From IMG/VR virus record IMGVR_UViG_3300046530_000355, positions 1 through 41,702 of that record: 41,702 nucleotides of DNA. One strand, given 5' to 3'. Both the position numbers and the translations under genes were made by a program. Positions 1-41,702 of this stretch are shown one piece after another. The number at the start of each line of letters is the position of its first letter. The stretch's first letter is position 1. The DNA comes from a virus. Under the pieces are notes generated by a model. The model had not been told where the DNA came from. It saw nothing but the letters and a program-made list of their open reading frames with translations, and searched no databases.

Positions 1-159
1 TCAATACTTTGCGGCGTTGTCGACCCGCTTGCCTGCGTTCTGCGTGGCGTCAACGGTACCAGCCGCGTCCTTGCCCATACCGCGAATGGTATTGCCGCAA
101 GAAGACAGTGCGGCAGCAGTCAGGGTCACAGCGACAATCGCAACAACAGCTCTTTTCAT
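1..159 (-). CDS. Entericidin A/B-like small lipoprotein
   Basis: A 52-residue protein too short for most ORF callers. It has a classic lipoprotein signal: a basic start (MKRA), a hydrophobic Ala/Val/Leu core and a lipobox ending LSSC with the acylated Cys at residue 21. The mature part (CGNTIRGMGKDAAGT...) matches the entericidin pattern of small cell-envelope lipoproteins. A GGAGAGG ribosome-binding site lies about 8-13 bases upstream of the ATG. Entericidins in enterobacteria are stress-related envelope lipoproteins; the role in rhizobia is less clear. It is probably a host or island gene rather than phage. The stop codon is exactly at the window edge. Confidence 0.85.
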   Translation of the reverse strand: MKRAVVAIVAVTLTAAALSSCGNTIRGMGKDAAGTVDATQNAGKRVDNAAKY

Positions 160-231
160 GGTCCAACCTCTCCGGCGTTATTGATAGCAGCGTAGATAGG
201 GCGTTCCATGCAGAGGACCATTGCTCTCACG

Positions 232-429
232 CTACACTCGGTGAACGATCTCGTCGCGCTGAATCTGCGTTCCGATACGCGGTGACGCTGCGCCGCTTGT
301 CGCAGCACCCGAAAACTCGGGCCTATGACATTCCATCAGGTAGAGCGCGATGTCACCCCGGCACGCATCCTCGAGAACTTCGACCTTATAGCCGCAAGGC
401 AACGGTCTATTCTCCCTTGACTGGCTCAC
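232..429 (-). CDS. Small hypothetical protein (uncertain)
   Basis: A possible 65-residue protein starting at a GTG inside the end of the preceding gene (407-598), in another frame. The sequence (MSQSRENRPLPCGYKVEVLE...) has ordinary amino-acid composition, and its position as third gene after two coupled genes suggests translational coupling. There is no clear Shine-Dalgarno sequence. No family is recognised. The longer reading frame extending to 519 is Ser/Arg-rich in its first third and that part is probably not translated. It could be a shadow frame. Confidence 0.35.
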   Translation of the reverse strand: MSQSRENRPLPCGYKVEVLEDACRGDIALYLMECHRPEFSGAATSGAASPRIGTQIQRDEIVHRV

Positions 430-598
430 CAAAAAGCTCTGAAAGCTCGTCGAATGTTTCCGAGACGCGGTAGGCCTGCCAAGATTCGATTTCGTTGTCG
501 CTGCCTGCCTCCTCGGCATAAGCGGCGAGGGCTGACATGATGCGGATTTCTAGCCCTAGCGTTCTGACTGCCGATTGGAGTTTGTCGCGAGCGGTCAT
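407..598 (-). CDS. Hypothetical protein, 63 aa
   Basis: A small acidic, helical-looking protein (MTARDKLQSAVRTLGLEIRI...). Its ATG overlaps the stop codon of the upstream gene (595-1005) in an ATGA arrangement, so the two are translationally coupled and likely one operon. No domain is recognised. It carries no signal peptide or membrane segment. Confidence 0.6.
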   Translation of the reverse strand: MTARDKLQSAVRTLGLEIRIMSALAAYAEEAGSDNEIESWQAYRVSETFDELSELFGEPVKGE

Positions 599-1005
599 CG
601 GCGCACCTCTCCGAAAGGATAATGATCGCCTCTCGGATCGGAATAATAAAGCAGGCCGGCGTCTTCGCGTGTCACCCCGCTCGTTTTCTCTATGTACCGG
701 GTGACCTGGATAAGGAGGCGGTCTAGGTTGCGAAATAGGTTCGCCCCGTCGAGGTCGTTGACATAGTTCGCCACCAGCGTATCCGCATGTGACCGCGCAA
801 CGCCAAGTTGGTACAGCGCTGCTTCCGGCGTGCCGGCGGTGTGGAATGAGGCTTCCGTCTCAAGCTGTGAGATCCTCTCTGCGAAAATTTCACGCTCGAT
901 GTCCTGATGGTTCTCGTCGGCCTGACGCCAATCTCGCATCGAGCTTACCGCGACCGCGGTGATTGCCTCGGCCGTTATATCGTTGCTAACCATGTCCAGG
1001 CTCAT
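595..1005 (-). CDS. Hypothetical protein, 136 aa
   Basis: A soluble acidic protein that looks mostly helical, with no signal peptide or membrane segment. GGAG is about ten bases before the ATG. It is the first gene of a minus-strand operon with the 63-residue gene and is divergent from the XRE regulator at 1099. The operator-like palindromes at 1044-1093 lie between the two and could control both. I do not recognise the family. Confidence 0.65.
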   Translation of the reverse strand: MSLDMVSNDITAEAITAVAVSSMRDWRQADENHQDIEREIFAERISQLETEASFHTAGTPEAALYQLGVARSHADTLVANYVNDLDGANLFRNLDRLLIQVTRYIEKTSGVTREDAGLLYYSDPRGDHYPFGEVRR

Positions 1006-1043
1006 TTTGGATCACTCCGTTGCGTCTGCTTTCATCTCATGCA

Positions 1044-1093
1044 ATACCTGGAGCATTAAACGAGCCCTGAGGCATCGTCAATACCTGAGGTAT
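1044..1093. promoter_or_regulatory. Operator array upstream of XRE regulator
   Basis: Three related sites lie between the divergent genes: ATACCTGGAGCAT (1044-1056), GCCCTGAGGCAT (1064-1075) and a perfect odd palindrome ATACCTGAGGTAT (1081-1093). The last one contains the likely Shine-Dalgarno GAGG of the regulator at 1099. The arrangement fits autorepression by that regulator, which is inferred from position only. Confidence 0.55.
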
Positions 1094-1098
1094 CAAAA

Positions 1099-1341
1099 AT
1101 GTTAACAAGTGAGCAGGTGCGTGCCGCTAGAGCGTTACTCAGGTGGGAGCAGAAAGATTTGGCCGACGCGTCCATCGTCTCGCTGCCTTCGATAAAGCGC
1201 CTAGAGACTCAGCCCGGTGCGCTTTCGGCACAACCCCGAACCGTCGTTGCCATCCGTACCGCGCTTGAGTCGGCTGGTATTTTGTTCATAGACCAGAACG
1301 GGAACGGGCCCGGCGTCCGCTTGCGCGATCGGCAGACTTGA
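1099..1341 (+). CDS. Small XRE-family HTH transcriptional regulator
   Basis: An 80-residue protein with a Cro/CI-type helix-turn-helix near the N-terminus (residues 5-35: AARALLRWEQKDLADAS followed by SLPSIKRLE, where helix 3 contacts DNA). A short C-terminal tail ends in VRLRDRQT. This compact architecture is common in rhizobial genomes and islands. Three palindromic sites directly upstream, one overlapping the ribosome-binding site, suggest autoregulation. It is the only Cro/CI-like protein in the window, but it lies about 38 kb from the phage integrase, so a role as prophage repressor is doubtful. Confidence 0.8.
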   Translation: MLTSEQVRAARALLRWEQKDLADASIVSLPSIKRLETQPGALSAQPRTVVAIRTALESAGILFIDQNGNGPGVRLRDRQT

Positions 1342-1468
1342 CCGCCCTCAGCCGCGCCGATAGCTTCTAATTGCGGCGGCCACCCGCAACACCACAAGAG
1401 GAGACAACGCGCTGGAGGCTGGCATTCGTGCCGGCGGCCGATGTGTTTTTTGTGGAGTTTGTAGATAA

Positions 1469-2157
1469 ATGCCTCTGAATCTCATCCATAGGAAAGACTC
1501 CCCAAATTGGTGGATTCGCGGCAGCGTGCGCGGCATCGCGGTCAACGAGAGCACCAAGGTTACCGACCGCGAAACCGCCGATATCATCCGTATCGTCCGT
1601 GAGAAGACCCTGCTCGACGAGAGCATTTTCGGTCGAAAGATCGATGTCACCTTCAATGACGCCGCGGATTCATATCCGCAAGGCGGCGGATCCACGCGTT
1701 TCCTCGATCGTCTACGTGCCGCACTGGGCTCGAAATGTTGAGAAGGCTCCGGCAAGCTGACCTTGATGGTATAGCCAACTCGCTCTACCGAGGCGGTTCT
1801 GCGGAAATACGCAACCGGCAATGCTACACGCCCTTCATCGCCTTCTGGAACCAACTCAGCAGCTCGATTGGATCTGCACGCCGGCGCCTCATGGCTGCCT
1901 GTAATCCGATCGGCGACATCAGCCCCTACACCGCGCGCCACACAGTCTCTATGCAGCTCGTCATCAACGGCGTGCATTCTCACATCAAAGATCAGATCCT
2001 CGGCCATTCGGTCGATAGCATGTCGCGCCACTACACCAGCGTGCCGCAAGCACCTCTGATCGAAGCCATCAACACACTGCCAGTTCCACCCGTTTGGAAG
2101 GACCTACCTTGGTGGGATGATCCGCTCACGTGGTCGCGAAAGCATATTAGGTGGTAA
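1469..2157 (+). pseudogene. Degraded tyrosine recombinase (phage-type integrase)
   Basis: Two fragments in different frames make up one broken integrase. The first (1469-1741) holds the arm-binding N-terminus (MPLNLIHRKDSPNWWIRG). The second (1735-2157) holds part of the core-binding domain and the C-terminal catalytic half with YTARHT, LGHS and the nucleophile Tyr in SRHYTSV. A frameshift near 1735 joins them, and the stretch carrying the first catalytic Arg is missing. The whole is about 690 bases against roughly 1.1 kb for an intact gene. It is a relic of an earlier insertion, followed directly by another recombinase at 2160. Confidence 0.8.
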
Positions 2158-2159
2158 CC

Positions 2160-3209
2160 ATGAACGCCCCTCGCCTCAAAGGTCTCGCCAAAATCCGCAA
2201 GACCCTCGCCACCGGCAAAACCATCACCTACTGCTACGCCTGGCGTGCCGGTCCACTCCTCAAAAACAAAATTGGCGAGCCGATCCAACCGGATGATCCT
2301 GCCCTCCCCGCAGCTTACGAAGCCGCACACGAGGCTCGCCGCAATCCTCAGACAAACGACCTCGCGATGCTCATCACTCGTTTCAGGAAGTCCACAGATT
2401 TTACCGCAACTGCGCACGATACCCAACGCGAGTACAACCGCTATCTTGACCAGATCCGCGAGAAATTCGGATCGATAACGATCGAGGAACTGCAACGACC
2501 CATGACGCGGGGCAAGTTTAAAGAATGGCGGGACAGCCTCGCTCGCACACCCCGCGCCGCGGACTACGCATGGATGGTTTTGGCTCGTGTTCTATCTGTT
2601 GCGAAGGACCGAGGCACGTTGGCGGTAAACATCTGCGAGCGTGGTGGAAGATTGAGCCGAGGCGGGCGGGCGGAGAAAATCTGGACTGATGCGGATATCG
2701 CCCGTTTCGACGCTGTGGCGCCGGCCTACATGCGGCTCGCACTTTTGCTGGGTCTTTGGACTGGGCAACGCCAAGGCGACCTCCTCCGGCTTGCTTGGAC
2801 GGCCTACGATGGCACATCGATCAGGCTCAAGCAAAGCAAGACCGGCGCGCGTGTAACGGTGCCGTTAGCTGCGCCGGTGCGAGCGGCACTCGACACCCTC
2901 GGCCGTGAAGGAAAGACGGTCCTCCTCAACTCTCGTGGGCAGCCTTGGACCAAGGCGGGATTTCAAACGAGTTGGAGAAAAATCTGCGAGAAGGCCGGCA
3001 TAAAGGGCCTGACGTATCACGACCTCAGGGGTACCACGGTGACGCGTCTCGCTCTTGCCGGATGCACAGTGACCGAGATCGCTGCGGTTACTGGCCACTC
3101 GTTGAAGGACGTCGACCGAATTCTTGACGTGCATTACCTAGGAGGACGGGAGGAGCTTGCTCGACGCGCGATTGCGAAGCTGGAGGCGGCTGAGGAAACG
3201 GAAGAATAG
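2160..3209 (+). CDS. Tyrosine recombinase/integrase
   Basis: A 349-residue site-specific recombinase with the catalytic set visible: Arg in TGQRQGDLL (about residue 203), Lys in the beta-hairpin QSKTG, HDLRGT (about 286-291), TGHS and the Tyr nucleophile in DVHYLG (about 325). The N-terminal part is a SAM-like core-binding domain. ATG 2160 is preferred over the upstream in-frame GTG at 2151, which overlaps the stop of the preceding pseudogene. It seems intact. It is not next to a recognisable attachment site, so it may belong to another island rather than the main prophage. Confidence 0.85.
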   Translation: MNAPRLKGLAKIRKTLATGKTITYCYAWRAGPLLKNKIGEPIQPDDPALPAAYEAAHEARRNPQTNDLAMLITRFRKSTDFTATAHDTQREYNRYLDQIREKFGSITIEELQRPMTRGKFKEWRDSLARTPRAADYAWMVLARVLSVAKDRGTLAVNICERGGRLSRGGRAEKIWTDADIARFDAVAPAYMRLALLLGLWTGQRQGDLLRLAWTAYDGTSIRLKQSKTGARVTVPLAAPVRAALDTLGREGKTVLLNSRGQPWTKAGFQTSWRKICEKAGIKGLTYHDLRGTTVTRLALAGCTVTEIAAVTGHSLKDVDRILDVHYLGGREELARRAIAKLEAAEETEE

Positions 3210-3438
3210 TCGTTGAGAATTGCCGGCGTAGTGAAATACGGCTCCGGCCGCACGCTTGGGAACTATCGCGACTTGCGGGTGTTCTGCAGAAGTCACGAGG
3301 GCAACGTCCCCGTCCCTCACGTTGAAGTCCGCCCAATCGAACTTCTCGCCCTCGTGACATTGCCATCAAATCATTGACACCCCCACCATTACTGGCAACT
3401 TAAGCTAGGCGAATCTTCGCCGGGGTAATGGGGAAACT

Positions 3439-3810
3439 ATGAAGACCAAAATTATACTGCTGGCGCTCGCGCTGGCCCTTTCCGCGTGTGCAAAGCGCCC
3501 GGATGCAATAGTTCCGGCAGACATTCCAATGGCTGCATACACGCATCTCAACTGCGAACAGCTTGCTCAGGAATATATGAAGGAGCAGACCAACTTGACG
3601 GCTGTGTCGAAGGCTCAAAGCGATGCCGCAACGGGCGACGCCGTCGGCGTCTTCCTCGTAGGCGTTCCGATGTCATCGACTTTCGGCGGAGACAAGGAAG
3701 GCCAGGTGGCTGTAGCGAAGGGCAAGGTTCAGGCGATCCAATCAGCGATGACCAGCAAGGCCTGCAACGTTCCAATTGTGCCGCCAACGAAGGCAAAGAA
3801 GACGACATAA
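3439..3810 (+). CDS. Small secreted lipoprotein
   Basis: A 123-residue protein with a lipoprotein signal (MKTKIILLALALALSAC, Cys at about residue 17). The mature part has a Cys at about 39, a Gly/Val-rich hydrophobic stretch near residues 68-80 (VGVFLVGVPMSS) and another Cys near 109, giving a possible disulfide. GGGG precedes the ATG. A strong terminator follows immediately. Lipoproteins of this shape occur in rhizobial chromosomes and islands; function is unknown. Confidence 0.75.
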   Translation: MKTKIILLALALALSACAKRPDAIVPADIPMAAYTHLNCEQLAQEYMKEQTNLTAVSKAQSDAATGDAVGVFLVGVPMSSTFGGDKEGQVAVAKGKVQAIQSAMTSKACNVPIVPPTKAKKTT

Positions 3811-3811
3811 C

Positions 3812-3837
3812 ATGGGGCGCTTCGGCGCCCCATCTTT
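3812..3837 (+). terminator. Rho-independent terminator
   Basis: A perfect 9-bp GC-rich stem (ATGGGGCGC/GCGCCCCAT) closed by a UUCG tetraloop and followed by CTTTT, one base after the stop codon of the lipoprotein gene. Confidence 0.85.
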
Positions 3838-3945
3838 TGATCTGAGGATGCTAATTTGGCGCGGGCTACCGCAACATCATCGCAATTAACCCTGTCTGAT
3901 AATCGCCGACGAACGCTCTTCCCCAGATCCGCCTTGGAGGCCTAA

Positions 3946-3976
3946 ATAGAACGAACCCGCCACCGGACTGCAAACC
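3946..3976. other. Imperfect hairpin upstream of broken recombinase
   Basis: The stretch from CCCG (about 3947) to CGGG (about 3976) folds into a stem of 4+3+2 pairs interrupted by two C-A mismatches, around an ACTGCAAA loop. It resembles a tRNA anticodon arm (CTGCAAA is a Cys-type loop), but the stem does not close properly. It could be a remnant crossover site of the adjacent recombinase, or chance. Confidence 0.25.
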
Positions 3977-4016
3977 AGTGACGGGATCTAACCGCCCAAC
4001 ACATATGAGGTGTTCG

Positions 4017-4926
4017 ATGGCTTACCAATATGTAGCGAGCAATCGTTACGTCATCAATAATGATGACGTCTATCCTAAACATGCCAGAAATTTCAGAACC
4101 TTCCGCGAAGCCGCTCAGAGCTACCTCGATCACGGTGGCCAAGGTCGTTATATGGAGGCGCTGGTGGATTTGATCGGCGATAGGCCTGTCTCGTCGATCA
4201 CACCTTTCGATATCAAAGAGGCAGCGCTCAGCATTCTTCCAGACCGAAAGAACGCCACCCTCAACCGATGCGTCCTGACGCCGGCTCGATCGGTGATCAA
4301 TCACGCCTACGAGCGAGGCTGGTTCAACCTGATTCGGATCAAGCGCCTCAAAGAGGAGAAGCCCGTCCGAAGAGGATACGCTACACCAGTGTGGCTGTAC
4401 CTGTTCTTCCGACAATGCCGGGTCGACGGCCTCCCTCACGTAGCCGCGCTGGTACTTTTCATGGCACAGACCGGTGCGCGCGTGTCAGAGGCCCTGCGGC
4501 TGTCGTGGAGCAATGTGAACCTTCATAAGCGGGAAGCCCTCCTGGTGAGAACGAAGACAGATACTAACTCCATCAGGGCGCTCACGGACGAGCTAGTGAC
4601 GAGGTTCACCGAACTGCAGTATCTGCACAGCCCTGCCCCCGACGACCCGATTTTCGTCATCACCAACCGTCACAACGTCAACGACCGGCTAAAGGCGATC
4701 TGCCGACGCGCGGGGATCGAATACAAGCCGGCTCATACATGTAGCCGCGTGACCTACGCCAATATGGCCATGGATCTCGGCGTCGACGTGAAGACCGCAA
4801 TGGCTGGTGGTGGGTGGGTGGGTGAGTTCGCCGATCTTCCTCGATATATATGTTAGACCTCGTCAGAACGCCGGCCGCGTCGTGGCGGATCGCTTCAACC
4901 AGTTGAGCTTTGGCGGTATGGTTTAG
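4017..4926 (+). pseudogene. Tyrosine recombinase frameshifted by a TGGG repeat
   Basis: The open frame from ATG 4017 (good GAGGTG ribosome site) encodes core-binding and catalytic domains, with TGARVSEAL (first catalytic Arg) and HTCSRVTYA. It runs off-frame after MAGGGWV and stops at 4856 without a tyrosine nucleophile. The cause is a (TGGG)3TG run at 4811-4824. Removing one 4-base unit restores GWVSSPIFLDIYVRPRQNAG..., which carries the missing Tyr and ends at TAG 4924-4926, giving a 301-residue protein. So either a recent loss-of-function or a slippage-controlled switch. The histidine and arginine are one residue further apart than in the usual H-x-x-R. Confidence 0.8.
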
Positions 4927-4954
4927 CGAAATTCTTCGCACCCAAAACAAAAAT

Positions 4955-4984
4955 AGCGCCCTCCGCGGTGAGGCAGAGGGCGCT
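4955..4984. terminator. Terminator-like hairpin
   Basis: A perfect 9-bp stem AGCGCCCTC/GAGGGCGCT with a 12-base loop, 28 bases after the restored stop of the recombinase. On the minus strand it is followed by ATTTTTGTTTT; on the plus strand it has only a weak T content after it. It separates the recombinase from the next operon. Confidence 0.6.
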
Positions 4985-5018
4985 TGACAGTTCTCTAATT
5001 TGAGAACAAATAAAGAAC
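4984..5018 (+). promoter_or_regulatory. Promoter region with LexA-type SOS box
   Basis: A TTGACA hexamer (4984-4989) is followed by the palindrome GTTCTC-N6-GAGAAC (4990-5007) and a direct repeat GAAC-N7-GAAC (5004-5018). The latter is the established recognition pattern of alphaproteobacterial LexA. It ends at the base before the ATG of the 97-residue gene, which has no Shine-Dalgarno sequence. The operon is therefore likely DNA-damage-inducible and perhaps translated from a leaderless or nearly leaderless mRNA (inference). Confidence 0.6.
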
Positions 5019-5312
5019 ATGACCGACCGAAATTTCTTTCAGGCCTTCGAAAAATGGTGGGAGGCGTCGCCAGACCGGCTCCCGACGAAACGAGCGCGGG
5101 ACCGCGCACGAGACGCGTTCCTTGCCGGCTGCCGCGTGGCGACCGAGCCGAAGCTCTATCGTTTCCAGGCCGGACAATGGGTGGTTACCGTTAAGGCTCA
5201 GACGGTGGGCGAGGCTAGAAAAGAAGCCATCCGAACACTTGATCGTCGTGCCGAAAAGATCGGGGCTGATCGGCCGGAGAGAGGATGGCAATTGTCACAG
5301 GTGATGCCATGA
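5019..5312 (+). CDS. Hypothetical protein, 97 aa (SOS-box operon gene 1)
   Basis: A basic, Trp-containing soluble protein (MTDRNFFQAFEKWWEASPDR...) with a helical N-terminus and a strand-rich middle (YRFQAGQWVVTVKAQTVGEA). The ATG follows a LexA-type box directly and lacks a ribosome-binding site. The stop overlaps the next start in ATGA. Small genes of this kind are frequent behind integrases in rhizobial prophages. No function is recognised. Confidence 0.7.
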   Translation: MTDRNFFQAFEKWWEASPDRLPTKRARDRARDAFLAGCRVATEPKLYRFQAGQWVVTVKAQTVGEARKEAIRTLDRRAEKIGADRPERGWQLSQVMP

Positions 5313-5548
5313 GCCTGCCCACGTTAAAGGACTACAGGGCCGATACGATCGACATGTCCTGCAAGCGATGCGACCGATACGGCATCCATGACCGGAAGGC
5401 ACTTGTGAAGAAACTCGGCGCCGCTACGACCTTCGTCGAGCTACGCCGAATCCTCGCGATCGGTTGCGACCGTCGCGGAACGGATGGCTGCCAAGCTCAT
5501 TTCCCTTGCCTACTCTCCGCGGACATCTTGATCGAGAAACGCAAATGA
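5309..5548 (+). CDS. Small Cys-rich protein, 79 aa (operon gene 2)
   Basis: Start chosen at 5309 because it overlaps the upstream stop in ATGA. It carries CKRC (C-x2-C) near residue 17, then three further Cys (GCDRRGTDGCQAHFPC), consistent with a zinc-ribbon-like fold. The middle contains a basic helix (DRKALVKKLG). Probably a small nucleic-acid or protein-binding factor; this is inference from the Cys pattern. Confidence 0.7.
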   Translation: MSLPTLKDYRADTIDMSCKRCDRYGIHDRKALVKKLGAATTFVELRRILAIGCDRRGTDGCQAHFPCLLSADILIEKRK

Positions 5549-5763
5549 GCGACGAAGACAGAACCGCCCGTGCAGAGGCAGCCATCCACCAAGACCACTA
5601 TTGCGACGCCGACGGCTGCAAGAAGTGGGGCTGCTACGGCTTCGAGGAAAGTCGTGCCATCACCCTCTGGTACTGCCCAGAGCATCAGCCGGCCGTGTAT
5701 CGCGGGTTGAAGAGGCATGGCCATGCAAGGCTTGAGGCGGCTGAGATCGCAGACAGCCTATGA
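5545..5763 (+). CDS. Small zinc-finger-like protein, 72 aa (operon gene 3)
   Basis: Start at 5545 overlaps the previous stop (ATGA); the upstream extension of the frame is a shadow of gene 2. Metal-binding residues HYCDADGCKKWGC and YCPEH give a Cys/His cluster typical of small phage zinc-finger proteins. The end overlaps the convergent protease gene by a few bases (5758-5763), so the two transcripts meet tail to tail. Confidence 0.7.
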   Translation: MSDEDRTARAEAAIHQDHYCDADGCKKWGCYGFEESRAITLWYCPEHQPAVYRGLKRHGHARLEAAEIADSL

Positions 5764-6411
5764 CCCTGGCCTGGATAGAGCCTCAATCAGTCGTTGCTTC
5801 TGTGCGAATTCAATAAAATCTTGCTTTTGTTCTGCACCAGAATATGCGGCGAATCCGCTATGACCAGATGCTGCCTTCATCAATTTCACACATTCCATGG
5901 CAGGCAGTTCCCGAAACCAATTGTGATAGAACACTGCGTAAGCGATAAGCGCCTCGTCCCACGGCACCTCTCGAGTGCTGCCAACGGTGACGTAAAAGGG
6001 CTTATGGTTGACATCTTCACTCATTGACATCCTGATAGAAGCGGCACCCCCACAAGTCGAAAAAGTGACCATCAGGCCGAGTGGCAACGCACTGTTGATC
6101 GGGGAAAGAATGTCTCTGAGATCGTCCCAGGATAAGATCCGTCCGTCCGTGAGTTGCACCCCATCTGTGTTCCCGTGCATACTTAAATGGAGAACCGGGG
6201 CCTCTTCTCCATGTTTGCGATAGGCATCCAAAAACGGAAGACCTTCGCCCAACGCGAGAGCTCTTAGAAACTCGTCCAAATTCACCGCAAGGCTGTAAGA
6301 GTGCTTGATACCCGCGAGCTTGAATGTCTCGCATAAGGCGTTGCCCTCTGTTCTCCCGTCGGATAGGTCACGCGGACTTGGAGACTCAATAATGTAAACG
6401 TAGCCAGCCAT
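5758..6411 (-). CDS. Minimal caspase/CHAT-like (clan CD) cysteine protease
   Basis: A 217-residue single-domain protein. A first beta strand (YVYIIES) and a helix are followed by VLHLSMHG with catalytic His79, then VTFSTCGGAAS with catalytic Cys120, the His...Cys dyad order of clan CD peptidases (caspases, CHAT, gingipain-like). The segment after Cys (VGSTREVPWDEALIAYAVFY) also follows the CHAT pattern. There is no secretion signal, so it should act in the cytoplasm. ATG 6411 has a strong AGAGAGG site that is sequestered in a 12-bp hairpin. Proteases of this clan drive abortive defence or regulated cell death when paired with a sensor or a substrate; the partner here is unknown. It is the last gene of the minus-strand accessory block. 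Confidence 0.7.
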   Translation of the reverse strand: MAGYVYIIESPSPRDLSDGRTEGNALCETFKLAGIKHSYSLAVNLDEFLRALALGEGLPFLDAYRKHGEEAPVLHLSMHGNTDGVQLTDGRILSWDDLRDILSPINSALPLGLMVTFSTCGGAASIRMSMSEDVNHKPFYVTVGSTREVPWDEALIAYAVFYHNWFRELPAMECVKLMKAASGHSGFAAYSGAEQKQDFIEFAQKQRLIEALSRPGS

Positions 6412-6418
6412 AAATGCC

Positions 6419-6472
6419 TCTCTAGAACGCAGAACCGGCATCAAAGCACATGGTGACTACGCGTTCTAGAGA
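6419..6472 (-). promoter_or_regulatory. Hairpin sequestering protease ribosome site, with leader ORF
   Basis: A perfect 12-bp inverted repeat, TCTCTAGAACGC (6419-6430) and GCGTTCTAGAGA (6461-6472), with a 30-base spacer. On the mRNA the 3' arm contains most of the Shine-Dalgarno AGAGAGG for ATG 6411, so the folded form would block translation. Within the spacer and arm lies a 9-codon ORF (6451-6422, MCFDAGSAF) whose stop is in the 3' arm; ribosomes on it would open the hairpin. Regulatory meaning is inferred. Confidence 0.55.
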
Positions 6473-6497
6473 CGTGACAGATGTCTGACTACCCCAC

Positions 6498-6545
6498 CGC
6501 TTGATGTCAGGGCGGTGGGCAGCAATCGGCCCGAAGCGGACAATT
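6498..6545. repeat. Composite repeat copy A
   Basis: Module X (CGCTTGATGTCAGGGCGGTGGG, 6498-6519, near 90% identical to the copy at 7066) is followed by module Y' containing GAAGCGGACAATTGGCGCTC. On its own the left part also forms a hairpin, CCCACCGC/GCGGTGGG (about 6494-6519). Together with copy B it brackets the orphan gene 6551-6946. Confidence 0.55.
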
Positions 6546-6550
6546 GGCGC

Positions 6551-6946
6551 TCATTTCAGTAGAATCCATGGGGATCGGCGGGCAATACGCTCCCGAAGGA
6601 TTGCGCCCTTTTGGGTGGCCAAAAGGACATAGCCCTGATCACTCCCAATCCGAAACGGCAGGTAGTTTTTTGCGTCTGCCAAGACAGACGTGTCGTCCAC
6701 GGGCGAAAAACGCAGATCGCCGCCAGCGCATATGTTGACGTACCCTTTCCTGAGCAACAGCGCATTCAACCCACATACTGATATCAATGGGTACTTCTTC
6801 GAATAGCCTAGCGCGGGGTCAGTAATTTCTCCTTCTGGCAGCGACCAAAATGTTTCGTAGAGGCCAATGACGTCATCGGTGGCCGTCTCCAAGATTTTAT
6901 AAAGAACCTCAAGTAGGTCAGGGAAAGAGAAACTGCCTTTGGTCAT
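6551..6946 (-). CDS. Orphan protein in accessory block, about 131 aa
   Basis: I do not recognise this protein. ATG 6946 (MTKGSFSFPDLLEVLYK...) is the first ATG in frame; the frame itself begins with a TTG at 6997, and neither has a good ribosome site, so the gene may be 5'-truncated. The sequence looks genuine: a helical N-terminal third, then alternating hydrophobic strands (YPLISVCGLNALLL; GYVLLATQKGAILRERI). No membrane segment or catalytic motif is obvious. It lies between an HNH nuclease and a clan CD protease gene, on the same strand, and is bracketed by repeats, so it may be a sensor, an immunity protein or the protease substrate. That is speculation from context. Confidence 0.5.
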   Translation of the reverse strand: MTKGSFSFPDLLEVLYKILETATDDVIGLYETFWSLPEGEITDPALGYSKKYPLISVCGLNALLLRKGYVNICAGGDLRFSPVDDTSVLADAKNYLPFRIGSDQGYVLLATQKGAILRERIARRSPWILLK

Positions 6947-7026
6947 GAGTTTGCAACCAGCCAGATGATTGAAGGCCCTTAACTTCGCATAGCGCAATTA
7001 CCAAACTATCCGTAGTGCTGTCGATA

Positions 7027-7087
7027 TCAACGAATGACCGCAATTGGCGCAAAGCGGCCGTCGATCGCTTGATGTTGGGGCGGTGGG
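7027..7087. repeat. Composite repeat copy B
   Basis: Module Y (from about 7032, AATGACCGCAATTGGCGC followed by AAAGCGGCC) precedes module X (CGCTTGATGTTGGGGCGGTGGG, 7066-7087). Module Y resembles a palindrome of AATGTCCGC type, and Y' in copy A is its inverted and diverged counterpart. It lies in the short gap between the HNH gene and the orphan gene. Confidence 0.5.
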
Positions 7088-7090
7088 GGC

Positions 7091-7873
7091 TTAAGGTGGC
7101 GATGTTGGCCCCACGACTACCTGCCATGCCGGTGCGCCATAGGACGCGAAAAGGTGGACGATAATGGTCGTCAGGTGGGTTCTGCGCCTGACGTAAAGGC
7201 AGTGGAAGGCGCTATCGGTGTCGAGCTCAAGTTCATCTTCTACGCCGCCAACGAAGCTGAAAACGTCGAGACGCTGTCCCGACAAAAGCTCTCTAATTTC
7301 ATGGCCGTCGAACGCGTCAATGCCGAGCTCAATCGCTGCGTAGGTGTAAGCGATTTTCGCAACAAGCAAGGGCATCGTCTCAAGAGTGAACTCAACCCCG
7401 AATTCCGTTTGACGGTATTTCACTCGCTCCGGCAGCAAGTTGCCCCACCACATTTCAATTTGGCCTTTGAAGCCGGGACCGTGGTACTGCCCACGCAGAA
7501 GCGAAGGCGGAGGGAACCGCACCCATTGCACGCGGCCAGGATGTTTGCCGGGATGCAATTGAACTTCTCGCATAAGCCCACACTCGTCGAGGACCTTGAA
7601 CGGATGAGTCTTAAGCGGGATCTGATGTTTTCTTTTGCGTCGCTTGAGTGCCAAGACGGCTCGCGCGTCCAGCAAATCTACCTGCATGGCTTCATTCTCG
7701 AAGCGCTCGTTCATCCCTCCATTACAGTCGGCGCACGATCCCTGCCTGATGTAGAACTCGCCGGCACTACTCAACCCGTAGGGGATCACGTGCTCCCGCG
7801 TGAGCGGTTTGTCCGTCCTCAAGCAGAAGATGCATCGCCCTATGCCATCCTCATGCCTGTTCGGCATCTTCAT
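7091..7873 (-). CDS. HNH endonuclease with large C-terminal domain
   Basis: The N-terminus carries an HNH/zinc site: CIFC (Cys14, Cys17), the EHVIP motif with His28, and CADCN (Cys47, Cys50, Asn51), as in HNH_5-type nucleases of defence and mobile elements. The remaining 200 residues are unassigned, with a hydrophobic middle (LLVAKIAYTYAAIELGI) and strand-rich end. ATG 7873 is chosen; ATG 7867 and GTG 7912 are alternatives, none with a strong ribosome site. It follows the last tail gene at 45-85 bases and heads the accessory block. It likely cleaves DNA; target unknown. Confidence 0.7.
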   Translation of the reverse strand: MKMPNRHEDGIGRCIFCLRTDKPLTREHVIPYGLSSAGEFYIRQGSCADCNGGMNERFENEAMQVDLLDARAVLALKRRKRKHQIPLKTHPFKVLDECGLMREVQLHPGKHPGRVQWVRFPPPSLLRGQYHGPGFKGQIEMWWGNLLPERVKYRQTEFGVEFTLETMPLLVAKIAYTYAAIELGIDAFDGHEIRELLSGQRLDVFSFVGGVEDELELDTDSAFHCLYVRRRTHLTTIIVHLFASYGAPAWQVVVGPTSPP

Positions 7874-7956
7874 CGTTCTGCTGACCAAGGGCGAATACCT
7901 TTTCGACTCCACTTAGTCTTGAATACCAAGCGAAGTCGCGGCTGTCATCGCTACCT

Positions 7957-9765
7957 CTACGCAACCTTGCGCAGCCAAGCCTTGCGGCGGAAATTGAAGC
8001 CCTTGTTCACGTCGCCGGCAATCGTGCCGCCATCGTCGGCGTTCGCGTTCGTAACGCCGAACTGGAACCAAAGACCTGTAACAGCCGCGCTGGCGGTAAA
8101 TGTCACCTTGAGGCGTCGGAAGCCTTGAACGACTTCGGTATTGGACGCCGAGGTGATTGCCAGCACTGAGGGTGTCGTGTTGAAAACATTACCCAATGCG
8201 CCGGTCGTCGTATTAAACCACTGATTGGCTTGCTCTCCGAAGGTTTGATTGAACACACGCAACAGAACCCAGTCATGTCCAACTGGTGCAAGGTCAATCC
8301 AAGCCTCATACGTCTCTGCAGCCGCCGCTTTGTTGATCTGCCCCACGCCAATATTATGCTGCGCTGTGGCCGCAACCTCACGAACCACCTGTGCGCTCCC
8401 TTGGCACTCTGCATCGAGCGTGGTGGTTCCGGGAACAGTCATGCTGTTCTTGAACCAAGACGATTGCGTTGCATCGCGAGCATTCGGGATCAAGTTAGTT
8501 CCAAGGCTAGGCATGACTGCACCGGCTGCGCGAGGCGCAATACCGTGGACGGCCAACGAGGTGCCGACGACTGCGCAGTTTGCAGCGGCATATTTATTGC
8601 CAGCCTCCGTCTCGTGAAGGTAGTCGATGGTCACTGCGTCTTCATTCGACCAAGCGCCGGAAGACCCAACCTCCATAACACCCGCTGGATCTACATAGCT
8701 GGCCTTGGCTCGCACGGCTGCGTTGTAGGCTGTCCGCTGCCCATCTTTGGTAAGATCGACCGGCGTAATGATGCCGCCAGTAGTCAGCGGATTAGTAGTG
8801 CACCAGACGGTCGGCTTGCCAACTTGAGTTTCAATGGAAGCGTTGTCGTTCGCTGCCTGCGCTCCAGTTCGTCCGCCATTGGTGTCATTGATCGTGTTGC
8901 CGAGCGCAATGAACGTGCAATACGGCAACAGCTGACGTCTAGCCGCAGAATGGATGTCATTAGCCGCAAAGCTTTGCGCTCTCTCGCCACGACCAGACAG
9001 GTTAACTTGCGCTACCCCAGCAAAGATGCGCGGAAGTGTGCCGATCATTCCTGTGGCATCGCTGGCCATGTCTGTCAGGCCGTCATCTCGACTGTTGCCG
9101 ATAATGCCGGCGACCGGCTTGCTGCCCATTGCCGCGATGAGACAAGGGCCGTACCACGTCCTATACGAACCGAATGTGTTGACTGGCGTGGTCGCGAGCG
9201 GGATTGCACTAGTTCCGAACTGGAACAGATCACCGTGCAGAACATCGCTCTTGGCAAGCGAATAGATAACGCCGTTGGGCATGTTGCCTGCGATGCGTGT
9301 TCTGATGCTGGTAGGGGCTGCCCTGATGTCCAGGGCTAGGCATTTAAACCACCCGCCGTCTGGTGCACTCAGAGCAGTAGTGCCGCCAACCTCGTCAACT
9401 AGGTTCACGGTCTTAGGCAAAAAGCTATCCGCGTCCGTATAGTCCAACTTTGCCGTAGCGGTCGCAATTGCGCCAGAAGCTTTGTCGGAACATCCGCCGC
9501 CAACTGCGCCGCCGCCCGTCTGAGTATGAAAATTTGGCCACCAAAACTTACCAGTTCCGAGAATGGCTTCGAACAGGGGGTGCCATGTGTCCGCCGAGAA
9601 GTAGGTCTTGGTTGCGTCGATCTGTTCAGGAGGAGCCAGCAGGCGCCCGGCGACAGCCCGCATTGTCGCGACAGGACCCCCACCGCCCTGTATTGGGGCA
9701 CGCCCCAAAGCAGTAAGGGCGCCAAGCGACGCCCTCCCCTGCAAACTAGATCTGAGGCCCGACAT
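7957..9765 (-). CDS. SGNH-hydrolase-like tail/receptor-binding protein
   Basis: A 602-residue protein whose ATG overlaps the preceding stop (TAATG). The middle holds GDSL/SGNH-type blocks: GNSRDDGLTD (about residue 225, nucleophile Ser), GNTIND (about 292) and DYLHETEAGN (about 385, catalytic Asp/His). The C-terminal 180 residues are Thr/Ala-rich beta sequence, like a carbohydrate-binding or fibre module. It probably deacylates surface polysaccharide during adsorption. It shares the SGNH theme, though little sequence, with the fibre at 11969. The longer upstream frame to 9990 is Arg-rich shadow and excluded. Confidence 0.7.
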   Translation of the reverse strand: MSGLRSSLQGRASLGALTALGRAPIQGGGGPVATMRAVAGRLLAPPEQIDATKTYFSADTWHPLFEAILGTGKFWWPNFHTQTGGGAVGGGCSDKASGAIATATAKLDYTDADSFLPKTVNLVDEVGGTTALSAPDGGWFKCLALDIRAAPTSIRTRIAGNMPNGVIYSLAKSDVLHGDLFQFGTSAIPLATTPVNTFGSYRTWYGPCLIAAMGSKPVAGIIGNSRDDGLTDMASDATGMIGTLPRIFAGVAQVNLSGRGERAQSFAANDIHSAARRQLLPYCTFIALGNTINDTNGGRTGAQAANDNASIETQVGKPTVWCTTNPLTTGGIITPVDLTKDGQRTAYNAAVRAKASYVDPAGVMEVGSSGAWSNEDAVTIDYLHETEAGNKYAAANCAVVGTSLAVHGIAPRAAGAVMPSLGTNLIPNARDATQSSWFKNSMTVPGTTTLDAECQGSAQVVREVAATAQHNIGVGQINKAAAAETYEAWIDLAPVGHDWVLLRVFNQTFGEQANQWFNTTTGALGNVFNTTPSVLAITSASNTEVVQGFRRLKVTFTASAAVTGLWFQFGVTNANADDGGTIAGDVNKGFNFRRKAWLRKVA

Positions 9766-10076
9766 TACGCGGCCACCCACTGCACCTTGTCGCCGGCGTC
9801 GGCGAACACGTCGTAGTCGGTGTTGGCGGGCACGAAGACGCGCGCACCGGTCGTGGCGTTCGGCGCCGGGGCAATGGCGAAGTAGGCATCGGCCGACGAG
9901 CGAAGCCGGAAAATCGGCTGGCCGAGCACGTCGTGGACGCCCGGCGCAATGCCGGTGGTGGATACGCCGGTTGCAGGCGATTCCGACCATGCAATCTTGC
10001 CGAGGATGGCCTGCGACTTTTCACGACGAAGCGATCCGGCATAGCCGGCGACGATATGGACGCCTGAAAGGGCCAT
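9765..10076 (-). CDS. Hypothetical virion-associated protein, 103 aa
   Basis: A beta-rich small protein (MALSGVHIVAGYAGSLRR... to DAGDKVQWVAA), with Asp/Ala-rich loops and no membrane segment. It sits between a lysis-cassette membrane protein and the second SGNH tail protein and is coupled to the latter by a TAATG overlap. The composition suggests a small structural or decoration protein of the tail fibre; no family is recognised. Confidence 0.65.
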   Translation of the reverse strand: MALSGVHIVAGYAGSLRREKSQAILGKIAWSESPATGVSTTGIAPGVHDVLGQPIFRLRSSADAYFAIAPAPNATTGARVFVPANTDYDVFADAGDKVQWVAA

Positions 10077-10099
10077 ATTAAACTCCTAGAATTTGGGGG

Positions 10100-10441
10100 T
10101 TAGCTTGCGCGCGTAGTGCGCCGCGGCTGGCCTTCGACGATACGGTCGACACGAACAGTCATGTGGTCGACCGCCGCCTTCACGCCGCTGATCGCGTCCA
10201 TGATCTGCTCTGTCGTCTCGCGCATGCCGGCCTTGGTGATGTAGGTCTCGGCGACGTGAAGGCGGTGGGCAGCCAGTTCCTCGCGAGCGAGCGAGGCGAC
10301 CGCCGTGACGGCAGCAATACCGGCCTGCCCGTCATCGCGAACCTTGACGATCTTGCCGTCGACGTACTTCCATATGCCGAACAGGAAGCCGAACAGCATG
10401 ACGAAAAAGCCGACAACGGCCATGATTTCAGGGCCGGTCAC
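10100..10441 (-). CDS. Single-pass membrane protein of lysis cassette
   Basis: A 113-residue protein with one N-terminal transmembrane helix (residues 5-25, IMAVVGFFVMLFGFLFGIW), then a basic patch and a long helical tail (LAREELAAHRLHVAE...AAVDHMTVRVDRI). The start overlaps the Rz1 stop in ATGA. It lies in the same operon as endolysin and spanins. It could be a second holin-like or antiholin protein; equally it may be a superinfection factor. I cannot decide from sequence. Confidence 0.6.
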   Translation of the reverse strand: MTGPEIMAVVGFFVMLFGFLFGIWKYVDGKIVKVRDDGQAGIAAVTAVASLAREELAAHRLHVAETYITKAGMRETTEQIMDAISGVKAAVDHMTVRVDRIVEGQPRRTTRAS

Positions 10442-10743
10442 TTCGTCACCTCCCCGCGCAGCGCGTTGTCACGGTCGATGATGTAGTTGCGGAGAGCCAA
10501 CTGGCGCCGGTAGCAGGACAACAGAGCCGCACGGTCGGCGATCCATGATTCCTCGACCTGGCTTTGCATCATCGGCCCATAAGGCAGCAACAGCGGCCTA
10601 TCGCAGGCCTTCATCAACTTGCTGTCGGGCCGCGTGATCTGCGGCGGCTTCACCGGTGCGACGTTAACGGACCTGGTTGAGACGCTGCACGCTGCCAGCG
10701 CTAAGGCTAGGCTCATCAGCACGAGGATCTTGCCGAGCTTCAC
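10438..10743 (-). CDS. Rz1-like outer-membrane spanin lipoprotein
   Basis: Starts at GTG 10743 with an AAGGA ribosome site, in a frame different from Rz and overlapping its 3' end by 80 bases, which is the usual nested Rz/Rz1 layout. Residues 1-19 form a lipoprotein signal with lipobox LALAAC (Cys19). The mature part is Pro-containing (APVKPPQITRP), as in o-spanins, then extends to 101 residues, longer than lambda Rz1. It pairs with the inner-membrane Rz-like protein to fuse the two membranes at lysis. Confidence 0.7.
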   Translation of the reverse strand: MKLGKILVLMSLALALAACSVSTRSVNVAPVKPPQITRPDSKLMKACDRPLLLPYGPMMQSQVEESWIADRAALLSCYRRQLALRNYIIDRDNALRGEVTK

Positions 10744-11047
10744 TGGCCAGCTTCCTTCTAAGTTCGAGATTTTCGGCCTCTTGGGCTTCAAGCTGGGTGA
10801 TGGCGTCCGCCTCGCGTGCCTTGGCCGCGTTGTTGGCGATAGTCTGCCGGCGTTGCTCATTGGCGTCGGCTTGAGCGTTCGCGGCGTGCTCTTCGGCGAT
10901 GATGGCGGTGTAGTGGGTCTCGGCAGCCAAATAGCCGCTGTTGTAGATCGTTGAGTGGACCCACCAGGCTCCGGCCATGAGCGTCAGCAGCAACACGATG
11001 ATGGCGCCGGCCTTCATCAGCCAGCCAGTCGGAAGGAACGCCATCAT
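10664..11047 (-). CDS. Rz-like inner-membrane spanin
   Basis: A 127-residue type II membrane protein: short cytoplasmic start, one transmembrane helix (residues about 12-30, AGAIIVLLLTLMAGAWWV), then a long periplasmic coiled coil rich in Glu, Ala and Arg (EEHAANAQADANEQRR...). This is the layout of i-spanins. ATG overlaps the endolysin stop in ATGA. The outer partner is nested in its 3' end. Confidence 0.7.
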   Translation of the reverse strand: MMAFLPTGWLMKAGAIIVLLLTLMAGAWWVHSTIYNSGYLAAETHYTAIIAEEHAANAQADANEQRRQTIANNAAKAREADAITQLEAQEAENLELRRKLASEARQDPRADEPSLSAGSVQRLNQVR

Positions 11048-11589
11048 GTCGGCAGCCCCGTCACACAGACCTCGGCTTCGCCGGCGCGGTTGGCGTCACC
11101 CATTTCGCGACGATTCACGAGGCCCTTGAGGCGAACACCGCCGGCCTTGTTGAAGGCCGTAGCGGCCTCGCAGCTTTCGCGGTATCGGCCGACCTTCGCC
11201 AGCTTTACGGCCGTCGAGTTACAGGTCGCACCGACGCCGACGTTCCATGAGAGCGTCAACATCGAGCCGCGCCAGCTGAGCGGCGCTTTGTCCCAGTTGG
11301 CAACGCACTTCACGAGATAAGGCCGATAGTCCGCCTCCATCTTTTTGGCGAGGCGAGCGTCGCATCCGGCATTCGTTTCGACCATGCCCTTGCGGACGTT
11401 GTGGGTGTCGCCGTCGCATATCGTGTAAACCGGCTTTGTCGGGAGAGTATCCAGATAGGCTACAAGCGATCGGCCTTCCCACGGCTGCAGGATCTTGATG
11501 GCGAGCGCCGTGTCGTCGTGGACGGCAGGCTGTCCGGAGAATATGGTGACCATACCGCCGACAGCGGCAGCCACCACGCCGGCGATCAT
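11044..11589 (-). CDS. GH24 lysozyme endolysin, probably SAR type
   Basis: A 181-residue muramidase. The catalytic Glu is in PWEGRSLVAYLD (Glu38, followed eight residues later by Asp47), and YTICDGDT replaces the usual YTIGYGHT signature. The N-terminal 20 residues (MIAGVVAAAVGGMVTIFSG) are a weakly hydrophobic, Gly/Ala-rich segment typical of signal-arrest-release endolysins, which are held in the membrane until the potential collapses. Five or more Cys residues, one inside the active-site motif, could control activation by disulfide exchange. ATG 11589 lies two bases after the stop of the holin-like gene and has GAGG upstream. Confidence 0.8.
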   Translation of the reverse strand: MIAGVVAAAVGGMVTIFSGQPAVHDDTALAIKILQPWEGRSLVAYLDTLPTKPVYTICDGDTHNVRKGMVETNAGCDARLAKKMEADYRPYLVKCVANWDKAPLSWRGSMLTLSWNVGVGATCNSTAVKLAKVGRYRESCEAATAFNKAGGVRLKGLVNRREMGDANRAGEAEVCVTGLPT

Positions 11590-11590
11590 T

Positions 11591-11884
11591 TTACCGGCCC
11601 GCCTCGACGGCAGGATCTTGTTGATTGGCAATGACCTTTTCCTTTTCAGGTTGGGCAATGAGACGCGCACCCCACGCCAATCCGAGCAGCACCAGGGTTA
11701 ACCACCATGGAAGCCAGTCGGAGACGTACGGGACGACGTTGAGGATGATGTCGACTATAGCGGCAAGTTCGATGCCGCGAAGCGACCAAGCGCGCGCGAG
11801 GATGCGGCGCGCGTCAGGGATGAACTGGACGCGCGAAAGCGCCCGTCGCCAGATGGTGATGGGGAACATAGACTTTCCGGACAT
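11591..11884 (-). CDS. Holin-like membrane protein
   Basis: Up to 97 residues, with a hydrophobic region from about residue 38 to 77 that can form two membrane helices (ELAAIVDIILNVVPYVSDWL and WWLTLVLLGLAWGARLI) and a charged tail ending EKEKVIANQQD. It is directly upstream of the endolysin gene, which is the usual holin position. The start may be ATG 11884 or the internal ATG (MFPITIW) at about 11869. A strong bidirectional terminator precedes it. Confidence 0.65.
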   Translation of the reverse strand: MSGKSMFPITIWRRALSRVQFIPDARRILARAWSLRGIELAAIVDIILNVVPYVSDWLPWWLTLVLLGLAWGARLIAQPEKEKVIANQQDPAVEAGR

Positions 11885-11885
11885 G

Positions 11886-11914
11886 AAAAAGCCGCCTCGG
11901 TGGGCGGCTTTTTT
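11886..11914. terminator. Bidirectional Rho-independent terminator
   Basis: A GCCGCC/GGCGGC stem with TCGGTG loop, preceded by five A and followed by six T, so it works on both strands. It lies between the fibre gene (11969-14461) and the lysis cassette and may lower lysis-gene expression by partial termination of the late transcript. Confidence 0.85.
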
Positions 11915-11931
11915 GGCGCTACAAATAGGGT

Positions 11932-11960
11932 AAGCCGGCCAGCTTAACTTTTGCCGGCTT
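11932..11960. terminator. Second hairpin after fibre gene
   Basis: An 8-bp stem AAGCCGGC/GCCGGCTT with a 13-base loop, located 9 bases past the fibre stop codon. Weak T content follows; it may support the neighbouring terminator. Confidence 0.45.
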
Positions 11961-11968
11961 AGTCTCCC

Positions 11969-14461
11969 TTATGGCGCGATGGTCAGGGATATGATCTCAG
12001 CCAACGCAGTTCCCGTGATCTCGGCCATATTGAAAAACAATCCGCCGGCAACCCCTCCGAACGGCAGGGGAATAACATTGTAAGCTGTGGTAACAGTGAT
12101 AGCCGGAGATGCCGCTCCAAACCCATCGTAGACTGAAAAGACCTGGTTATCACCCGACCTATCGAGCCGAAGTCTCAGTTTCAACTCGTCAGTTGTGGAG
12201 ATCGTACCCTGCCCAACATTCGAGGGGAATGATACAACGCCATTGATCGTTCGACCGCTGTAAACCCGGAGGGTGTTCGCTGCAAACCGATAGAGGAAAC
12301 CAAACGACTTGTCGGTGGAGATCTGGCCAGAATCACCAAACCCGGGAGACCAACCATAGATCAGTCCGCATCCAACAGGCAGCACAACGTGCGCAAACAG
12401 TTCTATACCATTCTGATTTGGAAAGCCCCAAAGGTTTGAACCGTCCTCCGCCTCAGGCAAGAAAAAAGCCGCAGCCCCTGTTCCTGCGGAAGCTTTTTTG
12501 GTGAACCTACCGAATTTCTTCAGCGCCGATCGTGGGGCGATAGCGTCGAAAGGCATGAGATCAAGCCACCCCACATACGAGTTGCCCACACCGGTAGCTA
12601 GCGCTGCGCCTGCCTTGTACGTGATACGATTAAGGCCCCAGTTGAGCTTTCCAAGTACGGCTGGCATGTCGGCTCGACGATAGCCGTTAGCGGCGGCTTT
12701 AAAACCAGTCGACGAAGGGCGAGCAGTTCTCGTTCCGGTTATAGGGCTCCAGATCTGGAAGTATGAGCCGTCGGTGAGGCCGTTTGCATACTCGTTATCT
12801 ACGTCACCATCAAATCCACGATATACAGCAGAGGCCTCGGCGCTCTCGCACCACACCCAGCAATCGGCCATCACATCGCCCGACGCCATAGCACCGCGTG
12901 GGATTATCCAGTTTCCGGCAAATCTGCCGTTCGAGCTGGTGAAGGTGTCGAACGTGCCATCGGGGTGACCGGAATTCAGCTCGGACGACCAAGTCCCCAC
13001 GATACGCCGCTTGCCAGCTTCTACCTCAACGGTATCGCGATAAAAATGCTTGGCAATAAATCCTGCTTTCAGCGAATGTCCAGCGTCACCGAAATGAAGG
13101 TAATCAGTCTGCTGCTCGCGCCAGCGGTATCCATCGCTGTTGCCACTCGCCCATCGATCTAGGGCTCGTCCCATTTCAAGAATAGGGATCGAAAGCTCGG
13201 CGCAAACCGCGATTTTGGTCGCATCGACTTGCCTGGACTGTTCCCTATTATCACGGCTGGATGTGTGGCTTGGGGCCGCATCGCAGGTCAGAAAAACGGG
13301 GACCGCTCCGTATGCCATCGCCTTTTGGGCGAGCTTCCGCATCTCCGCGGTTAGAACGGCATTTTGGGAGCCAGCAAGAGGTTGGTCGTTAAGGCCAAAT
13401 CCGATAATGACGACGTCAGGCACGCCGTACTCCGGATTGCTTACGATGGCCTTCTCGAAGTTACGGTAAGCCCATCCATCTGTGATCCGCTTTCCGCTAT
13501 ATCCAGCATTCCAGCAGACGATTCCATTGTTGCCGTGCATAGCACGCAAGATCGTCTGAAGCGCAGCCGGCCAAGCGTTTGGCGCGGTAGATGCATGGTT
13601 TGTCGTTCCGACAGCATCACCGCTGCCATCGACGGGGTTGGCTGTCCATCCCGTAGTCTGGTTGCCATCGGTCGTAGAGTCACCGTAGCACGCAACCTTG
13701 ATGGCCTCGCCAGCCGCCATTCGGGCAGCAAGATAATCAAGCCTTTGCTGTGGCGTCCACGCCCCAGTGAATAGCTCCAGCTTTGGACGAGCACTCGCTA
13801 TCTGCCACCATCCGCCGTTGGAACTGCTGCTGGTGCCGTTCGGTAGAAAGCGATCCGTAGATCGAAACTTTGCATTCGGTGCAACATCCGGTTCGTTGGG
13901 AACGCGAACCCACGTCATCGTGTCGGTGTCGCCCATCGCCTGGCGACCAAGTACACGGATAGTCAGAATGCCGACTGGAACACCGATGGCCGACATGCCG
14001 GCTACAGTGCCAAATATGGGGACTTCTTTTTCTGAAGTGATGTCGTTCACATAAGCGGCGGCCTGGTCGCGGTAATTGGCGGCAGTGTCGCGAGCAGTCC
14101 TCGCTTGATCCCGATAAGTCAGCGCCAGATCTCGGGCGTTTTCCGTCTGTTCAAGCACAAGAGCCGCCGCGTCAACGGGAAGATCAAACTTCTTGAGCCA
14201 CGTGGAGCCGGCTCTGACGTAGATTCCTCGTAGATCCTCATCGTCATCGGCGACGACAATGCCAACGTCCCCGGTACTTGCGTCCACGACAGATACCAAC
14301 TGGGCATAAGACCCGCGAATGTAGGCCGAGCTAACTGCAAGCCCCAGCGATGACGTAAGGTTTTCCAGCCACGTGCCCCACGCGCGGATCTGCGACTTCT
14401 GCGGCTGGCTGGGCATGCTGGATGGGCCGTCCGCCCAGATTATTTTGGCAGTCTCTACCAT
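11969..14461 (-). CDS. Tail fibre with SGNH/GDSL esterase domain
   Basis: An 830-residue protein. The N-terminal 200 residues form a virion-anchoring part with a coiled-coil stretch (LALTYRDQARTARDTAANYRDQ). An SGNH hydrolase domain follows: block I GDSTTDG (about residue 260), block II GYSGKR, block III GFGLND (about 358) and block V DYLHFGDAGH (about 455). The C-terminal half is beta-rich, like a polysaccharide-binding tip. Such fibres remove acetyl groups from capsule or lipopolysaccharide during adsorption. GGAGAAACC precedes the ATG. Confidence 0.8.
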   Translation of the reverse strand: MVETAKIIWADGPSSMPSQPQKSQIRAWGTWLENLTSSLGLAVSSAYIRGSYAQLVSVVDASTGDVGIVVADDDEDLRGIYVRAGSTWLKKFDLPVDAAALVLEQTENARDLALTYRDQARTARDTAANYRDQAAAYVNDITSEKEVPIFGTVAGMSAIGVPVGILTIRVLGRQAMGDTDTMTWVRVPNEPDVAPNAKFRSTDRFLPNGTSSSSNGGWWQIASARPKLELFTGAWTPQQRLDYLAARMAAGEAIKVACYGDSTTDGNQTTGWTANPVDGSGDAVGTTNHASTAPNAWPAALQTILRAMHGNNGIVCWNAGYSGKRITDGWAYRNFEKAIVSNPEYGVPDVVIIGFGLNDQPLAGSQNAVLTAEMRKLAQKAMAYGAVPVFLTCDAAPSHTSSRDNREQSRQVDATKIAVCAELSIPILEMGRALDRWASGNSDGYRWREQQTDYLHFGDAGHSLKAGFIAKHFYRDTVEVEAGKRRIVGTWSSELNSGHPDGTFDTFTSSNGRFAGNWIIPRGAMASGDVMADCWVWCESAEASAVYRGFDGDVDNEYANGLTDGSYFQIWSPITGTRTARPSSTGFKAAANGYRRADMPAVLGKLNWGLNRITYKAGAALATGVGNSYVGWLDLMPFDAIAPRSALKKFGRFTKKASAGTGAAAFFLPEAEDGSNLWGFPNQNGIELFAHVVLPVGCGLIYGWSPGFGDSGQISTDKSFGFLYRFAANTLRVYSGRTINGVVSFPSNVGQGTISTTDELKLRLRLDRSGDNQVFSVYDGFGAASPAITVTTAYNVIPLPFGGVAGGLFFNMAEITGTALAEIISLTIAP

Positions 14462-14525
14462 GGTTTCTCCATGCGAAATCGCTCCGGCGGAGGGCCAGAG
14501 ACGAAGGTTCAGATTGCTGACGTGA

Positions 14526-16724
14526 TCAGGGGACCGCGATCGTCACCGATGCCTGAGCGAGAGAGGTGACGCCGGAGCCATTTTCGGCGCCGCACCAATA
14601 TTTCCACGTCCCCGTTCCGGGGGCATTTGTGAAGCTGACGGTCTGGTTCGCGGAGACGTTGTAGATGCCGATCGTCGTGGCGGCAGCGAAACTCTGCACC
14701 GCCGTGCCGCGCTTGAAGACGAGGTATCGGGTGTTATCGTTCGCCGATTTCGCGCCGACGGTCACCGTGCCTGCGGAGTTCACCGCCGTCATATTCGTCG
14801 GCGTGCCCGGGCGGGTGGCGTCGACCGTTGATGTCACACTCGCTGTGATAGACCAGTCGCCATAGTCCCCGTCAGAGGCGATGTAGGCCGCTTGGATGTC
14901 CAAAAGCGCATCGGCCGGCACGACATTCGTGCTCATGTTGATGAAGCCAGCGGACGGGGATGCGTTCGGAAACCTTTGTTCAACCCACGCGCCGGGGTTC
15001 CCTGAACCATCATCGGCAACTCGGTACTGGATGACTGGAGTGAGCGAGTCGTCCTCCGGGTCGATGATGACGACGCGGATATAGACACTCTCGCCGCGAG
15101 GCTTTGCCTGCACCAGATTGATAACCGGCACCACGACGTTGCCCTTGCCTGTCTTCGGCGGCACAGGCGGCATCTGACCTTCGTCGGTTGCCGGGTTCCA
15201 TGCGTCGATATTTTCGGGATGCTGCATGATGTCCATGCTGAAAGCGCCCTGCATAAGAGACAGGAGCGACTTGCGGTTCTCGACTACCTTTCCGCTAAGG
15301 CGAGGCAGCGAGATCGGCGTATTGAGCCTCACCCATCTCGTGTAGACGGCATTGATGCCGGATAGGCGCAGGCTGATCGTGCCGCTTACCTTCTGCTGAA
15401 GGCGGCGCCAATCGCGGATGCCAAGCCGACGGGCCTGTCGCCACTGCTGGACCCACTGATATATGGCGTCCTGCGCCAGCACGCGGCCGGCCGTTATCTG
15501 CGCATCGACATCCTCGAAGAAGTCCGCGTCCGAAGTAGCATAGCCGATTTCCGGATAGCAGAATTTCGGCACCAGCCTGTTGCACTCGTCCTCGAACAGG
15601 ACGTCGTACTCGATCTGGTGGCCAGTAATGTCGGCATCGGTGATCGTCGTGACGTACTTTTCGCGGAACTTGCCGACGATGAAGAGCAAAGCTCCGTCAC
15701 CACGTTCGCAGATCCAGCCATCACACGCGGCTAGGAGCGCATTCGTAGCGGCCTTGGGGTCGTTCTCCGTAGTGTCGAAGCCATTCGACTCGTAGCGCCG
15801 CTCAAAGCCTCCACCATTGAGGGGAACAAGTTCGTCGCATACATCGGCCTCTTCTTGCCACATCTCAATGACTGGGAGGATGGCCTTGCGATAGTCGCGC
15901 CGGTGGCCGAACTCATTGAAGCACTGGTGCCAGCATACCTGCAAAGCGGTGTTCTTGGTCCAAGCCCACGTGTCGGGGTCTTCTGGGTCTTGCAAAGGAT
16001 CGCGGAAGTCCCAGCAGAGCGCCATATCGGCCTCTACCGACAACTGCGGCGGGCCGTACGGGAATGCCTTGTTTTGCTTTGACGCCTTGGTGCTCTGGCA
16101 AACCATGCCAACAGAGGCCTGCCCGTCACCGCGGTGGCTATTCGTCCAGATGCCTTCGGCGGACAGCACAGAAACGATCTGCGCGTACGGAGTTTCAGGA
16201 ATAAGGCCTAGCCTGCTGTAAATCTGGACCTGATTGCCGTAATTGGTGCCGGAATTGATGACGCCGCTGGAATTCAGCGTTACCTCGTCATCGTGCAGCC
16301 AATAACGGTTGATCGACTTGATCTTGTGACCGGCTAGAGCCTGGACCGAAAACAGCGACTTGCCCTTGGCTTCCCAGAGCATGTAGGCGCCGGAAATACG
16401 GTTCCTCCCCACGCCCCACTGCCGGTATGGGATTGACTGAACCTTCGGTACCTTGCCGTCCTCCGGCTTCGGTGGCTTCGGCGCCATGAGCGCCTGCAGT
16501 CCGATAGAAAGCGCTGTCGTAGCAATCGCGGACGCGATCGATGCATATGTGATGGTGGAGGCACCAATCTGAATCGCACCAGTCCCCAGTACCGCCGTAA
16601 ATAGCGGTGTGAAGATCGGGTCGTAGTGCGCGGTGGTATTGCGCAGAAACTCAGGATGGCCGTAGTTCGCGAAGTAATGCAGAGCCTCGCTCGGCACGTC
16701 CTCGTATAGCGTCTTGAGACTCAT
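14526..16724 (-). CDS. Tail tip / central fibre protein (J or GTA gp15-like)
   Basis: A 732-residue protein; ATG 16724 overlaps the upstream stop in ATGA. An early hydrophobic stretch (about residues 40-80, GAIQIGASTITYASIASAIA) is followed by a phage tail hub region and, in the last 200 residues, fibronectin-III-like beta repeats (RPGTPTNMTAVNSAGTVTV). Position after the NlpC/P60-like gene matches the J/megatron gene of lambdoid phages and gene transfer agents. It forms the tail tip hub that contacts the receptor. The longer frame to 16796 overlaps the previous gene and is not needed. Confidence 0.75.
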   Translation of the reverse strand: MSLKTLYEDVPSEALHYFANYGHPEFLRNTTAHYDPIFTPLFTAVLGTGAIQIGASTITYASIASAIATTALSIGLQALMAPKPPKPEDGKVPKVQSIPYRQWGVGRNRISGAYMLWEAKGKSLFSVQALAGHKIKSINRYWLHDDEVTLNSSGVINSGTNYGNQVQIYSRLGLIPETPYAQIVSVLSAEGIWTNSHRGDGQASVGMVCQSTKASKQNKAFPYGPPQLSVEADMALCWDFRDPLQDPEDPDTWAWTKNTALQVCWHQCFNEFGHRRDYRKAILPVIEMWQEEADVCDELVPLNGGGFERRYESNGFDTTENDPKAATNALLAACDGWICERGDGALLFIVGKFREKYVTTITDADITGHQIEYDVLFEDECNRLVPKFCYPEIGYATSDADFFEDVDAQITAGRVLAQDAIYQWVQQWRQARRLGIRDWRRLQQKVSGTISLRLSGINAVYTRWVRLNTPISLPRLSGKVVENRKSLLSLMQGAFSMDIMQHPENIDAWNPATDEGQMPPVPPKTGKGNVVVPVINLVQAKPRGESVYIRVVIIDPEDDSLTPVIQYRVADDGSGNPGAWVEQRFPNASPSAGFINMSTNVVPADALLDIQAAYIASDGDYGDWSITASVTSTVDATRPGTPTNMTAVNSAGTVTVGAKSANDNTRYLVFKRGTAVQSFAAATTIGIYNVSANQTVSFTNAPGTGTWKYWCGAENGSGVTSLAQASVTIAVP

Positions 16725-17128
16725 TCTGGCGCTCTCCACGCTGCAACGAACTCGACCTTCTTGGCGCGCACGCCTGCGAGCGACATTGTCGCCCACAGCG
16801 GCCCATAGCGGATGGCTGCCATCTCGCCTGCGCGTCGGTCGGTTTCGGAAATTGCTTTGATGATGCCGACGTCAGCCGGTTGAGGAGTGGTCGTGCGGAT
16901 GAAGCCGATCGGCTCGATGAGCGCTGCCGTCAGCGGCACCATCCCGCCGTAACTGGCGATGAGCCTGCCGGCGCCGAACTCCGTGTGATAGGTTCCGCGG
17001 AACTCAGCGGCCGGATCGATGCCGGTCAATTCGGCGATCCACGACGCGCAAAACGTCATGCAGTCGTCGCCATCAACGCCACCCCATCGAAACTCGAGGG
17101 GACGCGCCAGGAATTCATGGATGGTCAA
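16721..17128 (-). CDS. NlpC/P60-like tail assembly protein (DUF6950-like)
   Basis: A 135-residue protein with the pattern WGGVDGDDCMTFCASWIAEL near residues 15-34, followed by GTY and a later GxIR-type stretch, as in small papain-like/NlpC-fold phage tail proteins. The Cys in DDC is the candidate nucleophile. It is positioned exactly as the GTA gp14/lambda K gene, ahead of the tail-tip gene, and is coupled to it by ATGA. It is shorter than classic NlpC/P60 and may be a structural relative. Confidence 0.65.
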   Translation of the reverse strand: MTIHEFLARPLEFRWGGVDGDDCMTFCASWIAELTGIDPAAEFRGTYHTEFGAGRLIASYGGMVPLTAALIEPIGFIRTTTPQPADVGIIKAISETDRRAGEMAAIRYGPLWATMSLAGVRAKKVEFVAAWRAPE

Positions 17129-17734
17129 TTAGAACACCGGCCATTTCGGTTGGATGCCGCGGGCGAGCCGGGCTGTGCCGTTGCAGAAGGCGTCGGTCGA
17201 ATAGATCGAGCGCTGCATTGCGTCGGACCACAAAGCGCGCGACGGGCGCGATCGGGTGTTTTCGCCCGATACGACGGCAAGGCTGAGAGCCAGAGTGGCG
17301 CCCGCATCGCCCTGCCCGTACGAGCCGGATTCCTTGGGATGCGAGGCCACGCCACTCCAGATTGGAATGATATTGCTCATCGGCTGATGGTATTGATCAA
17401 GCGTCGTAAGGCCGATCCGCACCTTCTTGCCGCGCACTGGCGGGATGCTTCCGAGCATCTTGGCGCCGGTCGCCGGGTCGACGCCGCTGATAGTGAAATC
17501 GACGGCGTCGGATGTTCCGTTGACCAGCACCTCGAGCGAAGGAAGTCCGATAAGACGTCCGCCGCCCAGGTAAACTGTGTCGTCCGGATCGATACTGTCG
17601 AATCCGATCGGCACGTCGTTGACGCCAAACCAGATATGGAGCGCGGGATCCGTATCGATGCGCAGGAAGAGGCCAAGCTGATGGCTTCCGCGCAACGCCT
17701 CAACGACGTTGTCGGGCACATAGGCCATGGGCAC
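17129..17734 (-). CDS. Distal tail protein, GTA gp13-like by position
   Basis: A 201-residue beta-rich protein (RIDTDPALHIWFGVNDVPIG...VTISGVDPATG-like). It ends at the base next to the start of the NlpC-like gene. In related siphophages and gene transfer agents the gene at this position encodes a hub or baseplate component (DUF2163-like). I see resemblance in layout and in the repeated statement of short beta turns, not a decisive motif. Confidence 0.6.
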   Translation of the reverse strand: MPMAYVPDNVVEALRGSHQLGLFLRIDTDPALHIWFGVNDVPIGFDSIDPDDTVYLGGGRLIGLPSLEVLVNGTSDAVDFTISGVDPATGAKMLGSIPPVRGKKVRIGLTTLDQYHQPMSNIIPIWSGVASHPKESGSYGQGDAGATLALSLAVVSGENTRSRPSRALWSDAMQRSIYSTDAFCNGTARLARGIQPKWPVF

Positions 17735-17741
17735 CTCGTGC

Positions 17742-18458
17742 TTAGAAAGCTTCTGAGAACTGAAGCGACTGCTGCGTCACGAAGAACGCTTCTACGATCG
17801 ACGGCAGCGTGAAGCCGTCCTTGAACTTCGCCACGAAGCGCGGCCGGGCAAACTCGACACGAGTGCCGACGGTCACTGCCTCACGTAGAGGCGGCGCGAG
17901 CGCGAGCGTGTAGACCGGATTAGCCTCATCGGTGGCATCGAGAACTTCCCAATACCGGTAGGCGCGCCATCCTTTCGTCTCGTGATAGATCGAGAACCAG
18001 TCGGACCATCGAAGCGGCCGTGAGAGGCCGTAGACGCGCATCTTGATAATGCCGGCATTCAGGGCCGCAGCCTGCGTGATCTCGCCGTAGACGGTCGCCT
18101 GGCTATAGCCAGATGTATCGCTGAAGTAAGATCCGTCAGAATGCGGAATGTCCGTTATTTTCGGCTTCTTGCTGGCAAAAGGCCCGTACCAATCGGTGAT
18201 GATCGGCACATTGACGTAGCGAAATCCGCCGTTTAGGCGGGCGCCAAGCCAATTCACATATTCGTACTGCTCCGGCTCTGTGAGCTTGCAGTCGGTATAG
18301 GTGGCAGCCAGAAGGCCGCCACCTGACATTTCGATTGTCTGGCTCTCGCCGACGCCGTTCCTGCCGCCCGATATGGACGAGCCGAGCACGTCGATCGACA
18401 CGCTTGCCGGCGCCAGGAAGTTGGCCGCCAAGGTCGGTACGTTGGTGTAAACCGCCAT
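17742..18458 (-). CDS. Distal tail protein, first after tape measure
   Basis: A 238-residue beta-rich protein (MAVYTNVPTLAANFLAPASV... to LQFSEAF), containing WYGPFASKKP and FSIYHETKGWRAYRYWEVL. Position directly behind the tape measure gene is where distal tail (Dit-like) proteins are coded in siphophages. The assignment rests on gene order. Confidence 0.6.
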   Translation of the reverse strand: MAVYTNVPTLAANFLAPASVSIDVLGSSISGGRNGVGESQTIEMSGGGLLAATYTDCKLTEPEQYEYVNWLGARLNGGFRYVNVPIITDWYGPFASKKPKITDIPHSDGSYFSDTSGYSQATVYGEITQAAALNAGIIKMRVYGLSRPLRWSDWFSIYHETKGWRAYRYWEVLDATDEANPVYTLALAPPLREAVTVGTRVEFARPRFVAKFKDGFTLPSIVEAFFVTQQSLQFSEAF

Positions 18459-18460
18459 GG

Positions 18461-21400
18461 TCAGCCCTTCCGCTTGTTGAACTGCCCCTGGACAGTGCCG
18501 AAGCCGCCACGTTCCTGGCTTTTGTTGTACTGGCCGAGGCCATCGTTCACCCCCTGACGAACCAGCGTCATGACATGATCGTCACCGTTGGCGCCGTCGA
18601 TTTGGATGATCATCGTGCCTGGCTGGTTGCCGCTCGCGGCCGAGCGGCCATTGCGAAGCATTGGCGCCACCGGTGCGGAAACGCCGCCACCAACAAGGCC
18701 GCCGGTGGCAAAGTGCCCAAGCGTGCCGCCGTTGATTGCGTGGAGGAGTGCACGGTGTTTCTTGGACTGCCTGGCGTTGACGATGAACTCTTCGTTCGAC
18801 GCCATGATCGGTATGCTGTCGCTAGTGCCGCTTCCGGGGCCACGAATAGTGCCGCCGTCAGCGAAGAGGCCCACCATCGGCGTGTACTTGGCGATCTGCG
18901 CGGAACTCAGTCCGCCCCCGAACAGGCTGGAGAAGATGCTGCCAAGACCACCGCCGCCACTTGGAGCGGACGGAGCCGACGGGAAGAAGCTTGTCGAGAG
19001 CTGCCCCAGAGACCCTAGCCCCTGCGTGGCAACCTTCGAACTGTCAGCGACCTTTCCCAGCGCATTAGCTGCCTCTGTGGCGCGCTTTGCCTGGACTTCC
19101 GCGGCATTGACCCATGTGTTTGAAACGGCATTGCCAGAGTTGCCCGAAAGCATCTGCAATTGCAGTTGCCCGTCGGTCATCCGGCTTGCACCGGTGGCGA
19201 ACCCAACATGGCCACCAGTCTGATCCGCACCCAGACCGCGCGATTGCAACAGCACGTCGCCCCGCATCACCTTGGAAGGATCGATCGAAGATCCCCAATT
19301 CTGGAAGGAATTGGCAACCGAAGACCCACTGCCCTTCACCCCGATCTGAGCAAGCGACGAATTCACGAACCCGGCGCACCATGCCTGCTGCGCAGCGTCG
19401 AGATTGACGCCGCCGGCTTGCAGGTAAGAGTTGATCGAACTGCGGCTGGTGTTTTCGTTGGCACCGAGCAGAGACGAGGCCTTGTCGACCGCGCCGCCTG
19501 AGGCGCCGCCCGATTCACCTGATCCGCCACCGAAGATGGCCGCGCCAATCGAACTGATGGTGCCACCACCACCGCCAGACCCACCCGGCGCAGTTACGCC
19601 GCCGAAGATCTGCTGGATGATGTTGTCCCACATCTTCGATGCTTGATCCATCAATGCCGTCTGGAGCGACATTGCGAAGGCCTTGCCGATGTCCCCGCCG
19701 CTGTTCAGCAGGTTGTTCTTGAAGTCCGAAGCGAATGCCTTGATGTCGTCGCGGAATGCCTCGTCACGCAGAGACTGCCGGATCTGGCCGGCCTCGCCGC
19801 TATTCATGTCGGTCGACAGGCCATACTGCTTCAACGTCGTGTAGACCTGCTGGTCTTGCGCCGACATCGACTGGAACCTGCGCTGTTCCAAAAGATCCTG
19901 CTGCAGCTTGGCTTTCGCCAGCTGGTCAGCAAGCTTGCCGTATGTGGCTGCTTTGGCTTCGATCTCTTTGCGCTGATCTGGGCTTAATGATCTTCCCTTG
20001 TCCTCGGCTTGCTGCATGAGATCCAACGCAAACCGCGCGGTGTCTGCTTCATTGCCAAACTTGCCGAGAAGCGCCGCCTCCATTTGCATCTGAGCGATAC
20101 GGTCGTCGGCAGATTTGATCAGATCTCGATACGCATTCGCCGACCGCTGGGCGGCCGTATCGGCCTTCGTTTGCGCCTTGTCGGCACCCGGAAGGCCCTC
20201 AAGTTCGACGAGTGGCCGCTTGGTCGGGACGCCCGGATTTGTCGGCTGGAACTGCTCGCTGTTGTAAAGCTTGCCGCCTTCCGACCACATCTCGCCAAGA
20301 GTGCCGAGCGGTGGAAGCTCCATGCGAAACGCCGCGGCCTTGCCTGTTGCCTTATCGATCTTTCCGGCCAGGATATCGAACTGATCGCCGTAGCCTTTAA
20401 GGGCGGCGCTGCCGGTGGCTTCGATGATGGTAGCCAGAGCCTGCGTCGCGCGGCCGAATGCGTCGGATGGATCCTTTCCGTCCTGAAGGGCGGAGCGTAG
20501 ATCGCTGATTGCTTGCTCATAAGCCACGGCCGCACCAGCAGCCTCTGGCGATGTTGCGTCGCGTAGCGCCCGGGAGACCTCAGGACCGACCTTTACAAGT
20601 TGATCGAGTGCACCGGCAAGATCCTTATACAGGCGACTTGTGGCGGCCGACTGCGCGTCCTGCAGCTGAGCGGCGTCGCGAGCGCGGGTAAGCTCGTCCG
20701 AATATGCCTTGAGCGCAGGGTAGGCATCGCCCCATCGCTGTGCGACGGTCTCGATCAGCGTAACTTGCGCCTCAAGTTGCGCTTTCAGCTTCTCGGACTG
20801 GTCCTCGCCGGAAGTGAAGTATTGGATGAGGGCCGCGCTGCCGGCAACGAGGCCGATCGTCACGAGCGACAGCGGGCTGATAATGGAGGTAAATGCGCCG
20901 AGCAGAGCCTTGCCTGTGCTCTGGCCTTCGCCCCTCATCTGCGACAAAACTGCCGAGAGCTGCGTGCCCTGCTGCAAGGCGATGGTCAGCGGGTTCATGC
21001 CGCCGAAGGCCGTTACGCCAATATCCTGGAACTGTGCAGCGATATTGCCAGTCTGGAACGATCCGGAGCCGGCGTTCCGCGCAGATGGCGACGCAGGTGT
21101 TTCGGCAAGCGCGCGGTTGCGACCCTTGATCGCCGCCGTTGAAGCCAGTGCCGCCTGCCGCTCTCGGCTGATGGCTGCCGCCATCTCATTGGCCGATATA
21201 GCGCCGACCGAGTGGGCGCGTCGAATATCAGCGACGGCCGACTTGTAGTTGTTGATGGTGTTGAACAGCGGGCTGTATTTGGCTCTCAGCCGTTCAAGCT
21301 CCGCCCCTTGATCGGCGAGCGCTCCGGTCCATTCCTTGGCCGCCTTCACGGCGACACCCGTCATGCCGTTGATGCGGTTCTGAAGGGACGTGGTGAGCGA

Positions 21401-21550
21401 ATTGTCGACGGATTTGCCGACGGTTTCGAACTGCTTTTTGACCGATCCGGCGAGCGTGCCGAGGTCTGATTCGATACGCTTGATGCTACGGCGTAACGTC
21501 GCCTGGTCAGTCGAAATACTGATAATCAGGTCATCGGTATTGTCAGCCAT
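18461..21550 (-). CDS. Tape measure protein with embedded NlpC/P60-type peptidase
   Basis: A 1029-residue tape measure protein that sets tail length. The first 170 residues are helical, with hydrophobic membrane-like segment near 215-240 (SIISPLSLVTIGLVAGSAAL), and long charged coiled coils follow. A Gly/Ser-rich linker (about 655-690) leads to a peptidoglycan hydrolase domain: WCAGFVNSSL with candidate Cys about 724, and GGHVGFATG with His about 781. The C-terminus has a second Gly-rich region and a conserved end. The domain should digest the cell wall during DNA injection. Next gene starts after two bases. Confidence 0.85.
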   Translation of the reverse strand: MADNTDDLIISISTDQATLRRSIKRIESDLGTLAGSVKKQFETVGKSVDNSLTTSLQNRINGMTGVAVKAAKEWTGALADQGAELERLRAKYSPLFNTINNYKSAVADIRRAHSVGAISANEMAAAISRERQAALASTAAIKGRNRALAETPASPSARNAGSGSFQTGNIAAQFQDIGVTAFGGMNPLTIALQQGTQLSAVLSQMRGEGQSTGKALLGAFTSIISPLSLVTIGLVAGSAALIQYFTSGEDQSEKLKAQLEAQVTLIETVAQRWGDAYPALKAYSDELTRARDAAQLQDAQSAATSRLYKDLAGALDQLVKVGPEVSRALRDATSPEAAGAAVAYEQAISDLRSALQDGKDPSDAFGRATQALATIIEATGSAALKGYGDQFDILAGKIDKATGKAAAFRMELPPLGTLGEMWSEGGKLYNSEQFQPTNPGVPTKRPLVELEGLPGADKAQTKADTAAQRSANAYRDLIKSADDRIAQMQMEAALLGKFGNEADTARFALDLMQQAEDKGRSLSPDQRKEIEAKAATYGKLADQLAKAKLQQDLLEQRRFQSMSAQDQQVYTTLKQYGLSTDMNSGEAGQIRQSLRDEAFRDDIKAFASDFKNNLLNSGGDIGKAFAMSLQTALMDQASKMWDNIIQQIFGGVTAPGGSGGGGGTISSIGAAIFGGGSGESGGASGGAVDKASSLLGANENTSRSSINSYLQAGGVNLDAAQQAWCAGFVNSSLAQIGVKGSGSSVANSFQNWGSSIDPSKVMRGDVLLQSRGLGADQTGGHVGFATGASRMTDGQLQLQMLSGNSGNAVSNTWVNAAEVQAKRATEAANALGKVADSSKVATQGLGSLGQLSTSFFPSAPSAPSGGGGLGSIFSSLFGGGLSSAQIAKYTPMVGLFADGGTIRGPGSGTSDSIPIMASNEEFIVNARQSKKHRALLHAINGGTLGHFATGGLVGGGVSAPVAPMLRNGRSAASGNQPGTMIIQIDGANGDDHVMTLVRQGVNDGLGQYNKSQERGGFGTVQGQFNKRKG

Positions 21551-21574
21551 ATGCTGCGCATCCTAGAAATGAGG

Positions 21575-21597
21575 AAGCCCGCGCGATGGCGGGCTTT
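21575..21597. terminator. Hairpin before tape measure gene
   Basis: An 8-bp stem AAGCCCGC/GCGGGCTT around a GCGATG loop, 25 bases upstream of the tape measure start. There is no long T run on either side, so it may be a weak terminator or an mRNA-processing hairpin that adjusts expression between tail chaperones and tape measure. Confidence 0.45.
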
Positions 21598-21612
21598 GGG
21601 GAGGTGTTTTGG

Positions 21613-21861
21613 ATGAATGACCTGCTGATTAGCCACTATGTGGCGTCATTCCGCGAGGTTGATGCCGACGTCATTGCGGAGGTGCAGGTCCAGATCAGGC
21701 GCGACGAAAACGATATCGACGGAGATCACCTTCAAGTACGGGTGCGCCTGCCCGCCGCTGCAGCATCAAAGCCTTTTGCAGAGCTTCAACAGATTGCCGT
21801 AACTCAAGCACTTCAGCTTCTAAGCGACGCAGGTCGCTCCCTTCCTGAGAAGGTGGAATAG
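21613..21861 (+). CDS. Antisense small ORF, 82 aa (uncertain)
   Basis: The only plus-strand candidate inside the late region. ATG 21613 has a strong GGGGAGG site. The protein (MNDLLISHYVASFREVDADV... LSDAGRSLPEKVE) has normal composition, with alternating strands then a helix (FAELQQIAVTQALQLL), and its GC-rich third codon positions are best in the first half. It overlaps a minus-strand ORF (21695-21874) almost completely, so at most one of the two would be expected in an ordinary gene map. Confidence 0.4.
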   Translation: MNDLLISHYVASFREVDADVIAEVQVQIRRDENDIDGDHLQVRVRLPAAAASKPFAELQQIAVTQALQLLSDAGRSLPEKVE

Positions 21862-21874
21862 TTTCGCTTATCAT
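21695..21874 (-). CDS. Small coiled-coil protein, 59 aa (uncertain)
   Basis: ATG 21874 overlaps the tail chaperone stop (TGATG), giving good coupling in the late operon. The protein is a short helix with heptad pattern (LRRLEAEVLELRQSVEALQK) and a basic tail. It conflicts with a plus-strand ORF over the same bases. The operon context favours this one; codon use favours the plus strand in the left part. Confidence 0.5.
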   Translation of the reverse strand: MISETIPPSQEGSDLRRLEAEVLELRQSVEALQKALMLQRRAGAPVLEGDLRRYRFRRA

Positions 21875-22442
21875 CAACCAAACCTCGACAGTAGAGCCGC
21901 CATCTCGTTGGCATTCGGCGCGCCCGTCGCCTTCTCCGGCTTGTCGTCTCCCTGAGCATCGTTGTGGCCGTTGATGGCCTCAAAGAACTCAGTCAGTGTC
22001 GCGTCCCAGAAGTCAGCGGCCCGCCATTTCAGGCCGCCGAGCGCGAGGCGCAACCATTGACGAAACGGGAACGGATCGTCGTCGCTTACGCCGCCTGATC
22101 GACGGCTTCGGCGTTTCCCTCGTCTTCTCCATCGAAGTGATGAGCAAGGAGGGCAAGGAAGGCCACCCGGCATGCGCCGAAGTGCTTCAGCTTGATCTTC
22201 TCGATGGCATCAAGCGGCTTGCCCTTGATGGACAGCAATTCAATGGCAGCGATGGTCGCGGCCGGCTCGACGTCCGACAGCCGCAGGAACAGATCGTTCA
22301 ACGACTTGCACTGCAGCCGGCTTGAGACGGCCGACAGGCGGCCGATCTCAGCAGCAAGGACGAGCGGCACGTCGTCGACCCAAAGGCCGACTTCGCCGCG
22401 CGCCTCGTTGACTGCCAGCGGGAAAGGTTTCTCGGTGGCCAT
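21874..22442 (-). CDS. Tail assembly chaperone fusion made by -1 frameshift
   Basis: The second chaperone frame (21874 to about 22119) has no sensible start: its in-frame ATG at 22173 would add an Arg-rich shadow sequence and has no ribosome site. It encodes FPFRQWLRLALGGLKWRAADFW, the pattern of small TAC proteins (GTA gp10.1-like). A canonical slippery heptamer, G GGA AAC in the upstream frame (22119-22113), lies just before the upstream stop and shifts ribosomes by -1 into this frame. The product is a fusion like lambda gpG-GT, needed in low amounts to load the tail tube on the tape measure. Confidence 0.7.
22086..22442 (-). CDS. Tail assembly chaperone (GTA gp11-family, TAC)
   Basis: A 118-residue protein matching the gene-transfer-agent chaperone family (FPLAVNEARGEVGLWVDD... 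LVLAAEIGRLSAVSS...SLNDLFLRLS...). ATG 22442 is chosen for its AGAGGAG ribosome site; ATG 22463 lacks one. It lies between the tail tube and tape measure genes as expected. A -1 frameshift heptamer near its end makes a longer fusion. Confidence 0.75.
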   Translation of the reverse strand: MATEKPFPLAVNEARGEVGLWVDDVPLVLAAEIGRLSAVSSRLQCKSLNDLFLRLSDVEPAATIAAIELLSIKGKPLDAIEKIKLKHFGACRVAFLALLAHHFDGEDEGNAEAVDQAA

Positions 22443-22466
22443 GATGGTCTCCTCTTTGGCCATGGA

Positions 22467-22898
22467 TTACACCTCGGCCGTGAATTCGAGTTCGGCGGCG
22501 GCTTCGAAAGTCGCGCTGAACTGCAGATCGTTTTCCATGTCGCCGGTCGCCTGGAAGTTGGTCACGAAGAACGAGCCCTCGAAGGTGCCAAGACCGGGAA
22601 CGATGACTTGCGCGTTGAACACGGTTGCGTTGACCACATGGACCATGAAGGCCTTCATGGCAGCGCTCGAAACGAACGTGCCGGATCCCTGGAACGTTCG
22701 GCTCACGATGCCTGGACGACCGGTTTTCTGAACCGGGCCGCCGGGGTTGGTGCAGCTCGGCTTCGTGGTGTCTACCGAGTTGGCCGAGAGATCGAAGCTG
22801 CGATCCTTGAGGCCGCAAAGGTTCGAAAATACTTCCGGGTCAGCCCCGGAACCAAGTTTGATAAGCAGCAGTCTGCCCAGCTGTTCGCCGTCTGCCAT
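22467..22898 (-). CDS. Major tail tube protein
   Basis: A 143-residue beta-rich protein (MADGEQLGRLLLIKLGSGAD... FEGSFFVTNFQATGDMENDLQFSATFEAAAELEFT). The C-terminal pattern, FQATGDMENDLQFSATFEAAGELEFT-like, is characteristic of phage tail tube proteins of the TP901-1/GTA type. It polymerises around the tape measure. Gene order, between tail completion and chaperones, agrees. Confidence 0.8.
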   Translation of the reverse strand: MADGEQLGRLLLIKLGSGADPEVFSNLCGLKDRSFDLSANSVDTTKPSCTNPGGPVQKTGRPGIVSRTFQGSGTFVSSAAMKAFMVHVVNATVFNAQVIVPGLGTFEGSFFVTNFQATGDMENDLQFSATFEAAAELEFTAEV

Positions 22899-22933
22899 GT
22901 GGCATCTCCAATGTGATGGGTGGTGGCCGGGCG

Positions 22934-23341
22934 CTAGGCCAACGGCTTATGGACTGAGGCCAGCAGTTCGATAACTGCGTGGCTCGTAAGGCCGTCCGAA
23001 TCACGGAACACGCGAGACTGACGGTGAAGGATGGACACTAGCCGGTAAGACGGCAGATCCAGCGGCGCGAGGTGAAGGCTTTCCTTCACGGCTGCCGCGA
23101 TGCGTTTGACTTCCGGATAACCGACAGCCTGCGACCATGCGTGCAAGGTCAGGTAGATCTTCTCTCCGGAGACGCATGTCGCGTCATCCTGGATCGATTG
23201 CGCCTCGCCGATCGTCACGTACGGATACGTGGCGGTCTCTGGCGGCTGGTCGTAGACGCGCTTGTTTATGAGCGCGGTGAGCGGCACGTCCGCTCGAAGG
23301 CGCGTATTGATCGCGCCTTGCAGTTCAAGTTCGGCGCTCAT
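22934..23341 (-). CDS. Tail completion protein (DUF3168)
   Basis: A 135-residue protein with the DUF3168 layout: ELELQGAINTRLRAD, then VYDQPPETATYPYVTIGEAQ, then LHAWSQAVGYPEVKRIAAAV. This family caps the tail tube end and connects it to the head. It is located immediately after the HK97 gp10-like gene. Confidence 0.8.
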   Translation of the reverse strand: MSAELELQGAINTRLRADVPLTALINKRVYDQPPETATYPYVTIGEAQSIQDDATCVSGEKIYLTLHAWSQAVGYPEVKRIAAAVKESLHLAPLDLPSYRLVSILHRQSRVFRDSDGLTSHAVIELLASVHKPLA

Positions 23342-23344
23342 GCG

Positions 23345-23833
23345 TCACCCCTTGCGGGCTTCGCGCACCGCTTTATTGACCGCAGTCAGGATCATTCGCC
23401 GGATCTTTGGTTTCATGGCTCGATAGGTCGGGAAGATGTGCGGCTGCGCCGGTGAGCCCGGGTGCATTTGGCCTTTTCCGGCCGCAGCCTGCTTCTTGCC
23501 CAATACCGTACCGCCACCTTTTGCGGTGCTGTGTGGAGCGGTGCCAAATTCCAAGAAACGCCAGATGAACTTGGCGAAGATGCCAGTCGCCTGCGGATCC
23601 TTGGTGGCGGCAATATTGACGCGCTCTTGAGCCGGTCGGCTCGTCAGCAAGTCGCCGTCGATGCTTTCCATGTAGTCGAGCGTCGCGCCTGTAGGGGCAC
23701 GGCTGCGGATCTCCTCGGCAAGCTCATTGGCTGCCTTGATCTTCGCTTCGCCAGCATACCTCTCGATATTGGGCGCCAACTGATTGAGGCGGCGCATCAA
23801 GGCCTCTCGGCCCTGCAACTGCGCGGTCATCAT
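23345..23833 (-). CDS. HK97 gp10-like head-tail/tail protein
   Basis: A 162-residue protein with KAANELAEEIRSRAPTGA near the N-terminus and RFLEFGTAPH followed by GSPAQPHIFPTYRAMK, the signature of the HK97 gp10 family of connector/tail proteins. The ATG overlaps the upstream stop (ATGA). Confidence 0.8.
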   Translation of the reverse strand: MMTAQLQGREALMRRLNQLAPNIERYAGEAKIKAANELAEEIRSRAPTGATLDYMESIDGDLLTSRPAQERVNIAATKDPQATGIFAKFIWRFLEFGTAPHSTAKGGGTVLGKKQAAAGKGQMHPGSPAQPHIFPTYRAMKPKIRRMILTAVNKAVREARKG

Positions 23834-24174
23834 CCAGCTTCACCCTGCGTCGCCATGATGTCGATCATGCGGTTCTTCTGATCCATGTCGGCAACCGACG
23901 TGATGTTGAAGACCCTCGCGGGCGCACGCTTGTCGACGATCCGCCATGCCGTCGACACCTCGCGAGCGGCAGTGCAGCTCGGAATGCGGACTATGTATGG
24001 CTGCGTGCCGGTCAGGCGCTCGGCAATGACTGGCTCGCCACCCTTGAGAGGGATGAGTTCGGCGGTGGATTCGAATACGGTCTGGAATGGACCAGAGACC
24101 TCGTTGCCGAACCCGTCGTCAAGAGCTTCGCGACGTTGCATCAACACGATCTGGCGGCGTTTGCCGGCGCTCAT
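23830..24174 (-). CDS. Head closure / head-tail joining protein
   Basis: A 114-residue protein; ATG 24174 overlaps the previous stop (ATGA) and MSAGKRRQIVLMQRREALDD fits the head-closure family of HK97-like phages (SPP1 gp16-like). The beta pattern RVFNITSVADMDQKNRMIDIMA near the end is typical. Confidence 0.75.
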   Translation of the reverse strand: MSAGKRRQIVLMQRREALDDGFGNEVSGPFQTVFESTAELIPLKGGEPVIAERLTGTQPYIVRIPSCTAAREVSTAWRIVDKRAPARVFNITSVADMDQKNRMIDIMATQGEAG

Positions 24175-24314
24175 GCTCTCGCCTCTTGCCATCCCCAGCT
24201 ATGCCAAGCAAAGCTCCCCGCGGACGGCCAGCTATAGCCCAGGTCAGCGCCGAGGCGGACATCATAGACAAACTGGTAGTCCGCGCGAAGTTGGCGCAGT
24301 GCACGCTTGATCAT
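24171..24314 (-). CDS. Tiny connector-region protein, 47 aa
   Basis: A 47-residue ORF with ATGA overlaps at both ends, against the 59-residue gene upstream and the head-closure gene downstream. The sequence has several Trp and Tyr (YQFVYDVRLGADLGYSW). The double coupling is the main evidence. Function unknown. Confidence 0.6.
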   Translation of the reverse strand: MIKRALRQLRADYQFVYDVRLGADLGYSWPSAGSFAWHSWGWQEARA

Positions 24315-24490
24315 ATCTGCCTCTTTGGTGCGGGAACTTTGATGGCCGAGCCTTTGGCAACGGCCTCGGTTGCGCAGGCGCGTGTCACAGAATAGCGGCC
24401 ATCCTTGAATGGTCCGCCGTCTGGCTTGTAGGCGACAGTCACGGCCGGCGACGCTGACCAGCTATGCCTTGCCGTGAACTGGACCCACAT
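24311..24490 (-). CDS. Small head-module protein, 59 aa
   Basis: ATG 24490 overlaps the stop of the decoration-like gene (ATGA), and the stop overlaps the next ATG. MWVQFTARHSWSASPAVTVAY... to KVPAPKRQI is a strand-rich, basic sequence. Upstream in-frame codons are Arg-rich shadow and excluded. No family recognised. Confidence 0.6.
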   Translation of the reverse strand: MWVQFTARHSWSASPAVTVAYKPDGGPFKDGRYSVTRACATEAVAKGSAIKVPAPKRQI

Positions 24491-24900
24491 CAGAGGGAGA
24501 CGTTGGGGAATTGGATTGCGACGGACAGGAGTGTTGCCGACTTGGCGAGGCCGAGAAGGCAGACATATTCGCCTGCGCCGACATCTGCGATCGGACAAAC
24601 TCCGCCCGGCGTATCGGACAGGTAATAGGCGACACCGGGCGTGAGGGTGGCGCCGATAGTCACGTCGCCATTCTTCATAATTGAAACTGGCTGATTGAGC
24701 GACGCGCCATTGAGCGCGATCGCGATTGCCTTGCGGGCTTCAACGGTCGCAGAGTTGCTGTCGGCCAGCATCCACTTTCCGGTGGTGGAGCTCAGGTAGA
24801 TCGCCTTGCCGGCGGCAATCGTCTCGCCCGCCGTCCCGATATCGCGGGCGGCATTGCTGCTCGCGACGACGCTCGCTGCGGTAATCGTAATGTCTGCCAT
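24490..24900 (-). CDS. Putative capsid decoration protein
   Basis: A 136-residue Ala/Gly/Thr-rich beta protein (MADITITAASVVASSNAARD... AIAIALNGASLNQPVSIMKNGDVTIGATLTPGVAYYLS). The alternating pattern and AIAL-N-GA motif are typical of small head decoration/cement proteins (DUF2190-like). Location between connector genes supports a head role. Confidence 0.55.
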   Translation of the reverse strand: MADITITAASVVASSNAARDIGTAGETIAAGKAIYLSSTTGKWMLADSNSATVEARKAIAIALNGASLNQPVSIMKNGDVTIGATLTPGVAYYLSDTPGGVCPIADVGAGEYVCLLGLAKSATLLSVAIQFPNVSL

Positions 24901-24919
24901 GAAAGAGATCCTTTTGGTG

Positions 24920-25459
24920 TCATGCACCTCGACGATAATTGCAGAGCAGCGCGTCGAACGCTGTCCAGCCCGGCAGAGCAGCGTTCTCACGCTGTTCGTA
25001 GGCATCTGCGATCCAGAGGAGCATCGCGTGCCGGATTGACTTCGGCATGTCGGTGTAGCCGACTACAGCTGTCACTGTGATGCGCGAACCGGAGCGGGGG
25101 ATCGGCCACCGCTTGCCGTAGGCGGGCACTACCGAGGCCTCTAGGCCATCGGCCCGAAGCTCGTAATCCGACGCATCGACCGTCTGATTGTCGCCGTCGG
25201 TATCGACATACGAGATCGTCAGACTGGTCACAGGAGCGACCGGCAGCCGAACCATGTCGGCGAAGCAATCGCACTTTATCTCTACCGTCTGCGTCGCAAG
25301 CGGCGTGCCGGTGTATTTCTCGACGTAGTCTCGAGCGGCGGCGATGTATCCCTCGAAAAGGGCGTCATCGTCGTCGTGCAGGACTACGCATTGCCGCTTT
25401 GCATCGTCAGCCGTGATCGGCTCAGTCGGCGGTGTCGTCACCTTCGGCGGATACCACAT
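24920..25459 (-). CDS. Head-tail connector (gp6-like)
   Basis: A 179-residue protein, ATG 25459 (MWYPPKVTTPPTEPITADDAKRQ). The pattern of an N-terminal helix with DDDALFEGYIAAARDYVEKYTGTPLATQ and C-terminal MPKSIRHAMLLWIADAYEQRE is characteristic of phiE125 gp8/HK97 gp6-type connectors. It overlaps the previous gene by 38 bases. Confidence 0.8.
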   Translation of the reverse strand: MWYPPKVTTPPTEPITADDAKRQCVVLHDDDDALFEGYIAAARDYVEKYTGTPLATQTVEIKCDCFADMVRLPVAPVTSLTISYVDTDGDNQTVDASDYELRADGLEASVVPAYGKRWPIPRSGSRITVTAVVGYTDMPKSIRHAMLLWIADAYEQRENAALPGWTAFDALLCNYRRGA

Positions 25460-25640
25460 TGGCCTTGCCCTTCTTCTTCGAAGCGGGCGCTGCCGTAGCG
25501 GCCGGAGCCTGCGTGTCTGATGCGGTGGCAAATCCGGCCTCGATCAGGCGGGCAGCTTCGGCATCTTCAAATTCGTACTCGTCGCCGGGCGCCAAGTTGA
25601 AATCGGGACCGGACAAGCCGGCAGTCATCTTCAAAAGCAT
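25422..25640 (-). CDS. Small acidic head-module protein, 72 aa
   Basis: A short protein with DEYEFEDAEAARLIEAGFA followed by an Ala/Pro-rich linker and Lys-rich tail (KKKGKANVV). AGGAGG precedes the ATG. Similar small proteins sit between capsid and connector genes in many siphophages; function unknown. Confidence 0.65.
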   Translation of the reverse strand: MLLKMTAGLSGPDFNLAPGDEYEFEDAEAARLIEAGFATASDTQAPAATAAPASKKKGKANVVSAEGDDTAD

Positions 25641-25690
25641 GTCGCCTCCTAAAGCGTAGGCGGGCCAGCCGAAGCCAGCCCGCCAGTTGA

Positions 25691-26971
25691 TTAGGCCTGA
25701 CGCAGGTGCTTGATGGCAGCGGTGTCGGCGAGCTCACCGTCGAACCGGATGTAGCCTGCGATGCCGAGGTTCGGCCAGAACCGCTCGCGCATGACGCCGA
25801 TGACCGGAGAACCGACCTTGCGGACGAAATATTTGCCGAAGTCACCGAACAGCACCGAGCGATTTCCGGTGGCGAGGCCAGCCACGGCCTGGTTGATCGT
25901 GTAGCGATAGCTGAGCAGCGTACCGGGCACGCCTTTGGTAACGTCGCCCATCTGCCACAGGTAGTTGCCCTGACCGTCCTTCAGCTTGCGGATCGCCGCC
26001 AGAGTTGTGTCGTTGAACTGGAAGCCGACCTTCGGCGCCTGTCGATATGCCGGGTCGACCGAGTGGACAAGGTCGATGAGTTCGTCGGACGCGATGGCGC
26101 CGACGGCAGCAGCCGTCTTGCCAAGCGTGGAAGCATTGGAAACACCGTTCGGGGCGGACGTGCCGGTACCGACGGTCAGCTGAGCGTTCGCGATACGGCC
26201 TAGACGTTCGCCGAGCAGATCGCCGAGAACGGACTCGACGTTGAAGATGCTGTCCTGGGCGAGTTCCATCGAGAACTTGATGAATTTGGTGTCATAGACA
26301 TAGGCCTCGAGCTGCTTCTGGCCGAATGCGGCGTCGGCGGAGCCATCGTCAACGATGTCGGCGCCCTGGGTATGAGCAAAACCCGTGCCGTTCGTGTCGT
26401 CGATCGTCGGCATCTGAATGACGGCACCGGAGGCGGTGTTGAGCTCGGTGGTCACGCCCGGGTCATACATCGGACCCCAAGCCTTCATCGACTTGATGAG
26501 GACGTCAGCCAGTTCGGTCGGGACGGTGTAGCCGCCTGCCGCACCGGTGGTGGACGACTGGGCGCGATACTCTTCGCCCTGCTGGACGCCGGCCCTGAGG
26601 ACTGCGCGTTCTTCCGACCCGAGATTCGCGAGATCTGCGCCGGTGGCGATGAACTTGTAGAAGACGGAGCGGTAGGAAAGCTCACTGCCGGCGTCAGAGC
26701 CGGATGCGCGATCTTCCTTGCCGGCGCCAGGACGCTTGTTCTCGCGATCCTTGCGCGAACGCTCTTCGAAGCGGGCTTCGAGTGCAGCCTGGCGCTCTTC
26801 ACGTTCGATACCCTTTTCGACCTTGTCGAAGTCGGCCATGATCGTGTCGTGGCGGGCTTCAAGCTCGGCGGAGCGGGCTTCGTCAGTGTTGGCGGTGATT
26901 TCGTTCAGTGCCGCGCGTGCTTCCGTCATCAGACGGCCGCGCTTCTCCTGAAGCTCGGTAAGAGTTGCCAT
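25691..26971 (-). CDS. Major capsid protein, HK97 fold
   Basis: A 426-residue capsid protein. Residues 1-100 form a highly charged coiled coil (LTELQEKRGRLMTEARAALNE...), the scaffolding delta domain removed by the protease. The main part carries the HK97 pattern: YTVPTELADVLIKSMKAWGPM, AYVYDTKFIKFSMELAQDSIFNVES, LGERLGRIANAQLTVGTG, VHSVDPAYRQ and a C-terminal RFDGELADTAAIKHLRQ. Next to protease, portal and terminase genes. Confidence 0.9.
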   Translation of the reverse strand: MATLTELQEKRGRLMTEARAALNEITANTDEARSAELEARHDTIMADFDKVEKGIEREERQAALEARFEERSRKDRENKRPGAGKEDRASGSDAGSELSYRSVFYKFIATGADLANLGSEERAVLRAGVQQGEEYRAQSSTTGAAGGYTVPTELADVLIKSMKAWGPMYDPGVTTELNTASGAVIQMPTIDDTNGTGFAHTQGADIVDDGSADAAFGQKQLEAYVYDTKFIKFSMELAQDSIFNVESVLGDLLGERLGRIANAQLTVGTGTSAPNGVSNASTLGKTAAAVGAIASDELIDLVHSVDPAYRQAPKVGFQFNDTTLAAIRKLKDGQGNYLWQMGDVTKGVPGTLLSYRYTINQAVAGLATGNRSVLFGDFGKYFVRKVGSPVIGVMRERFWPNLGIAGYIRFDGELADTAAIKHLRQA

Positions 26972-27061
26972 TTAGGTCTCCAAAAATGTGGTGATGTTGG
27001 GATTGGCAGGACTGCGTCCGGCCCTCCGGCAATGCCGGGTGACGACAGCCATAGAGGCTGC

Positions 27062-27712
27062 TTAGGAGGCGTCCTGCCTGTCACCGGATGGTGACCGGAT
27101 GCCTCGAAATTTCTGTTCGGCGGATGCGCGGCGCTCGGCAACCCGGCGAGCTGCCGCGGCAGCGTTTTCCGCCTTGCGCTGCTCTTCGGTGCTGGCGGCC
27201 TCAACTTCGGCACGCGCAGCATCAAGAGATCGCTTCGCGAGCGTGGTGTCCTCATAGGCCGGCCACGCGACTGCCGACACCTCCAGAAGCTCAAGCTTCT
27301 CGATCGTCCGCACGGGCGTGTCGCCGGTTTCGTCCCAAGTTTCCTTGGTGACGCGGAATCCGAAGCTCATGCCGCTGATGTCGCCGCGCTCGACAAGTTC
27401 CCACAGGTCATTGCCGTCGCTGGTGTTCGGAATGTCGATCTCGACCCTGAGGCCGGTACCGTCTTCCGACAACCGAAGCGTTCCGCTCTTGGTCCTTCCG
27501 ATCACCCGTCCCGTGTCGTGGTCGACAAGGGCGCGAATATCGCCTTTGATGGCGTCGGAGAATGCGCCGGGAGCAATCTTCTCCTGGAAGTATCCGCCGA
27601 TGTCGGTCAGCCGCTCAAAGACGGCCGCGTAGCCCACGAGCGTGCGCTTATCGTCTTCGGCTCGATGCTCAACCTCAGCGATATTGCTGCGTTTCTCGAT
27701 GTCTTTGATCAT
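27062..27712 (-). CDS. HK97-type prohead protease (S78)
   Basis: A 216-residue serine protease: LVGYAAVFERLTDIGG..FQEKIAPGAF, catalytic His65 in ALVDHD and Ser116 in GMSFGF, as in the U9/S78 family. The C-terminal 60 residues are a charged Ala/Glu/Arg helix that may act as extra scaffold. ATG overlaps the portal stop (ATGA). It matures the prohead by cutting the capsid delta domain. Confidence 0.85.
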   Translation of the reverse strand: MIKDIEKRSNIAEVEHRAEDDKRTLVGYAAVFERLTDIGGYFQEKIAPGAFSDAIKGDIRALVDHDTGRVIGRTKSGTLRLSEDGTGLRVEIDIPNTSDGNDLWELVERGDISGMSFGFRVTKETWDETGDTPVRTIEKLELLEVSAVAWPAYEDTTLAKRSLDAARAEVEAASTEEQRKAENAAAAARRVAERRASAEQKFRGIRSPSGDRQDAS

Positions 27713-28989
27713 GCGGCTTTCGCCTCACCTGCTTGATTGTCGTTGGCCGGCTTTGGCACGCTTTGCTGCGTGTTCTGCTGGCCGAGGGGCACTGTCGCGC
27801 CCTGAATGTGGAGCTTGTCGGCCTCGCCGCCCTTGAGAGGCAGGTTTTCCTTCTCGCGAACTTCATCCGGCGTGCGGATGCCGTTCTGGATAGCCAGGCC
27901 CCATCCTTCCATGCGGGTCTTGAAGTCGCCGCGAAGCAGCCCGTCGAGATTGTGCTCGATGTAACGATTGCCGCCACGGCCGAAGAACTTGAGGTTCAAT
28001 TCGTCCTCTAGCGCCTTGGTCCATTGGCCGATCAGGTGCTTTACGAGGTGCAAATCCTGCTGTTCGGCATTGCTGAACGTCGCGCGGCTCAGATCCTGCA
28101 AGAAAACGGGCGGAAGCTGGTAGGCTCTCGCGATTTCCTCGACCTGAAAGCGGCGCGCCTCGATCATCTGGCCTTTGGCAGGATCCAGACCGACAGGCGA
28201 CAGGTCATACCCGGGCGGGATGGGGAAAACCGATTCCCCCGCGCCCTTGGCCGCGTCCACGGAGCGCTTGATATCGTCCTGCGCCCTTCTCAGGGCATCA
28301 CCGTTGGCCGGCAACGGACCTTTCAGCGCGAGCGGAGGAACGCCGCCGCCGGCAAAGAAGTTCGAGCCGTAATCGTTCATCGCGATTGAGAGCTGAATCG
28401 CCTTCGATGCCTGCGCAATCGGCCCATAGTGCTTCAATCCGCAGCTGCGCCGCATGAATGAAACGTCGATAACGTCCGTCGCCTCGTAGTCCCGGCCCTC
28501 GAATTGATAGACGACCTTGAGACCCACCCGCTTGATGGTGGTCTTGGTCGGATCCATCGGCCAAAGGGAGTCGATGCCTTGCGCCGTACGCTCGATATAG
28601 GCTAGCCCACGACCATGCGTGAAGACCTGTCCCCAGAACCATTGCCAAAAGGCAAAGGCGCCGATCGTATCGTTGGGCGCCGCGTTGACGACGATCTCAA
28701 GCTTCCCGGTGACGCGCTTGGCACCATCCTTGCTGTCTCGATAAGCGTGCCGCGGGATCGACGCCAGAGTTCTCGACATGAACGCCACCGCGGCCCATAC
28801 GGCCGGAACGGTCAAAGCGCTGTCCACGGTCACGGACGGCAATGTCACCGAGTTGATGCCGAAGAATGCCATGAAGTTCTCTGAACTCACCGGCACTGTC
28901 GGGTTTTCGATGGTTGCGCCGGGCGTAGCGCGCGTTTCTGCGGGTTTCTCCGCGTTTCGGCGGCCTAAGCCAAAATTCCAAGCCATCAT
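27709..28989 (-). CDS. Portal protein, HK97 family
   Basis: A 426-residue portal with typical segments: FFGINSVTLPSVTVDSALTVPAVWAA-type start, VAFMSRTLASIPRHAYR, FWQWFWGQVFTHGRGLAYI, MRRSCGLKHYGPIAQ, and FQVEEIARAYQLPPVFLQDL. It forms the dodecameric DNA channel at the capsid vertex. C-terminal tail contains KPANDNQAG. The start overlaps the TerL stop (ATGA). Confidence 0.9.
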   Translation of the reverse strand: MMAWNFGLGRRNAEKPAETRATPGATIENPTVPVSSENFMAFFGINSVTLPSVTVDSALTVPAVWAAVAFMSRTLASIPRHAYRDSKDGAKRVTGKLEIVVNAAPNDTIGAFAFWQWFWGQVFTHGRGLAYIERTAQGIDSLWPMDPTKTTIKRVGLKVVYQFEGRDYEATDVIDVSFMRRSCGLKHYGPIAQASKAIQLSIAMNDYGSNFFAGGGVPPLALKGPLPANGDALRRAQDDIKRSVDAAKGAGESVFPIPPGYDLSPVGLDPAKGQMIEARRFQVEEIARAYQLPPVFLQDLSRATFSNAEQQDLHLVKHLIGQWTKALEDELNLKFFGRGGNRYIEHNLDGLLRGDFKTRMEGWGLAIQNGIRTPDEVREKENLPLKGGEADKLHIQGATVPLGQQNTQQSVPKPANDNQAGEAKAA

Positions 28990-30656
28990 GCCGCCTTGTT
29001 GAGTGAGAATTCAGGATCGTCCCAGGGGCTCGACATGCTGGCTGCGCCCTCGTAGGTGCCGGCCATTGCCGTCGCCATCGTCAGCGCTACTGCGCCGTCG
29101 ATGCGTCCTCTGGACTTTTGCTTGTCGAGTTTGCGGTTGCCGCTTGGATCCGGCCGCACCGTCGCATTCATCATGCACATGGTCAGGACCGGATGGCCGC
29201 CATGGACCATCTGCTTGTTGAGAAGGATGGCCTCGAGCGACCTGAGTGCCGGCGACATGGAGGCGTAGCCCTGCCCAAACTGCTCGAATATGGCGTGATC
29301 GCCCTCAAGCTGCTCTTCGGTGAAGCCTACCTTCAACAACCACGGCTTGAGGTGTCGCCAGTTCCATCGGTCGAAAGCGATCTTCCGGATGTCTAGCCGC
29401 TGCGAGAGATCGAACAGATGGTAGGCGACGAACTCGTAGTCGACCGTCGGCCCGGGCGTCGTATCAAGGAACCTCTGACCATCTTCGTCAGGCTTATTCC
29501 ATATGTCGTACGGCACGCGGTCAGCCTTCGCCTTGTCGCGCAGCGCATCACCTGGCAGCCAGAATGTAGGCTTGACACCCCATACAGTGCCGATGTCCGT
29601 CTCCTTTGGCGCCACCAGCACCAGAGCAGTCAAGTCCGACACTTCGGAAAGGTCTAGCCCGCCGAAAACCGGAAGGCCTTCGAATTCATGAACTGCGCCG
29701 TCACAGGCGCGCCAGATAGCCGGGGAAACAAACGGCGCCGATGCGTCGATACGCTGATTGAGATGCAGCCAGCGGAAACTGGCTTCCTCGGTCGGCTGTC
29801 GAGAGGCTCGCTCCGCATCGTCCCGCACCGCGGTGACCGACTTGAAGAAGCCGAGCGCCGGGTTTGCGGCCTTCCATGCAGCCTCGTCCAGCACGTCGCA
29901 ATCTGCGGGCGCGCTATACAAGTGGCTGACAATACGCGGCGCCTTCGATGTCTCGGCGTCGTCCAACCATCTGGAAAACAAGTCGCCGTCGGTGGCAGCC
30001 TGGGTGGAGATGGCGAACACCATCGCCTTGTCGCCGTAGGCGCCCTGCGAGGTAACGATCGCCTCAACGAAATCATCCGTCGGCCCTTTGATCTGACCGA
30101 CCTCGTCGAGGATAGCCAGGATTGGGGAGCCGCCGTGTGCGCTCTTCGCCTCAGCTGAACTGGCCTGATACTCCACATTCATGGACAGGCCGATGATCAT
30201 TTTGCCGGATGGGACGATGCGCACCAGCTTCGACAGCTTCGGCGACATCATGCACATCTTGCTGGCGTAGTTGTAGACTTCGGCAGCCTGCTTACGCGAA
30301 CGCGCGCCGGACATGATGCGGCTGTTCTGGTAGGCCTCAGGCCCAACGATGTGGGCCAGCAGAAGGCAGGCGATCGTCGCCGTCTTCGAGTTCTTGCGTG
30401 CAATCGACAGGTAGGCGCGTGCCGTGCCTGCGGGATTGTCATAGGTGCTGAGGATGAACGCCTCTTGGAACGGCAACAGCTTGATCGGCTGACCGACGAG
30501 CTCGCCCTCGGGCACCACCAGATATTCTTCGATGAACCGGCAAACCCGCTCCCCGCGCGAAAGCTTGCCGTTCGCCAGTTTTCGCCAGTCTCTCAGTCTC
30601 GGGATCGGCCCGCACTTGATCGCGGCAAGCGTCGATGCAGGAAGTTTTGCGGGCAT
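28986..30656 (-). CDS. Terminase large subunit (HK97 type)
   Basis: A 556-residue packaging motor. ATPase: Walker A-like SIARKNSKT (residues 84-92), Walker B ILAILDEVG (179-187) with Glu, coupling motif FAIST. Nuclease domain: GGLDLSEVSD (about 335) and RGRIDGAVAL near the C-terminus with acidic metal ligands. It translocates and cuts phage DNA together with the small subunit coded next to it. Confidence 0.9.
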   Translation of the reverse strand: MPAKLPASTLAAIKCGPIPRLRDWRKLANGKLSRGERVCRFIEEYLVVPEGELVGQPIKLLPFQEAFILSTYDNPAGTARAYLSIARKNSKTATIACLLLAHIVGPEAYQNSRIMSGARSRKQAAEVYNYASKMCMMSPKLSKLVRIVPSGKMIIGLSMNVEYQASSAEAKSAHGGSPILAILDEVGQIKGPTDDFVEAIVTSQGAYGDKAMVFAISTQAATDGDLFSRWLDDAETSKAPRIVSHLYSAPADCDVLDEAAWKAANPALGFFKSVTAVRDDAERASRQPTEEASFRWLHLNQRIDASAPFVSPAIWRACDGAVHEFEGLPVFGGLDLSEVSDLTALVLVAPKETDIGTVWGVKPTFWLPGDALRDKAKADRVPYDIWNKPDEDGQRFLDTTPGPTVDYEFVAYHLFDLSQRLDIRKIAFDRWNWRHLKPWLLKVGFTEEQLEGDHAIFEQFGQGYASMSPALRSLEAILLNKQMVHGGHPVLTMCMMNATVRPDPSGNRKLDKQKSRGRIDGAVALTMATAMAGTYEGAASMSSPWDDPEFSLNKAA

Positions 30657-30663
30657 TCATCAC

Positions 30664-31143
30664 CTAGCCCGGACGGGCAAGCAGATCGTCCTCTAGCGGG
30701 TTGTCCCCTTCGATGTCCTTCGCTGCGTCGCGCCTCTTGGCGGCGTCCCTCGCCTCGCCCTGAACGGCGCGGGCGTGAAGGGCTAGCGATCGGCGGAAGG
30801 AAAGGATCGAACTGGCGTGCATCTGCACGATCGTTTTGCGCGGATTGGCAACGGGCGTGCCTTTTTCGGAGTAGGCCACACCGCCCTCGTCCCGCAGGAG
30901 CTTTTGCTCGCGCACCAGGTCGGCCATCGTTCTGGCCAGCATGGCCGCGAGCTCAAGCTGATGGTCGGACCATTCCGACCGAGCGAACTCGGCAACCACA
31001 TTTTTGAAGAACGGATGATCCTCGTCATCAAGCGGCACGTTGGCCGGCGGCAGGATCTCGATGGCTGCCTTAGCCATGACGCGCACGGCCTCAGCGGCGC
31101 TGTCTATGCGCGCCTTCCTCTTCGCCATGTCGTGGACCCTCAT
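30664..31143 (-). CDS. Terminase small subunit
   Basis: About 159 residues, with ATG 31143 (GAGG upstream) or ATG 31128. Helical composition, ANPRKTIVQMHASSILSFRRSLALHARA pattern and EDHPFFKNVVAEFARSEWSDHQLELAAMLA fit P27/HK97-like small terminases. It recognises the packaging site and is directly upstream of the large subunit. A sigma70-type promoter with an operator in its spacer lies about 130 bases upstream. Confidence 0.8.
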   Translation of the reverse strand: MRVHDMAKRKARIDSAAEAVRVMAKAAIEILPPANVPLDDEDHPFFKNVVAEFARSEWSDHQLELAAMLARTMADLVREQKLLRDEGGVAYSEKGTPVANPRKTIVQMHASSILSFRRSLALHARAVQGEARDAAKRRDAAKDIEGDNPLEDDLLARPG

Positions 31144-31274
31144 CTGGCCGCCTCGCACGCTTGCGCACGCGGGAGGCAAAAAACTGTATTAGCACTAACG
31201 CTGTTGGGGGCCGCCGGTAAGGCAGCCGGGCCGGCCAGAGACCGACCCACCCCCTCCCGTCCACCAAACCTTCC

Positions 31275-31303
31275 ATCATATCACGACATAACGTGATCGT
31301 CAA
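31275..31303 (-). promoter_or_regulatory. Strong sigma70-like promoter with operator in spacer
   Basis: On the minus strand: TTGACG (31303-31298), exactly 17 bases, TATGAT (31280-31275). The spacer contains the inverted repeat ATCACG-N6-CGTGAT (arms 31297-31292 and 31285-31280). The region is AT-rich against the surrounding genes. It reads into the small terminase and the structural operon. A repressor bound in the spacer would block RNA polymerase, so this could be the lysogeny-controlled late promoter. Confidence 0.6.
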
Positions 31304-31349
31304 GCACAAAATTCGATGATATCAAATATAATCCAATATATTTTCCGGT

Positions 31350-31643
31350 CTATCCGAGTTCAATCGGGTACCCGTTCAGATCATACGTCGCGATCTTCTT
31401 GCCGTGATCCATCATCTGCTTTGCACTATCGTGATGATGCTTGCACAATGATTGCAGGTTGCGCGGATCATGGAATAATTCCATGTCGCCTTTGTGGGCC
31501 TTTCGGTGATCTACTACATCGGCGGCCGTGACATCTTCTGTGACCAGGCAGAACTCGCAGAGCGGCTGCATCGCAAGCTGATACTCGCGCAGTCGCTTCC
31601 ATGCTGCTGTCTGATATAGATGGTGCCAGTCGTTGCGGGCCAT
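31350..31643 (-). CDS. HNH endonuclease, phage packaging type
   Basis: A 97-residue HNH protein with zinc ligands CEFC (Cys29/32) and CKHHH (Cys67), DHRKAH (Asp45-His46), and N62. HNH proteins of this size lie next to terminase genes in HK97-like phages and are needed with the terminase for specific DNA cleavage in several phages. It is upstream of the small terminase. Confidence 0.85.
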   Translation of the reverse strand: MARNDWHHLYQTAAWKRLREYQLAMQPLCEFCLVTEDVTAADVVDHRKAHKGDMELFHDPRNLQSLCKHHHDSAKQMMDHGKKIATYDLNGYPIELG

Positions 31644-31682
31644 AGTGTCACCGTAGATTGGTGCCGGCAGCAGCTATCGAAC

Positions 31683-32543
31683 TTATTTCCGGCCAGCTAT
31701 AACGATCTCGCGGAACTTAGCGCGCATCGTCTTCATCTCTTCCTTCTCGAGACGTCGCCCGAGATTTTCGGCGGCCAGAGAAAGCAGCAAGCGGTCCAAA
31801 TCAGGAGGTACACCACGATTCTCTTTCCAGAAAATCTCTACTGCCTGGATGTCCGCTTCTTTGAGATTTGAGACGAAGACGCTTACGGACGCACTCAATA
31901 CTTCGCCGTCATCAATTGTAGGAGCCACGCCTGGCATTTCTGCCTCGGTTGCGACCTCAACGGGCATGACAGACTTCTTCTCAACGGGGGGATGGCGACC
32001 ATCACGGATCGAGAGGAATTTCTCGATGGTCAGCCGGTCCCACTCAGAGGTCGTATCTGCCTCTTGACGAAGAGTTGGCGACTGAGATCCCCTTGCAGGA
32101 TGTATGCCCAGTAGGTGAACCCTTACGCCGTAATTCTGAGCTATTTGTACGCCAATCCTCACGTCTTCGTCGCCAGACAAGAGTATCGCCTCCGAGATGG
32201 CGCGTTGGCGAGCCAGTTCGATCAGATCGGTGACGATTAGAGAGTCTACGCCCTTCTGCTGCCCTTGGCCGTTGATAAACCCCAAGCGCAGCTTAATGTC
32301 ATCCATGTCGGCAATCGCGGTCTGATCAGCGCTCATGACCGCGTTTGGGCGGATGCCGTCGTACCAATATATGCGAAGCAGCGAGGAGTTCGGCACTTTG
32401 TGTGCCATGAACGATCTTAGCTCCTCCAAGACCGACCTAGCCGAGAGCGCTAATGTTGCTCTAGCAACTTTATTTCCGGTGAGCGCCGTGCTGCCTTGAG
32501 CAAACAAATAGCCCGCATCGACAAATACTGCTGTACGCTCCAA
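31683..32543 (-). CDS. NYN-domain protein, putative RNase
   Basis: A 286-residue protein. A TTG start at 32543 (GGGGGA site) is chosen; the frame extends to 32570. The N-terminal NYN (PIN-like, LabA-type) domain has acidic residues Asp9 (FVDAGY), Asp100 (KGVDSLIVTDLI), and Asp125/Asp127 in LLSGDEDV. The C-terminal 100 residues are less conserved, with a possible helical RNA-binding tail (PDLDRLLLSLAAENLGRRLEKE). NYN nucleases cut RNA, sometimes as toxins or defence effectors. It may be a conversion gene expressed in the lysogen. Confidence 0.8.
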   Translation of the reverse strand: MERTAVFVDAGYLFAQGSTALTGNKVARATLALSARSVLEELRSFMAHKVPNSSLLRIYWYDGIRPNAVMSADQTAIADMDDIKLRLGFINGQGQQKGVDSLIVTDLIELARQRAISEAILLSGDEDVRIGVQIAQNYGVRVHLLGIHPARGSQSPTLRQEADTTSEWDRLTIEKFLSIRDGRHPPVEKKSVMPVEVATEAEMPGVAPTIDDGEVLSASVSVFVSNLKEADIQAVEIFWKENRGVPPDLDRLLLSLAAENLGRRLEKEEMKTMRAKFREIVIAGRK

Positions 32544-32568
32544 GGATTCCCCCAACCCTAAAACTAGC

Positions 32569-32593
32569 AAGGGCTCCCGCAGGAGCCCTTTGT
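32569..32593. terminator. Hairpin terminator upstream of NYN gene
   Basis: A perfect 9-bp stem AAGGGCTCC/GGAGCCCTT with CGCA loop, T-containing on both sides. It lies 26 bases upstream of the NYN start and downstream of the sRNA-like repeat on the minus strand, so it may stop read-through into the NYN gene or act as attenuator. Confidence 0.55.
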
Positions 32594-33150
32594 ATGCCGG
32601 CGCGACCTAAAGATATCTAATCGGTCGCGACGGAGTAATCGATATATGCGCAGTGCGTACGCACAAGTCAATACGAAACGTATTAACAATACGACAAACG
32701 TACATGACACGCTAATCGACGCCAACAGCTGGACAAACGTTTTATCGCAAACAATCGACGACGCACAATTTAGTAGGCGCTGAAACACCAATATAAGAAA
32801 CAAACGCGCCGAGCTCAACCACTAAAGGGAGCCCGGCGCAGGATCACCTGTCGCGAGAGGAGGCGCGCCAGGGGATGGGAAGCGGAGATGAATGCGAACA
32901 GACATATCCCGTTGCTGGGAGATTGTGCGGACTTACCATTCACCATTATCCGCAACGCTGATCTCATCCGATCTTCTATCTCGAGACATCGCATGTCTTG
33001 CAATTTCTGAGAGACGAAACCGATCCGAAATATCACTGGATCTCAGCGACGCCCGATCGAGTCGCTGTTGCATCCGTGTTTTTTTTCTACCTAGGATTGA
33101 TTGGATGAGGTTAATGTGATAGTTGATTATGGTTAGCTATGGAGGAGACC
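32594..33150. other. Intergenic region, no convincing CDS
   Basis: Between the NYN gene and the cupin gene. It contains one sRNA-like repeat (32788-32880) and an AT-rich part; the short reading frames across it cross the hairpin or the repeat and are not convincing. The 50 bases before the cupin gene are AT-rich with a TTGATT-type hexamer and probably hold its promoter. Confidence 0.5.
32788..32880 (-). ncRNA. Candidate small RNA, copy 1 (anti-SD loop)
   Basis: Shares about 90 bases with 33554-33647 (parts such as CGCCGAGCTCAACC and GAGAGGAGGCGCGC are identical). Read on the minus strand, GGCGCGCCTCCTCTCG, containing the anti-Shine-Dalgarno CCTCCT, is followed by a GCGCCG...CGGCGC stem and a T-rich end (GTTTGTTTCTT), the layout of a trans-acting rhizobial sRNA with intrinsic terminator. 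No promoter was confirmed. Confidence 0.45.
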
Positions 33151-33525
33151 ATGCTTGTCATTGACCCATTCAAAGTGAGTGAGATCGTAAACAAAACGAA
33201 CTTCGAGACTGTGGCCGCAAAGCTGGATATGGAGGTCGGCGACAAGATGAACGTGTCATCACTGTCGATCGACGTTATTCCGGTAAGCCTACAGGGTTTG
33301 CAAGAGCTTCGCTTCACTACCGCCGCGCCTGGGACGAAAGTGCCTTCCCATTCTCATACTGGGCCACTCGTGCGCGTTGTGACGGAGGGAGAACTGACTC
33401 TTGAAGACCAAACTTATGGTCGCGGTGATTGGATGGTGATCCCGGCAAATCACGCGTATTCGATTGATAGCCCGAGCGGCTACGCCGCAATGTGGGTATG
33501 CATAGCGTGTTGGCGTAACGCCTGA
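33151..33525 (+). CDS. Cupin-domain protein
   Basis: A 124-residue single cupin. ATG 33151 has a GGAGGAG site; ATG 33139 is in frame but without one. Metal-binding His67 and His69 (PSHSHTG), then VRVVTEGELTLEDQTYGRGDW and His101 (PANHAY) follow the cupin motifs. Small cupins of this type bind metal and may act as sensors, enzymes or anti-sigma-like modules. It is on the opposite strand to the rest of the region and flanked by two sRNA-like repeats, which suggests a conversion gene expressed in the lysogen. Confidence 0.75.
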   Translation: MLVIDPFKVSEIVNKTNFETVAAKLDMEVGDKMNVSSLSIDVIPVSLQGLQELRFTTAAPGTKVPSHSHTGPLVRVVTEGELTLEDQTYGRGDWMVIPANHAYSIDSPSGYAAMWVCIACWRNA

Positions 33526-33553
33526 AAAAACGACAGAGGGAAAATCCCTTCGG

Positions 33554-33647
33554 CCCATATTGAAAAACAAAAGCGCCGAGCTCAACCCGAAGGGAAACCG
33601 CCGTAGGACTGCCACGCAACGAGAGGAGGCGCGCATGGCAATGGGAT
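33554..33647 (-). ncRNA. Candidate small RNA, copy 2 (anti-SD loop)
   Basis: Second copy of the structured repeat. On the minus strand: GCGCGCCTCCTCTCG, a CGGCGG...stem with CCCTTCGGG-type hairpin, GAGCTCGGCGC and TTTTGTTTTT. The T run after the last stem supports an intrinsic terminator. It follows the end of the early operon and could be a separate transcript or a processed tail. Confidence 0.45.
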
Positions 33648-33707
33648 ATTGAGGCCGACTACCGATCTAGCGAGTTTCGAACGTCCGCTGATGCGCTGCG
33701 CCTCAAA

Positions 33708-33732
33708 GCAAAACGACCGCACAAGGCGGTCG
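33708..33732 (-). terminator. Early-operon terminator
   Basis: A 7-bp stem CGACCGC/GCGGTCG with a 5-base loop; on the minus strand it is followed by TTTTGCTTTG. It lies 57 bases after the stop of the 381-residue gene, ending the early minus-strand operon. Confidence 0.75.
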
Positions 33733-33788
33733 CTGGGCTTTTCGGCCCATTCATAAAGATACGGTTTGACGGCGCATTTGACCGGACA

Positions 33789-34934
33789 TCATGCAGCAAG
33801 CTTTTCTTTGACCTGCCGCCACTCACCCCGTGCGTGCTCATCGAGACTTATCAGCGCATCGATCGCCTCATCCACAAGTGCCGTCCCTCGCTTTTCTGCA
33901 TAAGCTGGAGCTAAGCCCATGGCTACACCGATGTCTTTTGCAGAGGCGTCGGTTACTGCGAGATCGAGAACTTTGGCATGGGCACCCAATGCTTTGCGCA
34001 CTAACCTGAGGTGGGAAACCATCTCAACCGTTTTCACCGCTTCGTATTCCTTTCCGGACGCAGCAGATATCTCACCTGTCGGTTTTGGCTTCTTGATCCC
34101 GCCAACCCACTGTTTGCCAGGCACAAGGCCGTCGGCGCACTTCGTGGCAGCAAACGGGAGATCCTTGAACGGCACGCTTCCATCTATGCCGAAGTCCCGC
34201 AGAACCTTCCGGGCGTCTTCGGTTCCCGGTAGAGGCAGAAAGGCATCCCTGATTACCACTTCCGATGAGATTGGCTTGTGGTATGGCCGCGCTGTTAAAG
34301 GAGATCCAGCTCCACGAATATCGCGGAGATACGACCAGATCATGGTTTCCGACCGACCCAGAGTTGAGCCGCCTTTCTCGCCGCGCGCTTTTTCAGAAGG
34401 CTTGAGGGTTGATCCCTTCTTCGTCCTGCCCCATTGGACCAACTCGCCGTCGCGGAACACCAGGTTCCCGGTGGTGGCTTCCTTGCCGCCGTTGGTGTTC
34501 GTGCGGTAGGCAACCTTAGATTCCGCGCGCTTGTAGGTATTCACCTCCTCGCCAGTGAAATGCCACCGCTCTTTTCCGTCGACCTTCCAGCAGATTGCCC
34601 CCAGCAGAGCCGGCTCTGACGGCTTCACCTCGACGACGACTTCCGGATTATATTCGTGTGAGTCCGGCTCCACCTCGACGCGGTCTGGGTAGCACATATT
34701 CCGCCAGTGCCTTAGTGCATAGACCCGGCGGTAGTCGCCCCTATGCGCCAACCTTTCAAGTGCCGGCCAAGCAAGCACCTCGCGAGCTGGTTTATTGTCG
34801 TTAGCGGCAGTCCGTGCAGATTTTGCACGAGCTGACGGCGTCGGCTTTTCATCGGCGGGTGCGGTGCGCTCAGCTAGCAAGACGGATAGCGCCGACAGAT
34901 CCCGATTGCTCGGCTTAGTGGTTACTTGGTCCAT
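33789..34934 (-). CDS. Hypothetical early protein, 381 aa
   Basis: A basic-acidic soluble protein with an N-terminal disordered region carrying TAANDNKPAR (near residue 45). It contains WHFTGEEVNTYKRAESK and a C-terminal helical region (VLDLAVTDASAKDIGVAMGLAPAYAEKRG), which looks like a helix-turn-helix and could bind DNA. It is the last gene of the replication/early operon, followed by a terminator. It may be a late-gene activator or a replication accessory protein; I cannot tell. Confidence 0.65.
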   Translation of the reverse strand: MDQVTTKPSNRDLSALSVLLAERTAPADEKPTPSARAKSARTAANDNKPAREVLAWPALERLAHRGDYRRVYALRHWRNMCYPDRVEVEPDSHEYNPEVVVEVKPSEPALLGAICWKVDGKERWHFTGEEVNTYKRAESKVAYRTNTNGGKEATTGNLVFRDGELVQWGRTKKGSTLKPSEKARGEKGGSTLGRSETMIWSYLRDIRGAGSPLTARPYHKPISSEVVIRDAFLPLPGTEDARKVLRDFGIDGSVPFKDLPFAATKCADGLVPGKQWVGGIKKPKPTGEISAASGKEYEAVKTVEMVSHLRLVRKALGAHAKVLDLAVTDASAKDIGVAMGLAPAYAEKRGTALVDEAIDALISLDEHARGEWRQVKEKLAA

Positions 34935-35377
34935 TTCGGTTTGGGCTCCTTCATTGCTCTAATTTCTTCCGATGCGTTCGTTGGACACCCCGGTGGCCAC
35001 TCCACCAACGTCGCGGCCTTTTCCCTGGCAAGACGAAACGCCCCTAGCCGCGCCTCCTCCGCTTCTCTGACCGAGACCGAGCTCGGCATGAGCGACCGCA
35101 GTCGAGCTACCTCTGCAAGCGCGACCTCGAGCCGTTGGATCGTTGCTTTCTCATGTGCCCTTGTCCGCGAAATCTCGCTTTCCGCCTCCCTCTGCGTTTC
35201 TTCCCGAACATGGTCTGCGACGGCGATTCGGTAATAAGCGAGCGCCTCGTCGATCATGTCTTCTGCCACTCCAGGCAAGTCTGACTTACATTCCGTGGTG
35301 ATGATGCGGCGAATGTAGCTCCGCAGATCTTCCCGCTTCAGGCGCGGATGCCTCATCTCAAAAGTGTAGGGGTTCAT
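34922..35377 (-). CDS. Hypothetical coiled-coil protein, 151 aa
   Basis: GAGGAGACC is the ribosome site. A helical protein with coiled-coil residues 60-115 (ETQREAESEISRTRAHEKATIQRLEVALAEV). It overlaps the following gene by 13 bases. No domain is recognised. Confidence 0.65.
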   Translation of the reverse strand: MNPYTFEMRHPRLKREDLRSYIRRIITTECKSDLPGVAEDMIDEALAYYRIAVADHVREETQREAESEISRTRAHEKATIQRLEVALAEVARLRSLMPSSVSVREAEEARLGAFRLAREKAATLVEWPPGCPTNASEEIRAMKEPKPKWTK

Positions 35378-35405
35378 GGTCTCCTCTTCATTGGTGCAGA
35401 TTTAT

Positions 35406-35417
35406 CGTGACGTCACG
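35406..35417. promoter_or_regulatory. Perfect 12-bp palindrome CGTGACGTCACG
   Basis: Between the VRR-NUC gene and the coiled-coil gene. Its half-site (TCACG/CGTGA) equals the half-site of the operator in the terminase promoter spacer. It may be a second binding site for the same regulator. Confidence 0.4.
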
Positions 35418-35889
35418 CGGCTTCCGGCAAACCGGTGTTTGAAGAAATCCATTCTCGGACCAATGCAACAGCCTGCATCGCAGCGTCGTCCGTGGCGTCC
35501 GCCGCAACGACGGCCACGTCATGACCGAGTTTGGCGAGTGCCGCATGGCGCTCCTTCTGGGGTGGGCTAAGGCGCCCTTTGCCGACCTTGTTTTCGATCA
35601 TCCGGATCTGACCGTCGACGAGATAGATCCGCAGATCAGCTTCGCCTGGCGTCATACCCGCAGCGATAGCTTCCTGCTGAGCGCGTGGTCCTCGCTTGGC
35701 CGCGTTCTGGTCACCTGCCAAGAGGAACAGCTTGCCGTACTCAGGAAGCTGCCGCAGAGCACGGACCTGAGCCGCTTGCAGTTCCCATTCCTTCGGCAGC
35801 GCTTCCTTGGTTGTGACCTTGCCGTTGGCCGATGTGCGGATGATGGTGCGGACGCCTTTGATGCGAACGGTCTGTTGAGTTGGTTTCAT
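35413..35889 (-). CDS. VRR-NUC nuclease
   Basis: A 158-residue protein, ATG 35889 with an AGGAGACC site. VRR-NUC pattern: GPRAQQEAIAAGMTPGEADLRIYLVDGQIRMIENKVGKGRLSPPQKERHAALAKLGHDVAV contains the conserved GxaDLxi...mIENKvgkG-xsppQ motif, with metal ligands Asp, Glu and Lys. These small nucleases resolve branched DNA in phage replication. Second gene after the primase. Confidence 0.85.
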   Translation of the reverse strand: MKPTQQTVRIKGVRTIIRTSANGKVTTKEALPKEWELQAAQVRALRQLPEYGKLFLLAGDQNAAKRGPRAQQEAIAAGMTPGEADLRIYLVDGQIRMIENKVGKGRLSPPQKERHAALAKLGHDVAVVAADATDDAAMQAVALVREWISSNTGLPEAA

Positions 35890-36299
35890 GTGGTCTCCTA
35901 AGGTGGAGAGTTTCATCCGGCGAACCGGTCAGGCTTCATCCTCATCTCAATCAGGGGATGGCGTTCCCAACGCCTCCCCCTCTGAAAGAGGGGTAAATTC
36001 CGGAAACCCGGAAATCTCAATGATATCAGATCTTTACCCGTTCCCAAAAATTCCGGGAACGCCGGGAATGGGAACGGCATTTCGTTGTTTTCATTATGTT
36101 TTCCGTTCCCATCCCCATGGGAACGCCCGTTCCCAACGGCGACCGGGAACGGATCGCCAGCATCGATATCGGTATTCCGATATTGGAACGCGGGCGGCCG
36201 GTTTCCGAAGTGGGAATTCCCGTAACGGAACAACATCAATGACTTAGGGCGGCCGGTCTTTTGGTGCTGCATCATCCAAATCTGGACGATGCCAAGCCA
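35890..36299. other. Iteron-rich region, candidate replication origin
   Basis: About 400 bases between the primase and VRR-NUC genes. It carries eight or more GGGAAC or GTTCCC elements, several extended to CCGTTCCCA or TGGGAACGG, at 35963, 36040, 36055, 36070, 36105, 36119, 36129 and 36145, plus GGGAATTCCC at 36212-36221. A minus-strand frame (35913-36275) crosses it, with composition dominated by the repeat, and I consider it doubtful. Array position beside a primase gene suggests an origin or a multi-operator. Confidence 0.5.
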
Positions 36300-38513
36300 T
36301 CATGCCCTCACCATCCCCTTCCGGAACTGCCCGAGACCGATTGCGAAGTTGCCTCCCGGCACATCAAGCCACTTCGCGGTCGTACCGCTCGCTAGGCACT
36401 TGACCACCCGGCTCGTATCGATCGCCTGCTGAGCCAATGCCTCCAGTCGATGCTTCGACAGCCCGCGGAGTTCATCCGGCAATCTATCCTTCTGATCGAA
36501 CAGCCCGGTCGCGCCAGTCTTCGTGTAGGGTTGGCCGCCTTTGGCCGCCGCCGCGACTGCCTCGACGAGCATCTCGATCATGTCCTCCTGGGGAACGGCC
36601 TTCGCACCAAGGCTCGCTGTCCGGTCGACGAGCAAGCCAAAGTCGTTGCGGACGTAAGTCGAGACGATTCGCCGTGCTGCGCCGTTGGCCTTGACCACAC
36701 CCCCCAAAACCACGCGGTTCGGCGAATAGGTGACGCCCATCTCTTTGCACACTGCCTTCGCCCGCTTCTCCTCGGCCGGCCAAAGCGCGTAGGCCAGACG
36801 CAATCCATCCACCAATGCTGTGCTCCCACGGATCGCCTCGCGCGCATCGGCGAGGCTCTCGATCGGCGTAGTCCGGCCTGTCTTTTTCATATGGTGGGCG
36901 ACAAATGTTGTGGCACCAGTTTCTGCTGCCAAACGACCAATCGATGCGCAGACGAAAGCGCCTGCGGCGGGATCCTCGTTGAGCGCGACATGCGCAAAGC
37001 TGGCGAGCGGATCCAAAGTCACCACCCGAAGATCTTCTATTGAGGTGAGCTGGTCGCAGAGACGTTTCCACGCGTCCGTCTCCACTAAGCCATGCTTCCG
37101 GTCGTCTTTCCAGAAGACCTGCGGACCGCCGGCCGATGGCAGCGGGACAACGATCATGCGGTCTTTGTTGGGCCCGAAGCGCTGGCCGCGCTCATCGAGT
37201 GACGCCAGGCGGCGATGCACTTCGCCAGCGTCGTCCTCGGCTGTTACCATCACCGCTGTGCCCGTCACTTTAACGCGGCCCCCAAAGATTGGCGCGTCCA
37301 TGACGTTCGAGCCAAACGCGACGCGCTGGTGCAGGCTCAGGAGAGCGTATGACTTACCTGTGTCGCCCATGGCCGCGACCATGGCAGGCACGCCAAGCGG
37401 GATGCCGCTGTCGACGAGCTCTTCGACTACCGGCGGCTCTCCAGCGAACCGGGCACCGGTCCAGTCGAAAATAGAGAAGGCCGGCTTGTTGTCGTTCGCC
37501 GCCGCTGGACCCTCTGTCTTGGCGGCTTGCTTTCGAGTGCTGTTTTGGACGAATCGATCCAAGATGGCAGGATCAATGGGCGGTGTGTTGTCGAGTTGAA
37601 TATCCGGCTCTGGAGGATGACGTGGGCTAAGTATGCCTGCCTTCAGACCGTTTTCGATCGTCTTAAAACTGCGAGGCAAGTCCCGGCCCCATCCCCGCGC
37701 AACGTCTTGGAGCCAGGAGCGGGCATCGCTTTCACCAACATGACCGCCGCCTACCCACTGTCCGAGATTGAAGGCCGCGTCGTTCAGATTGTTGTTCCGA
37801 TCGCCCATCGGTGCACCGGCCAAGTCGGCAAGCTCCCGGTCGACGGCCGCATCAACATAGGCGTTATTGGTTCCGGCAGGTGTCGGCAGATACCGGGAGG
37901 CGTCGGCGGGAACTGCCTTCGGCTTAACCAGATCCAGCAGCCAGGCTGGCGAGTCGGCAATCTCACGGACATCGTCGGCCCAGTCATACCGGCGGCCGTC
38001 GCCCATTGAGCTGCCTGCGGCGATGACGTAACCGCCCTCGCCGCGAATATCGACGCCAGCGCCAAGCGCGCCGCGGTTGCGGACTCCTTCATCGTGTTTG
38101 AAGTAGACGTGCATCCCGCCGTTCGGCGTTGTCACACGAGCCGTCTCGGGCAGATGACCGTGTTCGGTCTCCATGGCTTCAAGCCAGTCGAAACCATTCG
38201 CTGCGCCTGGCTTGTTGTCGATGTCGAGCACGAAGAAACCCGTTGGCGAGCCGGTCGGCAGGCCGATCATTGCCTTCGGATAACGCCCCCAGGCGCGCTC
38301 TACGACTGACGGCAGTTTGTAGGCGCCGTGGACACCCTTCGCTGTCAGCGGGGTCTTAGGTCCGCGCTCTTCCAGTTCGCCGGTCTGTGGATCGTAAACG
38401 TCCTCCGCCTCGTGTCGGCACGGAAAGCAGGGCCATCCCTGTTCGGCGTAAGCGACAGCGATTGCTTGCGCGCTCAGAATAAGATCAGGCGGCGTTTTTG
38501 GAAGTGGAACCAT
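36300..38513 (-). CDS. Bifunctional primase-polymerase and RepA-like helicase
   Basis: A 737-residue replication protein. The N-terminal prim-pol domain (about residues 15-205) has the LDID motif (Asp97, Asp99) with GGMHVYF and GGYVIA downstream. A linker with AAANDNKPAF leads to a RecA/AAA_25-like ATPase: Walker A AMGDTGKSY (about 383-391) and Walker B VVTLDPL. It probably starts replication by priming and unwinding DNA at the nearby repeat array. Overlaps the gene before it by 29 bases. Confidence 0.85.
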   Translation of the reverse strand: MVPLPKTPPDLILSAQAIAVAYAEQGWPCFPCRHEAEDVYDPQTGELEERGPKTPLTAKGVHGAYKLPSVVERAWGRYPKAMIGLPTGSPTGFFVLDIDNKPGAANGFDWLEAMETEHGHLPETARVTTPNGGMHVYFKHDEGVRNRGALGAGVDIRGEGGYVIAAGSSMGDGRRYDWADDVREIADSPAWLLDLVKPKAVPADASRYLPTPAGTNNAYVDAAVDRELADLAGAPMGDRNNNLNDAAFNLGQWVGGGHVGESDARSWLQDVARGWGRDLPRSFKTIENGLKAGILSPRHPPEPDIQLDNTPPIDPAILDRFVQNSTRKQAAKTEGPAAANDNKPAFSIFDWTGARFAGEPPVVEELVDSGIPLGVPAMVAAMGDTGKSYALLSLHQRVAFGSNVMDAPIFGGRVKVTGTAVMVTAEDDAGEVHRRLASLDERGQRFGPNKDRMIVVPLPSAGGPQVFWKDDRKHGLVETDAWKRLCDQLTSIEDLRVVTLDPLASFAHVALNEDPAAGAFVCASIGRLAAETGATTFVAHHMKKTGRTTPIESLADAREAIRGSTALVDGLRLAYALWPAEEKRAKAVCKEMGVTYSPNRVVLGGVVKANGAARRIVSTYVRNDFGLLVDRTASLGAKAVPQEDMIEMLVEAVAAAAKGGQPYTKTGATGLFDQKDRLPDELRGLSKHRLEALAQQAIDTSRVVKCLASGTTAKWLDVPGGNFAIGLGQFRKGMVRA

Positions 38514-38766
38514 CGGCGGTAACTAGCTCCGAGTACGAGTGGATTGCTGCTGTGGTAATTGCTGAAACAGTGGAGGGCGCGAACGTCACCGATCGGCGAC
38601 CTCCCAATGCGGTCGGGGCGTATGTGAGCAATCGACCATCTGGCGCGCGCAACAGGCGCATGCCGCAGATACGGATCTCGCCGGTGATTTGCAGATCGAA
38701 GGTGGCCACAAGCGCCATCGACCCGCCGCCCGGATTGGCGACGGGATTGAGGTTTTCAATGATCAT
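38485..38766 (-). CDS. Small protein, possibly SpoVG-like fold
   Basis: A 93-residue protein (MIIENLNPVANPGGGSMALVATFDLQITGEIRICGMRLLRAPDGR...). The VATFDLQIT-I-ICGMRLL-PDGRLL pattern of strands resembles SpoVG/septation-type small proteins; the resemblance is visual only. It is coupled to the upstream gene by a 4-base overlap and sits before the primase. Confidence 0.55.
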   Translation of the reverse strand: MIIENLNPVANPGGGSMALVATFDLQITGEIRICGMRLLRAPDGRLLTYAPTALGGRRSVTFAPSTVSAITTAAIHSYSELVTADGSTSKNAA

Positions 38767-39155
38767 CGGCGATAAATGCCGGATTCGACGCGATCGATGT
38801 GAGCAGCGTCGTTTTCGATCTTCTCGATGACAGCCTGCCATACGAAATCAGCGGTTCGACGATCCGCGAAGAAGGCATCCCCAACATGCCTTGCAACTCC
38901 AGATCGAGGCGCGTTCCCCTCTCCCGCGAATTCCACAAAACTAAATCGCCGGCGATCACCTGTCTCGCCTTCCGTCGCCAATGCTTTCTCCGGAAATAAC
39001 ATCGGCGACCGATCGATCAGCCTGGCATCGGCAGCGTAACCATCGAGGAAGTCGATGGCGACGGCAAAGCCGTGGATCCGAGGGAGTGGTCGCACCGTCG
39101 CGGGCTGATTCTTCGCAAGCCTCTGCAGTCGCGAGTCGTTAGAAAATGAGCGCAA
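38763..39155 (-). CDS. Hypothetical early protein, 130 aa
   Basis: The start is chosen at TTG 39155, with a strong GGAGGAGG site six bases upstream. The protein runs MRSFSNDSRLQRLAKNQPAT to VIEKIENDAAHIDRVESGIYRR. The 3' end overlaps the following start in ATGA. No family is recognised. The frame upstream to 39296 is Pro-rich shadow. Confidence 0.55.
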   Translation of the reverse strand: MRSFSNDSRLQRLAKNQPATVRPLPRIHGFAVAIDFLDGYAADARLIDRSPMLFPEKALATEGETGDRRRFSFVEFAGEGNAPRSGVARHVGDAFFADRRTADFVWQAVIEKIENDAAHIDRVESGIYRR

Positions 39156-39213
39156 AATTCCTCCTCCCGGCGCTACGGCCGGATAAATAGGTTTTGTGAT
39201 GTCGGTTGGTGGG

Positions 39214-39429
39214 TTAGGCGGTGCGGGCTGACGCGGCCTCGGCTTGACACATCCAAGCTGACAGGGACGACCGGCGGGCGGCCACGGTGCCGCCAAGTTT
39301 GAAGTGCGGCACGATCCTGTCGTAAGTTAAACGGTATACTTGCCGTTGTGTCACACCTAAAAACTTTGCTATGGCCGGCGCGCCCATCAGGAGATCGCCG
39401 TCGATAAAATTGTCGTTCTGATTGTTCAT
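39214..39429 (-). CDS. Excisionase-like HTH protein
   Basis: A 71-residue protein (MNNQNDNFIDGDLLMGAPAIAKFLG...). APAIAKFLGVTQRQVYRL is a MerR/excisionase-type winged HTH, followed by HFKLGGTVAARRSSLSAWM as the wing. This is the AlpA/Xis-type layout of phage directionality factors. First gene of the early minus-strand operon and divergent from the integrase, which fits an excisionase or early regulator. Confidence 0.8.
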   Translation of the reverse strand: MNNQNDNFIDGDLLMGAPAIAKFLGVTQRQVYRLTYDRIVPHFKLGGTVAARRSSLSAWMCQAEAASARTA

Positions 39430-39629
39430 GGTGCTCCTCTCGACGTCGGACAGAATCCTTGCGTCGCTTTGTCCGTCTTGATTTGTTTGAGAAGGTTCGG
39501 TGACCGGCACACCGCGGCCGGGTTGATAGCTAATCGACGTTTCCTGCGCCGCCCGATCTGCGGGCTGTCAGGCGAGTTTTCCTCGCAACTTAGGAACGGC
39601 TGAGCGTCCTGGTGGGCACCACCCCACAT

Positions 39630-39652
39630 ATTGCGACCACCACAATCGCAAT
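39630..39652. promoter_or_regulatory. Operator-like inverted repeat ATTGCGA-N9-TCGCAAT
   Basis: Perfect 7-bp arms, just downstream of the minus-strand promoter start region. Its position fits a repressor site. Confidence 0.5.
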
Positions 39653-39658
39653 AACTAC

Positions 39659-39686
39659 ATCATTAGGGTTTTTACAAATTTGTCAA
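39659..39686 (-). promoter_or_regulatory. Early minus-strand promoter with dyad
   Basis: TTGACA (39686-39681), 16-base spacer, AATGAT (39664-39659). The palindrome ACAAATTTGT (39674-39683) overlaps the -35 box. It would drive the excisionase-like gene and the early operon. Confidence 0.5.
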
Positions 39687-39818
39687 TGACAGCAGTTACG
39701 CTGCCGGCAGCAAGTTCTCCTGATCACCCGCGGAATACCGCCGGTTACATTGGTGATGGTCAACACTTGAATTTCATGTGCCTCTACCCCATCGTGTGGC
39801 TCGAAATCACGAGGTCAC

Positions 39819-41003
39819 ATGGCAAAAATCAAAAAGCGAAGCTGGACGAACGCGAGCGGAAAGCATGAGGCGTGGCAGTTGGATTTCACCGATCGGTTCG
39901 GCAGGCGACATAGAGAGCAATTCAATCTCAAACGCGACGCTGAGAACCGACTCGGCGAATTGCACGGCACTACCCGCGCAGGCACATATCGCGCGCTGGC
40001 CGAAAAGTCCGACGTCGCGGCAGCGTGCAAGGCGTTCTGCGAATACATGACCGAGCGCGCGGATCGAAAGGAGAAGGTTACCGAATCCTATCTCCGCACG
40101 ACGCGCCAGCACGCCGAGAACTATATCGATCCAGTGAACGAATACGTGGTGAGACGGCCCGGCGTTGTGCGGAAGGACACGATCAACTTTAAGGGCGGCA
40201 TCGGTACTATCAAACTGTCCGACTTGACGGCGGCCCGAGTGATCAAGTTTCGCGACGACATGCGGAAGCACAGCGCCGGCATTGTCACCACCCGAAGAGT
40301 TATGGGTACACTGTCACGGATACTGAAGCATGCAGTCGAGAGTGACATGGCAACAATGAACGTTGCCAAGGGCATCAGGGTCATCGGCACCCGCGATGAG
40401 GATTCCGAACGTGTAACGCCACCGGCTAAAGCTGATCTCGCAGCTCTTCTGAAAGCTGCTAAGCCGGACTTCAAGATTCGGATACAGTTCGCCGCAGCTA
40501 CCGGCCTCCGCGCTTCTGAGCAGTGGGCACTTCGTTGGTCTCGGATCGATCTGCAAGCGGGCAAAGTCACGGTCGACAGCCGAGTGGACGCATTCGGCAA
40601 TATCGACGTAACCAAAAGTGCTGCGGGCATGCGAACGGTGCCAATCGGCAGAGCGATGGTTGAAGAGCTTTCCGCCTGGCGCGATCGATCGAAGCACAAG
40701 GAGAACGACGGGTTTGTCTTTCCGGATTCGCGCGGAGGCTTTACCCGACACACCAACTACATGAAGCGAAACTGGTCCCCGCTTGTCATTGCGGCAGAAG
40801 TCGAGCCTATAGGGTGGCACGCCCTAAGGCATTATGCCGTATCCACCTGGATCGAGGCAGGCCTTCAGCCAAAAGCGGTACAGACCCTAGCCGGCCACGC
40901 TTCGTATGCCATAACGATGAATCGATATGGCCATCTATTTCCCTCGGACGACCACCAAGCAGCTTTCGACAAGATCGCAGCGACACTAGCAGAAGCCGAA
41001 TGA
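39819..41003 (+). CDS. Phage integrase (tyrosine recombinase)
   Basis: A 394-residue integrase with GAGG before the ATG. An arm-binding N-terminus (MAKIKKRSWTNASGKHEAWQ) and SAM-like core domain are followed by the catalytic domain: Arg about 230 (TGLRASEQ), HALRH (His about 334), AGHAS and the nucleophile Tyr about 369 (NRYGHLF). It is complete and is followed at 55 bases by a tRNA 3' fragment, so it is the integrase of this prophage. Confidence 0.9.
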   Translation: MAKIKKRSWTNASGKHEAWQLDFTDRFGRRHREQFNLKRDAENRLGELHGTTRAGTYRALAEKSDVAAACKAFCEYMTERADRKEKVTESYLRTTRQHAENYIDPVNEYVVRRPGVVRKDTINFKGGIGTIKLSDLTAARVIKFRDDMRKHSAGIVTTRRVMGTLSRILKHAVESDMATMNVAKGIRVIGTRDEDSERVTPPAKADLAALLKAAKPDFKIRIQFAAATGLRASEQWALRWSRIDLQAGKVTVDSRVDAFGNIDVTKSAAGMRTVPIGRAMVEELSAWRDRSKHKENDGFVFPDSRGGFTRHTNYMKRNWSPLVIAAEVEPIGWHALRHYAVSTWIEAGLQPKAVQTLAGHASYAITMNRYGHLFPSDDHQAAFDKIAATLAEAE

Positions 41004-41324
41004 CACATATCTGGCACACGGCACGCCACATACCCTGCAGTGCATAGATTCACCGCGTGACTTTTAATCAGTAGGTCAAGGGTTCGAACCCCTTCGCTCT
41101 CACCATCTTTTCAAATGTTTAGGCATGAAAGACCGGCAATCTCGGGACTGACGTCGGTTCCAAAGGATTAGACACCAGTTCCCCGCAGCCGCGATCCGAC
41201 CATTCGCAGCCCGCTTCGTGCCGCAGGGACTGCCCCGTCATCCGCCATCTCCGGTTTCTCAACTCCCCGGCACCGCAGGAACATCTTTCCGCGATCGGTG
41301 TTATCTCCGGCTAAGGAGCTTGCC
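41004..41324. other. Right end of prophage with attachment site
   Basis: This region holds the tRNA fragment (41058-41105) and about 220 bases of host sequence without a convincing gene. Confidence 0.6.
41058..41105 (+). other. Right attachment site: 3' fragment of tRNA-Lys(TTT)
   Basis: The 48 bases run from the anticodon stem (TGACTTTTAATCAG, anticodon TTT) through the T arm (GGGTTCGAACCCC) to the CCA end. No matching 5' half is found upstream, so it is a displaced 3' fragment, as expected at the end of an element integrated in a tRNA gene. The integrase gene reads toward it. Confidence 0.85.
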
Positions 41325-41450
41325 ATGCGAATTATCTTCGTCGTTCTTATCTGTTCGGTCTTGAGCATTCTGGTTTTCAAATACAGGGACCAGTCCCTCG
41401 GCGACACCCAGATCATGGCGTCACCGTCGCAAATGTCCGCCGGGAGCTGA
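41325..41450 (+). CDS. Small host membrane protein, 41 aa
   Basis: AAGGAG precedes the ATG. MRIIFVVLICSVLSILVFKY is one membrane helix, followed by a short polar tail. It is outside the prophage. Very small, function unknown. Confidence 0.55.
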   Translation: MRIIFVVLICSVLSILVFKYRDQSLGDTQIMASPSQMSAGS

Positions 41451-41522
41451 CCGGCCGCAGGCCATCCGCCCGGAACATTCGGGCGGATTGGCGGTTCTTA
41501 TCGTCTGATAAGGAGAACCCGG

Positions 41523-41702
41523 ATGAGACGCAGCACCATGATGATGGCCGTAACGGCACTGATCGTCGGCGCGCTGGCCGCGACATTTACCATGCCGCCC
41601 CTCGGCCAGCAGGCGAGCGAAAAAACAGCCCGACTCGATGGCACCCAGACGGAAACGGCCTTCCTGCCCGAACGTTTCGGCGTCTCGGGCAGCGAGCAGT
41701 AG
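41523..41702 (+). CDS. Small secreted host protein, 59 aa
   Basis: MRRSTMMMAVTALIVGALAA is a signal peptide or membrane helix; the rest is polar and ends at the last base of the window. AAGGAG ribosome site upstream. Unknown function; host gene beside the attachment site. Confidence 0.6.
   Translation: MRRSTMMMAVTALIVGALAATFTMPPLGQQASEKTARLDGTQTETAFLPERFGVSGSEQ

What the first reader, a model, noticed from the sequence alone, without database searches (positions are those of the whole stretch)
5758..6472. Phage-borne minimal caspase-like protease whose ribosome site is locked in a hairpin with a leader ORF
Seen: His79/Cys120 in SMHG and FSTCGG contexts; a perfect 12-bp inverted repeat with 30-base spacer whose 3' arm contains most of the AGAGAGG ribosome site for the protease; a 9-codon ORF (6451-6422) ending inside that arm. 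Known: clan CD proteases, including caspase-like and CHAT types, act in bacterial defence and regulated death and are tightly controlled. Inferred: translation of the leader, or a signal that opens the hairpin, releases protease synthesis. This is an unusual control layer for such a protease.
Basis: partly seen in the sequence, partly recalled or inferred. Interest (0 to 1): 0.72.

Follow-up and report, generated by a model that had tools for sequence, protein, structure and literature searches.

The report
Phage-carried solitary caspase-like protease gene
A bacterial virus carries, as removable cargo, a small unnamed relative of the proteases that bacteria and animals use to trigger cell death, and this copy has a folded RNA leader that would probably keep it from being made by accident; the leader is private to this virus and its control role is unproven.

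Summary
Window 6411-5758 (-) encodes 217 aa with His79/Cys120, preceded by a perfect 12-bp inverted repeat that covers 5 of the 7 bases of the ribosome site; the 9-codon ORF exists. The protease reading is now well supported. AlphaFold2 with 14 relatives (pLDDT 81) matches SAVED-CHAT, legumain and caspases, and His79 and Cys120 are invariant in 22 relatives. It belongs to a rare, unnamed, stand-alone CHAT/caspase-like family with no Pfam match of its own. The family sits on plasmids, beside defence genes in bacteria, and as removable cargo in three phage contigs. None of 55 loci from related phages has it. The control reading is only partly supported. Any transcript starting about 20 nt or more upstream of the repeat is predicted to bury both ribosome site and start codon. 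But the hairpin is absent from the closest phage homologue (56% identity) and from 16 other relatives, its folding z-score is shared by about 4% of windows, and the leader ORF lacks a ribosome site. Best explanation: a phage cargo protease, probably an anti-phage or host-directed effector, whose hairpin silences read-through from the late operon, as in phage T4 gene e. New variant of a known kind; interest moderate.

The parts
5758..6411 (-). CDS of the caspase/CHAT-like protein, 217 aa (P0001)
   Evidence: relatives; fold
6175..6177 (-). codon of His79, predicted catalytic, last part of strand E73-81
   Evidence: invariant in 22 relatives; DSSP of model
6052..6054 (-). codon of Cys120, predicted nucleophile, just after strand E114-118
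   Evidence: invariant in 22 relatives; DSSP of model
6417..6423 (-). Shine-Dalgarno AGAGAGG, 5 nt before ATG 6411
   Evidence: sequence
6461..6472 (-). 5' arm of perfect inverted repeat (TCTCTAGAACGC)
6419..6430 (-). 3' arm of perfect inverted repeat (GCGTTCTAGAGA), overlaps 5 of 7 Shine-Dalgarno bases
6394..6497 (-). extended imperfect hairpin around the repeat; its lower part also pairs the start codon when the transcript starts at or upstream of ~6490
6422..6451 (-). leader ORF MCFDAGSAF, no Shine-Dalgarno; probably incidental
   Evidence: sequence
6493..6519 (-). second, GC-rich hairpin (CCCACCGC/GCGGTGGG) between ORF148 and the protease, no T tract; possible end of the upstream transcript
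6551..6997 (-). ORF148, no family match; same accessory block
7091..7912 (-). HNH_5-like nuclease gene; same accessory block
   Evidence: PF14279 E 6.7e-5, below gathering score
5497..5763 (+). small gene of the integrase-side module, convergent with the protease (ends overlap by 6 bp); marks the cargo border
   Evidence: phrog_29777; homologues on the integrase side of related phages

Best explanation
A temperate rhizobial HK97-type phage carries, at the end of its late operon and against its integrase module, an optional cargo gene for a stand-alone clan CD cysteine endopeptidase of the CHAT/caspase kind with a His79-Cys120 dyad. Its most likely job is as an effector: a specific cut in a phage or host protein that defends the lysogen against other phages, or alters the host. 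The leader folds into a hairpin that hides the ribosome site and start codon on long transcripts reading in from the lysis operon, so that the protease is not made during lytic read-through and is made only from a nearer start or after the leader is opened, as for T4 gene e. Shown here: gene, predicted fold, conserved dyad, family, cargo status, predicted pairing. Inferred: protease activity, defence role, and control by the hairpin.
For: Fold: AlphaFold2 with 14 relatives, pLDDT 81.4 and pTM 0.79; best PDB matches SAVED-CHAT 8tl0 (E 5e-7), legumain, CED-3 and caspase-7/8. His79 and Cys120 are invariant in all 22 members. The family profile finds a rhizobial protein whose matched region is also a significant Pfam CHAT hit. 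Cargo: none of 55 loci of related phages has protease, ORF148 or HNH, while tail, lysis and integrase genes are shared. The homologue in phage L008 also sits just after the lysis genes. In L091 it stands alone between the replication genes and the terminase genes, on the opposite strand. Tree: the phage copies need at least two changes of the phage label on well supported branches. Defence neighbours of bacterial and plasmid relatives: SIR2 plus ATPase, type I restriction, OLD/Gabija-like ATPase, SduA, PDC-S42. Rare: 7 of 297 genomes of one order. Hairpin: P about 1.0, ribosome site 0.92 and AUG 0.94 paired for starts at or upstream of 6490.
Against: No activity or substrate is known. P0001 itself matches no Pfam or PADLOC model and no significant PHROGs model. 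The defence neighbours differ from locus to locus and were not compared with a background. The hairpin is not conserved in any relative. No promoter could be recognised near or inside the hairpin, although the scan does not cover alphaproteobacterial promoters. If the transcript starts between 6468 and 6460, a different pairing still hides the AUG.
Confidence: 0.5

Rival explanations
1. The protease is cargo as above, but the inverted repeat has no RNA role: it is a chance repeat, or a DNA operator made of two CTCTAGAA-like half-palindromes 42 bp apart (four helical turns) bound by a repressor.
For: Hairpin absent from all relatives. 4% of windows fold as well against shuffles. The only two TCTAGA words in the window are these two sites. 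In relatives L004 and L012 an HTH regulator gene stands divergently beside the protease.
Against: Its 3' arm lies on the ribosome site, and its site pairing is the top value of 31 gene starts. No HTH gene is adjacent in this window. No third copy of the motif exists.
Confidence: 0.4
2. One reading: translation or stalling on the 9-codon leader ORF opens the hairpin and releases protease synthesis, as toiL does for topAI.
For: The ORF exists and ends inside the 3' arm, 10 bases before the ATG. The toiL-topAI precedent is a toxin-antitoxin operon (PMC12121999).
Against: No Shine-Dalgarno sequence before ATG 6451. No similar ORF in relatives, none conserved in L091. A short ORF from one ATG is expected by chance. 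toiL needs its own Shine-Dalgarno for induction (PMC12121999).
Confidence: 0.07
3. The protein serves the phage's own cycle (for example counter-defence or processing of a virion protein) rather than defence of the lysogen.
For: In the window and in L008 it follows the lysis genes on the late strand. Phages use proteases for maturation (general knowledge).
Against: A separate gene sits in the usual head-protease position before the capsid gene (27712-27062, judged by position only). Related phages with the same head, tail and lysis genes lack it. Relatives occur on plasmids and in bacteria beside defence genes. In L091 it is on the strand opposite to the structural genes.
Confidence: 0.2
4. 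HNH gene, ORF148 and protease form one system in which the protease activates a nuclease, like canu.
For: Adjacent, same strand, all three missing from related phages. Caspase-nuclease defence pairs exist (PMC12799240). L015 has an HNH_5-like and a GIY-YIG gene next to its homologue.
Against: L091 and L008 have the protease without the other two. The L015 HNH protein is not detectably related to the window's. The intergenic gaps (93 and 139 nt) do not suggest a tight operon. The canu nuclease is MBL-fold, not HNH.
Confidence: 0.12

Closest known systems
CHAT proteases (PF12770): SAVED-CHAT/CalpL, TPR-CHAT of type III-E CRISPR (Craspase), Borvo
   Same: Fold, His then Cys order, HxSxHG and SxC contexts, defence setting; best PDB match is SAVED-CHAT 8tl0
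   Different: Only about 190-220 aa, no sensor domain (SAVED, TPR); below the Pfam gathering score; own invariant N-terminal motif around IIES-D-R-EG
Caspases, metacaspases and legumain (C14, C13)
   Same: Caspase-like alpha/beta fold, dyad on the ends of two neighbouring strands
   Different: About 12% identity; no C14 profile match
canu caspase-nuclease defence (PMC12799240)
   Same: Caspase-type protease in a mobile defence setting, here with a nuclease gene nearby
   Different: Canu has an Ig-like CanA, CanB and an MBL-fold pro-nuclease; none seen here
Phage-related metacaspase operons of Clostridium noted in 2012 (PMC3501461)
   Same: Caspase homologue carried in phage-related DNA
   Different: Long operons of 11-18 genes; here a solitary minimal protein
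T4 genes e, soc, 49, I-TevI (PMC3014915)
   Same: Ribosome site and/or AUG hidden in a helix on longer, upstream-started transcripts
   Different: In T4 gene e late promoters remove the 5' arm and the effect was measured; here no promoter is known and nothing is measured
toiL-topAI leader of E. coli (PMC12121999)
   Same: Short ORF plus hairpin over the ribosome site of a toxin-antitoxin gene
   Different: toiL has its own Shine-Dalgarno sequence and its translation is needed for induction; this ORF has none

Membership tests
Clan CD cysteine protease fold (caspase/CHAT type) | Caspase-like alpha/beta fold | tested here: met
   56 PDB matches with E <= 0.001; the 50 listed are nearly all SAVED-CHAT, legumain/AEP, GPI transamidase and caspases
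Clan CD cysteine protease fold (caspase/CHAT type) | His then Cys, each at or just after the end of a core strand, conserved | tested here: met
   H79 and C120 invariant in 22 members; strands E73-81 and E114-118. The His-Cys distance itself could not be measured
Clan CD cysteine protease fold (caspase/CHAT type) | Peptidase activity | not testable with these tools
   needs purified protein
CHAT (PF12770) | Score above the Pfam gathering cut-off | tested here: not met
   P0001 no hit; 6 of 14 relatives weak hits, best E 0.0056; link only through L083
Peptidase_C14 (PF00656) | Profile match | tested here: not met
   no match in P0001 or the 14 members
Borvo (BovA) | PADLOC BovA match | tested here: not met
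   P0001 none; one relative at E 0.031
Canu | Downstream MBL-fold pro-nuclease with CanB and Ig-like fold | tested here: not met
   no such neighbour in the window; nearby nuclease is HNH_5-like and upstream
Gasdermin-activating bacterial caspase | Gasdermin gene beside the protease | tested here: inconclusive
   ORF148 and the HNH protein show no gasdermin match in Pfam; small divergent partners cannot be excluded
T4 gene e type ribosome-site hairpin | Ribosome site/AUG paired on long transcripts | tested here: met
   prediction only: GAGG 0.92, AUG 0.94 paired for starts at or upstream of 6490
T4 gene e type ribosome-site hairpin | Second transcript start that removes the 5' arm and frees the site | tested here: inconclusive
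   no promoter recognised; starts at 6468-6460 still hide AUG, start at 6455 partly frees it
toiL type sensory uORF | uORF with its own Shine-Dalgarno sequence | tested here: not met
   sequence before ATG 6451 is CGCGTAGTCACC

The most novel reading that the evidence does not exclude
A previously unnamed family of stand-alone minimal caspase/CHAT-like proteases acts as a single-gene anti-phage effector that phages themselves carry, and in this phage a ribosome-site hairpin keeps it silent on lytic read-through so that the phage does not trip its own weapon.
Probability: 0.2. Interest if true: 0.68.

Novelty: new variant of a known kind. Interest (0 to 1): 0.42.

Why it matters
Bacterial caspase/CHAT proteases in defence usually come fused or paired with sensors. 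This family is little more than a protease domain, has no Pfam, PHROGs or PADLOC model that covers it, and is shared by phages, plasmids and defence islands across Pseudomonadota, Nitrospirota and Bacteroidota. If it acts alone, it raises the question of how such a small protease is switched on and what it cuts. The leader would add a case of a phage silencing its own toxic cargo on read-through transcripts, which a simple reporter can test.

Tried and rejected
The first viral-contig scan with P0001 alone gave two peptide-pattern hits, both spurious (L002, L003), and the first genome scan gave none; alignment-based scans found the family. The single-sequence AlphaFold2 model was useless (pLDDT 47.5). 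No relative in annotated phage genomes and no significant PDB sequence relative. No Rfam family in the region. The exact repeat with a 20-40 nt spacer occurs in no other viral contig. No tRNA and no att-like repeat of 15 bp or more between the ends was found. The idea of an HNH-ORF148-protease system was lowered because L091 and L008 lack the partners. The weak DUF6642 match of two relatives led to no literature. A 12-bp hairpin as the minimum-energy fold depends on the transcript start: it is lost for starts at or inside the 5' arm when coding sequence is included.

Full report
WHAT WAS CHECKED. The gene is on the minus strand at 6411-5758 and encodes 217 aa. His79 lies in HLSMHGNTDG and Cys120 in TFSTCGGAA. 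The perfect 12-bp inverted repeat lies at 6472-6461 and 6430-6419 with 30 bases between the arms. The ribosome site AGAGAGG is 6423-6417, and five of its seven bases lie in the 3' arm. The leader ORF 6451-6422 (MCFDAGSAF) is there, but nothing like a Shine-Dalgarno sequence precedes it.

IS THE REPEAT MORE THAN CHANCE? It is the only perfect repeat of at least 12 bp with a spacer up to 60 in the window; one appeared in twelve simulated windows. Its two arms hold the only two TCTAGA words of the window. Among 31 gene starts, the next longest perfect repeat is 9 bp, and the mean pairing of the ribosome-site region (0.94) is the highest. Against this, the whole leader folds only 2.9 standard deviations below shuffles, and 117 of 2868 windows of this phage do as well (those z-scores are noisy, 15 shuffles each). 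The repeat is a clear outlier by position; the folding energy is not exceptional.

WHAT THE HAIRPIN WOULD DO. If the transcript starts at 6490 or further upstream, the repeat pairs with probability near 1. An imperfect extension (about 6497-6394) then also pairs the start codon: GAGG 0.92, AUG 0.94. If the transcript starts at 6480-6472, a second pairing between the leader and the first codons competes, and this also hides the AUG. If it starts at 6468-6460 the repeat cannot form, but the AUG is still paired; only from about 6455 is it partly freed. The GAGG core sits at the fraying end of the 12-bp stem, so 'locked' is too strong for that stem alone. Such a layout is well known in phage T4, where genes e, soc, 49 and I-TevI hide the ribosome site on longer transcripts, and gene e is freed on short late transcripts (PMC3014915). 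E. coli topAI combines a hairpin with a uORF (PMC12121999), but there the uORF needs its own Shine-Dalgarno sequence.

CONSERVATION OF THE LEADER. Sixteen relatives were examined and none has a comparable repeat, stable leader or matching uORF. The decisive comparison is L091, a homologue in another phage contig (59% identity over 194 aligned columns in the tree alignment, 56% by tblastn). Its leader has no repeat of 8 bp or more near the start and its ribosome-site pairing is 0.70. The exact repeat was found in no other viral contig. The control layer is therefore private to this phage, and its function is an inference from one sequence.

THE PROTEIN. P0001 matches no Pfam or PADLOC model and no significant PHROGs model. 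Protein searches found relatives on plasmids of Salmonella, Vibrio, Paracoccus and, more distantly, Klebsiella. Profile-guided scans found 13 bacterial loci and two more phage contigs. In 22 aligned members the invariant residues include D15, G23, H75, S77, H79, G84, C120 and Y162. With 14 members as alignment, AlphaFold2 gives pLDDT 81.4 and pTM 0.79. His79 lies in the last part of strand 73-81 and Cys120 follows strand 114-118, the arrangement of clan CD. Foldseek against the PDB gives SAVED-CHAT 8tl0 first (E 5e-7, TM 0.57-0.62), then legumain, CED-3 and caspases. Against viral models it gives uncharacterised and caspase proteins. By sequence the family lies just outside Pfam CHAT: six of 14 members score weakly (best E 0.0056). 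The family profile also reaches a rhizobial 562-aa protein whose matched region is a significant CHAT domain. Filing: caspase/CHAT-like fold, yes; member of Pfam CHAT by its own rule, no.

THE SETTING. The window is a temperate HK97-type phage: terminase, portal, head, tape measure, tail fibre, endolysin, primase and integrases. The block HNH gene - ORF148 - protease (7912-5758) lies between the lysis end of the late operon and the integrase-side genes on the other strand. Fifty-five loci from related phages, found through the endolysin and a tail protein, share tail, lysis and, in part, integrase-side genes, but none has any of the three; 22 of the loci include an endolysin homologue, so not every locus spans the site. 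The block is lower in G+C (about 51-56%) than the late genes (60%). In phage L008 the homologue also follows the lysis genes. In L091 it stands alone, on the strand opposite to its neighbours, between replication and terminase genes. On the tree, the phage label needs at least two changes on well supported branches. In one bacterial order the family occurs in 7 of 297 genomes, counting distant matches, and L081 is a truncated copy that has lost the His half. This is optional cargo that moves.

LIKELY FUNCTION. Neighbours of bacterial and plasmid relatives include a SIR2 protein with an ATPase (L005), type I restriction-modification (L011), an OLD/Gabija-like ATPase (L014), an SduA-like protein (L012) and PDC-S42 (L018). 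No background rate was measured, and the partners differ, so this is suggestive only. Caspase-type proteases are known effectors in bacterial immunity, for example canu (PMC12799240) and Borvo or type III-E CRISPR (PMC10952713). A defence or host-directed effector is the most economical reading, but neither activity nor substrate is known. A role in the phage's own cycle is less likely, because relatives of the phage do without it and its own relatives live outside phages too. A nuclease-activation pair with the HNH gene is possible but not supported by L091 or L008.

PUTTING IT TOGETHER. Shown: real gene, conserved dyad, predicted caspase/CHAT-like fold, rare mobile family, cargo position, strong predicted pairing over this copy's ribosome site. 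Inferred: peptidase activity, effector role, silencing of read-through from the lysis operon. Unlikely: the leader ORF as the switch. As a kind, both halves have precedents: phage-related metacaspase operons were noted in 2012 (PMC3501461), and ribosome-site hairpins are classical. The new elements are the family itself and the combination.

Noticed in passing
window 1469-4856 and 39819-41003: Several tyrosine integrases in one record: intact ones at 2151-3209 and 3978-4856, one at 39819-41003, and an apparently broken one at 1469-2157. L041 carries the 2151-type with a neighbouring intact integrase, L025 the 3978-type, so lysogeny modules seem stacked.
   Followed up: partly
L087 2490-4064 (-): A 524-aa Bacteroidota protein with an N-terminal caspase domain (PF00656) and a C-terminal CHAT-like domain, two clan CD domains in one chain.
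   Followed up: no
L085 2734-4335 (-): A second, longer (533 aa) family member in the same Mesorhizobium genome as L014, with a C-terminal extension of unknown nature.
   Followed up: no
L081 1411-1899 (-): Truncated copy in a rhizobial genome, 45% identical to the Cys half of the window protein, with the His half missing.
   Followed up: partly
L007 3773-4651 (+): Klebsiella plasmid relative with an HMG-box-like C-terminal part, found on 16 Klebsiella plasmid records.
   Followed up: no
L004 and L012: Enterobacterial versions sit beside a divergent HTH regulator gene and share a small secreted-looking protein gene downstream, which may be a conserved partner.
   Followed up: no
window 11804-11919 (+): Strongest folding signal of the window against shuffles (about -58 kcal/mol, z about -9 with few shuffles), overlapping an 11-bp inverted repeat at 11886-11913; possibly a terminator between lysis and tail genes.
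   Followed up: no
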